Assembly (NCBI GenBank): GCA_937876415.1
Contig: CALEHE010000339.1
Span: 1-45,589, forward strand
Direction of reading: 5' to 3'
Length of the DNA stretch: 45,589 nucleotides
Source: an uncultured Actinomycetes bacterium
GTDB lineage: Bacteria > Actinomycetota > Acidimicrobiia > Acidimicrobiales > Ilumatobacteraceae
A program made the position numbers and the translations under genes. Shown piece by piece: positions 1-45,589 of this stretch. Each line of letters begins with the position of its first letter. Position 1 is the stretch's first letter. Below the pieces are notes generated by a model that had not been told where the DNA came from, did no database searches, and saw only the letters and a program-made list of their open reading frames with translations.

Positions 1-366
1 CACTTGCAAGAAATCACCGGCGGATTTGGAGTTGCCTTAGGTTTTGCGCACGACTGGGCAAATCGCGAGAACACTTTGCGTTCGTGGGATCTTGTTGCCC
101 GTTACGTTGTTCCTGAAATCAATCGCACCACAGTTGGTCAGCGCGCGTCGATGAAGTTCTTGAATGACAATCAAGCAACATTGATGGCTGGTGCCGGTGC
201 GGCAGTGATGCAAAAGATTCTTGGTGACGAACGTGCTTCGGCCGAACTCGGTGTGATGATGAAGCAAATGCAATCAGGAAAAGATGATCGTGGAGCCACT
301 TTCCGTCCCGGTGGCGGAGTCCGTGAAGATCAACTACCAGAAAACAAAAAGGCAGAAAACAAATAA
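1..366 (+). CDS. Luciferase-like (LLM) flavin monooxygenase, C-terminal part
   Basis: This is the last ~121 codons of a gene that begins before the window; the frame is open from base 1 to the TAA at 364-366. The segment GGFGVALGFAHDWAN, followed by a SWDLVARYVVPEIN stretch, resembles the C-terminal end of bacterial-luciferase-family flavin monooxygenases of the limonene 1,2-monooxygenase type, where the equivalent helix reads roughly GGFG..L..AHxWA. These enzymes use reduced flavin and oxygen to oxidise small organic substrates in the cytoplasm. The last ~25 residues are charged and probably disordered. The substrate cannot be told from this fragment. The gene converges directly on the next gene, with adjacent stop codons. 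Family call is fairly safe; exact function is unknown. Confidence 0.7.
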   Translation, partial: HLQEITGGFGVALGFAHDWANRENTLRSWDLVARYVVPEINRTTVGQRASMKFLNDNQATLMAGAGAAVMQKILGDERASAELGVMMKQMQSGKDDRGATFRPGGGVREDQLPENKKAENK

Positions 367-579
367 TCAGTCGTCTTTTGTTGCAACAGCATTTGGGGTG
401 ACGTTCATTTTCGGAACGTATTCAGCAACTTCAACATCACGCGCTTCATTGCCCATTGTTAACTTCAACTGAACCCGACACTCGTCGCATGGTCCGTAAA
501 AACGACCATTGTGCAACTTGTTGCAACGAGGACAAATCGAAGATGTTGCAGCAAGGGTCAAAGGCAGTGCGTCACTCAT
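367..579 (-). CDS. Small zinc-ribbon-like hypothetical protein (70 aa)
   Basis: A 70-residue protein with two CxxC pairs, CPRC at about residues 17-20 and CDEC at about 32-35, spaced as in a small zinc ribbon. The intervening KLHNGRFYGP suggests a conserved knuckle. No membrane segment or signal peptide is visible. The ATG at 579 gives the full zinc-ribbon region. Its stop abuts the stop of the upstream plus-strand gene, so it is transcribed convergently with the monooxygenase and is probably monocistronic. Function is unknown; a metal-binding accessory or nucleic-acid-binding role is possible but not shown. Confidence 0.6.
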   Translation of the reverse strand: MSDALPLTLAATSSICPRCNKLHNGRFYGPCDECRVQLKLTMGNEARDVEVAEYVPKMNVTPNAVATKDD

Positions 580-628
580 GTCTCTATCGTGCCACGCTCA
601 TGTATGAATGTTGAGTATCAGTTCACCA

Positions 629-1414
629 TCAAATGACGTTGATGGCGTTCAGAACTGCTTCAGAGTCTGCATTTCCGTTTTCGAGACGCGTGCTGTCTTT
701 CCAGTCGGCCCGCTTGGTGCCCCATGAAATGAAATCGTGAGCATTACTGATTGCCGATGGCGCATGTGAATCTCGCCCAGCAGTGATGGTCCACAGGTCA
801 GCACCTGGAGCAAGAGTCCACGAACCGCCACCTGGTCCCTCAAAAACCAAATTCACTGTTTGTTTTGGTGCTACCGATAGAGCGGGCTGACACATTTGTG
901 GAATGCCGGCGAGCATCCATTCAAGAGTTGCCGTCAACGCCTGCGGGTCACGCGGTAATGCTGCTGCTTTAACAATTGCATGACCGACGTCGTGACGAAG
1001 GTGGCAATAGTGATCAAACACAATTGCATTAGCCAACAGATGCATCGGGTGTGAACCAAGGTTGGCTAACGGAATCACCGTGTCGGCCATTTCGGGCGTA
1101 TTCATAAACGACAATGCGCCGATGCCTTTTTCGCTCCACTCCATATATTCAGCAATGACCTGATCGCGTGTCCACGACTTACGAGCCTGCACCGGAACTT
1201 CAGCGTTCTCTTCGACGTCTTCGCTGGTGCCACCCTCAATAGTGGATGGATCGGCGATTGAGTGAAAGACGCTCGCCATATGGCAGAACACTTCTTGTAC
1301 TCTCCAACCTGTGCATCCCGACTGGGCATTCCACTCATCGGCACTCAGCGAGTTCATTAACTCGATGGCTAATGCCTGTTCGCTTTTCAAAGCCTCAATT
1401 GCTGACATGGTCAT
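629..1414 (-). CDS. DinB/mycothiol-dependent maleylpyruvate isomerase-like protein
   Basis: 261 residues. The N-terminal half looks like the MDMPI_N/DinB four-helix bundle: a GCTGWRVQEVFCHMASV segment at about residues 33-49 corresponds to the usual CPGWxVxDVxxHL signature, and FDHYCHLRHDVG near 133-144 supplies histidines where the family binds a metal ion. The C-terminal third resembles the SCP2-like tail of these proteins (an FEGPGGGSWTL segment). The family includes mycothiol-dependent maleylpyruvate isomerase and many uncharacterised thiol-dependent enzymes of Actinobacteria; the substrate here is not known. It is divergent from the F420-type oxidoreductase at 1470, with only 55 nt between them, so they may share a control region. 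An alternative ATG lies two codons inside. Confidence 0.7.
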   Translation of the reverse strand: MTMSAIEALKSEQALAIELMNSLSADEWNAQSGCTGWRVQEVFCHMASVFHSIADPSTIEGGTSEDVEENAEVPVQARKSWTRDQVIAEYMEWSEKGIGALSFMNTPEMADTVIPLANLGSHPMHLLANAIVFDHYCHLRHDVGHAIVKAAALPRDPQALTATLEWMLAGIPQMCQPALSVAPKQTVNLVFEGPGGGSWTLAPGADLWTITAGRDSHAPSAISNAHDFISWGTKRADWKDSTRLENGNADSEAVLNAINVI

Positions 1415-1469
1415 GATGTACCCCCAAGTACGTGTGTATGACTATGTCTAGTACCTGCGGCGATCTACT

Positions 1470-2501
1470 GTGCGAATTGTGCATGTTGATGTGATGACCA
1501 CCCCAATGCCCCTGCAAAAGACCGGGGCTCACGCTCGCCAAACCCAAGTCGCCGGGTTTTCGGGACTGCTGTTTACAGAGGCGGGCCGAACTGCCTATCT
1601 CAATGTCGCTGCGGCGGCGATAGCAGCGCCCGGGATTGATCTGTCGACCGGAGTCGCCGTTGCATTTCCACGTAGCCCTTTCATTACGGCATCGACTGCG
1701 TGGGAACTACAAGAAGCAAGTGGTGGTCGTTTTCGTTTAGGTCTTGGAACGCAGGTCAAGACCCATGTTGTTCGTCGGTATGGAGTGGCATTCGATCGTC
1801 CAGGCCCACGTCTTCGCGATTATGTGTTGGCAGTCAAAGCCTGTTTCGCCGCGTTTCGTGGCGCACCGCTTGAACACCATGGTGAGTTTTATGAACTCAC
1901 TTTCATCACACCGCAATGGAGTCCCGGCAAGATTGATGCACCCGATCCCAAAGTTGATATTGCCGCAGTGAATCCGTGGATGCTGCACATGGCCGGCGAA
2001 GTTGCCGATGGTGTGCATGTTCATCCCATTGGTGAACCGGGCTATTTGAAACGACATGTCGTTCCGCAGGTTGCCGCTGGTGCTGCCAAAGCTGGTCGTT
2101 CGGCAAGTGACATCGATCTGATCATTCCGGTGATGACCATTGTTGGCGACACCGACGAAGAGCGTCATGCCGAACGCGAACATGCTCGCGCCATGCTCAG
2201 TTTTTATGGAAGCACTCCCAACTATGCGTTCATCTGGGATGAGGCTGGCTTCGAGGGAACCACGGCGCGCATCCGCGAAAAACAAAAGGCTGGTGACTTT
2301 GCGGGGATGGCCGCGCAAATCACCGATGAACACTTGCAGGTCTTTACGGCTGAGGCTTCATGGGATGGGTTGGCTAATGAATTGATCGCTCGATACGGCG
2401 ACACTGCTTCGCGACTCGTTCTCTATAACGCTGGTCGCAACCTTGACCGCTTCGAGCGTTACGGTCAAGTTGCCCAACAAATCATCCAACGAACCTCCTG
2501 A
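1470..2501 (+). CDS. LLM-class F420-dependent oxidoreductase (TIGR03617-like)
   Basis: 343 residues with the TIM-barrel features of the luciferase-like F420-dependent oxidoreductases: an early GFSGLLFTEAGR segment, GVAVAFPRSPFITA around residues 61-75 and GGRFRLGLGTQVK around 85-97, followed by a region with PWMLHMAGEVADGVHVHP. This pattern is typical of the actinobacterial TIGR03617 subfamily, which uses the deazaflavin F420 in hydride-transfer reactions on mostly unknown substrates. GTG at 1470 is used as start because the barrel begins at once after it (MRIVHVDVMTTPMP); no strong ribosome-binding site precedes it. It implies that the host makes F420. Cytoplasmic. Family confident, substrate unknown. 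Confidence 0.75.
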   Translation: MRIVHVDVMTTPMPLQKTGAHARQTQVAGFSGLLFTEAGRTAYLNVAAAAIAAPGIDLSTGVAVAFPRSPFITASTAWELQEASGGRFRLGLGTQVKTHVVRRYGVAFDRPGPRLRDYVLAVKACFAAFRGAPLEHHGEFYELTFITPQWSPGKIDAPDPKVDIAAVNPWMLHMAGEVADGVHVHPIGEPGYLKRHVVPQVAAGAAKAGRSASDIDLIIPVMTIVGDTDEERHAEREHARAMLSFYGSTPNYAFIWDEAGFEGTTARIREKQKAGDFAGMAAQITDEHLQVFTAEASWDGLANELIARYGDTASRLVLYNAGRNLDRFERYGQVAQQIIQRTS

Positions 2502-2571
2502 ATATCTGCGATACGTCTTCCGAGTGAAATAGTCACTGCGTACATGTTGGGCTCGGGGGTAGCCTGCGGTT

Positions 2572-3801
2572 GTGGCCGGTGATCTGATCTACGCATTCCG
2601 CATTACTCGCCTGCCGTTGCTTGATGCCGGCGGGGCCAACATCGGACGCCTTGATGACATCGTTGTTGTGCCTGGTCATGCTGGAAGTGCACCGCGAGTC
2701 GTGGGCTTCACCGCCACTAGTCAGCGTCGCCGGATTTTCGTGAATGCTGGACGTGTGGCCGAACTCGGTATTGACGGCGCTCGTTTACGTTCGTGGGACA
2801 TCGACCTCAACCCCTTCAAAGTGAAAAAGGGCGAACGACTTCTTGGTCGCGATGTCATCGACCGCAAAGTTGGCGTCGAGTTTGTGAGCGATGTCGCATT
2901 GCGCGAACGCAGCGATTCACGATCGGGTGGCTGGGAAGTTGCACAAGTTCGACTCGCTAAGCGCACTGCTCTACGTCGCCGACCAAGTCATCGTTTAGTT
3001 GATTGGCGTGAAGTCGCCCATCTATTTGCTGCGACCACCGAGATGGCCGCCGAAGCTGCTCGCCTACACGATATGCACCCCACTGACGTGGCTGCAGTAG
3101 TTCGTTCACTTCCGATTGCGCAACGTCGTCAATTGGCAGAAGCCATGGACGACGATCGTTTGGCTGACGTGTTGGAAGAACTTCCCGAGTCAGAACAAGT
3201 CGGCCTCATCGAAGGTCTCGACATGGAACGACTTCTTGACGTACTCGACGAAATGGAAGTTGACGACTTAGCAGACTTGCTCGCCGAAATGCCCGGCGAA
3301 CAACGCACGCGAATTCTTGATGCCATGGATGATGAAGACGCCGCCATGATGCGACGCTTGTTGTCATACGAAGAAGGTACTGCTGGTGGTCTGATGACAC
3401 CAGAGATCATCATTCTTGGGCCGACCGACACGGTTGCTGAAGCACTCGCACAAATTCGTGACCCCGAGTGGATGGTTTCGATTGCCGCGCAAGTTTTCAT
3501 TTGTCGCCCGCCTTACAAGTCACCCACCGGCAAGTATTTAGGAGTTGTTCATTTTCAACGGCTACTACGCGAGCCACCCAGCATGGAACTCGGCAACTGT
3601 CTCGAAACAGAGCCCACCATTACCCCCGACATCAGTGACCGTGAAGTTGCTGAGAGTCTTGCGTCGTACAACATGCTGGCCATTGGTGTGTGTGACGAAA
3701 GTGGCCGCTTACTTGGCGCCATTACGGTTGACGACGTTCTTGACCGCACCCTGCCCGCGGGTTGGCGACAGCGCAGAAGACAGGCCACACCTGTTCGCTA
3801 A
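2572..3801 (+). CDS. MgtE N-domain/CBS protein without transporter domain
   Basis: 409 residues. The N-terminal ~130 residues look like a PRC-barrel-type region (RITRLPLLDAGGANIG). The middle, about 150-265, is an MgtE_N superhelix with repeated L-x-E-x-x acidic repeats such as LADVLEELPESEQ and LADLLAEMPGEQ. A CBS pair follows at about 275-395, beginning EEGTAGGLMTPE and ending ITVDDVLDRTLP. The five-helix transmembrane channel of real MgtE magnesium transporters is absent. Mycobacterial Rv1232c has the same architecture, and a DUF1003 gene lies nearby there too, as it does here at 3875. It is probably a cytosolic Mg2+ or nucleotide sensing protein, not a transporter. A TAGCCT hexamer ends six bases before the GTG start, which would fit leaderless transcription. 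Confidence 0.75.
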   Translation: MAGDLIYAFRITRLPLLDAGGANIGRLDDIVVVPGHAGSAPRVVGFTATSQRRRIFVNAGRVAELGIDGARLRSWDIDLNPFKVKKGERLLGRDVIDRKVGVEFVSDVALRERSDSRSGGWEVAQVRLAKRTALRRRPSHRLVDWREVAHLFAATTEMAAEAARLHDMHPTDVAAVVRSLPIAQRRQLAEAMDDDRLADVLEELPESEQVGLIEGLDMERLLDVLDEMEVDDLADLLAEMPGEQRTRILDAMDDEDAAMMRRLLSYEEGTAGGLMTPEIIILGPTDTVAEALAQIRDPEWMVSIAAQVFICRPPYKSPTGKYLGVVHFQRLLREPPSMELGNCLETEPTITPDISDREVAESLASYNMLAIGVCDESGRLLGAITVDDVLDRTLPAGWRQRRRQATPVR

Positions 3802-3874
3802 TGCGATCTTCGCAGGCATACTGAAGCCCACATGAACCACCCACCGTAAGTCGTTGTCCCAGAAAGGAGTCGCC

Positions 3875-4402
3875 ATGAAGCGTAAAGAAGACTTGGCTAT
3901 TCCTCGGCAGCGACGCCGTTTTGGTGTTCACTACGACAACGATGCGTTCGGTCAGTTCTCTGAATCCATTGCCCGTACTCTTGGCACCGCACGATTTTTG
4001 GTGTGGCAATCCTTTCTGATCATTGCCTGGATCATTTACAACTTTGTGTTGCCCGAATCGTGGCAGTTCGACCCATGGAGTCGTGGACTCGTATTGCTGA
4101 CCTTGGTGCTTTCATTGCAAGCCTCGTATGCAGCACCGCTGATCTTGTTGGCTCAGAACCGCCAAGAAGGCCGTGACCGCACGCAAGCCGAAGTCGATCG
4201 ACGCGTAGCCGAACGCACACAAGCCGACACTGAATTCTTGGCCCGTGAAATAGCCAGTGTTCGAGTTTCATTGACTGACATGGTCACAACACAAGATCTT
4301 CGCGATCACCTAGACGCCGAAGAAATCACAGCAGCGCTGACACGTTTGGCTGATGTTGTTGAAAGTCTTTCGTCGCGCCTTGAGCGCATCGAAAAACGTT
4401 GA
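3875..4402 (+). CDS. DUF1003 family membrane protein
   Basis: 175 residues from the ATG at 3875, chosen because AGAAAGGAG sits 5 nt before it; the same frame stays open upstream to a TTG at 3854 without support. Two membrane segments are visible, LVWQSFLIIAWIIYNFV at about residues 41-57 and LVLLTLVLSLQASYAAP at about 71-87, followed by a charged region and a coiled-coil-like C-terminus rich in E, R and L. The motif FGQFSESIARTLGT before the first helix is typical of DUF1003. Function is unknown. It follows the MgtE-N/CBS protein by 73 nt, an association also seen in mycobacteria, and converges on the fur-like gene. Confidence 0.8.
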   Translation: MKRKEDLAIPRQRRRFGVHYDNDAFGQFSESIARTLGTARFLVWQSFLIIAWIIYNFVLPESWQFDPWSRGLVLLTLVLSLQASYAAPLILLAQNRQEGRDRTQAEVDRRVAERTQADTEFLAREIASVRVSLTDMVTTQDLRDHLDAEEITAALTRLADVVESLSSRLERIEKR

Positions 4403-4416
4403 CGTTTTCGTGACGT

Positions 4417-4854
4417 TTATTGGCAATCTTGACAACGACCCATGAGATCAAGTCGGTGGCCAACCAAACTGAAGCCGGCCGCTCCAACAACTCCAGCTAG
4501 TCCCGAATCAAGTAGTTCCTCTACTTCATTGGGCACATCAATATCTAGAACAAGGCCACACTGCACGCACACCAAATGATGATGATGCCCTTTTAGTTCT
4601 TCTGCTAACTCAAAGGCGGCACGATCACCGTTCGTCAGTACTTTGACTACCACGCCAGCCGACTCAAGTACAGCAAGATTTCGATACACACTGCTTTGGG
4701 GAAGATCATCGTCTATGGCGACAATGTCGGTGGCAATTAAGGGGTGGTCTGCATGTTCGAGTGTTTCCACTAAACGCCGGCGACGCGATGAGTAACGCTG
4801 CTGAATGGAAGCCAGTTTCTTTTCTGCAATTTCATGAATGTCTTTACCCGACAT
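4417..4854 (-). CDS. Fur family transcriptional regulator
   Basis: 145 residues. A winged-helix DNA-binding region (about 20-80, containing SSVYRNLAVLESAGVV) is followed by the metal-binding dimerisation domain with HHHHLVCVQCG at about 87-97 and a terminal CQDCQ, giving the two CxxC pairs of the structural zinc site. These are hallmarks of Fur/Zur/PerR regulators, which repress metal-uptake or peroxide genes when metal-bound. The ATG at 4854 was chosen: GGGAG lies ~10 nt upstream, and it starts 7 nt after the stop of the dehydrogenase gene, so the two form an operon. A longer frame to 4935 would run back into that gene. Which metal it senses cannot be told. Confidence 0.85.
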   Translation of the reverse strand: MSGKDIHEIAEKKLASIQQRYSSRRRRLVETLEHADHPLIATDIVAIDDDLPQSSVYRNLAVLESAGVVVKVLTNGDRAAFELAEELKGHHHHLVCVQCGLVLDIDVPNEVEELLDSGLAGVVGAAGFSLVGHRLDLMGRCQDCQ

Positions 4855-4861
4855 GATCCAC

Positions 4862-5854
4862 TTACGCTCCCGAACCGATGTATTCAAAAACTGTGATACC
4901 ACGGCGGATGACATCATCAAGTAGCGCACGATCATTTAATTGACCATCACCAGGAGTGATGACGCCGGAAACAGTTTCATTCAGATGTGCCACTGCCATC
5001 GCCGCTGATGCAGCCACTGCACCAGCGATGACTCCGGTTCGCTCTGCCACACCCGCTACTTCGGTGCAACGTTCACCATTGAGTGACCCCCGAATTTCGA
5101 CTCTCACTCCTCCTATGCGACCTTCGGCGTGCGGTGGAGACATCATGGGAAGTCGGGCCGTTAAACGATCACGACGCGTCGCCGACATCCGAGCACTGAT
5201 CCGCTTCACCTCTGGAAATGCTCGATGCAACAAAACTGGTTCGGGGAGTTCGGCGCGATAACAATCTTTGCCACCTAACGGTTCAGGAAACCACAAAAGT
5301 TCGCGTCCACTTCCACCAGGACGATCTACCCACTCACCGTCATGCCAACTCACTGCGTCTCCTGCAAGTGCACGATGATGTTGTCGAGCGCAACCTGGTC
5401 CGCCGGTTCCGTGGAAGGCAACATGAATTTCGTCAATGGTGTCAACCCGTGGTGCTAATTCTGCGACGAGTAAACCGCTCAGCCCAGGGCATGCAGTAGC
5501 ACCAACAACGAGAACTCGTTTTTCGTCACGTGCGACCTCATCAAGTTCCAGCAACTCACGCGTGTCTTCAACGTCATCACTCGTACACACCACGTGATGG
5601 CCAAGTTCTAACAAGATTTTGACCAAGGGAGCCTGTGCACCAGACGTTGCCACCACTACGACCGGCGTGATGGCCGGATCGAGTTTCGTGATATCGCTCA
5701 GTTCGTTTGCCCGCAGAGATAACGCCAAAGAATGTTGGGCGCTCGAACGCTCATCGTAAACAAAGACCGAAATTCCGCTCGAGGTCAGTTGCCGCGCCAC
5801 TCGAGCACCAACAACACCGACACCAATAATCGCCACCGACGTAGGTTGGGACAT
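4862..5854 (-). CDS. NAD(P)-binding saccharopine-dehydrogenase-like protein
   Basis: 330 residues from the ATG at 5854 (preceded by GGAAA). The N-terminus is a Rossmann fold with GVGVVG at about residues 11-16, an acidic VYDERSS at the end of the second strand, and VVVVATSGAQAP. A central GATACPGLSGLLVAEL and later FHGTGGPGCARQHHRAL segment resemble saccharopine-dehydrogenase-like oxidoreductases. The substrate is unknown. An upstream GTG at 5869 overlaps the stop of the tiny ORF 5866-5994 as GTGA and could be the real start through translational coupling. It is the upstream gene of a pair with the Fur-like regulator. Cytoplasmic. Confidence 0.65.
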   Translation of the reverse strand: MSQPTSVAIIGVGVVGARVARQLTSSGISVFVYDERSSAQHSLALSLRANELSDITKLDPAITPVVVVATSGAQAPLVKILLELGHHVVCTSDDVEDTRELLELDEVARDEKRVLVVGATACPGLSGLLVAELAPRVDTIDEIHVAFHGTGGPGCARQHHRALAGDAVSWHDGEWVDRPGGSGRELLWFPEPLGGKDCYRAELPEPVLLHRAFPEVKRISARMSATRRDRLTARLPMMSPPHAEGRIGGVRVEIRGSLNGERCTEVAGVAERTGVIAGAVAASAAMAVAHLNETVSGVITPGDGQLNDRALLDDVIRRGITVFEYIGSGA

Positions 5855-5865
5855 CACTTTTCCAG

Positions 5866-5994
5866 TCACGAAGGCGGTCGGGTTAACTCGCGCCAGCCAC
5901 CGCGTTCAGGCGGGGTTCCTCCACGACCGCGAAGTCGTAGCCCAGCCGCAAAGAGACAGGCAAGAGAAAGTGCCGCAATGGCTCGTCTCAGCAT
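5866..5994 (-). CDS. 42-aa DLW-39-like small protein downstream of tRNA-Ile
   Basis: An ATG at 5994 opens 42 codons ending with TGA at 5866-5868. The product starts with MLRRAIAALSLACLFAAGL, a single hydrophobic segment, followed by a basic and proline-rich tail ending GGWRELTRPPS. In many Actinobacteria a ~40-aa 'DLW-39' protein, with an N-terminal hydrophobic stretch and a D-L-W-x-E-x-T tail, lies next to tRNA-Ile/tRNA-Ala beside gyrA and DUF3566; position, size and the W-x-E-L-T tail match that pattern. The start lies only 8 nt after the tRNA-Ile 3' end, and the stop overlaps a GTG of the next gene. No good ribosome-binding site is present apart from GGTGA very close to the ATG. Function is unknown. 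Confidence 0.5.
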   Translation of the reverse strand: MLRRAIAALSLACLFAAGLRLRGRGGTPPERGGWRELTRPPS

Positions 5995-6002
5995 TTTCAC
6001 CG

Positions 6003-6076
6003 TGGGGCTAACAAGAATCGAACTTGTGACCTCATCCTTATCAGGGATGCGCTCTAACCGACTGAGCTATAGCCCC
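6003..6076 (-). tRNA. ileT: tRNA-Ile (anticodon GAT)
   Basis: Read on the minus strand, a 74-nt cloverleaf is visible. The acceptor is GGGGCTA paired with TAGCCCC and followed by discriminator A at 6003; the D-arm contains AGCTCAGTCGGTTAGAGC; the anticodon loop CTGATAA carries GAT at 6042-6040; the T-arm is ACAAG-TTCGATT-CTTGT. CCA is not encoded (the next bases are CGG). tRNA-Ile downstream of gyrA and DUF3566 is the usual place in Actinobacteria. The gene lies between DUF3566 and the small DLW-39-like ORF, on the same strand as both, and is possibly co-transcribed with the latter. Confidence 0.95.
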
Positions 6077-6132
6077 CGCAGGGTTACTGCAGTGTCAGAA
6101 CCCTATCGGCGAGATAGGCCTGCTCTCAACCG

Positions 6133-6792
6133 TTAGCGCCGATCAACCCGAGATGTTCGAGATTGTTGGGCTCGCTTGACCGGTTTTGGGGACTTTTTCG
6201 CCTCAGGTTTGCCTTCGAGGATCGTCACGCGGATGCCCCCCATCAGATCAGTGATCAAATTAAAGGTCGTCACGGCCAAGATCGCGAGGCCAGTCATACC
6301 AACGACGGCAAATAATCCTAAAACCCAAGCCTGATGGAAAAGTTCACCGCCTTTGAACTCAAAGGTCTCCCAACCGAAACTCTCCATAAACCGCTCGACA
6401 TTGTCGACGGTTCCAGTTGCATTGGCAACATTCCATAACAGCACACCGGTCAACAGCAAAGTGAGATACAGAACAAAATGGAAGACCAGTGTCACCCGAA
6501 AGACGCTCCACGGGTCAATGTGGCGCAGGATTCGCGTTGTTCGCCTCACCGCTGGTCGTTCAAAGGACACACTTCGCCTAATTGGTTCATTATTCGTTGG
6601 CTCGTCGTCGGCCATCTCTGAAGATGCTGTTGGTTGAGGGCGATCTGTTGTCCGAATCGATTGCGTCGGAAGTACTTCCGTACGCGGGGGCGAGTCCGTG
6701 TTTGAGCGAGTCACTGGCTCATCGTCAGGGACCACCGCTGGCACAATAAAAAATGGGTCTTTAGATTCGGCCACAGTGTCAGCGTAGAACAC
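6133..6792 (-). CDS. DUF3566 family transmembrane protein
   Basis: 219 residues. About 75 residues of polar, proline- and threonine-rich N-terminus are followed by a conserved membrane region: RILRHIDPWSVFRVTLVF leads into the first helix (FHFVLYLTLLLTGVLLWNVA, about 102-121), and a second helix (WVLGLFAVVGMTGLAILAV, about 155-173) is followed by LITDLMGGIRVTILE. This helix-FNLITDLxGGI arrangement is the DUF3566 signature. In Actinobacteria the gene sits right after gyrA; in mycobacteria the protein (Rv0007) is linked to the cell envelope and division, but its function is not settled. A basic C-terminal tail lies on the cytoplasmic side. Family and neighbourhood agree. Confidence 0.85.
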   Translation of the reverse strand: MFYADTVAESKDPFFIVPAVVPDDEPVTRSNTDSPPRTEVLPTQSIRTTDRPQPTASSEMADDEPTNNEPIRRSVSFERPAVRRTTRILRHIDPWSVFRVTLVFHFVLYLTLLLTGVLLWNVANATGTVDNVERFMESFGWETFEFKGGELFHQAWVLGLFAVVGMTGLAILAVTTFNLITDLMGGIRVTILEGKPEAKKSPKPVKRAQQSRTSRVDRR

Positions 6793-6823
6793 TCAACCCC
6801 TGAGTTTGTGTCGCTTTGAGGTG

Positions 6824-7144
6824 TCAAGGTGCGCTACTGGCAGTTGCTTGAGCTTGCACGCCATCAATTTCAATCACCGCTACGGCTATCTCGCCGCCCT
6901 GACCAACCGCGTTATAAAAGACCAACGAGATCAAACGAGCTTCATTGAGTTCAGCCAGTTGACGAGCAGTCTTGTCGCCGTCCTCTAGAGCGGCCAAGAC
7001 CACTGCATCAGCAACTGTTTGCGCCGATAAAGAAGCGGTCAGATTTTGTGTAACTGTTACCAAAGCAAGAATCCACGAAAATGATAACGCCAGCACCCCC
7101 ATCATGAGGATGCTGGCGTTGCCTCGATCGGCTGATTGCCTCAC
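6824..7144 (-). CDS. TadE/Rv3654c-like single-pass membrane protein
   Basis: 106 residues. The N-terminus [18 protein letters not shown] is a type IV pilin-like signal and membrane helix, followed by [19 protein letters not shown], the pattern of TadE/TadG-like pseudopilins and of the Rv3654c 'helicase/secretion neighbourhood' proteins. Those normally sit in a tad (Flp pilus) cluster with an ATPase and TadB/TadC proteins; no such genes are in this window. The GTG start at 7144 overlaps the gyrA stop as GTGA, so it is translationally coupled to gyrase. The role is unknown: it could be an orphan pseudopilin or a small exported protein. Confidence 0.6.
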
Positions 7145-9621
7145 TCGTCGTCGGTGGAAAGAATTAACGCAACTGACGTCACCGCTTGACCTGGTTCAAC
7201 CGTCATGACTCGCACACCGGTCGCGGTGCGACCCTGTGACGAGATGTTGCGCACGTCTGTGCGAATGGTGGATCCACCTGAAGTGACTGCCACAATTTCG
7301 TCGTCGAGGCCGGCCATAAATGCTGAGACGACCGCTCCCTTCTTTTCACCAACCTGAATTCCGCGCACACCAATACCACCACGGGTCTGGCTTCGGAACT
7401 TGTCGAGTTGCGTGCGCTTGCCGTATCCGGCTTCAGTCACCATCAAAATCGCCGCATCATCACGAGCAACGTCGACGCTCACCACCTTGTCACCAGGACG
7501 CAGTTTCATTCCTCGAACACCGGCAGCTGCTCGACCCATCGGGCGAACTTCGTCTTCCGAGAAACGAATGGTCATACCTGACTTGCTCACCATGAAGATG
7601 TCATCTGAACCACTCGTTTCAATCACACGAACTAGTTCGTCATTGTCGCGCAAGTTCAATGCAATCAAACCGTCGCGACGACCATTGTCGTATTCGTTGA
7701 AGGCGGTCTTCTTCACGACACCATCACGAGTTGCGAAGAACAAGAACCGCTCAGCATCAAAGTTACGGGTGTCAATAATTGCCTCGATGGTTTCGCCCAT
7801 CTGCAACGGCAACAAGTTGACAATCGGAACGCCTTTCGTAGCACGTTCACGCTCGGGTAATTCGTGCGCTCGCAATCGATAGACCCGTCCCCTGTTCGAG
7901 AAGAAGAGCAAATACGCATGCGCTCCAGTAAAGATGACGTGCTTCACGATGTCATCGGTCTTGAGTTTTGCACCAGTGACACCCTTGCCACCGCGACCTT
8001 GGCTCTTGAAGTTTGAAGCCAAAACGGTCTTGATGTACTGAGCTTCGGTCATCACGACTACAAGTTCCGTGTCATCGACGAGGTCTTCGATGCTCATTTC
8101 ACCAGAGTCAAAAGTGATGGGGCACACACGCGGTGTTGCGTGCTCTTCTTTGATGGCCAGCATCTCTTCAGAAATCACACCACGCAATTTCGCGTCATCA
8201 GCCAAAATTGATTTCAATTCGGCGATGCGTTCGTTGAGTTGACCCATCTCGGCCTCAAGGTCAATTCGCGACAAACGCGTCAGTTGACGCAATTGCATAT
8301 CGAGGATGTCGATGGCCTGGACTTCAGTGAACTCGTATGGTGCAACCATCAACGCTGCTTTAGCCGCGCCTGCATCATCGCTTTCACGAATCAACTTGAT
8401 GATCTGATCAATGACGTTGAGCGCCTTCATTCGGCCTTCGAGAAGGTGCAAACGACGTTCGGCTTTATCGAGTCGGAACTCAGTACGACGAGTCAATACT
8501 TCGATCTGATGACGGATGTATCCATTGAGTGCATCAGCCAGGGTGAGTTGGCGCGGCACGCCATCAACCAAAGCAACCATATTGACGCCGAAGCTTGTTT
8601 GCAGTTGTGTCTGCTTAAATAAATTGTTGAGTACCACGTTGGCGTTGGCATCACGCTTCAACTGGATAGTGAGATACGTCTTGCCGCCCGATGATCCGTC
8701 GTTGACATCGGCAATGCCATCTAGTTCGCCATTGTCGACGAGTTCTTGAATACGGCCAGCGATGGCTGAACAACTGGTTTGGTATGGCAACTCGGTGACA
8801 ACAATTTGCATGCCACCACGCTTAGTTTCTTCAATTGAAGCAGTGGCTCGCATCTTGATGCTGCCGCGACCAGTGCGGTATGCATCCATGATTCCGGAAC
8901 GACCAAGAATTGCACCGCCGGTTGGGAAGTCAGGACCTTTCACAAAAGCCATGAGGTCTTCGGTGGTTGCGGCCGGGTTCATGAGCAAGTGGATACAGGC
9001 ATCAATCACTTCGCCCAAGTTGTGCGGCGGAATGTTGGTCGCCATACCTACCGCGATTCCTTGCACGCCGTTCACCAACAAGTTAGGGAAGCGGGCCGGC
9101 AATACGACCGGCTCTTCGCGCGATCCGTCGTATGTTGGAATCATGTCAACGGTGTTTTCATCAATGTCGGCCAACAAGTGCATTGCTAATGGATGCAAGC
9201 GACATTCGGTGTAACGACTAGCAGCCGGGCCGAAGTCGGGTGAACCGTAGTTTCCGTGGAACGCAATCAACGGGTGACGCAACGAAAATGGCTGAGCCAT
9301 ACGAACGAGTGCGTCGTAAATCGCACTGTCACCATGTGGGTGATACTTGGCCATCGTGTCACCACTCACTCGCGCTGACTTAACAAATGGTCTATCGGGA
9401 CGGAATCCCTGTTCTTCCATGTCCCAAATGATGCGGCGGTGAACTGGCTTTAATCCGTCGCGCACATCAGGAAGGGCACGCGACATGATGACTGACATTG
9501 CATAGTCAAGGAACGAACGTTCCATTTCGTCCTGCAACGAAACTGGCTGAACAGGAATGTTTGGTTCGTCAGGCGTTGCGCCTTCGTCGGGCGTGGAGGG
9601 AGGAGTTTTTTTGCTTGCCAT
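7141..9621 (-). CDS. gyrA: DNA gyrase subunit A
   Basis: 826 residues, normal for the family. The breakage-reunion domain carries [18 protein letters not shown], with the serine and aspartate of the quinolone-resistance region, and the catalytic tyrosine in [10 protein letters not shown]. The C-terminal beta-pinwheel has the GyrA box QGRGGKG, which separates gyrase from topoisomerase IV ParC. With GyrB it forms the A2B2 enzyme that introduces negative supercoils using ATP. ATG at 9621 overlaps the gyrB stop as TGATG, so the two subunits are translationally coupled. The serine at the position corresponding to E. coli Ser83 is the quinolone-sensitive form (mycobacteria often have alanine there). 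A further gene overlaps its stop codon. Confidence 0.97.
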
Positions 9622-11573
9622 CAGATATCGAGGAACCTTACGTCTTTAGCGTTGGTCTGAATGAAGTGCTTACGACTTTCAACGTCGTCACCCATGAGCA
9701 CGCCCATAACTTCATCGGCCAATGCCGCTTCATCAACTGTTACTTGCAACAAAGTTCGCGTTCCATCCAACATGGTTGTTGAACGCAACTCTTCCCAGTC
9801 CATTTCACCAAGACCCTTCAGTCTTTGGAATTCTTTTTTGTGATTGGGATGCTCTTCAAGGAATCGCGTCCTGGCAATCTCGTCTTTGAGATAGATCTTC
9901 ACCTTGCCAACTTCGGTTGAGAACAACGGTGGCTGAGCAATGTACACAAACCCTGCCTCAACAAGGGGGCGCATTTGACGAAAGAAGAACGTCAACAACA
10001 ATGTACGAATATGACTGCCATCAACGTCGGCGTCAGCCAAGATAATGATTTTGTGATATCGCGCTTTCTCGGCATCAAACTCATCGCCTACTCCACCGCC
10101 AATCGCAGTCACGAGTGCGATGACCTCGTTGTTCTTGAGCATCTTGTCGAGTCGTGCGCGTTCAACATTAAGAATCTTTCCGCGGATCGGCAAGATTGCT
10201 TGGGTGCGTGGATCGCGCGCATCAAGTGCGGTGCCGCCTGCGGAGTCACCTTCAACGATGAAGATTTCGCTTTCTGATGGATTGCCACTGCTGCAGTCCT
10301 TCAATTTGTCGGGCATACCTGCACCAGCAAGTGCAGTTTTACGACGCACTGCATTTCGAGCGTTCTTCGCAGCAACTCGCGCTTGTGCTGCGGCTTGAGC
10401 CTTCTTGACAATCTTGTTGGCTTCGGTTGGGTTTTCATCAAGCCATTCGGCCAACCGTTCGTTCGTTACTTTCTGAACGAACGAACGCATAGATACGTTT
10501 CCGAGTTTGGCTTTGGTCTGACCCTCAAATTGCGGTTCGCTCAATTTCACTGAAATGATCGCAGTGATTCCTTCACGGATATCTTCACCCAACAAGTTGT
10601 CTTCTTTTTCTTTGAGTAAGCCGCGGTTCTTGGCGTACTTATTGATGACACTGGTGAGGGCAGTTTTGAAACCCTCGACGTGCATACCGCCTTCAATGGT
10701 GCTGATCCCGTTGGCGTAGCCGTGAATACCTTCGTGGTATCCAGTGTTCCACTGCATCGCGATGTCAAGCATCTGACCGTCGTCTTCGTCTTCGTAATAA
10801 GCAACTTTGCTGAACAAGGCTTCCTTCGAAGTGTTCAGGTGCTTCACGAAGTCGACAATGCCGCCCTTGTATTGGAAAGTCACATCTTGCGTCTTGCCGG
10901 TGCGTTCGTCTTTGAACACAATTTCGAGACCACGATTCAAGAAGGCCATTGTTTGTAAGCGCTCAAGAACTGTGCGCGCCACAAATTCGGTTCCTTCGGA
11001 AGCAAAGATGGTTTGGTCGGGCCAAAAGGTTACCGACGTACCGTTCTTGCGTCCACGGGCGGGCGTGTCGCCAGTAATGGCGATTTTGCCCTTGGGCTTT
11101 CCGCCGTCTTCGAATTCAAGTTCGTAACGCTTGCCGCCACGATCAATTTCAAGTTTGAGTTTGGTTGAGAGTGCGTTCACGACTGACACACCCACGCCGT
11201 GCAAACCACCAGAAACTTTGTAACCCTCGCCGCCGAACTTTCCGCCAGCGTGCAAGACGGTCAAAACGACTTCGGCTGCACTTTTTCCTTTATGTGGACC
11301 TGATGGGTACGGGTCGACAGGAATACCGCGACCGTTGTCATCAACGCGGCAACCGCCGTTCTCCAACAAGGTCACTCCAATGGTGGTGCAGTGACCAGCC
11401 ATCGCTTCGTCAACTGCGTTGTCGACGACTTCCCAAATCAAGTGGTGAAGGCCCGCCAAACCGGTTGAGCCGATGTACATGCCGGGTCGCTTGCGAACCG
11501 GATCAAGTCCTTCAAGGACTTGAATATCTTTGGCGCCGTAATCGCCTGTGGTGGTAGTGCTTTTGGTGGACAC
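9621..11573 (-). CDS. gyrB: DNA gyrase subunit B
   Basis: 650 residues from GTG at 11573, chosen because AGAGGAATAC lies just upstream and the protein then starts with the normal N-terminal arm before [17 protein letters not shown]; the open frame continues upstream to 11738 without family similarity. The GHKL ATPase region has [19 protein letters not shown] and [14 protein letters not shown]. The TOPRIM domain has EGDSAGG and [14 protein letters not shown]. It is the ATPase half of gyrase, encoded in the usual place after recF and dciA and coupled to gyrA by a TGATG overlap. The 194-nt gap before it probably holds its promoter. No intein or insertion is seen. Confidence 0.97.
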
Positions 11574-11767
11574 GTATTCCTCTGTGGGTGGTTTTAGAAG
11601 GCCGTAACGACTGTGTGCTCGAGATGAAAATCTTGGGCGACACGATGGCTCAACACAACGAAGAAATCCTAGTCGCTCACAGCCTCTCAATCGTGGCAAT
11701 ACGGGGCACATATGCAGGGCAAATACACCGTTTTTCAACGTGTTTTCAGCGGAGAAAAAAGCGGGTT

Positions 11768-12076
11768 CTACCGCTTTCGTTTCACTCTGATTTCTAGTCG
11801 TTCGACGGGCATCGCACCGCCAACATTAAGTCGCTTCAGAAGGTCGGCTTCTAGGAACTTCATCTGCGTCGCCCACGCAGGTTCGTCAACTTCAACAATC
11901 AAAGTTCCGGCGTCAAGTTTGAGCGGTTTGACATGACTACACACTGGCTCACCCACAATTTCGGCCCACCGTGAAAAGACGGTCACGGTGGTTTGACGAT
12001 CTCCGCCCCGTAACGACTTCAACAATCGCTCAATACTGTTTGAAAGGGAGGTTGGTTCAGGATTGATCGGCGACAA
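11768..12076 (-). CDS. dciA: DciA-like DUF721 protein (helicase-loading factor family)
   Basis: 102 residues from TTG at 12076. This start is chosen because a strong AAGGGGG Shine-Dalgarno sits 5-6 nt upstream; it overlaps the recF end by 20 nt. The body contains SIERLLKSLRGG, then FSRWAEIVGEPVCSHVKPLKL and LIVEVDEPAWATQMKFLEADLLKRLN, the KH-like core of DUF721. DciA loads the replicative helicase DnaB in bacteria lacking DnaC or DnaI, and the recF-dciA-gyrB order is standard in Actinobacteria (Rv0004). dnaB itself lies in this window at 39214. The 194-nt gap from here to gyrB shows no gene. Confidence 0.85.
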   Translation of the reverse strand: MSPINPEPTSLSNSIERLLKSLRGGDRQTTVTVFSRWAEIVGEPVCSHVKPLKLDAGTLIVEVDEPAWATQMKFLEADLLKRLNVGGAMPVERLEIRVKRKR

Positions 12077-13145
12077 CGGCGCCCCCTTCAATTCGCAATA
12101 CCCGATCTGGCCGGGCGGCCTCCGGAAGAGCACTCGCTGTAGTGATGACGACCTGACCTTTGGGTAAGTGGGTCAACAAGGCGGCGCAGCGGTCAGGGTC
12201 GAGTTCAGATAACACGTCGTCCAGCACCAGCAGTGGAGTCATGTCGGTCTTTTCGGCGACGAGTTGATGGGCGGCTAGTCGTAACGAAAGGGCAAGCGAG
12301 CGCATCTCGCCCTGACTCGCGTGGGTGCGAGCCGGAAGTGAACCTAGGTACAGGTCAATGTCGTCACGATGGGGGCCGACCGTTGACACCCCGCGGCGGA
12401 CATCATCTTGTCGAGCTGTTGCCAAGGCCATCCCTAAACCAGTTTTACGCCATGCTGGTTCATACTGCAGGGTCACCGCCATCGGATAACCGGCCAAGTG
12501 CTGATATGCCTGTTGCACTAACGGTTGAAGTTGGGCGAGTACGGTGGCGCGTTCATGACCGATCTCGTTTCCGACGGAAGCGAGTTTTTCGTCCCACACA
12601 TCAAGGGTGAAACCGATTTCTTCAGTGAGGCGGCCATTGGCTTGACGTAAAAGGGTGTTGCGTTGTTTCAACACTCGATCAAGTTCTAAACGCAGAGCAT
12701 CATTACGTAGAGCCAAACTTACGAGAGTTTCATCGACAAATCGGCGGCGTTCAGACGGCGAACCTTTTATCAGTTCGAGGTCGTCTGGTGAAAACACCGT
12801 GACACGCAAGACCCCAAGAAGATCGCGCGTGCGTGGAAGTCGTTGCTTATTCACTTGAACAATCGTGCGACCTTGACGTTGAATTTGTACTTCAACTTGC
12901 ATCTCACGACCATCATTGTGGCGTACTACTGCGCGAATCGTCGCAAACTCTGCACCCTCACGAACCAAAGCAACGGGTGGTACTTGACGAAAACTGTCAA
13001 GTGTTGCCAAGAAGGCTATCGCTTCAGCAGCGTTGGTTTTTCCTTGCGCGTTACGACCAATTATTGCAGTCACGCCAGAAGTTAAGTCAAAGGATGCGTT
13101 GGTGTAATTGCGAAAATCGACGAGCTCTAACTGCTCGACGATCAT
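12057..13145 (-). CDS. recF: DNA replication/repair protein RecF
   Basis: 362 residues. Walker A is IIGRNAQGKTNAAEAI at about 28-43, the ABC-signature region is ASQGEMRSLALSLRLA near 285-300, and Walker B is LLVLDDVLSELDPDR near 314-328. The N-terminus MIVEQLELVDFRNY is standard. RecF is an SMC-like ATPase that, with RecO and RecR, helps load RecA at gaps during recombinational repair. The ATG at 13145 lies 7 nt after the dnaN stop, so it is in the dnaA-dnaN-recF-dciA-gyrB array. Length is normal. Confidence 0.95.
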   Translation of the reverse strand: MIVEQLELVDFRNYTNASFDLTSGVTAIIGRNAQGKTNAAEAIAFLATLDSFRQVPPVALVREGAEFATIRAVVRHNDGREMQVEVQIQRQGRTIVQVNKQRLPRTRDLLGVLRVTVFSPDDLELIKGSPSERRRFVDETLVSLALRNDALRLELDRVLKQRNTLLRQANGRLTEEIGFTLDVWDEKLASVGNEIGHERATVLAQLQPLVQQAYQHLAGYPMAVTLQYEPAWRKTGLGMALATARQDDVRRGVSTVGPHRDDIDLYLGSLPARTHASQGEMRSLALSLRLAAHQLVAEKTDMTPLLVLDDVLSELDPDRCAALLTHLPKGQVVITTASALPEAARPDRVLRIEGGAVVADQS

Positions 13146-13152
13146 GGCGCGA

Positions 13153-14244
13153 TCACGACTTCAGTGGCATCAACAAGTACGTGAACTCATTCTGATCAAC
13201 ACCACGAATAAGAGCCAGCTTGCCTGGTTCGCTGGTTTGAATGGTGATTTCATCAGTCCCGCAAGCCTCAAGTCCAGATGCCAAAAGTTCGTTGTTAAAA
13301 CGAATTTCAATATCGCTACCCGAAGAGACTGCGTCAATTTGTTCAGTTGCTTCGCCGTTATCTGGTGTCACCATTCTCAACGTCACCGCATCGCCCGCGA
13401 CCTGCAAACGCAATGGAGTTCCGATCGGATCACGCGCAACCAATTTCACTCGACGAATTGCGTCAATCATTGCTTCGCGTGAGACCTTCAAAGTGTTTGG
13501 CAAATTTGGAGGAATTAAACGCTTGTAATCAGCAAAAGCACCCTTGAGTAGTCGAGTGACCAAACGGATGTTGCCAACTTCAAACGTCGCATCATTTTCG
13601 GTGATGTTGATGGAAACACGATCAGCGGTTCCCAACAAACGTTGTAGCTCGTTTAAAGCTCGCGCCGGAACAACGAAACTTGCATCATCAGGAATCACGT
13701 TCGCTGCAATATCGCGAATAGCCATGCGGTACGAGTCAGTAGCCACGAGGCGAAGTTTTCCTTCCACGCCAGTCATCAAGACACCGGTGTACACACCACG
13801 CGCATCATCGTTGCTGGCCGCACGAACAACTTGCTTCAGTGCTTCGGACAAATCTTTCGTGGCCATTGGAACACCTTCGCCAACCGTGCCAGACCATTTC
13901 GGAAAGTCGTCTCCGGCGCCGATCGGAACCGTGAAGTTCACGCGGCCCGCAGAAATATCAACTTTGTCCTCACCAAGATCAAACTCGACGGCACCAGAAG
14001 GAAGTGAACGAACAACTTCGCTGGTGAGTTTCGCGGGAACCAATACAACGCCGTCTTTATTTCCGGAAACAGTGAGACTGACATCAATTGTTAAATCGCC
14101 GTCAGTTCCGGTGACTCGTAAAAGATCACCAGCAAGAACTAACCGCAAACACGACAAGGTTGGATTGGTGGCGCGACCAGTAGACGCACGACTTGCGGCC
14201 CCGAATGCCTCAGCAAGGACTTCACGTTCACACCGAAATTTCAC
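13153..14244 (-). CDS. dnaN: DNA polymerase III beta subunit (sliding clamp)
   Basis: 363 residues forming three similar clamp domains: MKFRCEREVLAEAFGAASRA at the N-terminus, KLRLVATDSYRMAIRD in the middle and a C-terminus ending FTYLLMPLKS, which corresponds to the usual ...YLVMPMRL. It forms the ring-shaped dimer that tethers polymerase III to DNA and recruits partners through their clamp-binding motifs. ATG at 14244 follows the 245-nt oriC region and the dnaA stop; recF starts 7 nt after the end of this gene. The length is normal and no domain is missing. Confidence 0.95.
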   Translation of the reverse strand: MKFRCEREVLAEAFGAASRASTGRATNPTLSCLRLVLAGDLLRVTGTDGDLTIDVSLTVSGNKDGVVLVPAKLTSEVVRSLPSGAVEFDLGEDKVDISAGRVNFTVPIGAGDDFPKWSGTVGEGVPMATKDLSEALKQVVRAASNDDARGVYTGVLMTGVEGKLRLVATDSYRMAIRDIAANVIPDDASFVVPARALNELQRLLGTADRVSINITENDATFEVGNIRLVTRLLKGAFADYKRLIPPNLPNTLKVSREAMIDAIRRVKLVARDPIGTPLRLQVAGDAVTLRMVTPDNGEATEQIDAVSSGSDIEIRFNNELLASGLEACGTDEITIQTSEPGKLALIRGVDQNEFTYLLMPLKS

Positions 14245-14489
14245 GGTTGGGCTCCTTCATTGTTGTCATCACGTCTTGATGAGGATTTAAGATAGTTCTA
14301 ATAATAAGGGCTGTGGATTGTGGATGAACTCTCGTTCTCCCAGCGTGTGAAGTGAAACGACCCGCGCACACTTGTACACAGCCGTCCACACCTAAATGGT
14401 GCTCGTGGGGTGTTGCAGGGGATAACTGTTGGTTGCCCACATGATGATTGTGTTTATACACACGAGATGTACACAGTCTGTTGATCATG
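14245..14489. other. oriC: Replication origin oriC (dnaA-dnaN intergenic region)
   Basis: This 245-nt non-coding region between dnaA and dnaN holds a cluster of 9-mers close to the DnaA box TTATCCACA/TTGTCCACA. On the plus strand there are TTGTACACA (14372-14380), CCGTCCACA (14382-14390), TTGCCCACA (14433-14441), TTATACACA (14454-14462) and ATGTACACA (14467-14475); on the minus strand TCATCCACA (14327-14319) and CAATCCACA (14320-14312). None is perfect. An AT-rich stretch at about 14283-14308, next to dnaN, is the best candidate for the unwinding element. The dnaA-dnaN gap is the origin in Streptomyces and mycobacteria, and the transcription directions of flanking genes diverge from about here. 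Confidence 0.85.
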
Positions 14490-15881
14490 TCAGCCCAACT
14501 TCAGATTCTTGACAAGCATGGTGACACGATCGTAGGTCTCGCTGCGTTCGGCCATGAGTCTGGTGATCTTGTCGACGGCGTGAATCACGGTGGTGTGGTC
14601 GCGACCACCGAAGAGACGAGCGATTGCCGGATACGACAAATCGGTAAGTTCGCGGAATACATACATCGCTTCTTGTCGGGCCATAACGAGCGGCCTTTGG
14701 CGACTCTTTCCGCGAAGAGCGTCAACAGCAAAGCCCAGCAAGCCAGCTATTTCGGTGAGGAGCTCTTGATCGGTGCGGTGTTTGGGAGCCGTGCTTGGAA
14801 GAAGGTCCTCGAGGAGACGTTCGGCTTGGGGAACCGTCATGTCAACCCGATTGAGACTTGAGTACGCACTGACGCGGATCAAGGCGCCTTCAAGTTCACG
14901 AATGTTGCTCGTCACTCGAGAGGCGATGTATTCCAGGACGTCGCCAGGAACCACCGTTCCCTCGCGTTCGGCTTTATTGCGCAAGATTGCTAGGCGGGTT
15001 TCAAGGTCGGGGGGTTGAACATCGGTAATGAGTCCCCATCGGAAACGACCAACTAGACGTTCTTCAAGGTTCGGGATGGCGTCAGGGACACGGTCGGATG
15101 AAATCACGATTTGTTTATTGGCGCCGTGCAACGAGTTGAACGTATGAAAGAACTCCTCTTGGAGTCCTTCTTTGCCTTCCATGAACTGGATGTCATCAAT
15201 CAGCAAAACATCGATATCGCGGTATCGGCGTTTGAAATTAGCGATGGTGTTGTTTCGAATTCCGTCGACGTACTCGTTGAGGAAGGTTTCTGTTGAAATG
15301 TATCGAACCTGGTAGTGGCTATAATTTTGAAGTACGTAATGGCCAATGGCGTGCAAGAGGTGGGTCTTGCCAAGTCCAGCCGAGCCATAAATGAATAATG
15401 GGTTGTACGAACGAGCGGGGGTTTCAGCAACTCGTTGCGCGGCGGCGAGGGCGAAGCTGTTCGAGGCACCCTTCACGAAAGTTTCAAAGGTGTAGCGCGG
15501 ATTGAGGCCGGCACGGTCGGCCATTTCTTCGGCTTTGTCAGCAGCCTCTGACTCACTGCTTGTTGATTTTGAAACAGGGGTTTTCTCGGCCGACTGGGGA
15601 ACCGAAGCTTGAACGACCTCGTCGGTGGTGTCATTTGAGACCACCGCAACTTCAAGTTGCGTTGATCCCGCTCCGATTTCAGCGAGGGCATCGAGAACAA
15701 GAGGTAAATAGCGGGAGGTGATCTTGTCGCGGACTGTTCCGCTCGGTACCGCCAGTCGCAAGGTTGCGGCGTCACCGGAAAGCGAATGAACGTCATTGAA
15801 TGTTGAGTACCAGACCGCGTCAGAGACCTGGGCGCGCAGCAGTTGCGATACTGCTGTCCACAAGTCCTCTGTGCGTTCCAC
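14490..15881 (-). CDS. dnaA: Chromosomal replication initiator DnaA
   Basis: 463 residues. Domain I (about 1-80) begins [16 protein letters not shown] short linker domain II follows at about 85-130. The AAA+ domain has Walker [16 protein letters not shown] and Walker [16 protein letters not shown], with [14 protein letters not shown] downstream. Domain IV contains [16 protein letters not shown], which reads the DnaA box. DnaA-ATP binds oriC, opens it and helps recruit DnaB. GTG at 15881 is used as start because AAGGAG lies 6 nt before it. Upstream are DnaA boxes that suggest autoregulation; the gene precedes oriC and dnaN. Confidence 0.97.
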
Positions 15882-15908
15882 CTGCTACTCCTTCAAAAAA
15901 TCGACCAT

Positions 15909-15941
15909 TCATCCACAGGCGTGTCCACAACTTGTGGACAA
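15909..15941. promoter_or_regulatory. DnaA boxes including a 19-bp inverted pair upstream of dnaA
   Basis: TGTCCACAA (15922-15930) and TTGTGGACA (15932-15940) are exact reverse complements separated by one base, so two DnaA-box sequences are arranged as a palindrome. The minus-strand 9-mer from 15941 to 15933 is the perfect box TTGTCCACA. A further near-box TCATCCACA lies at 15909-15917. They are about 30-60 nt upstream of the dnaA start codon, in its 5' leader or promoter, where DnaA binding would repress its own gene. No firm -35/-10 pair for dnaA could be assigned here. Confidence 0.7.
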
Positions 15942-16022
15942 TATATGAACAATTGTTTTACGGTTCTGACCTGCGCTGACGTCGGCCACCCGAGGGTTTT
16001 CACGGTTGTTAATACCTTGGGA

Positions 16023-16050
16023 TTGACGACCTTAGCAGGCTGTGGATAAT
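16023..16050 (+). promoter_or_regulatory. Promoter for the rpmH operon overlapped by a DnaA box
   Basis: TTGACG (16023-16028) and GATAAT (16045-16050) are separated by 16 nt and match the -35 and -10 consensus closely. The -10 is overlapped by TGTGGATAA (16041-16049), the exact reverse complement of the DnaA box TTATCCACA. Transcription would start near 16057 and give a leader of about 180 nt before rpmH. The rest of the 355-nt dnaA-rpmH region (15882-16236) holds no gene that I can see; a second -35-like TTGACA at 16122-16127 lacks a convincing -10. Confidence 0.6.
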
Positions 16051-16236
16051 CCGCAAAACGCGGAGATCCTGGGCTAGGGTTGCCCGCGTCGGTCTTTCGC
16101 CCGTAGCCTGCGTGAATGCGCTTGACAAGCGTTATGCGGTTCAGTCCGCATGCAGGTTGTCGAGGCGGCTGACTATTGGCCACTACCTGGTGTTTCTCGC
16201 CCGGATGGGGCAGCACCAGGAATCGAGGAGTTTGTA

Positions 16237-16371
16237 ATGAAGCGTACTTATCAACCAAATCAGAAGCGTCGTTCGGCCAAACATGGCTTTCGTGCCCGTA
16301 TGTCCACCCGCGCCGGGCGAGCAATTTTGAAAGCCCGTCGCTTGAAGGGCCGCAAGAAGCTGTCGGCTTGA
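16237..16371 (+). CDS. rpmH: 50S ribosomal protein L34
   Basis: 44 residues, starting [18 protein letters not shown] and ending with the basic tail [11 protein letters not shown], which is the complete and nearly invariant L34 pattern. It is a small RNA-binding protein of the large subunit. ATG at 16237 follows TCGAGGAGTTTGTA, a good ribosome-binding site; the longer open frame upstream is not part of the gene. It is the first gene of the rightward rpmH-rnpA-yidD-yidC-jag operon and its stop overlaps the TTG start of rnpA. Confidence 0.97.
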
Positions 16372-16697
16372 TTGAACGACTTCACGGTCGAGAGGGTTTT
16401 GCGCGATTACGTCGCGAAGGAACTCGTTTTCGCAGTGGAGTGGTTTGGTGTGTCATGGTTTCGGACCCTTCTCTTGACGGGCCCCAGGTGGCCTTTGCTA
16501 TTGGTCGCACCGCTGGAACAGCGGTGAAGCGCAACCGCGTCCGTCGTCAACTGCGCGAAGTTCTACGGCGGCACTCCCCCGACCTTCGACCTGGTTTGTA
16601 CTTAGTTGGACTGACCCGCCCCGCAGTGGATATCTCGTACGGCGACGTGTTGCAATCGGTGACCGGTTTGCTCAGCAAATGGTCCGCCGAGAACTGA
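16368..16697 (+). CDS. rnpA: Ribonuclease P protein component
   Basis: 109 residues from TTG at 16368, which overlaps the rpmH stop as TTGA and places the start just before the first conserved block [17 protein letters not shown]. The RNR signature is present as [16 protein letters not shown] near residues 50-65. It is the protein subunit that helps RNase P RNA bind pre-tRNA leaders. No clear ribosome-binding site is present, so translation is probably coupled to rpmH. The frame is open upstream through rpmH but that part is only the out-of-frame reading. yidD follows after 7 nt. Confidence 0.9.
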
Positions 16698-16704
16698 TGT
16701 CGTT

Positions 16705-17013
16705 ATGAAATCTTTCCTGCTTAAAGCCATAAATTGGTATCAGATTGCGCGCGAAGGACGTCCTTCACCGTGTCGTTTTTCTCCAAGTTGTTCGGAATAC
16801 GCCAAAGAAGCGGTTCACATTCATGGCGCTGGCCGCGGGACATGGTTGACGGTGCGTCGACTGGTGCGTTGCCGACCTTTTGGCCCATCAGGTTTTGATC
16901 CAGTTCCAGAAGCCAGAACTCATCAACATGATGAGAATTGCGCAAGCCCCACCGGTTCATCGATCACCGGTTCTTCTATCAACCCAGTTCACCCCACCAG
17001 AAGGGTTTCCTAA
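16705..17013 (+). CDS. yidD: Membrane protein insertion efficiency factor YidD
   Basis: 102 residues. The conserved core lies at about 8-70: [17 protein letters not shown], then [17 protein letters not shown], the cysteine-containing YidD signature, and [18 protein letters not shown]. YidD is a small amphipathic membrane-associated protein that aids YidC-dependent insertion. The last ~30 residues are a variable polar tail, somewhat longer than usual. ATG at 16705 is 7 nt after rnpA, and its TAA is one base before the yidC ATG, so the genes are tightly packed in the standard order. Confidence 0.92.
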
Positions 17014-17014
17014 C

Positions 17015-18022
17015 ATGTTCCAAGCCGCCGCCTGGCTGATTAGCCAGTTCTACAACCTCACCTCTGACTACTCAGCCGCTATTGCGCTCGTTGCAGTGGT
17101 CATCATGATGTTGATCTTTCCGCTGACGCTCAAGAGCACTAAGTCAATGCTCGAGATGCAACGTGTTCAACCCGAAATGAAGCGTTTGCAGAACCAGTAC
17201 CGCAACGATCGCCAAAAGCTCAATGAAGAAATGATGAAGCTTTATCAGGAGCACAAAGTCAACCCGCTGGCGTCATGTTTGCCGTTGTTGGCGCAAATGC
17301 CGATCTTCTTAATCATGTTCCGCGTTCTTCATGGGTTGAGTAACAAAGTCACCGTTGATGGTGTTGAAGTGATTCGGCCTGACTACATCAACGAGTCCAG
17401 CAAACTGTTCGAGAGTTTGAATGGCAAGCCAGACATGATGTCTTTAGGCATTGACTTGTCACTGACCCCAATCAAAGCAATGCAAGACAGCCCCGGCAAA
17501 GGCGTTATTTATGCCCTGCTGGTTGTGGCCTTGATGGGTATGTATTTCGTGCAACAGCGCATGATCGCCAGCCGAACCGTTTCTCCGACGATGTCGGCCA
17601 CCCAACAAAAGATCATGCAGTATCTACCCGTCGCGTTTGGTGTTTTTCAGTTCTTCTTCCCGGTTGGCCTCGTGGTGTACTACATCTCGCAAACCCTGGT
17701 CCGAATCGCCCAACAGCAGTACATCACACGCCGCTTCTACAAGGGCGAGCACTCACTCGGCCAGCAGGCCCAAGCCGCCAGCGCCAAAGCCCGTGAACTC
17801 TCGAAAGAAGAAGGCGCGCCTGGTGGATTCTTTGGGCAGATGAAACATGATCTTGGTAAGGCAAAAGAACAACCTAAGAGTTCCCCGAAAGCGAACCCCA
17901 CGGTGAGTAAGCGAGTGACCCCTCCGAAGGGTGGCGCAACCCCGGCCAAGGGTAAGCCAACTCCGCCGAACCGCCCGAAGCCGTCTGGTCAGTCCCGTCA
18001 CCCGAAGCCGCCCCGCGGCTAA
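17015..18022 (+). CDS. yidC: Membrane protein insertase YidC
   Basis: 335 residues from ATG at 17015, preceded by AGAAGGG; the frame upstream of this is only an overlap with yidD. The mature part starts MFQAAAWLISQFYNLT, has a first membrane helix AAIALVAVVIMMLIFPLTLK, then a cytoplasmic hairpin (STKSMLEMQRVQPEMK), and further helices around LPLLAQMPIFLIMFRVLH, VIYALLVVALMGMYF and YLPVAFGVFQFFFPVGL. There is no large P1 periplasmic domain, as in Gram-positive YidC/Oxa1 proteins. The C-terminal ~85 residues are basic and proline-rich. It inserts membrane proteins with or without SecYEG. Confidence 0.95.
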   Translation: MFQAAAWLISQFYNLTSDYSAAIALVAVVIMMLIFPLTLKSTKSMLEMQRVQPEMKRLQNQYRNDRQKLNEEMMKLYQEHKVNPLASCLPLLAQMPIFLIMFRVLHGLSNKVTVDGVEVIRPDYINESSKLFESLNGKPDMMSLGIDLSLTPIKAMQDSPGKGVIYALLVVALMGMYFVQQRMIASRTVSPTMSATQQKIMQYLPVAFGVFQFFFPVGLVVYYISQTLVRIAQQQYITRRFYKGEHSLGQQAQAASAKARELSKEEGAPGGFFGQMKHDLGKAKEQPKSSPKANPTVSKRVTPPKGGATPAKGKPTPPNRPKPSGQSRHPKPPRG

Positions 18023-18064
18023 TTGAACACCTCTCTCACGTCAGATAAGAAAGCAGGAAATCCC

Positions 18065-18889
18065 ATGGAATGGGTAGAAACAACTGGAAAGTCCATCGAA
18101 GAAGCCAAAAGCATTGCCCTCGATCAATTAGGAGTGGCCGATGAAGAAGCAGAATTTGAAATTGTCGAAGAGCCCAAAGCTGGTCTTTTTGGTCGCACCC
18201 GAGGCGAAGCCCGCGTGCGAGCACGAGTTAAGCCCCGAACCCCACGCGCCAAAAATGATCGTCGCGAACGGCGTCCTCGTCGTGAAGAAGGCGCCAGCAC
18301 CGGTGAACGCCCAAGTCGTCCGAAGCAACCACGAAAGCAGGAAAAGAACGTGTCTGAAAATAATGACAATGCCGAACGACCCCGTCGCGAGCGCCCCGAA
18401 GGTCCTCCCGCCGATCCTGCCCAGGTTGCTGCCGAAGCCGAGAAGTTCTTGGTTGGACTTGCTGCGTCGATTGGCGCAACAGGCGAAACCGTCGTCAATA
18501 TTCAGGGCGAGGACATTGAAGTCCAGTTGAACGGGAGTGAACTCGGTTTGCTGGTTGGCCCTCGTGGCAGCACCTTGCAGGCAGTTCAAGACATCACCCG
18601 CGTGGTGAGCCAGCGTCGTATGGGCGACCATGACACTCGTTTACGTATTGACATCGGTGGTTACCGGGCCAAGCGTAAGGAAGCCTTGAGTCGTTTCGTC
18701 ACTCAGGTTGCCGATGAAGTCGTGTCGACAGGTTCGGCCCGCGCCCTTGAGGCAATGCCTTCACCCGATCGCAAGATCGTGCATGATGCCTTGACTGGTC
18801 GCACCGACATTGTCACGCACTCGGAGGGCGAAGACCCCAACCGCCGCGTGATCATTTCGCCCGCAACACCGGCGGCTTCCGCCGAGTAG
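18065..18889 (+). CDS. jag: Jag/KhpB-like RNA-binding protein (Jag-N, KH, R3H)
   Basis: 274 residues from ATG at 18065, after GCAGGAAATCCC; a TTG at 18023 directly after the yidC stop is the alternative. The Jag-N domain is at 1-50 (MEWVETTGKSIEEAK... PKAGLFGRTRGEARV). A basic, R/E/P-rich linker is followed by a KH domain (about 140-205, with GLLVGPRGSTLQAVQ) and an R3H domain (about 205-265, with ARALEAMPSPDRKIVHDAL). KhpB/Jag proteins bind RNA with KhpA and influence cell-wall growth in Gram-positive bacteria. It is last in the rpmH-yidC operon, followed by rsmG after 23 nt. Confidence 0.92.
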   Translation: MEWVETTGKSIEEAKSIALDQLGVADEEAEFEIVEEPKAGLFGRTRGEARVRARVKPRTPRAKNDRRERRPRREEGASTGERPSRPKQPRKQEKNVSENNDNAERPRRERPEGPPADPAQVAAEAEKFLVGLAASIGATGETVVNIQGEDIEVQLNGSELGLLVGPRGSTLQAVQDITRVVSQRRMGDHDTRLRIDIGGYRAKRKEALSRFVTQVADEVVSTGSARALEAMPSPDRKIVHDALTGRTDIVTHSEGEDPNRRVIISPATPAASAE

Positions 18890-18912
18890 TTGTTGGGGCG
18901 TAGGGTGGGGCC

Positions 18913-19479
18913 ATGTCAATGGTTCCCACGCTGAGCCCACAAAATCGAGAAAAGTTGTTGGATGCGCTGGGCGATGCCCAGCGCATCGGCATGTTAGGGG
19001 ACCGATCACTAAACGAGGTGATTGACCATTCGCTGGCCTTCGTGGTCGCGCTTCCTGAAAACATCCGAACCGTGGTCGATCTGGGATCTGGTGGTGGAGA
19101 CCCCGGACTTGTTATTGCTGCCGCCCGACCCGAGATCATGACCACCTTGGTTGACCGGCGAGCGAAACGAACCGACCTTCTGACTCGCCTGGTGGGACGA
19201 TTGAGATTTCAGTCCCATGTTGAAGTTCTGGAAATTGACGTCGCTCTTCTCCCCCAACGATTTATTGGACGAACCTGGGATGCGGTGACGTCTCGGGGTT
19301 TTGGATCACCGGCGTACACCGCTCAGCACGCAGCACCCCTTTTGGCTCCAGGTGGCCTGTTGATTGTGAGCGAACCACCCGAATCGGACGGGGCTCGGTG
19401 GAGGGACCCCGAGGTGGAGGCCATGGGCATCAAGTGGCAGAAAGTTCGGCATGGCGTCGCAATTCTCCAGAAATCCTGA
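18913..19479 (+). CDS. rsmG: 16S rRNA (guanine-N7)-methyltransferase RsmG
   Basis: 188 residues, a little shorter than the usual ~205-210. A class I methyltransferase fold is visible: VVDLGSGGGDPGLVIA (SAM-binding loop) at about 54-69, LVDRRAKRTDLL in the second strand region, and WDAVTSRGFGSPAYTAQ in the motif IV region. RsmG puts the m7G at 16S position 527; its loss gives low-level streptomycin resistance in other bacteria. ATG at 18913 follows TAGGGT (18901-18906) by 6 nt with no other leader, so it may also be expressed from a leaderless transcript. parS sites and parA follow. Confidence 0.9.
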   Translation: MSMVPTLSPQNREKLLDALGDAQRIGMLGDRSLNEVIDHSLAFVVALPENIRTVVDLGSGGGDPGLVIAAARPEIMTTLVDRRAKRTDLLTRLVGRLRFQSHVEVLEIDVALLPQRFIGRTWDAVTSRGFGSPAYTAQHAAPLLAPGGLLIVSEPPESDGARWRDPEVEAMGIKWQKVRHGVAILQKS

Positions 19480-19498
19480 ATAACTACCGGCTCCTGAA

Positions 19499-19514
19499 TG
19501 TTCCACGTGGAACA
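19499..19514. other. parS: parS site 1
   Basis: TGTTCCACGTGGAACA is a perfect 16-bp palindrome matching the parS consensus TGTTTCACGTGAAACA except for two symmetric positions. It lies 20 nt after the rsmG stop and about 210 nt before parA. ParB would load here as a CTP-dependent clamp and spread to condense and segregate the origin region. Confidence 0.92.
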
Positions 19515-19570
19515 CTCAACTTCAAAGAGCGCACCTGGAGGGCTCCAAAAAGAACTCCGATCCCAAGAAA

Positions 19571-19586
19571 TGTTCCACGTGGAACA
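19571..19586. other. parS: parS site 2
   Basis: A second copy of TGTTCCACGTGGAACA, identical to the site at 19499 and 72 bp from it (centre to centre). Both lie in the non-coding region between rsmG and parA, which is the classical position of actinobacterial parS sites. The remaining sequence up to the parA start includes the small inverted repeat TACCC-ATA-GGGTA at 19626-19638, close to a -10-like TACGAT. Confidence 0.92.
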
Positions 19587-19726
19587 TTGAACGACACTGA
19601 TTTGGGGCTATCCGCCCTGTTGCCATACCCATAGGGTACGATTTCGGTGTTCTTCGGGTTCGGAGAACATTTACCCCACCCTTGTCAACCCCACACCCGT
19701 GGTGTTGCCGCTGTAAGGAAATACCC

Positions 19727-20539
19727 ATGACCGATTCCCCTGCGATCCAGCACAACCGGCCCCTGCCTCGCGTTATTGCTGTGGCGAACCAAAAAGGCGG
19801 CGTCGGTAAAACCACAACTTCGGTGAACTTGTCGGCGTGTTTGGCAGAACTGGGTTTCCGCACCCTGTTGATCGATCTTGACCCGCAAGGCAACGCCTCG
19901 TCAGGCGTCGGAATTGAAACCCGGGGTATTGAAACCTCGATTTATGACGTCCTCTTAAATGATGTAGCAATTGGCGATTGTGTCGAACCGGCCAATGTCA
20001 AAAATCTCTTCGTAGTTCCAGCGAACCTTGACTTGGCTGGAGCCGAAATTGAGCTCGTGAATGAAATGGCTCGTGAGCACCGTCTCAAGCGGGCGATCGA
20101 TCAAGAACTTGATGAGTACGACTTCGTCATTATTGACTGTCCGCCCTCTCTCGGGCTCTTGACCGTGAACGCCCTGGTGGCCGCTCGCGAAGTTCTTGTC
20201 CCGATCCAGTGTGAGTATTACGCCCTGGAGGGCCTCGGTCAGTTGCTGCGCAATGTCGACAAGGTCAAAAAGAATCTCAATCCCACACTTGAAGTCAGCA
20301 CCATCTTGTGTGTGATGTACGACGCTCGAACCCAATTGTCTGCTGAGGTTGTTAAGCAGGTTCGCGAACACTTCGGCGACAAGGTGTGCGCCACGATCAT
20401 TCCACGAAACGTTCGGTTGTCGGAGGCCCCCAGCCACCACCAGCCGATCAATGTGTACGACCCGTCATCGAAGGGCTCAATCTCCTATCGATTGGTGGCT
20501 AAGGAGGTAGCTGGTGGCACGTCGCCCAGGACTCGGTAA
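19727..20539 (+). CDS. parA: Chromosome partitioning ATPase ParA (Soj)
   Basis: 270 residues from ATG at 19727 (TAAGGAAATACCC upstream). The deviant Walker A motif KGGVGKTTTSVNL at about 26-38 and the later LLIDLDPQGNASSGVG and FVIIDCPPSLGLLTVNAL are the ParA/MinD signatures. It binds DNA as an ATP dimer and is released by ParB, moving origins apart. The frame is open upstream to 19682 but with no ribosome-binding site. Its end overlaps the parB start by 26 nt. The sequence shows no unusual insertion. Confidence 0.95.
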   Translation: MTDSPAIQHNRPLPRVIAVANQKGGVGKTTTSVNLSACLAELGFRTLLIDLDPQGNASSGVGIETRGIETSIYDVLLNDVAIGDCVEPANVKNLFVVPANLDLAGAEIELVNEMAREHRLKRAIDQELDEYDFVIIDCPPSLGLLTVNALVAAREVLVPIQCEYYALEGLGQLLRNVDKVKKNLNPTLEVSTILCVMYDARTQLSAEVVKQVREHFGDKVCATIIPRNVRLSEAPSHHQPINVYDPSSKGSISYRLVAKEVAGGTSPRTR

Positions 20540-21443
20540 AGGACTTGATGCGCTGATCCCCTCAGGGTTCGGTGACTCTGGCTCAGATACAGCGGCTCGA
20601 GGAGCCTCATTGGTGGAAATCCCAGTAGGGGATCTTTCACCCAACCCCAATCAACCACGCCTTCATTTTGATGAAGAATCGCTGAGCGACCTATCGGCTT
20701 CAATCCGTGAGATCGGTGTTTTACAGCCTTTGATCGTCCGTCAACTGGCTGATGGTTCATATCAGTTGATCGCCGGAGAGCGTCGCTGGCGAGCCGCTCA
20801 ACGAGCTGGTCTGACAACAGTTCCAGCCGTTGTGAAAACAACCGATGACATGTCGTCGGTTGAACAGGCCTTAGTCGAGAACCTGCATCGTCAAGATTTG
20901 GCTCCGCTTGAAGAAGCAGGGGCTTACCAACAACTCATTGATGATTTCAGCCTGACCCACGACGATGTGGCCAAGCGCGTGGGTAAAAGCCGCAGCTCGA
21001 TCACCAATTCGTTGCGGTTACTGACCCTTCCCGCCGCTATACAAGCCTTCCTTGCCGACGGACGTTTATCGGCCGGACACGCCAAAGCGTTGCTCGGAAC
21101 TCCCGACCGGGCTTTTCAAGAGCAATTGGCTCGACGAGCGGCCATTGAAGGTTGGTCAGTTCGTTCAATCGAAGAAGCAATTCGTGATCGTGGGGGAGAC
21201 CCGCCCACCCCGGTTGTCAAGCCAGGTAAAACCGGTGATGACTCCGACACGGGGGGCACCGTCACCAAACTGCCCCCTGCCGGACTGCTTGAACTCGAGA
21301 GCCAAATTTCGGAATACTTGTCGACGCGCGTGAATGTCAGAATGAACAGCAACAAAAAGGGAGCGGTCACCATTGAGTTTGCCGGACTTGATGATCTCGA
21401 GCGGTTGTATTACTTGATGATGGGTTCCGGCCCCGTCGAGTGA
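20514..21443 (+). CDS. parB: Chromosome partitioning protein ParB
   Basis: 309 residues. It begins MARRPGLGKGLDALIPSG, the usual ParA-contacting N-terminus; the CTP-binding region has GERRWRAAQRAGLTTVPAVV and ENLHRQDLAPLEEAGAY; a helix-turn-helix includes VAKRVGKSRSSITNSLRLL. It binds the two parS sites upstream of parA. The GTG start at 20514 lies within the end of parA, after an almost perfect AAGGAGGT Shine-Dalgarno, so it should be translated efficiently. The C-terminal dimerisation region (YLMMGSGPVE at the end) is present. Confidence 0.95.
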   Translation: MARRPGLGKGLDALIPSGFGDSGSDTAARGASLVEIPVGDLSPNPNQPRLHFDEESLSDLSASIREIGVLQPLIVRQLADGSYQLIAGERRWRAAQRAGLTTVPAVVKTTDDMSSVEQALVENLHRQDLAPLEEAGAYQQLIDDFSLTHDDVAKRVGKSRSSITNSLRLLTLPAAIQAFLADGRLSAGHAKALLGTPDRAFQEQLARRAAIEGWSVRSIEEAIRDRGGDPPTPVVKPGKTGDDSDTGGTVTKLPPAGLLELESQISEYLSTRVNVRMNSNKKGAVTIEFAGLDDLERLYYLMMGSGPVE

Positions 21444-21449
21444 CCGGTC

Positions 21450-21562
21450 TGTGGATAAGCCTCACGCGTGAGTGCAGACATTTTGTGTTTCCAAACCCTC
21501 AACTCTGACCCTATAGTCACACCACATAGTTGCACACAAGGTGTGGAAAAGCCTGTGGATAA
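21450..21562. other. DnaA-box cluster in the parB-cwlM intergenic region
   Basis: Between the convergent parB and cwlM-like genes there are two perfect DnaA boxes on the minus strand, TTATCCACA at 21458-21450 and 21562-21554, plus a one-mismatch box TTTTCCACA at 21550-21542 and a weaker TTGCACACA at 21530-21538 on the plus strand. A 12-bp perfect palindrome CTCACGCGTGAG lies at 21461-21472. There is no gene here, and since both flanking genes end into the region, a promoter role is unlikely. Confidence 0.55.
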
Positions 21563-21579
21563 CCTCTTTCTGGGTTGAT

Positions 21580-22530
21580 CTATGGGGCCCACGCATTCAA
21601 AGCCAAGAAAACCGCCTCCGCAATTCGTTGGCTCCGTTGAGTCATTAACTCCACTGGACCCAGAGTTAACAACACTGCAGGCATTTTGGTCTCACGCAAA
21701 ATCGGTAAGCGCATACCGTTCACTGAAATTCGGGGGACCACATCGCGAAGGTGTCTTTCAATCAAATGGGCTAACGATCGGCCACCAGCCGACTCAAAGG
21801 CTGGAACTGAGTAGTACGACACGCGCGCTTCATAGTAGGGACTTGACTCAACCCCCACATAAACATCAGCACCGAAAAGGTTGGCGGTACGGCCCTGAGC
21901 AGGTACTTCTTCATCAGTGAGTTCAATCAACATTGCGCCATGTTCACGCAATGCCTCACCCAAGGCCTGTCGGAGAGGCTCAAATTCGCCAAACTGACCC
22001 ACGGCAACGCGACGCCCGATTAGGGGTTGACCGCGTCGAGCCTTTTCGGAATCACGCACGGCCGCAATACCAGGGCCATCGCCAGTCATACGGGAAAGCC
22101 GACGTAACACCGCCACAGTGTGATCGTGGCAGACACCATCGACATCCAGACCAGCGTTCAATTGAAAATCACGCAATGATCGATTGAGTTTTTGTCCGAA
22201 AATACCGTCGATACGGCCGCAATCAAAGCCCAAGCGCGACAGTAGACGCTGAAGTTCGGCCACGTCATCGCCACGTAAGTTGGGAGAGCGCAACATGAGA
22301 GAACGATCCCCCAAACTCCACCAGGCCTCCAGCAGTGCCGTCCACGTATCGTCGTCGCAAACTCCCGAAACAGTCAGACCACGGTCTTCTTGGAACGAGA
22401 TCACGCCCTGTTGCGTACCAGCGCAGTAGAGATCGGGGGTCACACCGACATCTGGCAAATAACCAGCTGCTCCGAGGCGATGTTGCAGTTGTCGAACCGC
22501 CTCACCCGTATCACCGGGTGCGATAGCCAT
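21580..22530 (-). CDS. cwlM: CwlM-like protein: two peptidoglycan-binding domains plus degenerate amidase domain
   Basis: 316 residues. Two PG_binding_1-type repeats are visible at about 5-70 (TGEAVRQLQHRLGAAGY) and 82-145 (DDVAELQRLLSRLGFDCG...FGQKLNRSLRDFQ). The remaining part (about 165-316) resembles an Amidase_3 domain, but the zinc-ligand motifs are missing: VAVGQFG stands where DPGHGG is expected and VGVESSPYY where SIHAN is expected. In mycobacteria, CwlM (Rv3915) is located in the same trxB-trxA-cwlM order and acts as a regulator of peptidoglycan precursor synthesis rather than as a hydrolase; that role is inferred here. No signal peptide is seen. TGATG couples it to trxA. Confidence 0.8.
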   Translation of the reverse strand: MAIAPGDTGEAVRQLQHRLGAAGYLPDVGVTPDLYCAGTQQGVISFQEDRGLTVSGVCDDDTWTALLEAWWSLGDRSLMLRSPNLRGDDVAELQRLLSRLGFDCGRIDGIFGQKLNRSLRDFQLNAGLDVDGVCHDHTVAVLRRLSRMTGDGPGIAAVRDSEKARRGQPLIGRRVAVGQFGEFEPLRQALGEALREHGAMLIELTDEEVPAQGRTANLFGADVYVGVESSPYYEARVSYYSVPAFESAGGRSLAHLIERHLRDVVPRISVNGMRLPILRETKMPAVLLTLGPVELMTQRSQRIAEAVFLALNAWAP

Positions 22531-22859
22531 CAGGCGAGAAATTCCTCGAGTTCAGAAAGAAGTTGACCCTTGCCCTTGGCCCCGACCATGGTCTTGACAA
22601 GGTTGCCGTCTTTAAAGATCAACAAGGTTGGAATGCTCATGACGCCGAAACGCTGAGCGATATCACCATGGTCATCAACATTCAATTTGGCGATGGTCAC
22701 CTGACCAGCCTTTTCAGTAGCGATTTCACCCAAGATTGGGGCGATCATCTTGCACGGACCACACCATTCGGCCCAAAAATCAACGACAACAGGCGTTGAG
22801 GACGAGTTGATTGTTTCGTCGAATGTTCCAGAAGTAAGAGTGACAATTCCGTCAGCCAT
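22530..22859 (-). CDS. trxA: Thioredoxin
   Basis: 109 residues with the active site WCGPC at about 32-36 and the cis-proline region [12 protein letters not shown] near 74-85. It is a cytoplasmic disulfide reductase, regenerated by the thioredoxin reductase encoded 50 nt upstream (22910-23854). The stop codon shares a base with the cwlM-like ATG (TGATG). Length and sequence are typical. It is part of the conserved sigM-antisigma-trxB-trxA-cwlM gene block of Actinobacteria. Confidence 0.96.
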
Positions 22860-22909
22860 AGCGAATCCTTTGCGAGCGTATGTATCAAACGAATGTTACA
22901 TCGTATGAG

Positions 22910-23854
22910 TCAGTGCTGTTGCTCTAACCAACGTTCAGTGTCAATGGCTGCCATACAACCCGAACCAGCGGCAGTAATTGCTTGGCGATACACATGATCT
23001 TTCACGTCACCACAAGCGAAGACACCTTCGATGTTGGTGTACGTACTATCAGGACGAGTGATCAAGTAGCCACTGTCTTCCATGTCGATGACACCCTTGA
23101 ACACATCAGTGTTTGGACGGTGACCAATGGCGATGAAGAGACCAGCAACAGCCATGCTGCTTTCTTCGCCGGTCACGGTGTTCTTGAGTGAAATGGATTC
23201 CAGTTGATCTTTACCAACGATCTCAGTGACAGCGGTGTTCCACAACATTTCAATCTTTGGATTAGAGAGCGCGCGATCTTGCATAATTTTGCTGGCACGG
23301 AAGGAGTCGCGACGGTGAATCAACGTGACTTTTGAGGCGAACTTGGTGAGGAAACTGGCTTCTTCGATTGCCGAGTCTCCACCACCAACAACTGCAATTT
23401 CCTTGCCGCGGAAGAAGAAACCGTCGCAGGTTGCACACGTTGACAAGCCGCGTCCGATCAGGCGTTCTTCGGCTTCAAGGCCCAGCATGAGGCTCTGTGC
23501 ACCGGTCGAAATAATCACTGAATCGGCGGTGAAAATCTCATCGCGCACGTGCACTTTGAGGGGCTTCTCACCGAACTCAACTTTGGTGGCTTTGCCAGTT
23601 AAAAACGTGGCGCCAAAGCGTGCCGCTTGATCGCGAAAACGCATCATGAGTTCTGGACCCATGATTCCCTCGGGGAAACCCGGGAAGTTTTCAACGTCGG
23701 TGGTAAGCATCAACTGTCCACCTGGTTGATCACTCGTGCTACTTGGTTCGCCTTCAATCACAAACGGAGCGAGGTTGGCGCGAGCGGCGTAGATAGCGGC
23801 GGTGAGTCCAGCCGGACCTGATCCGATGATAATGACGCGATGATGAGTAGACAT
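22910..23854 (-). CDS. trxB: Thioredoxin reductase
   Basis: 314 residues. The FAD-binding GSGPAGLTAAIYAARA motif is at the N-terminus (about 12-27), the redox-active CATCDG around 140-145, the NADPH-binding GGGDSAIEEA just after, and the second FAD motif GVFACGDVKDHVYRQA near the end. It transfers electrons from NADPH to thioredoxin TrxA, encoded next. Its ATG follows the stop of the upstream membrane-protein gene without a gap (TAAATG), so all are one transcript. Normal length. Confidence 0.96.
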   Translation of the reverse strand: MSTHHRVIIIGSGPAGLTAAIYAARANLAPFVIEGEPSSTSDQPGGQLMLTTDVENFPGFPEGIMGPELMMRFRDQAARFGATFLTGKATKVEFGEKPLKVHVRDEIFTADSVIISTGAQSLMLGLEAEERLIGRGLSTCATCDGFFFRGKEIAVVGGGDSAIEEASFLTKFASKVTLIHRRDSFRASKIMQDRALSNPKIEMLWNTAVTEIVGKDQLESISLKNTVTGEESSMAVAGLFIAIGHRPNTDVFKGVIDMEDSGYLITRPDSTYTNIEGVFACGDVKDHVYRQAITAAGSGCMAAIDTERWLEQQH

Positions 23855-24181
23855 TTAGATGCCTTCCTTACTTTGACGGCGAACCATAAAGATTGCGCCG
23901 ACAAGGCACAAAAGTGAACCGAGAACAATATGTGAAACCCAAACCGCTGAATCGTGATCAAGGGGCCATTCCAACAAATTGATGAGGCCACGAGAAATAC
24001 CAACGAGCAGTAAAACGAGAGCCATCAACCCGAGAAAAGTACCGAGTAAGCCGAAGACTAAACCTCGAGCAACCATGACAATGGGCTTCGTGGTGCGATC
24101 ACGAACCTTGTCAACAGTTTCAATAATCGTTTCGGTGAAATCAGAAGCCCAATTTGGATCGGTGAGCGGATTGCCAGCCAT
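23855..24181 (-). CDS. Holin-like/two-helix membrane protein
   Basis: 108 residues from ATG at 24181; a GTG at 24199 would add six residues and neither start has a clear ribosome-binding site. After ~45 polar residues (with TIIETVDKVRDRTTKP) there are two membrane helices, ARGLVFGLLGTFLGLMALVLLLVG and VSHIVLGSLLCLVGAIFMV, ending in a short basic tail. The pattern resembles actinobacterial 'phage holin family' (Phage_holin_3_6-like) small envelope proteins. It is inserted between the anti-sigma gene and trxB. Function unknown; a phage lysis role is unlikely in this core operon. Confidence 0.5.
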   Translation of the reverse strand: MAGNPLTDPNWASDFTETIIETVDKVRDRTTKPIVMVARGLVFGLLGTFLGLMALVLLLVGISRGLINLLEWPLDHDSAVWVSHIVLGSLLCLVGAIFMVRRQSKEGI

Positions 24182-24208
24182 GATCTTGAGGCTAGCCACG
24201 AAAGCGAG

Positions 24209-24952
24209 TTACGGCACGATGCCAATGATCACTGAGCAGTCGCTGACGCGGTACACGAAGACGCCATCTTGAGGGGTGAAGTGAATTTCGGCTGGTTCAC
24301 CAGCAAAAGTCGCTTCAATATCAATGGCTGGACGCAGTGGGTCGTCACAAAGTTGCTCGGATTTCTGTGGAATAACAAAACCCTCAACCGACCATTGAGA
24401 CACCAGGTCTTGAAGTTCGTTGGTGTCATTGATGATGAAAGAGGCTTTCGCTCCGGAGAGAGTTGAGTCGGCAGCCATCGGAGCGAAGCTGTCCGCAGCC
24501 ATCTCGGCTGGTGCTTCGGATGCCATTGGCACTGCCGCCTCTTCCGGCGAAATTTTTGATGCGACGGCCATATCGCTCACAGATTCATCTGATGAACCTG
24601 ATTGTGTTGTCGCGACGCCAATGATTGCAACGACAGCCGCCGCGGCAGCGAGTGCGCCGATATACACACCGAACTTTCGCGACTTCACTTGACTGACTGC
24701 TTGGATTTGGTTATTTCGGAGGGCTTCGTTTATTGCTTCATTTATTGCGCGGTCAATCGTGGAACCATCGGCTTGGGGGAGCGATGTCAACAGTTGCTGA
24801 CGATTGGTGACAAACCGTGCAGCACGAGACTCAACAACGACGCGTAATTCGGAGGGAATATCAGCAAGGTCTATATCGCGATCAACCAACCGACTTGCCA
24901 GCTCATCAATGATGATGTCGTCGTCAGTATTGTTCGTTGGGTCGGTGCTCAT
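24209..24952 (-). CDS. Putative anti-sigma factor, single-pass membrane protein
   Basis: 247 residues: cytoplasmic part at 1-92, one membrane helix at about 95-114 (VYIGALAAAAAVVAIIGVA), then an alanine-, methionine- and serine-rich linker and an extracytoplasmic C-terminal domain. There is no HxxxCxxC zinc anti-sigma motif. The only two cysteines of the protein, C202 and C239, both lie outside the membrane and could form a disulfide. The gene overlaps the ECF sigma gene as ATGA and takes the place of Rv3912 in mycobacteria, so it is probably the cognate anti-sigma factor; the position is the main evidence. It precedes trxB and trxA. Confidence 0.6.
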   Translation of the reverse strand: MSTDPTNNTDDDIIIDELASRLVDRDIDLADIPSELRVVVESRAARFVTNRQQLLTSLPQADGSTIDRAINEAINEALRNNQIQAVSQVKSRKFGVYIGALAAAAAVVAIIGVATTQSGSSDESVSDMAVASKISPEEAAVPMASEAPAEMAADSFAPMAADSTLSGAKASFIINDTNELQDLVSQWSVEGFVIPQKSEQLCDDPLRPAIDIEATFAGEPAEIHFTPQDGVFVYRVSDCSVIIGIVP

Positions 24953-25497
24953 GAGTGATTTCCAGTGTCTGGGGTTTGACGTTCGTGAGGTGCTTCTAAG
25001 TTCCCCAGAATGTCGGCGAGACGACCCCGCCCGCGAGCGATACGCGATCGAACCGTGCCGATGGGGATGTCGAGGACCTGACTGATCTCGTCATAATCAA
25101 GGTCGGCGACGTCACGTAGCACCAGCGCAACGCGGAATTCTTCGGGGATCTGTGCCAACCCCTGTGCCAGATAGTCAGAGGCTTCGATCATCAACTGCTG
25201 ATCATCAATCTGGGTGTCGGCAACATCAACTTGCTGACCGGCATGGGAAAAAAGCGACAACGGTCGACGCTTGCGACGACGCAATTCATCCAATGCTGCG
25301 TTTGTCGCAATCCGATAAGCCCACGTGGAAAATGTTGATCGGCCATCAAACGTTTCATATCCTCGCGCGATTGCGATCATGGCGTTTTGTGTGGCGTCGT
25401 CGGCATCAGCGTCGTTGAGCAAAATTCTTCGACAGACCGACCGAATCATTGAGTAGTGCTCTCTCAACAACGAGTCGAGAGATGGTGTCGAGGTCAT
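24949..25497 (-). CDS. sigM: ECF-family RNA polymerase sigma factor (SigM-like)
   Basis: 182 residues. Region 2 contains DADDATQNAMIAIARGYETF and the -10-reading STFSTWAYRIATNAALDELR; region 4 contains IPEEFRVALVLRDVADLDYDEI and IGTVRSRIARGRGRLAD, the HTH for -35 recognition. The location before the anti-sigma gene, trxB, trxA and cwlM equals that of mycobacterial sigM. It starts 16 nt after the end of the kinase gene, so the kinase and sigma factor may be co-expressed. It overlaps the anti-sigma gene as ATGA. The genes it controls cannot be told from this window; no clear ECF promoter was recognised. Confidence 0.9.
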   Translation of the reverse strand: MTSTPSLDSLLREHYSMIRSVCRRILLNDADADDATQNAMIAIARGYETFDGRSTFSTWAYRIATNAALDELRRRKRRPLSLFSHAGQQVDVADTQIDDQQLMIEASDYLAQGLAQIPEEFRVALVLRDVADLDYDEISQVLDIPIGTVRSRIARGRGRLADILGNLEAPHERQTPDTGNHS

Positions 25498-25513
25498 AAG
25501 TAACGCCGGTCAA

Positions 25514-27193
25514 CTAGGGTGCCGGCAGAATTCGAATCTCACTGATGTAACCGCGGTAGGGATTGTTATTACTACAAAATCCGCTTCGACCAATTTGCGT
25601 GAGGTACACCAATGCAAATTGTGCCGGAGTCGCGAATGAGGTTGTAATCGTTGGACCACCTTCGGCAGAACCTTCCCAAATAGGCGAACCCCAGGATTCA
25701 AGATCACTACCAGCCGAGTTTGATGTGTAGACCTTGGCTTTCCAACTATCGCCCTGAACATCGGCCTGCAGTTGTGCGAGTGCGACTCCACTGAGTTGCA
25801 TTACTAAACCAACTCCCGATTTGCTACCAAATGTGGGCGACTTGTAACACGATGTTGACCAAGTCGTTGTTGCATCACCATCAGTGACGTTCCGCGCCTG
25901 ATCTTCGTTTTCGGTTTTATCATCACCCTGAGGATCAAATGATTTGATACCTGTAATTTGCACTGGACCCGTGACAACAGGAGTCGTGACCGCAATAGAA
26001 GTTGATGTCGCAAGGACAACCGATGTTGAATCTGATTTGTTGAACTGCGCAAAAATGACACCCGCAATGAGCAGAACCGTCACAATTCCGATCAACATCA
26101 CTGGAGTTGGTTTGAACGGGTTTTTCGCTTGATTCGGAGCAGTTGAGCGTGTCGATGCAGTTGGACGTGAACTTTGTTGACCGCGTTGGTCATTTTTGCT
26201 CACGGGGTCTTTTTTGCTCACGGCGTCATCTGGTTGACGGGTGATCCCTGCTGGGGTGTGTCCTTTCGGACGAATCACTTTTCCAGGAGTCGGCGTGCGA
26301 TCACCAGTGGGTCGTCTTGTATCAGCAGGTGTTGATGATTTGCGTGTTTCTATGATTCGACGAAGCGCAGTGGCAGCCTGAGCAGCATCGCCGTATCGAT
26401 CCTTGCGTTCGCGAGCAATAAGCCGGGTGATCAGTTGTGCAACTTCTGGGTCAATATCAGGCCGGTGTTGTGCGATATTAGTTGCATCGCGGTGTAGTCG
26501 AGCAAGAGCAGTGTCGGTGTCATTCTTGCCAACAAACGGAACTTTTCCGGCGAGACATTCGTACATCACGAGACCCAAAGAATAAAGATCAGCACGCGCA
26601 TCAAGACTGTCGCCACGAACCTGTTCGGGCGACAAATACTTTGCTGTTCCCATCATGATGTTTTCGCTCGTCAAGTCTTCTTCACCATCAAGTACTTTTG
26701 CGATTCCGAAATCGGTCAACATCACTTTCTTTTTGATATCTATCAAGATGTTGCCGGGTTTGACATCGCGATGGATCAGACCCTGTTTGTGGGCAGCATC
26801 AAGGGCTAGGCATACCCAGTACCCAATACTCAAGACGGTTTTGATGCTGAGAGTTTTCTCACGATCAAGTCGCTCTCGCAAAGACTCACCATCAACGAAT
26901 TCCATGATGACTGCTTGACGACCATCATCCTCGATGGCGTCGTACACCGTGACGATGTTGTCGTGATTGAGATTCGCAGCAGCGATTGCCTCCCGACGAA
27001 AACGTTCGGCCAAGGTTGACTCAGCGGCGAGATGTGGCTTCAAAAGTTTGACGGCTACTGGACGGGCCAGTTGCAAATCTGTTGCTTTCCATACATCGGC
27101 CATCCCACCATGAGCACGCAAAGAATCAAGGCGATACCGATCAGCAATAATTGATGCTGGTTTCGGAGCAGAGGGATGGGACGACGTTGACAT
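25514..27193 (-). CDS. Membrane Ser/Thr protein kinase with MviN-type ectodomain
   Basis: 559 residues. The kinase domain spans about 20-285: glycine loop AHGGMADVW (the first glycine replaced by alanine), K49 in VAVKLL, E68 in the C-helix, HRDVKPGN at 141-148, DFG at 161-163 and SPEQ at 188-191. The catalytic residues are intact, so it should be active. A 75-residue S/T/P-rich linker precedes one membrane helix (about 364-384, VMLIGIVTVLLIAGVIFAQF). The outer domain (about 400-559, FDPQGDDKTENEDQARNVTDG... ATTTWSTSCY) resembles a discoidin-like domain of the sort found at the C-terminus of actinobacterial MviN (Rv3910). No MurJ part is present. Length and context suggest an envelope-sensing kinase. 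Confidence 0.8.
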   Translation of the reverse strand: MSTSSHPSAPKPASIIADRYRLDSLRAHGGMADVWKATDLQLARPVAVKLLKPHLAAESTLAERFRREAIAAANLNHDNIVTVYDAIEDDGRQAVIMEFVDGESLRERLDREKTLSIKTVLSIGYWVCLALDAAHKQGLIHRDVKPGNILIDIKKKVMLTDFGIAKVLDGEEDLTSENIMMGTAKYLSPEQVRGDSLDARADLYSLGLVMYECLAGKVPFVGKNDTDTALARLHRDATNIAQHRPDIDPEVAQLITRLIARERKDRYGDAAQAATALRRIIETRKSSTPADTRRPTGDRTPTPGKVIRPKGHTPAGITRQPDDAVSKKDPVSKNDQRGQQSSRPTASTRSTAPNQAKNPFKPTPVMLIGIVTVLLIAGVIFAQFNKSDSTSVVLATSTSIAVTTPVVTGPVQITGIKSFDPQGDDKTENEDQARNVTDGDATTTWSTSCYKSPTFGSKSGVGLVMQLSGVALAQLQADVQGDSWKAKVYTSNSAGSDLESWGSPIWEGSAEGGPTITTSFATPAQFALVYLTQIGRSGFCSNNNPYRGYISEIRILPAP

Positions 27194-27291
27194 GCTTGAA
27201 ATTGAACGCTAGTAGTCGTAACCGTGCTGACTGCGGAATACCTCTGTGAACTCGGTTGAGCGAAGAGAAGCGTTTTGTAGCAGTGCGTTGC

Positions 27292-28143
27292 TTAGTTCTC
27301 GAAGAAAGCAACTCCGATTGTTCCGCGACCCGCATGAGCACCGACGACAGCACCAATTTCACCAACCATAATCTCGCCCGAGTAAACAGCTTTCAGTTGG
27401 GTAACGAAAGCGTCAACATCTGAACAATCAGCACTTAAGACGGCGAGTTGGCTAATGCCGGGATTGGTCGAAGCCTCTCGCACCTTGTCAACAAGAAAAG
27501 CCAGAGCCTTACTACGAGTGCGTTGCTTGCCGCCCTCTTGAACAACACCGTCGCGAACTTCGATGATGGGTTTGATCGAAAGAACTGAAGCCAACATGGC
27601 CTTGGCTCCGCCGATACGGCCACCCTTCTTGAGGTTTTCTAGGGTGTCGAGAGCCCCCCAGACCTTGCACCGACGACTGAGGTCGTGAGCAAGGGTCTCA
27701 ACCTCGTCAATGGTCTTGCCCTCTTGAGCAGCACGGGCACAGGCGACGACAATTGCGCCGAGCCCCATCGTGACTGTGCGGCTATCGACGACGCGTACAT
27801 CGCACGTGGGTTGCAGAGCCGCCGCAGCGACTTCGGCGCTTTGCATCGTGCCCGAAAGTGCGGCCGATAAGTTGATGATGATCACTCCGGTAGCGCCTTC
27901 GCCTTGGAGTTTGCGGACGGCGTCTTCAAACCGACCAGGCGACGGAGCAGCGGTTGATGGAAGTTCGGCTTCAACTGAACATCTTTGCCAAAACTGAGCG
28001 GTCGTCAACTGTTCGCGATCAACTAATTCGTCATCGCCAAATCTGATAAATAGCGGAACAACTTCAATTCCGAGAGATTGAACGACCGAATCAGGTAGGT
28101 CACACGCACTGTCGGTAATGATACGAACGGCTGAAGTAGTCAC
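27292..28143 (-). CDS. DegV family protein (fatty-acid-binding)
   Basis: 283 residues. The N-terminus VRIITDSACDLPDSVVQSLGIEVVPLFIRFGD is the standard DegV opening, followed by TAAPSPGRFEDAVRKL and IIINLSAALSGTMQSA, and VDSRTVTMGLGAIV in the middle. DegV proteins are two-domain cytosolic proteins that bind fatty acids; in Firmicutes they act with fatty-acid kinase FakA. It lies 23 nt after the DUF6049 gene on the same strand and 98 nt ahead of the kinase gene; in mycobacteria this slot is MviN. The gap 27194-27291 contains no visible gene. Confidence 0.85.
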   Translation of the reverse strand: MTTSAVRIITDSACDLPDSVVQSLGIEVVPLFIRFGDDELVDREQLTTAQFWQRCSVEAELPSTAAPSPGRFEDAVRKLQGEGATGVIIINLSAALSGTMQSAEVAAAALQPTCDVRVVDSRTVTMGLGAIVVACARAAQEGKTIDEVETLAHDLSRRCKVWGALDTLENLKKGGRIGGAKAMLASVLSIKPIIEVRDGVVQEGGKQRTRSKALAFLVDKVREASTNPGISQLAVLSADCSDVDAFVTQLKAVYSGEIMVGEIGAVVGAHAGRGTIGVAFFEN

Positions 28144-28166
28144 GTCTGTAGGTTAGTTCGTCGGGA

Positions 28167-30212
28167 CTATGCGGAACGTTCGCCAGAGGGGTGCCGCTCG
28201 GTGGAGTCAAAACTTTCAAATTGACGGCGGCGATGTTCACGTCGTAGGTGATGGATCCACCAGGACAACAACAACAACAAAGCGACTCCGGTGAACAGTT
28301 GACCCAGTCCTGCTAAGGCGTTGACCCGAGCCGAGAAGGTGGCAGGGGCCCCAACGGTGACTTCACCATTGGGTGTCAGGAGTTGCAAGGTCACCGGAAA
28401 ACGGCCGTTACTTTTTGCTGTGACTGGTATTTCGACCAACGTGGTAGTTCCAGCGGGCAGAGTCACTACTTGGTCATCTTGTGGAAGCGTAAGTTTCGAA
28501 CTGGTCAGATGCACGCGCACCAACAGGTCGGTGTCGTTGTCGTTGCGTAATGACAGGCGAATGGAACTATCGCGGCCACCCAATGTGAAAGTGGTTGAGG
28601 TGGGGGTCACGACCGACCCGCCGATCGCTGCAAGTTCAGTGTCAATTGCATTGATATATGCCTTGACCTGCACTTGGTTGAGGCTTCGTGACGGCAAGAC
28701 GTTGACAACTCGACGCCACTGAATCGGGCGTTCGTCGCCATCGGGCAACATGGCGGAAAATCCGTTCACTCGATCAGCAAATTCATTTAACGAGGCATCG
28801 CTGGTGCCCAGATCGTCTTGGACTTGAAGTTCAACCGAAACCGGCAACCCGTCCATGACGCTGACCGTCATGGTGCCTAATAGATCCCTAAGAGAGACAA
28901 AATTTATGTCGGGTTGACCAGCAAGGGAGTTAACGAGTGCCGTGATAAGTGCAGTTGATGGCAACACCCCCGAGTCGGTCGACAAAATGACCCCCCGACC
29001 GTTCATGGTTTCGTCGCGGTCAATGATTTCGATACGCAACACCTTGAGTTCTGCCAAAATTTGCTGGGCGACGAGGTAGGCCCCACCGTAAGGGTCATTT
29101 GATCCACGGGTAAGTGCTTCACCGAGATGAATGTCGGCTAGTGCAGCAGTCATACGATCAGAATTTGACAGTTTCAGTTCAAACATTCGCGTGGGTTCAG
29201 CGAAAAGTGAGATTCCGCCGGCAGTTGTTTTTTGCGACTCGCTGAGCAAGACGGCCGTACGAAGTCCCAGATTACGGAGTAATTGCGCACCGCTACTGGA
29301 TAGTGCAGAACTCTGGAGCCACGAGTAGCGACTGACTGATTTAGTTGGGAAAATTCCGGCCATCGTGTCTTCACCGAGTCGCAGCTGGGCCGTGAAGACC
29401 TCAGAATTTTGGCTAGCGACCAATTCGTCGGGTTGTACATCGACATAAGTTGAGGCGAGCAGGTGCAAGGATGTCGCGGCTTGCAATCGGTTCAGGACAG
29501 CAATGTCTGCATCAGATGAGTTAGCTAGGGCGTCCATCAGTTCGGGGCGGATCGCCAGCGAGACAGCAGTTTGTGGATTCGTTTCAAGTGTGGTGACGGC
29601 ATTTGACAAAAGTTCGCGACTGGCCTCGCTGACTAGGGTTGAGCCGTCAGATTGCAAACTGATATCACTAGTTAAAGTTCCAACGAGAGCGAGTCGAAGA
29701 TTTTCCCTTGGAAGGGGACTGGTGACGTCTTGGGGTAGGCGTTCGACAAAAGTGACGATTTGGCTGGTCACCAATTTACCCTCTTGAAGTCCGATACTGA
29801 TCGGATAGACGCCAGTGGCCGACATCTGCAACGCATCTTTGGTGCGCCTACCAATTTCAATCGGGACAGCCACATCAACTCGGCCAGTGGCGGGATCTCG
29901 AACTTGGCTGACGTCAATAATGACGGTGTCAACTATTGACGGCAACTCACCAGAGGCCGCAGCGCGCACGTCTTGGCGAGTCTGCACTGGCTTATACGAC
30001 GTGATCACTAATTTTGTTGAAGCAGTTGATGCAGCATCGCGACCACTCAAGGTAACACTAAAACGAATGAGCGAATTTTCGACTCCGGCGACGTATTGGT
30101 CTTGACTGATGAGCGACGAAATGATTTCGGGTGTCGCGGCTTTGGCGGCTTGTAGCGGGATGACCGTCGCTGCCATGAGAGTGCCAAGCGCGATGAGTAA
30201 TCGAGATCTCAC
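28167..30212 (-). CDS. DUF6049-type exported membrane protein
   Basis: 681 residues. An N-terminal signal peptide (LLIALGTLMAATVIPLQAAKA) is followed by a large extracytoplasmic region and a C-terminal membrane helix at about 640-660 (LFTGVALLLLLSWWIHHLRR) with a basic tail inside. The immunoglobulin-like beta segments (TTFTLGGRDSSIRLSLRNDND, LLVRVHLTSS) and overall layout resemble the large exported protein encoded before mviN in mycobacteria (Rv3909). Function is unknown; a role in cell-wall assembly is suspected. The GTG start at 30212 overlaps the stop of the GNAT gene as GTGA. Confidence 0.7.
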   Translation of the reverse strand: MRSRLLIALGTLMAATVIPLQAAKAATPEIISSLISQDQYVAGVENSLIRFSVTLSGRDAASTASTKLVITSYKPVQTRQDVRAAASGELPSIVDTVIIDVSQVRDPATGRVDVAVPIEIGRRTKDALQMSATGVYPISIGLQEGKLVTSQIVTFVERLPQDVTSPLPRENLRLALVGTLTSDISLQSDGSTLVSEASRELLSNAVTTLETNPQTAVSLAIRPELMDALANSSDADIAVLNRLQAATSLHLLASTYVDVQPDELVASQNSEVFTAQLRLGEDTMAGIFPTKSVSRYSWLQSSALSSSGAQLLRNLGLRTAVLLSESQKTTAGGISLFAEPTRMFELKLSNSDRMTAALADIHLGEALTRGSNDPYGGAYLVAQQILAELKVLRIEIIDRDETMNGRGVILSTDSGVLPSTALITALVNSLAGQPDINFVSLRDLLGTMTVSVMDGLPVSVELQVQDDLGTSDASLNEFADRVNGFSAMLPDGDERPIQWRRVVNVLPSRSLNQVQVKAYINAIDTELAAIGGSVVTPTSTTFTLGGRDSSIRLSLRNDNDTDLLVRVHLTSSKLTLPQDDQVVTLPAGTTTLVEIPVTAKSNGRFPVTLQLLTPNGEVTVGAPATFSARVNALAGLGQLFTGVALLLLLSWWIHHLRREHRRRQFESFDSTERHPSGERSA

Positions 30213-30982
30213 GACTCACCTGACTTGCGGAGTGATAATTCCATGACGTGTAAATTTTCAGGCAGCTGTTCAAATCCGAGGCGCTGGTACAACGCTAAGG
30301 CGCGTTGATTATCCAGATGGGTATTCACCAAAATGTCAGTGACTCGTCGCCGAGTCAGCCATCCCAAGCCATCTTGTAAGAGAGACGTGGCAACACCTTG
30401 ACCTTCGTGAGCAGGGTCAACTGCAAGTCGCTGAATAAATCCGGCCGATCCGTTGCGACCCGTGACCATATATCCCGCTGGTTCATCGGTGGCGGTGACA
30501 GCTAATCGAATGCGATGAACGGGCGTGGCCCGACAGGCTTCTTCGATGCCATTAACATCAAGTTCCCATCCTGATTCAAACGCCAAATGGTCCAGTCGCG
30601 CCGCCACATCAAGTGCTCGTTGCGAGCGGAGTGGGCGCATTTCGTGATGGGGACGTCGACTTGAGTGGTTGGCCAGATGTGAAAAGGGCGTCTTCATACG
30701 CATCAGGGCCAACTGTTGAATTTCATGGAATCCACGCAACACAAAAGGCTTCGCGGCATTTTGTGACAAGGCACCGGTACGAATTGACGAGTAACCCTCG
30801 GTGCGTAATGAATTTGTCCATTCATCTAATGATGTTACCGATGGAGCAACGGTGTGATCGGTCAGCACCAAATGGGCAATATCGGGACAACTTGGCCATC
30901 GGCGAACCCGAGCGCACACGATGCCGTCGTCAAAAAGTCGAGCACTCGCGGCGTGTCGCCGTTGTCGTAACCCAGTGATCAC
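30209..30982 (-). CDS. GNAT family N-acetyltransferase
   Basis: 257 residues. The N-terminal half is a poorly recognisable region. The C-terminal half is a GNAT fold with the acetyl-CoA loop VDPAHEGQGVATSLLQDGL at about 185-203 and the later NTHLDNQRALALYQRLGF. It should transfer an acetyl group to an unknown acceptor. It lies upstream of the DUF6049 gene on the same strand and overlaps it, and is divergent from the SGNH hydrolase at 31074. In mycobacteria the corresponding place holds a NUDIX gene (mutT4), so this may be a lineage-specific replacement. Confidence 0.75.
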   Translation of the reverse strand: MITGLRQRRHAASARLFDDGIVCARVRRWPSCPDIAHLVLTDHTVAPSVTSLDEWTNSLRTEGYSSIRTGALSQNAAKPFVLRGFHEIQQLALMRMKTPFSHLANHSSRRPHHEMRPLRSQRALDVAARLDHLAFESGWELDVNGIEEACRATPVHRIRLAVTATDEPAGYMVTGRNGSAGFIQRLAVDPAHEGQGVATSLLQDGLGWLTRRRVTDILVNTHLDNQRALALYQRLGFEQLPENLHVMELSLRKSGES

Positions 30983-31073
30983 CCCATCGACGGTAGTGCC
31001 AAAATGGTAGGGAAAACGCTTTCACTGACACCTATATATTAAGTCTCGACGATTGAACCGGAGGCGAGTCTGC

Positions 31074-31991
31074 ATGAACGAGTCCGAAAACCAGACTCAG
31101 CACGGTTCAGCCCGTCTATCCCCAGACATTTATCGCCGTCGTCAAATGCTGGTCGGCTTGGTGGCTGTCTCAATTCTGATGGTGGTGATCCTCACGATTC
31201 AGGCACTCGGTTCTGATTCGTCTGGGGTATCTGGAAGTCAAGACCCTGCGCAGATCGAGACAACAACTAACCCACTCACGAATGAGGTTGCATCGGCAAC
31301 GACAATAACTGCCAGCACCTCAACAATTCTGGTGATCAAAGGTCCGCCTCGGGTGAGTATTTATGGCGACTCGCTCACCGCAGGATTTGGCGGCATTTTG
31401 AAATCAACTCTCGACCGAGAGGGCAAGACGACATTCTTGGCAACCAAGGGTTCGTCCGGGTTGAGTCAGCCGAGATTCTTTGATTGGCCCAATCATCTCA
31501 ATGTATGGGTGCCCCAAGAAAATGCCGATGTTGTGGTGATTGGACTCGGCGCCAATGACGGGCAAGATGTCTATGTCAATGACGTGTCGTATTCAACCAA
31601 TGATCCCGAGTGGGCCGTTGAATATCAACGCCGAGTTGCCGAAGTCATTACCTTGGTGACGTCACAGGGTCGGTCGTTGGTGTGGGTCGGTACGCCCGAC
31701 GCGAAAGCAAAAGGTTTCCGCAATAATTTGTCAATTCTGCGAACGGCGACGAAGAATGCAGTTGAGGCCGCGCGGACGTCCGGCGCGGACGTGGCGTACA
31801 TCGATACATGGAGCCTGTTTCTCGGACTCGACGGGAACTATTCGCAGTATGTCATCGACCCGAGTGATGGTGAACGTAAGAAGTCGCGCGATGGCGACGG
31901 ATTCCATCTGAGTTTGGCGGGAAACAAAATTTTGGCTGCCGCAATCAACTCCGAAATAGACGCTGCTCTTGAACGTCGCGCTACTCAGTAG
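31074..31991 (+). CDS. SGNH/GDSL-type hydrolase, membrane-anchored (DUF459-like)
   Basis: 305 residues from ATG at 31074, with GGAGG 10 nt upstream; a TTG at 31053 is the alternative. A membrane helix (about 27-45, LVGLVAVSILMVVILTIQAL) and a Ser/Thr-rich linker are followed by the hydrolase domain: block I GDSLTAGFGG, block III-type GLGANDGQDVY, and block V DGFHLSLAGN with the catalytic Asp/His. SGNH hydrolases act on esters, including acylated cell-wall sugars, and this one should face outside the membrane. The DUF459 group is acetyl-esterase-like; the substrate is unknown. Confidence 0.75.
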   Translation: MNESENQTQHGSARLSPDIYRRRQMLVGLVAVSILMVVILTIQALGSDSSGVSGSQDPAQIETTTNPLTNEVASATTITASTSTILVIKGPPRVSIYGDSLTAGFGGILKSTLDREGKTTFLATKGSSGLSQPRFFDWPNHLNVWVPQENADVVVIGLGANDGQDVYVNDVSYSTNDPEWAVEYQRRVAEVITLVTSQGRSLVWVGTPDAKAKGFRNNLSILRTATKNAVEAARTSGADVAYIDTWSLFLGLDGNYSQYVIDPSDGERKKSRDGDGFHLSLAGNKILAAAINSEIDAALERRATQ

Positions 31992-32023
31992 TACGGACGC
32001 TTCATGCCCTATCGTTTGAACTA

Positions 32024-33028
32024 ATGAGCATTCTCTTTGCCACCCACGAGGCTTACCTCGATCATCTCAATGGTCCTCAACACCAAGAGCGGCCCGAACG
32101 TTTAGGTGCGGTGATTGATGGTTCACGCGAGGCCGGAGTTGCTGACGCTTTGATTCCATTGGTACCCGAGCCCGCAACGCGCGAACAAATCTTACGCGTG
32201 CATACGTCAGACCATGTTGATCGAATTGAAAGAGTTGTTCAATCGGGTGGGGGCAAACTAGATCCTGACACCCGTGCGTCGGTTGGTTCGTGGAAAGCAG
32301 CAATGCTTGCCGCGGGTGCTGGACTGACTGCGATACGTGCTTTGCAAAATGGCGAAGCCGACTCGGCTTTTTGCGCGGTTCGTCCACCAGGCCACCATGC
32401 CACCAAAACAGAGACGATGGGTTTCTGCTTGTTCTCTAACGTTGCAGTGGCCGCTGCAGCGTTGGCTGACGCTGGTGAACGAGTGTTGATTGTTGACTTT
32501 GACGCGCATCACGGCAACGGAACCCAAGATATTTTCTACGACGATCCGCGGGTACTTTTTGTGTCCCTGCATCAATGGCCGCTGTATCCAGGAACTGGTT
32601 GGTACGACGAAAGCGGAAGTGGTGATGGCGTTGGATACACCCTCAACATTCCGTTGCCGCCAAACACAACCGGAGATGTGTACCTTGCGGCCTTTGATCG
32701 ATTGATTGTGCCCATGAGTGAAAAGTTCGCACCGACGTGGCTCATTGTGTCGGCAGGTTTCGATGCGCATCGCAATGACCCGATTACACAAATGGGACTA
32801 TCGGCTGGCGATTATCCCTTGATGATGCAGCGCATCTTGCAACTCGTGCCCAATGGTCGACGACTGGTCATGCTGGAAGGTGGATACGACCTCAATGCAT
32901 TGCGCATGTCAACCGCAAGCACACTTGCGGCGATGCTCGGAGAACAACACAGTGAAGAAAAGCCAACATCGGGCGGTTCATCTGAATCATTTGAACAACT
33001 AACCGCGATTGAGTCTTACTGGAAGTAA
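32024..33028 (+). CDS. Histone-deacetylase family protein (class II/AcuC-AphA-like)
   Basis: 334 residues. The arginase-like deacetylase fold has all usual catalytic features: RPPGHHATKTETMGFC (double His near the active site), VDFDAHHGNGTQDIF with the zinc Asp and His, SAGFDAHRNDP with the second Asp, and EGGYDLNAL with the catalytic Tyr region. Bacterial members act on acetylpolyamines, acetoin-pathway proteins or lysine-acetylated proteins; which applies here is unknown. TATCGT ends eight nt before the ATG, in keeping with a leaderless start. Downstream convergent gene ends after 13 nt. Confidence 0.9.
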   Translation: MSILFATHEAYLDHLNGPQHQERPERLGAVIDGSREAGVADALIPLVPEPATREQILRVHTSDHVDRIERVVQSGGGKLDPDTRASVGSWKAAMLAAGAGLTAIRALQNGEADSAFCAVRPPGHHATKTETMGFCLFSNVAVAAAALADAGERVLIVDFDAHHGNGTQDIFYDDPRVLFVSLHQWPLYPGTGWYDESGSGDGVGYTLNIPLPPNTTGDVYLAAFDRLIVPMSEKFAPTWLIVSAGFDAHRNDPITQMGLSAGDYPLMMQRILQLVPNGRRLVMLEGGYDLNALRMSTASTLAAMLGEQHSEEKPTSGGSSESFEQLTAIESYWK

Positions 33029-33041
33029 TTAATAATTCGGA

Positions 33042-34421
33042 TTACTTCAGTTCATACCATTGAATTGGTGCTGAACGCAGCGGTCCAAGCAAGACTTCAA
33101 TTTTTCGACCATTCACCAAATGAATGACGGCCTCAATGTGGCTACTCGGGATAATTGATTTGATCACTAATGAGCCGTGGTCAACGACCAACTTTTGCGC
33201 GGCAGATTGACGCCGTTCTAATGATTCATCGAGGGCGACGTTGTCCGCAAAAAGTAATTGGGCTTGTTCATCGGTCCACTGATTGAGAAGTGCCACCAAT
33301 TGTTCAGACCGTTGTTGCAAAACATCAGAGACAGCAATGTTGTGTTTTGGTATGAGATTGGCGTTGTGCAACATCTTCAGCACGCGATGAGTAAACACCG
33401 ACATCGGTGCATAGGTGGTATTTGAAACCGCAACGACCCCTATTGTGCGACCAGCTAACCAACGCATGTTGCTGCCGTAGCCCGGAAGGCCACCCGAATG
33501 TGAATTGACGACTCCCAGATCGGGATCGTCGCGCATCATGAGTCCGTAGCCATAACCAGTCGGAGCCTTTTCGCCGTCAAGGGCAACGACGCCGGCATAA
33601 CTATGCATCACCTGCATATCAAGTCGTGATGCGATACTGAGTTGGGCAGTGCACGCCTCAAAGTTGCTATGAGCTTGATTGAGCCATATGACCCACCGCG
33701 CGAGATCGTCAACTGTTGTCCACAAACCACCCATTGGCGCGATCTCACCATCATTGAGTGGTTCAAGACCATCAGGGATAATCGCACCATCTTGAACACG
33801 AGTAGGTCGTGCCCATTTATGACGGGTAGGCGGATCCCACGTAGTTGATGTCATCTGCAATGGTTGCAGAAAACGTTCGTCAACAAAATCACGCACCCGA
33901 CGACCGGTAACTCGTTCAACCACTCGACCAATGAGTGCGAAACCCAAATTTGAATATTCAAAATATGTGCCTGGTGCAAAGGCGTACACCGCACCATCTT
34001 GATAAAGGGCATTCATTTCATCGGCCGTGGTATCGAGATGTCGATCAGCCCACGGATCATCGGTTGCTAATCCGGATGTCATGGATAACAAGTGACGCAA
34101 AGTAATTCGCGTTCCGGAAATTGTGCGACAAAACGTGGTCAATTCTGGAGCATATTCATCAACTGGAATATCAATGGACAAAATGCCTTCATCGCGCAAA
34201 CTTAAAACTGCGGCAGCCGTGAAACTCTTGGTCATTGACGCAATGCGGTATCGCGTCGACAAGTCGGTAACCGAACCCGTTGCACCACTGGTGAGCAATT
34301 GATCTGCGGCGATGAGTCCCCACTGCAGGCTGTCCAAGGTGAACTCGCGCGCGACTTGCACGGCGATTTCTTCAATGAGTGGCTGCGTGGCGCGCAATGC
34401 CTCAGGATCTAATTCAGCCAT
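33042..34421 (-). CDS. Serine hydrolase of the class C beta-lactamase/DD-peptidase fold
   Basis: 459 residues. The three motifs are present: SMTK (in YRIASMTKSFTAAA, about 81-97), YSN (in YFEYSNLGFALIG, about 150-163), and HSGG (in VNSHSGGLPGYGS) for the third K/H-[ST]-G element. There is no obvious signal peptide, so it is probably cytosolic. The C-terminal ~120 residues are a lipocalin-like or linker region with LVNGRKIEVLLGPLRS. Such enzymes include esterases, D-aminopeptidases and penicillin-binding proteins; the substrate here is not known, and clinical beta-lactamase activity is not implied. Confidence 0.85.
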   Translation of the reverse strand: MAELDPEALRATQPLIEEIAVQVAREFTLDSLQWGLIAADQLLTSGATGSVTDLSTRYRIASMTKSFTAAAVLSLRDEGILSIDIPVDEYAPELTTFCRTISGTRITLRHLLSMTSGLATDDPWADRHLDTTADEMNALYQDGAVYAFAPGTYFEYSNLGFALIGRVVERVTGRRVRDFVDERFLQPLQMTSTTWDPPTRHKWARPTRVQDGAIIPDGLEPLNDGEIAPMGGLWTTVDDLARWVIWLNQAHSNFEACTAQLSIASRLDMQVMHSYAGVVALDGEKAPTGYGYGLMMRDDPDLGVVNSHSGGLPGYGSNMRWLAGRTIGVVAVSNTTYAPMSVFTHRVLKMLHNANLIPKHNIAVSDVLQQRSEQLVALLNQWTDEQAQLLFADNVALDESLERRQSAAQKLVVDHGSLVIKSIIPSSHIEAVIHLVNGRKIEVLLGPLRSAPIQWYELK

Positions 34422-34493
34422 CGGGTCATCCAGTCAACGTACGATTCGGAAGATTAAAGGCTAGGTCGCTTTGCATTGGGGTTCATTGTGAAA

Positions 34494-35960
34494 ATGTCCA
34501 TCAAAAGAACACCACAAGTGCTCGGCCCACCTCATAGCCTGACGCCCGTGGTGCCCGAACGTTTTACCCCTGTGCTCGCCGAGTTGTCAGATGTCAGCGC
34601 CCTTTTTCGGGCTGCTGGCAAACGGCTGTACCTCGTCGGCGGAACTGTTCGTGATCTGTTGGGTGGCCATGCCAGCGGCGAAATTGACTTCGATGCGACG
34701 ACCAACGCTCGCCCAGATGAGACCAAACGTTTATTGAGTGGGTGGGCCGACGCCGTCTGGACCCAGGGCGAGAAGTTCGGAACGATCGGGGCCCGTAAAG
34801 GTGACAGGGTTTATGAAATCACTACGCACCGTGCCGAGGCTTATCACCCCGACACTCGCAAGCCCGATGTTGAGTACGCCGACGAAATCAACATTGATTT
34901 GTCGCGACGCGACTTCACGATCAACGCCATGGCGCTCGAACTCACGAGCGACACACCTACCTTGGTTGACCCGTTCAATGGCGCCATCGACTTGATGACG
35001 CGGACGCTCCGTACACCGCTTGATCCCGATATCAGTTTTAGTGATGACCCGCTGCGGATGATTCGGGCCGCGCGCTTTATTGCGCGGTTTGACATGACGC
35101 CAGTTCCTGAACTTGTTGCAGCAGTTCAGCAATTCAAAGACCGCCTGGAAATTGTTTCTGCCGAACGCGTTCGAGATGAATTGAACAAACTCATCGTTGT
35201 TGATTCGCCGACGGCTGGTTTGTGGTTCTTGGTTGAGACCGGCCTTGCCGAAAAGTTCTTGCCTGAACTTCCAGCGATGCGTTTGGAAAACGATCCGATT
35301 CACAGGCACAAAGACGTGCTCACACACACGCTTGCGGTGATTGAGAATGTGCGACCTGATGCACATGACGATTTCGACTTCCGTATCACGCGCTTGTCGG
35401 CCTTGTTTCACGATGTGGGCAAACCAGCGACACGAGGATTTCAAGAGGGTAAAGGAACAACGTTTCACATGCATGATGTGAAAGGCGCGAAAATGACGAA
35501 AAAGCGCCTGATTGCCTTGCGGTTTCCCAACGAGGACGTCGAAGCTATTACCGAACTAGTTCGTTTGCATTTACGTTTTCACACATATGAAATGGGTTGG
35601 ACTGATTCAGCCGTTCGTCGTTATGTCAATGATGCTGGTCCGTTGCTGACGGAGCTCAATGTGTTAACTCGATGCGACTGCACGACGCGCAATGAACGTA
35701 AAGCGGCACGACTGGCCCGTCGCATGGATGAGCTTGAAGAGCGCATCACCGAACTCGCTACCAAAGAAGAACTCAAAGCGATTCGCCCCGAACTTGACGG
35801 TGTTGAGGTCATGAGGCAACTTGATGTTCCAGCCGGACCGATTGTTGGTCGCGCCCTGAAATTCTTGCTAGAGATTCGCCTTGAAGAGGGACTGATTGGC
35901 GAAGACGAAATTCGTCGCCGGCTTGATTCATGGTGGGCAACACAATCGCAGTTGAGTTAG
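34494..35960 (+). CDS. pcnA: CCA tRNA nucleotidyltransferase
   Basis: 488 residues from ATG at 34494; in-frame GTG at 34488 and TTG at 34476 are alternatives with no clear ribosome-binding site. The head domain has LVGGTVRDLLGGHASGEIDFDATT, including the GG and the DxD catalytic pair, and RRDFTINAMALEL. The C-terminal region has an HD phosphohydrolase-type domain (SALFHDVGKPATR). It adds CCA to tRNA ends; tRNA-Ile in this window has no encoded CCA. In mycobacteria pcnA (Rv3907c) lies close to the mviN-sigM block, in agreement with this layout. Confidence 0.92.
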   Translation: MSIKRTPQVLGPPHSLTPVVPERFTPVLAELSDVSALFRAAGKRLYLVGGTVRDLLGGHASGEIDFDATTNARPDETKRLLSGWADAVWTQGEKFGTIGARKGDRVYEITTHRAEAYHPDTRKPDVEYADEINIDLSRRDFTINAMALELTSDTPTLVDPFNGAIDLMTRTLRTPLDPDISFSDDPLRMIRAARFIARFDMTPVPELVAAVQQFKDRLEIVSAERVRDELNKLIVVDSPTAGLWFLVETGLAEKFLPELPAMRLENDPIHRHKDVLTHTLAVIENVRPDAHDDFDFRITRLSALFHDVGKPATRGFQEGKGTTFHMHDVKGAKMTKKRLIALRFPNEDVEAITELVRLHLRFHTYEMGWTDSAVRRYVNDAGPLLTELNVLTRCDCTTRNERKAARLARRMDELEERITELATKEELKAIRPELDGVEVMRQLDVPAGPIVGRALKFLLEIRLEEGLIGEDEIRRRLDSWWATQSQLS

Positions 35961-35989
35961 TTCACGACCGAACATTCACGGGGTAACCT
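35961..35989 (+). promoter_or_regulatory. Promoter for DUF5318 gene, likely leaderless
   Basis: TTCACG (35961-35966) and TAACCT (35984-35989) are separated by 17 nt and match -35 and -10 patterns. Transcription would begin about 7 nt after the -10, at the ATG at 35997, giving an mRNA with no 5' leader. The region follows directly after the pcnA stop. Confidence 0.5.
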
Positions 35990-35996
35990 TCAACCA

Positions 35997-36428
35997 ATGT
36001 CGACTTCTCGCGAATCCTTCGGAACAGGATCATTGCGCGGTGTGTCGTCGCTGCGATCTGGGCTGGTTGATCACCGTATGGCTCGGCGCCACCTCATTAA
36101 CGAATATCACCGAGGTCGTTTAGGTCGCGAGGAAGTGTGCGACGCCCACCCAGAATTGATGCGGGCGGCTCGGGGCATCGGTAAGCAGACCGAAACTAAA
36201 TGTCCGATTTGTGCAGTGAGCAATGTGGTTTTGGTGACCTACTTATTCGGTCCGCGCCTACAAGCCCATGGCAAAGTCATCGCCGACAATAAAGAGTTGG
36301 CCGAATTTCATCGCCGCCCTGATGAGTTCACGGCTTATGTCGTCGAAGCATGTTGTGGTTGTAAGTGGCATCATTTAGTGCGGGTGGTTCCCATCGGTGG
36401 GCAACGCAGTGATCGGAGAGTGGGTTAA
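35997..36428 (+). CDS. DUF5318 family zinc-ribbon-like protein
   Basis: 143 residues. The N-terminal third is basic (DHRMARRHLINEYHRGRL). The rest matches the actinobacterial DUF5318 pattern: ETKCPICAVSNVVLVTYLFG, then a spacer and AYVVEACCGCKWHHLVRVV, giving two CxxC pairs (CPIC, CCGC) for one zinc. In mycobacteria the homologue is Rv0049, located ahead of ponA1 and rpsF-ssb-rpsR-rplI, and this window shows the same neighbourhood without ponA1. Function is unknown. Its reading frame ends 4 nt before the next gene's ATG. Confidence 0.8.
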   Translation: MSTSRESFGTGSLRGVSSLRSGLVDHRMARRHLINEYHRGRLGREEVCDAHPELMRAARGIGKQTETKCPICAVSNVVLVTYLFGPRLQAHGKVIADNKELAEFHRRPDEFTAYVVEACCGCKWHHLVRVVPIGGQRSDRRVG

Positions 36429-36432
36429 AACC

Positions 36433-37059
36433 ATGATGAAACTCGGATCGGGATCGCGTAAGAAGTCGCGGCGCAGCAGTTGGTTGCCCTACGAAGCTAG
36501 TCGGCGTTTGCAACGCGACGCCATGACCGGTTTGGCCTTGGTGTTGATCAGTTGTTTAGGACTCTTGTTGTTTGGGTCGATGACTGACGACTTTTCGGTG
36601 AAGTTTGTGGACGGACTTCCACAACTGAGCGATGGTACTCCGTGTCAGCTGTTGCAGGTTTTCCCGTATGACAACCCGACTGCACCCACTCGCGCCATGG
36701 TTGACTGCGGTGACCAACCCGGAATCGGCCTACCCGGCGTCATGCAACACCTGTTTATTGCGTTGGCGGCGGTGGGGGTATTGCTGTTGCTGAGCGCAGT
36801 CTTTGCCCTGGTATTGGCCTCGCGAATGCCGCGAGAAACCCTCGCCCTACCAGTCTGTGTGGCCACCATGATTATCGGTGTGATTTCGGTGTGGTGGGGC
36901 CTGAAAGGTGGTGCTCCGGGTCTGGCATTCCAGGGATTTCGACCCGCGGCGGTCACGGGTTACCTGCGTGAGGGCGGTTCGGTGTCAACCCGCGACGGTG
37001 CAGTGTCATGGGGGGTCGGTCTATTGGCTGCCTCATTTGTGCGACTCACTCGCCCCTGA
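36433..37059 (+). CDS. Conserved membrane protein of unknown function
   Basis: 208 residues from ATG at 36433, with GGAGAG upstream; ATG at 36436 and a GTG at 36397 are alternatives. Membrane helices can be seen at about 36-53 (MTGLALVLISCLGLLLFG), 107-134 (LFIALAAVGVLLLLSAVFALVLAS) and 146-160 (ATMIIGVISVWWGL), with a cysteine-containing outer loop between the first two (SDGTPCQLLQVFPYD, MVDCGDQPG). I do not recognise the family. It is located between DUF5318 and rpsF, where many Actinobacteria have ponA-related or glycosyltransferase-type membrane genes. Base usage resembles its neighbours. Confidence 0.6.
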   Translation: MMKLGSGSRKKSRRSSWLPYEASRRLQRDAMTGLALVLISCLGLLLFGSMTDDFSVKFVDGLPQLSDGTPCQLLQVFPYDNPTAPTRAMVDCGDQPGIGLPGVMQHLFIALAAVGVLLLLSAVFALVLASRMPRETLALPVCVATMIIGVISVWWGLKGGAPGLAFQGFRPAAVTGYLREGGSVSTRDGAVSWGVGLLAASFVRLTRP

Positions 37060-37073
37060 ACGAACCCGGGGCG
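37051..37073 (+). terminator. Possible intrinsic terminator at the end of the membrane-protein gene
   Basis: CGCCCC (37051-37056) pairs with GGGGCG (37068-37073) across an 11-nt loop and spans the stop codon. It is followed only by AACATTTCAG, so the T-tract is poor. It would separate the upstream pair of genes from the rpsF operon. Confidence 0.35.
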
Positions 37074-37165
37074 AACATTTCAGTCGACTGTGCGACACCC
37101 CTTTGACATAGTCGTCCCTGTGAGGTTCTGCTTTTACCCCGATACACTTTCCGAGTCAGTACATA

Positions 37166-37208
37166 CCCTGCCCCAAGCAGGGGCCCCGATGTCGGATAGG
37201 CCGACACC
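37166..37208 (+). ncRNA. Structured rpsF leader, candidate S6:S18 binding element
   Basis: Two hairpins are visible just ahead of rpsF: CCCTGC/GCAGGG (37166-37171 with 37177-37182, 5-nt loop) and TGTCGG/CCGACA (37190-37195 with 37201-37206, loop ATAGG), the second followed by CCG. Ribosomal proteins S6 and S18 are known to bind a structured element with a conserved CCG in rpsF leaders of many bacteria and repress the operon. A TACACT -10-like hexamer at 37143-37148 suggests a transcript that contains both hairpins. I cannot confirm the motif by a covariance search. Confidence 0.35.
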
Positions 37209-37232
37209 GTGACCGAAGGGAGTTACACGCTT

Positions 37233-37559
37233 ATGATGCGTGCTTACGAATTAATGATCATTATCGACGGCTCGCTGGACGATGTCGTTGCCCAGCAGTG
37301 GATTGCCAATGTCTCAAAGGGCATTGCTGACGCTGGTGGAACCGTTCACGGGAAAGTTGATTTCTGGGGCAAGCGCCGTTTGGCCTACCCGATCAACAAA
37401 AAAGAAGAGGGCTACTACGCCATCCTCAACGTTGTCGCTCCCGGCGGCGCACTTGACGAACTCGAGCGATCAATGCGTATCGCTGACGACGTCCTTCGGC
37501 ACAAGTTGATGCGTCTCCCCGACGATGAGGCCGCTCGTCGCGGACTCGTCGCAGCTTGA
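37233..37559 (+). CDS. rpsF: 30S ribosomal protein S6
   Basis: 108 residues from ATG at 37233 (MMRAYELMIIID), with GAAGGGAG about 11 nt upstream; ATG at 37236 is equally possible. The signature parts are RAYELMIIIDGSL at the N-terminus, VHGKVDFWGKRRLAYPINKKEEGYY in the middle and IADDVLRHKLMRLP near the end. S6 binds the central domain of 16S rRNA together with S18. First gene of rpsF-ssb-rpsR-rplI. Its upstream leader contains hairpins that may serve autoregulation. Confidence 0.95.
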   Translation: MMRAYELMIIIDGSLDDVVAQQWIANVSKGIADAGGTVHGKVDFWGKRRLAYPINKKEEGYYAILNVVAPGGALDELERSMRIADDVLRHKLMRLPDDEAARRGLVAA

Positions 37560-37608
37560 GCCTTCGTCCTCGGACCTATCCACTCTCAGCAACCACTGGA
37601 GGAAACCT

Positions 37609-38076
37609 ATGGCTTCTAACACCATCACCGTCGTCGGCAATCTCACCCGAGATCCCGAACTTCGTTACACCCAATCAGGCAAGGCCACGGTCACCGTGGG
37701 TATTGCGGTCAATCGTCGTTACCAAGTCAACGGCGAATGGCAAGAAGCAACGACATATATGAATGTTGTTGCTTGGGATCAACTCGCCGAAAACGTCGCG
37801 GCTTCGCTGACCAAAGGCACGCGTGTCTTGGTGACTGGTCGTCTCGATGTTCGCGAATACGAAGCTCGTGAAGGTGGCAAGCGCACGTCAGTAGATATCG
37901 CCGCCGACGAAATTGGGCCGACCTTGCGTTGGGCCACGGTCACCGTTGAACGAACACCACCGAAAGGCGGCGGCGAAGGCGGCGGTTCAGCACCGCGCCA
38001 AGCTCCACGCTCAGGTGGCGCACCCTCTTCAGCGCCAGCCAACGACGGTTACTACGCCGACGAAGAACCATTCTGA
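37609..38076 (+). CDS. ssb: Single-stranded DNA-binding protein
   Basis: 155 residues from ATG at 37609, after CTGGAGGAAA. The OB-fold is at about 1-110 (MASNTITVVGNLTRDPELRY, NVVAWDQLAENVA, LVTGRLDVREYE, RTSVDIAADEIG). It is followed by a glycine/proline/serine linker and the acidic C-terminal tip YYADEEPF, equivalent to the usual DDDxPF protein-interaction tail. It protects single-stranded DNA and recruits replication proteins. Position between rpsF and rpsR is standard for bacteria; rpsR follows after 65 nt. Confidence 0.96.
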   Translation: MASNTITVVGNLTRDPELRYTQSGKATVTVGIAVNRRYQVNGEWQEATTYMNVVAWDQLAENVAASLTKGTRVLVTGRLDVREYEAREGGKRTSVDIAADEIGPTLRWATVTVERTPPKGGGEGGGSAPRQAPRSGGAPSSAPANDGYYADEEPF

Positions 38077-38141
38077 TCAGCGACTAGTTCGCAAACTTCA
38101 TTATCCATCTGTAATTCACGTATCGACTTAAGGAAAAGTTC

Positions 38142-38573
38142 ATGGGAAATAGCACTTCAAAGAAGCCAGTTCGGGGCCGTGCTCCGAAAGACAATGGTCG
38201 CAAGATCAAAAAGAAGGCCAATGTATTGGCTGCCGAAAAAATCGAGTACATCGATTACAAGGACATCAACTTGTTGAATCGTTTCATGTCCGACCGCTCA
38301 AAGATCCGCGGTCAGCGTTTGAACGGTGCAACGGTGCAGCAGCAACGTGAAGTGGCAACCGCCATTAAGAACGCTCGTGAAATGGCTTTGTTGCCGTACA
38401 CCAAGCGCGTTGCTTCGGTTGGTCGTGGTCCTCGCGGACCGCGTGGTCCTCGTGGTTCTGAAGGAGCCGTTGACCAGGTTGAAAACAAGAACATTGACGC
38501 CGTGATCGATGATGTCGATACCGGTATCGAGTTCGAGGCAGCAGACGACATCGAAACCACTGAGGAGGGCTGA
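38142..38573 (+). CDS. rpsR: 30S ribosomal protein S18 with long acidic C-terminal extension
   Basis: 143 residues. The S18 core is at about 30-89: [51 protein letters not shown]. It has no zinc cysteine pair. The N-terminal ~25 residues are basic. From residue 90 there is an unusual 54-residue tail: three GPR repeats (about 96-104) and then an acidic part with [11 protein letters not shown] and [13 protein letters not shown]. Usual S18 proteins have 70-90 residues. The tail is in the same frame with normal base usage and no break; rplI follows the stop after 2 nt. ATG follows TAAGGAAAAGTTC. Confidence 0.9.
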
Positions 38574-38575
38574 TC

Positions 38576-39025
38576 ATGAAGATCATTTTGCGTTCCGACA
38601 TCAATGGATTAGGCAAGCGCGGTGACATCGTTGAAGTCACGAAGGGCCACGGCCGCAACTACTTGTTGCCTCGCGGACTCGGCATCAACGCCTCCGACGG
38701 TGCAGTTTCTCAGGCAGCTTCAATGCGCCGTCGTCGCGACCTACGCGATGCCGCTGATCGTGATTCTGCGCAGACCATTGCCTCGACTTTGGTTGCTAAG
38801 GTCATCGAGATCAAGGCCAAGGCTGCCGGAACCGAAGGTCGTTTGTTCGGTTCAGTAACCGCCTCTGATGTTGTGTCAGCGGTTTTGGCTCAGACCGGTA
38901 TTGAACTTGATCGCAAGAAATTGTCGGTTCCCGACCACATCAAGACCGTGGGCGAATACAGCGTCACCGCCAAATTGCACAACGATGTGCAGTTCGGTAT
39001 CAATATCAACGTCATTGCTAAGTGA
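38576..39025 (+). CDS. rplI: 50S ribosomal protein L9
   Basis: 149 residues, normal. The N-terminal domain opens MKIILRSDINGLGKRGDIVEV and continues VTKGHGRNYLLPRGLG; a long helix links it to the C-terminal domain (IEIKAKAAGTEGRLFGSVTASDV). It binds the L1 side of the 50S subunit. ATG at 38576 is 2 nt after the rpsR stop; GAGGAGG just upstream is the ribosome-binding site. A terminator follows at 39076. Confidence 0.96.
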   Translation: MKIILRSDINGLGKRGDIVEVTKGHGRNYLLPRGLGINASDGAVSQAASMRRRRDLRDAADRDSAQTIASTLVAKVIEIKAKAAGTEGRLFGSVTASDVVSAVLAQTGIELDRKKLSVPDHIKTVGEYSVTAKLHNDVQFGININVIAK

Positions 39026-39075
39026 TGATCGCGGACTTGGTCCGCACCACAACATCGAACAATTCAAGATGTGAG

Positions 39076-39109
39076 CAGGACCCGGGCCAACTGGTCCGGG
39101 TCCTGTTTC
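39076..39109 (+). terminator. Intrinsic terminator after rplI
   Basis: CAGGACCCGG (39076-39085) is exactly complementary to CCGGGTCCTG (39096-39105), giving a 10-bp stem with a 10-nt loop, followed by TTTCATTT. It lies 50 nt after the rplI stop and ends the rpsF-ssb-rpsR-rplI transcript before dnaB. Confidence 0.85.
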
Positions 39110-39124
39110 ATTTCGGGACGGGGT

Positions 39125-39153
39125 TTATCCCCAGAATCCAAAAGTTGTCCACA
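39125..39153 (+). promoter_or_regulatory. DnaA boxes upstream of dnaB
   Basis: A perfect DnaA box TTGTCCACA (39145-39153) and a one-mismatch TTATCCCCA (39125-39133) lie 20 nt apart, start to start, in the 39026-39213 gap between rplI and dnaB, in the same orientation. Together they could bind DnaA cooperatively and tie helicase-gene expression to initiator level. No certain promoter was assigned in the gap. Confidence 0.5.
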
Positions 39154-39213
39154 AGTAATTCACAGGTTTGTACCCCTAGCGATCAACAGGGTGCATAGGT
39201 CAAGGTAGGGGTA

Positions 39214-40668
39214 ATGACAAATTTTTCATCGGGTAATTCAGGCGGCGGTTCTAGTTGGGGCAACAAGAACCAGCGTGACAACGCGCCTCGACCGGCGATG
39301 AACCGAGTTCCTCCGCACAACCTCAGTGCCGAAGAGTCGTTGCTTGGCGCAATGTTGTTATCGCGCGATGCGGTGAACACCGTGTCTGAAGCAGGCGTTC
39401 ACGTTGAACATTTTTACAAACCAGGACACCAACATATTTTTGACGCGATGCGTTCGCTGTTGGCTGGCGGTGACCCGATCGACCCCGTCACCGTCGCCGA
39501 CGAACTACGTCGCATTGGCTTGCTCGAAGAAATTGGTGGCCTCGACTTTTTGCTGCAATTGCAAAACTCAACGCCGGTTATTGGCAACGTTGGTCGCTAC
39601 TCAAAGATCGTCATGGATACGGCGGCCTTACGCCGACTCATTGGTGTCGCCAGTGAAATCGCCGAGATTGCGTACACCGAACCAGATGACGTCACCAAGG
39701 CGCTTGACGAAGCCGAGTCGCGCGTTTTCGCAGTTGCCGAAGAACGCGTGATTGATTCGACGCGACAGATCAACGGTCTGTTGAGCCTGGCAACTGAAGA
39801 ACTTGAGAAGCGTTTTGAGAGCAAAGTGTCATTGACGGGTGTTCCGACCGGATTCACTGATCTCGACGAAATCATTCTTGGTCTTCAACCGGCATCACTG
39901 GTCATTATCGGTGCTCGCCCCGCAATGGGTAAGACGGCCTTTGCGCTCAACGTCGCCAGCAATGTGGCACAAACATCCAATTTGCCGGTGTTGGTTTTCT
40001 CACTCGAAATGAGCCACACCGAATTAACGATGCGCTTTTTGTCAAGTGAAGCCGAAGTTGATTCAAAGCGTTTGCGAACGGGAAATATCAGCGAACCCGA
40101 ATGGAGCAAAATCAACCTCGCCGTTGGTCGACTCGATAATCGTTTGTTGTTCCTTGATGACAACGCCAGCGTGACCGTGATGGAAATTCGCGCGAAAGCA
40201 CGGAGACTCAAAGCGAAGTACAACGGCTTAGGTCTGATCGTCATTGACTATTTGCAATTGATGAGCGGCAATACAAGTGAAAGTCGTCAACTCGAAGTGA
40301 GTGAGATCAGCCGTAACCTCAAAATTTTGGCGCGTGAACTTGATGTGCCCGTGATTGCACTCAGTCAGCTCAGTCGTCGGCTCGAAGAACGAAGTGATAA
40401 GCGGCCACAGCTGTCTGACTTGCGTGAATCTGGTTCGCTCGAACAGGACGCCGACATCGTGATGTTCTTGCACCGACCCGAGATGTATCGCAATGAAAAG
40501 GGCGAGAGTTCAGAAAACGCCGAAAAGGGTGTGGCCGAAGTAATCATCGGTAAGCATCGCTCGGGCCCAACTGGTCTTGTGAAATTGGCCTTCTTTGGCG
40601 AGTTCACCAAGTTCCGCAATATGGCGAAAAACTTCCAGGCTGATGCGCCTTACAGCGAAAACGACTAG
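39214..40668 (+). CDS. dnaB: Replicative DNA helicase DnaB
   Basis: 484 residues. The N-terminal DnaG-interacting domain starts near RVPPHNLSAEESLLGAMLLS. The RecA-like C-terminal domain has Walker A GARPAMGKTAFALN (about 231-244), a central VFSLEMSHTELTMRFLS, Walker B-type LIVIDYLQLMSG, and ALSQLSRRLEERSDKRPQLSDL with LRESGSLEQDADIVMFLHRP. It is the hexameric helicase of the replisome; DciA (at 11768) is the probable loader. The start ATG at 39214 follows AGGTAGGGG. No intein interrupts the protein, although actinobacterial dnaB often carries one. Length is normal. Confidence 0.96.
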   Translation: MTNFSSGNSGGGSSWGNKNQRDNAPRPAMNRVPPHNLSAEESLLGAMLLSRDAVNTVSEAGVHVEHFYKPGHQHIFDAMRSLLAGGDPIDPVTVADELRRIGLLEEIGGLDFLLQLQNSTPVIGNVGRYSKIVMDTAALRRLIGVASEIAEIAYTEPDDVTKALDEAESRVFAVAEERVIDSTRQINGLLSLATEELEKRFESKVSLTGVPTGFTDLDEIILGLQPASLVIIGARPAMGKTAFALNVASNVAQTSNLPVLVFSLEMSHTELTMRFLSSEAEVDSKRLRTGNISEPEWSKINLAVGRLDNRLLFLDDNASVTVMEIRAKARRLKAKYNGLGLIVIDYLQLMSGNTSESRQLEVSEISRNLKILARELDVPVIALSQLSRRLEERSDKRPQLSDLRESGSLEQDADIVMFLHRPEMYRNEKGESSENAEKGVAEVIIGKHRSGPTGLVKLAFFGEFTKFRNMAKNFQADAPYSEND

Positions 40669-40683
40669 AAATTTGCGTCGTGG

Positions 40684-41238
40684 TCAGCCAGCCGGGATAA
40701 CGAGTGCGTCACCTTCAGGTTGCCAAATCTTTGCGCCGAACTGCTTTTCCATTGGCGGATTTGGATCAAGCAAAAGTTCCATTGCGTGGAGCTTTTCTTC
40801 TTCGGTGAACTCGCGCAAGTTCAAGCAGAATTCAACTGTGTTGCCTTCGGGATCACGAATGTAAATCGATCGGCAAAATTCGTGATCGACTTCAAGAACG
40901 GTATGCCCATGAGCGCGCCAATTTTCGCGACGTTCCTCGAGGTGTTCGGCGTTGGGTGAATCAAAGGCGAAGTGATTAGCCCACCACGGTAAGCCAGCGG
41001 CTTTGTTGAGATTGGTTTCGAATCCTTCGAGGCTTTCTACGTGAATATTCCAGAAGGCAATCATGCCTTGCTCGCCGGCTTCGTTCTTGCCAGTCGAGTA
41101 GAAGAAGTGTTTGCTGAAACCACCTTCGGGGGTGGGGGCCGTGACGGTCTTGACTAATTCAAAGCCCATGACCTTGGTGTAGAAGTCGTAATTGGCTTGG
41201 ACATCGTGAATGGCCATAGCAACGTGGTGAAATCCCAT
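40684..41238 (-). CDS. VOC-superfamily (glyoxalase/dioxygenase-like) protein
   Basis: 184 residues from ATG at 41238 (MGFHHVAMAIHD); an ATG at 41256 would add six residues and overlap the hepT-like gene by 14 nt. The fold shows paired betaalphabetabetabeta units: FHHVAMAIHDVQANYDFYTKV at the start and SIYIRDPEGNTVEFCLN near residues 136-152. Metal ligands of the usual VOC type (His in the first strand, Glu at VEF) are there. Family members include glyoxalases and extradiol dioxygenases; which activity applies is unknown. It is convergent with dnaB (15 nt between stops) and downstream of the toxin-antitoxin pair on the same strand. Confidence 0.7.
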   Translation of the reverse strand: MGFHHVAMAIHDVQANYDFYTKVMGFELVKTVTAPTPEGGFSKHFFYSTGKNEAGEQGMIAFWNIHVESLEGFETNLNKAAGLPWWANHFAFDSPNAEHLEERRENWRAHGHTVLEVDHEFCRSIYIRDPEGNTVEFCLNLREFTEEEKLHAMELLLDPNPPMEKQFGAKIWQPEGDALVIPAG

Positions 41239-41242
41239 AGGT

Positions 41243-41620
41243 TCAGTATGACGCATTCGTGAGGTCGGCGAAAGACCTGAACTGCCAGGTGGTGCCCTCG
41301 TCAGCGAGAATTTGGCGAATCACAATTTCGAGCTGATCAAGATCGTGGCGAACGGTGCTTTCCAAAGTGGCGAAATCGATTCCGAAGTAGTCATGAGCAA
41401 TGCGGTTTCTGAATGCAACTGATTGGACTAGCGGAAAGTCTTTGTATAAGCGAGCAATTGACACATCGACCTGCTTGAGGTTCTCGCCGATAACGAGCAG
41501 TCGCATACAGACTGCGTCATAGGTGAGGGCTTCGCTTAAAGGCATTAATTGCAGATGATTTTGAATCGCAGCGATTGAATCAAGCGCTTGATTGAGAGCA
41601 ATGCGGTTACTTGGTTTCAT
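41243..41620 (-). CDS. hepT: HepT-like HEPN-domain toxin
   Basis: 125 residues, all helical. The HEPN motif RX4HXY is present as R71, H76 and Y78 in RNRIAHDYF. The length and the 'RLLVIGENLKQV' segment fit the HepT/DUF86 family. HEPN toxins cut RNA; in the MntA-HepT (type VII) systems the MNT partner inactivates the toxin by adding AMP to the tyrosine of this motif. The start ATG overlaps the stop of the upstream HTH-MNT gene as ATGA, so the two are translated together. The toxin role is inferred from motif and partner. Confidence 0.8.
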   Translation of the reverse strand: MKPSNRIALNQALDSIAAIQNHLQLMPLSEALTYDAVCMRLLVIGENLKQVDVSIARLYKDFPLVQSVAFRNRIAHDYFGIDFATLESTVRHDLDQLEIVIRQILADEGTTWQFRSFADLTNASY

Positions 41621-42129
41621 AGTGATAGTTGATCCTTTGCAACAGATGGTTGGACATGTGGTTTGAGAGACTTGGGATCGCCGAGATCAATAGGGAAATG
41701 AAGAAGCTTGCTGAGGGATTCCTGTAAGGCGACAATCGAAAAGAGGCCAGTGTTTGGTCCAAAGTCGACCAGAATGTCAATGTCGCTATCGGGACGGGCT
41801 TCGCCACGGGCCACGCTGCCGAAGATGCGGACGTTACTGGCGTGATATTGGGCAACGAGGTCAAGAATTTGCTGACGATGTTTGACGAGGGCCCGGGTTT
41901 GCGCGGAGTCGGGAAGCGTGGGGTGTTGGTAGTTGGTGATGGGAACACGAATGATGAAGTCGAGACCGGCGGCTTCGATGAGCATCAAAAATGTTTCTGC
42001 CCCAGGTTCGCGGCGTCCTCGCTCGTAGGCACTGATCACCGATTGGGTGACCCCTGATCGGGTGGACAGTTGGGCTTGAGTGAGGCCCCCGAGTTGGCGA
42101 GCATCCCGGAGCACTTCGGCAAAGTTCAT
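41617..42129 (-). CDS. XRE-family HTH fused to MNT nucleotidyltransferase (MntA-like antitoxin)
   Basis: 170 residues in two domains. Residues about 5-58 are an XRE/Cro helix-turn-helix (LTQAQLSTRSGVTQSVISAYERG). Residues about 80-160 are a minimal nucleotidyltransferase with GSVARGEARPDSDIDILVDF: G104-S105, D116 and D118 form the GSx10DxD signature. MNT antitoxins of type VII systems AMPylate their HepT toxin; the HTH would allow autoregulation. A perfect 30-bp inverted repeat lies 2 nt before the ATG at 42129 and is the probable operator. The gene is followed by hepT with a 4-nt overlap. Confidence 0.85.
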   Translation of the reverse strand: MNFAEVLRDARQLGGLTQAQLSTRSGVTQSVISAYERGRREPGAETFLMLIEAAGLDFIIRVPITNYQHPTLPDSAQTRALVKHRQQILDLVAQYHASNVRIFGSVARGEARPDSDIDILVDFGPNTGLFSIVALQESLSKLLHFPIDLGDPKSLKPHVQPSVAKDQLSL

Positions 42130-42131
42130 AG

Positions 42132-42163
42132 GTTGAATATAGCGGATACGCTATATTCAACAA
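42132..42163 (-). promoter_or_regulatory. Perfect inverted-repeat operator and leaderless promoter of the HTH-MNT/hepT operon
   Basis: GTTGAATATAGCG (42132-42144) and CGCTATATTCAAC (42149-42161) are exact reverse complements with the 4-nt spacer GATA between them. On the minus strand, TTGTTG (42163-42158) and TATATT (42141-42136) are 16 nt apart as -35 and -10, with a start point expected at about 42129, the A of the ATG. The palindrome covers the -10 and most of the spacer, so binding of the HTH protein would block transcription. No other copy was noticed in this window. Confidence 0.8.
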
Positions 42164-42211
42164 CATTGATTGAACAGATTCTTTGCGGGCACCTGCTGGC
42201 ACAATAGAGAC

Positions 42212-42421
42212 ATGTTCTTCGGAGATGCCAAAACATTGATGGGTTGGCTGGTCTTGGCCCTGGGCGGAGCGCTTTTCGCCGGCAACATTTTGGCCATCGT
42301 CAAACCGCCGCCAGCCCCCAAGGAAGGCGACCTTCCACGAGCGCCCTTAAGTCGCAGCATCTTCATGGGCGCGCTTGGTTTCATTGCCTCCATCTGGGCT
42401 CTAGCCACACTTCTGTCGTAA
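42212..42421 (+). CDS. Small two-helix membrane protein, unknown
   Basis: 69 residues from ATG at 42212. Two hydrophobic segments are visible: LMGWLVLALGGALFAGNILAIV at about 9-30 and IFMGALGFIASIWALATLL at about 50-68, joined by the polar PPPAPKEGDLPRAPLSRS. A CACAAT hexamer ends 6 nt before the ATG, suggesting a leaderless start; an open frame runs upstream to 42170. I do not recognise the family. It is 9 nt ahead of the HD-domain gene and probably shares its transcript. It is divergent from the HTH-MNT operon, separated by 82 nt. Confidence 0.55.
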   Translation: MFFGDAKTLMGWLVLALGGALFAGNILAIVKPPPAPKEGDLPRAPLSRSIFMGALGFIASIWALATLLS

Positions 42422-42430
42422 GGATCTGTC

Positions 42431-43027
42431 TTGAGCGAGCAACGACTCCAACAACAACTGAACTTCTTGATGGAGATTGATCAACTGAAACAAGTTGAAC
42501 GGCAAACGGCAATCACCGGTGGTTCACGTCGTGAGAACACGGCCGAACACTCGTGGCATTTAGCGATGTATGCCCTCGTGTTACAAGAGTGGAGCAATGT
42601 TGATGTCAACATCGCACATGTGTTGTCGCTGTGTCTCGTGCACGACATTGTTGAAATTGATGCGGGCGATACGTTCGCATACGACACCACTGGTTATGCC
42701 GACAAAGATGAGCGCGAACAAAAAGCCGCCGATCGACTTTTCGGTTTATTGCCAGACGATCAACGTGATCGCCTTCGTTCATTGTGGAATGAATACGAAG
42801 CTCAAGAAACTCCCGAGAGCCAATTCGCTAATGCGGTTGATCGCATGCAGCCAGCAATGCTGAATCATCACGCCGGCGACGAATCACCTTGGAAGCGTCA
42901 TGGAGTGTCGTATCCGCAAGCCATGAAACGACTTGCTCCCATTGGTGATGGATCTTCGGCTTTGTGGAGTCATACCGAGATGCTCATTAATCAAGCTCGT
43001 GAACGTGGCCACCTCATTGAAGGCTGA
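42431..43027 (+). CDS. HD-domain phosphohydrolase (YfbR/HDDC2-like)
   Basis: 198 residues from TTG at 42431 with AAGGA about 8 nt upstream. The HD motif is present: TAEHSWHLAMYALVL at about 37-51 (first His) and LCLVHDIVEIDAGDTF at about 67-82 (HD pair and E). A third element, FANAVDRMQPAMLNH, supplies the last Asp. This is the pattern of the YfbR/HDDC2 5'-deoxynucleotidase family (HD_3), which removes the phosphate from deoxynucleoside monophosphates. Other HD-type activities are possible. It is convergent with the hypothetical membrane gene, 3 nt apart. Confidence 0.8.
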   Translation: MSEQRLQQQLNFLMEIDQLKQVERQTAITGGSRRENTAEHSWHLAMYALVLQEWSNVDVNIAHVLSLCLVHDIVEIDAGDTFAYDTTGYADKDEREQKAADRLFGLLPDDQRDRLRSLWNEYEAQETPESQFANAVDRMQPAMLNHHAGDESPWKRHGVSYPQAMKRLAPIGDGSSALWSHTEMLINQARERGHLIEG

Positions 43028-43030
43028 TTA

Positions 43031-43801
43031 CTAAATATCAAAGCCTTCAATCGCGATAATTGCCCCACTAACAATAGTGAGCAACATTGGACTACCAGTA
43101 ACGATGGCCGACAAATCGGTATTCGGAATTTGCAACTCAGCAGTATTGCTTTGTGCCAATTCAAAATACTTAGCCACAGATATTGCTGAATTCGCTTGAC
43201 CTGAAGTTGAAAGTGAAACAAAGAGAACTGATTCAAGAAAAGCGGGGTAGAGGCGTAGGCCTTCATTTTCTGGTGTGACGTCATCAGGCGAATCACGAAT
43301 ATCAAAAATGAAACCCTGTTCATTCTCATCAAGTGCATTCATGAGGTAGCCGACGTACATTCCGTCGGCAAGATCACCGGCGATGTATTCACCTTCGAGG
43401 GCGGCGGAACCAACAGTAGAAAATTCCTGAGGTAGTTGCGGTGGTTCAACACCAGTCCAGTCATCAATCACTTGATCAACTTCAAGATCACCAAGAGTGT
43501 CGCTATAAACAGTGACTGGATTTCCAAGGTTGCTGGGATCGGTAGCCGAAGGAACAGTAGCGATTGCATCAGTGTTGATGGGCCCTGTGCTGAGGTCAAA
43601 ACCTGGAGGGGGTGTGGTGTTGTCAAGAGCGATAGGTGTGGTGGTCGAACTGGGTCCGTCATTTACTTGGGCGATGAGCAGAACACCAGTAACGACAAAC
43701 GCGAAGATCAGGAAAATCGCCGGAACTCGCGCTTTATTTGATGTTGATTTTTGCACCTTCTTCTTACGGCGCTTCTTGGCTCTTGATCGTGCGGTTACCA
43801 T
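43031..43801 (-). CDS. Single-pass membrane protein of unknown function
   Basis: 256 residues. A very basic N-terminus (RSRAKKRRKKKVQKSTSNKA) is followed by one membrane helix (about 27-45, VPAIFLIFAFVVTGVLLIA) and then a Ser/Thr/Pro-rich stretch and an extracytoplasmic domain of about 180 residues with many acidic residues (SDTLGDLEVDQVIDDWTG). I do not recognise the domain. The basic start with the helix is the normal positive-inside signal anchor. A CACAAT hexamer ends 6 nt before the ATG, which suggests a leaderless start. It follows the coaA gene after 18 nt and converges on the HD gene. Confidence 0.55.
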   Translation of the reverse strand: MVTARSRAKKRRKKKVQKSTSNKARVPAIFLIFAFVVTGVLLIAQVNDGPSSTTTPIALDNTTPPPGFDLSTGPINTDAIATVPSATDPSNLGNPVTVYSDTLGDLEVDQVIDDWTGVEPPQLPQEFSTVGSAALEGEYIAGDLADGMYVGYLMNALDENEQGFIFDIRDSPDDVTPENEGLRLYPAFLESVLFVSLSTSGQANSAISVAKYFELAQSNTAELQIPNTDLSAIVTGSPMLLTIVSGAIIAIEGFDI

Positions 43802-43819
43802 AGCTCAATTGTGGCAGGT

Positions 43820-44746
43820 TTAGAGTTTGCGTAGGCGCACTTCAGAGACTCTGTGGTCTTCGCCTTTGCGCAAAATGAGCGAAGCGCGATCGCGAGTGGG
43901 CTCAATGTTTTCCTTGAGGTTGAGTCCGTTGATGCCCTTCCAAATCGTGCGGGCAGTAGCAGTCGCATCTTCGCGAGATAATTGAGCGAAGTGCTGGAAG
44001 AAACTATTCGGGTCTTGGAAGACCGAATCGCACAAACTCAAGAAGCGATTGACATACCAGTTCTCGATATCGGCTTCGAGGGCATCAATGTAAATAGAGA
44101 AGTCGAAGTAGTCGCTCACGAATTCGGTGGCCTCGTTGCCAGGCGCACCAACTTGTAAAACGTTGAGGCCCTCAAGAATCAAAATGTCAGGCTGACAGAC
44201 AGTGACGCTTTCACCTTCAACGATGTCGTAGACAACGTGGCTATAGACAGGCGCATCAAGAGTTGGCTGACCACTCTTCAAATCACGCAAGAATTTCAAA
44301 AGCGCACGGGTGTCATAGCTTTCGGGGAAACCTTTGCGGTTCATGATGCCGCGTTCTTCAAGCACATGGTTCGGGTGCAGAAAGCCGTCCGTTGTGATGA
44401 GGTCAACTTTGGGGTGATCTGGCCAACGGGCGAGAAGTGCTTGCAAGATACGAGCGAAGGTGCTCTTGCCAACAGCGACCGAACCAGCAACGCCAATGAC
44501 ATACGGAACCTTCGGTGAGAGAGTTCCTAAAAATGTTGCGCTCACTTTGTGCAGATTCTGTGTTGCCGAGACATACAGGTTCAGCAAACGGGTGAGTGGT
44601 AAGTACACCGCGGCGACTTCATCAAGATCAATGCGTTCGTTGATGCCGCGGAGATCATCAAGATCGGCTTCCCGAAGGGTCATCGGAGTCGCCGCACGAA
44701 GGTCGGCCCACTGCTGTCGATCAAAATTGACGTAGCGTTCGCCCAC
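43820..44746 (-). CDS. coaA: Pantothenate kinase (type I, CoaA)
   Basis: 308 residues, normal for type I enzymes. The P-loop is [17 protein letters not shown] (about 84-100), followed by [20 protein letters not shown], with the catalytic acidic site at TTDGF, and [30 protein letters not shown] and ILEGLNVL. It catalyses the first step of coenzyme A synthesis, ATP-dependent phosphorylation of pantothenate, and is feedback-inhibited by CoA in other bacteria. GTG at 44746 starts the family-typical N-terminus; TAGCGT lies 8 nt upstream as a possible -10. It lies 55 nt from the methionine aminopeptidase gene. Confidence 0.95.
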
Positions 44747-44801
44747 GGGTCAACACGCTACGGGCTTGATGAGGTGTTTAACGACTTGGGCTGGAGTATG
44801 T

Positions 44802-45589
44802 CTAGGACGGTTTGCGTGGGGAGACAGCCTTGTCGCCGCCAGTGAGCACTTCGCAACCGGTCTCAGTGACCAAGATGGTGTGTTCGAACTGTGCGGTGCG
44901 TTTGCCGTCGGCAGTGACTGCGGTCCAATCGTCGTCCCACATATGAAACTGATAAGTGCCAAGCGTGATCATGGGCTCAATGGTGAAGACCATGCCGGGC
45001 TTCATGAGCATGTTGTTGCGCGAATCGAAGTAGTGCAGAACTTGAATGTCGGTGTGAAATTGCTCGCCGATTCCGTGACCGATGAAAGCGCGAACAACAC
45101 CCATGCGATGAATCTTGGCGTGATCTTCAATTGCTTTGCCAATATCGCTGAGCGGACGATCGGGCTTCACGGCTTCAATGCCCAGCCACAAACATTCTTC
45201 GGTGACTTTGACAAGTTTGCGATCAATCTCGCTGACGTTGCCAACAAGGAAAGTTGCGTTGGTGTCACCGTGAACTCCGTTGACATAACACGTGACGTCA
45301 AGGTTGAGGATGTCGCTGTCTTCGATCACGGTGTCGTCAGGAATTCCGTGACAGATCACTTCATTGAGTGATGTGCAGACGCTCTTGGGATAGCGGTGAT
45401 AGTTGAGCGGACTTGGGTATGCGCCGCGTTCAACGGTGAGATCGTGGACGAAGATGTCAATGTCGTTGGTGGTCATGCCTGGCTGAACGTATTCGCCGGC
45501 AAGACGCAAGATGTCGGTGGCCATGTCGCACGCATAACGCATGCGTTCGATGATGTCGGGAGTCTTGACGCGAGGTTCGTTCCAGCGAG
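44802..45589 (-). CDS. map: Type I methionine aminopeptidase (5' end outside window)
   Basis: The frame is open on the minus strand to the edge of the window and encodes ...RWNEPRVKTPDIIERMRYACD..., so the gene starts beyond base 45589 and ATG 45542 is internal. Metal ligands are visible: both Asp in LDVTCYVNGVHGDTNATF, His in FIGHGIGEQFH, Glu in FTIEPMITL and Glu in QFEHTILVTETG. It removes the N-terminal methionine from new proteins. The extra N-terminal segment with WNEPRVKTPDII is shared with actinobacterial MapB-type enzymes. About 262 codons are seen; only a short N-terminus is missing. Confidence 0.95.
   Translation of the reverse strand, partial: RWNEPRVKTPDIIERMRYACDMATDILRLAGEYVQPGMTTNDIDIFVHDLTVERGAYPSPLNYHRYPKSVCTSLNEVICHGIPDDTVIEDSDILNLDVTCYVNGVHGDTNATFLVGNVSEIDRKLVKVTEECLWLGIEAVKPDRPLSDIGKAIEDHAKIHRMGVVRAFIGHGIGEQFHTDIQVLHYFDSRNNMLMKPGMVFTIEPMITLGTYQFHMWDDDWTAVTADGKRTAQFEHTILVTETGCEVLTGGDKAVSPRKPS

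Follow-up and report, generated by a model that had tools for sequence, protein, structure and literature searches.

An active-looking receptor kinase with an MviN-type outer domain, encoded apart from MurJ at the sigM-cwlM locus of an Acidimicrobiales genome

In mycobacteria, the pseudokinase MviN (Rv3910, ActPs3) is encoded between a DUF6049 gene and sigM-trxB-trxC-cwlM, with MurJ fused in front of a dead kinase domain (VALT, LSIDHPSR, no DFG). The locus described here holds, at the same place, a separate gene for a protein with the same succession of kinase fold, membrane helix and discoidin/CBM-type outer domain, whereas the kinase is intact and MurJ lies elsewhere in the genome rather than in the same chain. 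The question is whether such a gene is the remnant of an MviN that was split or the state from which MviN arose; the original prediction for this DNA had allowed both. The window, meaning the whole stretch of 45,589 nucleotides that was analysed, comes from a genome that, judged by its named relatives, belongs to the Ilumatobacteraceae/acIV freshwater group of the order Acidimicrobiales.

Kinase, membrane helix and outer domain

The gene (25514..27193, minus strand, ATG start) encodes a receptor-type Ser/Thr kinase of 559 aa with a putative CBM32/discoidin outer domain, homologous to the pseudokinase-TM-ectodomain half of MviN. The kinase domain extends over residues ~12-290 (26324..27160, minus strand) and was matched by Pfam Pkinase at residues 29-270 (1.1e-49). 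An active-looking kinase with VAVK, HRD and DFG had been proposed from the letters of the DNA, and these motifs are intact in an open reading frame of exactly that extent: VAVK (K49), E68, HRDVKPGN (141-148, with HRD at 141-143 and N148), DFG (161-163) and Glu190 of APE are all kept. The beta3 Lys, HRD Asp, Asn and DFG Asp of an active Hanks-type kinase are therefore present. T175 aligns with the first Thr of the PknB activation loop (T171 in M. tuberculosis numbering). K49, E68, D143, N148, D161, T175 and E190 are invariant among the intact kinases found at this locus (51/51), which were drawn from the window's order and from families f35, f43, f58, f65, f70 and f72; one of the 51, the f70 member L195, has HGD and DFA motifs. 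ActPs3 pseudokinases are defined by the loss of the catalytic motifs and the activation loop (PMC12599244), a hallmark that is absent from the window kinase. Its sequence suggests that the gene product would be a receptor Ser/Thr kinase that spans the membrane once and is competent for catalysis.

PknB and PknA are the nearest solved kinases to this domain and share the activation-loop Thr. However, PknB carries PASTA repeats outside the cell, is encoded at a different locus and forms a separate clade, whereas the window kinase has a CBM32/discoidin-like domain outside and gave no Pfam match to PASTA repeats. Four Pkinase-family matches, including one below threshold, were found in the genome. 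A kinase of the PknB clade is also encoded there, on contig C87, where it is cut by the contig end. Contig C26 of the same genome carries a PASTA pseudokinase (L005, 253-2364, minus strand) with three PASTA domains and the degenerate motifs VILR, HHDLRPSS and DIG.

A Thr/Pro-rich linker joins the kinase domain to a single membrane helix (residues 364-382; 26048..26104, minus strand), identified by hydropathy and followed by an outer domain of ~177 residues (383-559; 25517..26047, minus strand). No Pfam family matched the outer domain in the window protein itself; related copies gave weak matches to CBM_AftD (3.7e-5), in line with a CBM fold, and to F5_F8_type_C (1.5e-4). An AlphaFold2 model made with 55 named relatives had a pLDDT of 94 and a pTM of 0.86. 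When the model was compared with known structures by Foldseek and VIA-align, it was placed with carbohydrate-binding modules of family 32 and with discoidin folds (7d29, Z 14.0 over 120 residues; 4a42, Z 13.6), the best Foldseek match being a pectin CBM. The model thus predicts a CBM32/discoidin beta-sandwich, a fold shared with CBM32 and F5/8 type C domains at low sequence identity. C449 and C540 form a Cys pair that is conserved in the outer domains of the window's family and was not seen in the alignment of other families; it may possibly form a lineage-specific disulfide.

The relation of this domain to MviN was evaluated with an Acidimicrobiia-only profile, built from sequences of the window's order alone, with E values given at a 1,000,000-sequence scale. 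The profile recovered the C-terminus of the mycobacterial MurJ-pseudokinase fusions (1e-18 to 1e-24) and, furthermore, the separate Streptomyces-like proteins (1e-13 to 1e-28). The mycobacterial gene at the locus is certainly MviN, because the structures solved for the M. tuberculosis domain (3OTV, 3UQC, 3OUN) match its pseudokinase region at 1.6e-153. Judged by these profiles, the outer domain and the C-terminal domain of Rv3910-type MviN are homologues, as the description of it as an MviN-type ectodomain had anticipated.

Gene order and the location of MurJ

The kinase gene is part of a compact minus-strand cluster, in the order GNAT, DUF6049-like, degV, kinase, sigM, anti-sigma factor, small membrane protein, trxB, trxA and cwlM, that faces parB and parA. 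The conserved upstream neighbour (28167..30212, minus strand) encodes a DUF6049-like membrane or exported protein; Pfam DUF6049 did not match this product, which was tied to the family by BLAST to a Streptomyces-like neighbour (9e-10) that is DUF6049 by Pfam (PF19516, 2.5e-60). A DegV-family protein (27292..28143, minus strand) is encoded beside the kinase; in sister families its gene comes after MurJ. On the other side, a gap of 17 bp separates the kinase from a SigM-like ECF sigma factor (24949..25497, minus strand), whose gene overlaps by 4 bp that of a putative membrane anti-sigma factor (24209..24952, minus strand), assigned by position and without a significant Pfam match. These are followed by a small holin-like membrane protein that is conserved in the cluster (23855..24199, minus strand), the thioredoxin reductase TrxB (22910..23854, minus strand), the thioredoxin TrxA (22530..22859, minus strand) and a CwlM-like protein (21580..22530, minus strand). 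The layout is operon-like down to cwlM, and the convergent ParB gene (20514..21443, plus strand) anchors the synteny.

The MviN-type order DUF6049 - X - sigM - trxB - trxA - cwlM is thus present in the window. The placement of the kinase at the position of Rv3910 holds as regards this shared order, but in this lineage degV separates the kinase from the DUF6049-type gene. Other families of the order Acidimicrobiales (L086, L087, L092, L093, L147) share the arrangement and have MurJ ahead of degV, next to the DUF6049-like gene, and the order DUF6049-MurJ-kinase/pseudokinase-sigM-trxB recurs in many further families across the phylum.

MurJ had been reported as missing from the locus, and it is indeed absent here and in all family members inspected. 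A search of the genome identified one clear, unfused MurJ of 587 aa on contig C44, adjoining probable AAA-ATPase and glutamate-5-kinase-like genes, which were named by reading the sequence. In the MurJ tree this protein falls into one clade, with a support of 100, with the locus MurJ proteins of sister families (G049, G042, G044, G050), within a subclade of off-locus copies. Because it groups with the locus proteins of sister families, MurJ was moved away from the locus and not lost. The MurJ proteins of the order and of the phylum fall into two deeply divergent lineages, and both are found at the kinase locus in different families (L351, L338, L190, L179 and others).

The possibility was considered that an ancestral MviN-like fusion of MurJ and kinase was split, with MurJ lost or moved. 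The missing MurJ is what such a split would leave behind. However, among the sampled loci the fusion occurs only in f57, the Mycobacterium-type clade; the other loci that bear MurJ, including those of families with intact kinases, keep the two genes separate, and it is implausible that a dead domain would have recovered K, HRD, DFG and T175. Fission is therefore very improbable. No MurJ-kinase fusion of the MviN type, which would have spoken against a separate state, was found in the genome (92.6% complete), where the outer domain is present in one copy. Of the two alternatives first offered, the split thus stands as regards the relocation of MurJ but not as regards its loss or the breaking of a fusion. 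The ancestral separate state fits better: in sister and distant families alike, MurJ is encoded by a gene of its own next to the kinase.

A second reading of the cluster is that the kinase serves its present neighbours, the SigM/anti-sigma pair or DegV, in an envelope-stress branch that does not depend on the flipping of lipid II. The short distance to sigM, the overlap of sigM with the anti-sigma gene and the operon-like layout down to cwlM are consistent with this, as are the lack of MurJ at the locus throughout the family members inspected and the outcome of a search for FhaA_N, which was not found in the genome. In many other lineages, however, MurJ adjoins the kinase, whether the copy is active or dead, and service to the present neighbours is a tentative and rather doubtful reading.

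Descent of the MviN pseudokinase

The distribution of active and degenerate copies was surveyed in 396 genomes of 245 genera of Actinomycetota. The outer domain is present in 208 of these genomes and in 137 of the genera. The sigM/trxB/MurJ locus holds 86 of the genes that encode both a kinase and the outer domain. Of these, 51, with L077 counted among them, have K, D, N and D intact, and 35 are degenerate. The intact kinases comprise all sampled members of the window's order (17 families), those of f35, f43, f65 and f72, the majority of those in f58 and a single borderline f70 member. The degenerate copies differ in the extent of their decay. Lys and DF are kept in the f47 pseudokinases, with HGS or HRN and DFS; the degenerate f70 copies have HGN and DFA, and in f58 the L178 copy has HGA and has lost the activation loop. 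In f40 and f44 the activation loop is missing and the motif reads HGN or HGA. The Streptomyces-like proteins of f52 (L094, L095) resemble the window gene in being encoded separately, at the same locus and with the same outer domain, but their kinase is fully degenerate (HLRL, RGLAV) and MurJ is adjacent. In the mycobacterial f57, the motif reads LSIDHPSR and the domain is fused to MurJ. Degenerate families are also found in the window's own class (f32, f33, f89, f91).

In a TrxB+ParA+ParB tree the state of the kinase changes at least five times, and the actinomycete families f57, f96, f52, f81, f64, f61 and f94 form one dead clade. With regain barred, the same tree gives approximately seven losses. 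Both counts are provisional, given the weakness of the root and of several deep nodes, and the number and the direction of the losses depend on the model and on how the phylum tree is rooted.

Additional copies occur away from the locus. Intact off-locus kinases with the same outer domain were seen in further families of the phylum, at L167-L173, L182-L185, L191-L193, L196, L207 and L208, and Mycobacterium-type genomes carry, at L176 and L177, extra off-locus genes for MviN-like pseudokinases with outer domains. An active-looking off-locus kinase of the mycobacterial genome G199 (L175, 7240-9156, plus strand) has an outer domain 66% identical to that of the genome's own MviN, and this identity marks the domain as a recent copy from a Mycobacterium-type MviN.

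Orthology was then weighed on the kinase domain itself. All locus kinases form one group in the best kinase tree, with a support of 55, and PknB is a separate clade, with a support of 95. The mild pseudokinases of f47 (HGS/HRN and DFS), f70 (HGN and DFA) and f58 (HGA) nest among the active locus kinases (support 91), and profiles of the locus kinases outscored those of PknB, PknA and other kinases on them by 10 to 116 bits. The Streptomyces-like pseudokinases favoured the locus-kinase profiles by 6 to 12 bits, and a reverse search with them returned locus kinases only among the top 15. The mycobacterial pseudokinase domain alone showed no preference for locus kinases over other kinase profiles; its orthology could not be established from kinase-domain profiles, the domain being too diverged. 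By profile scores, 21 of 39 degenerate kinase domains showed no preference for the locus group. Moreover, outer-domain profiles did not separate locus kinases from other kinases with the same domain, partly owing to the copied MviN domain in the G199 kinase. Because the kinase domain is too eroded, the common descent of the window gene and MviN rests on the homology of the outer domains, the gene order and the intermediates. On these comparisons, it is very probable that the window kinase and the kinase from which the dead domain of MviN arose are orthologues.

An alternative is that an unrelated, active kinase of the PknB type acquired the MviN-type outer domain by shuffling and displaced the pseudokinase in this order. 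Shuffling does occur, as the G199 kinase illustrates, and the kinase domain alone fails to tie mycobacterial MviN to the locus kinases. However, active locus kinases stand at the same place in at least six separate lineages, and the f47, f70 and f58 intermediates lie clearly within the locus kinase group. In addition, a constraint uniting all kinases with this outer domain raised the likelihood by 13.8 (p-AU 0.72). Displacement is accordingly unlikely. It is probable that a live kinase in a separate gene was ancestral, that catalysis decayed repeatedly, that MurJ moved away in the window's lineage and that mycobacteria fused a dead kinase to MurJ.

Proposed mechanism and meaning

The ancestral locus would have held adjacent genes for the DUF6049 protein, the MurJ flippase, a kinase with a CBM32-type outer domain, SigM, the anti-sigma factor, TrxB/A and CwlM. 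MurJ would then have been relocated in the window's lineage; in several other lineages the kinase would have lost catalysis and retained the outer domain, and the joining of the dead kinase to MurJ would be a late step in mycobacteria. The pairing of a CBM32-type domain outside with a PknB-like receptor kinase points to the recognition of a glycan in the envelope and to dimerisation under the control of the ligand. The outer domain may bind a glycan of the cell envelope, and the state of the ligand would alter the dimerisation of the cytoplasmic kinase, which would autophosphorylate T175, the counterpart of PknB T171. Its substrates may be partners in envelope synthesis, ancestrally the MurJ/CwlM machinery, or else the products of its own operon. 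Where catalysis was lost, the domain would have stayed as a phospho-accepting scaffold, with PknB taking over the phosphorylation, an arrangement known for MviN and FhaA.

In M. tuberculosis, the tail at the C-terminus of CwlM is phosphorylated by PknB. The CwlM-like protein of the window has two PG_binding_1 domains and a degenerate amidase part: Amidase_3 had no detectable Pfam match in it, and a C-terminal tail carrying the T382-type PknB phosphosite is absent. The aligned zinc-ligand region looks degenerate. Unphosphorylated CwlM of M. tuberculosis binds the linker of MurJ (PMC6180346), and a review of ActPs3 describes the dead MviN domain as phosphorylated by PknB and recruiting FhaA (PMC12599244). 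This mycobacterial wiring is not simply present here, because FhaA_N was not found and the CwlM-like protein has neither a detectable amidase domain nor the tail with the PknB site. The first suggestion, that the kinase would sense the outside and feed the sigM-cwlM genes, agrees with the operon layout, but the same two findings, the missing CwlM tail and the failure to find FhaA_N, weigh against it.

From its sequence, the window gene appears to be an active-looking, unfused relative of an already known pseudokinase. The literature searched, in which subscription journals were mostly missing, yielded no description of an active kinase of the MviN type. The ActPs3 review names MviN and states that the other members have no carbohydrate-binding domain (PMC12599244), and a C. 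diphtheriae study confined the extended pseudokinase to organisms with arabinogalactan (PMC10166564). Against the phylum-wide survey of the outer domain and the locus, both prove too narrow.

The chances are about even that these genes represent a third way of peptidoglycan-linked sensing in Actinomycetota, through a CBM32 receptor kinase whose ancestral partner was the lipid II flippase MurJ, which is live in Acidimicrobiales and several other lineages and which repeatedly decayed at its locus into the MviN scaffold of M. tuberculosis. Such a system would stand beside the PASTA kinases and the anti-sigma sensors of the phylum. For the pseudokinase of MviN, which regulates cell-wall synthesis in M. 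tuberculosis, the gene supplies a plausible ancestor with catalytic activity, and a single locus offers a natural series of steps in the decay of a kinase. With this series, the signal of the outer domain, the former substrates of the kinase and the passage of its role to PknB become testable.
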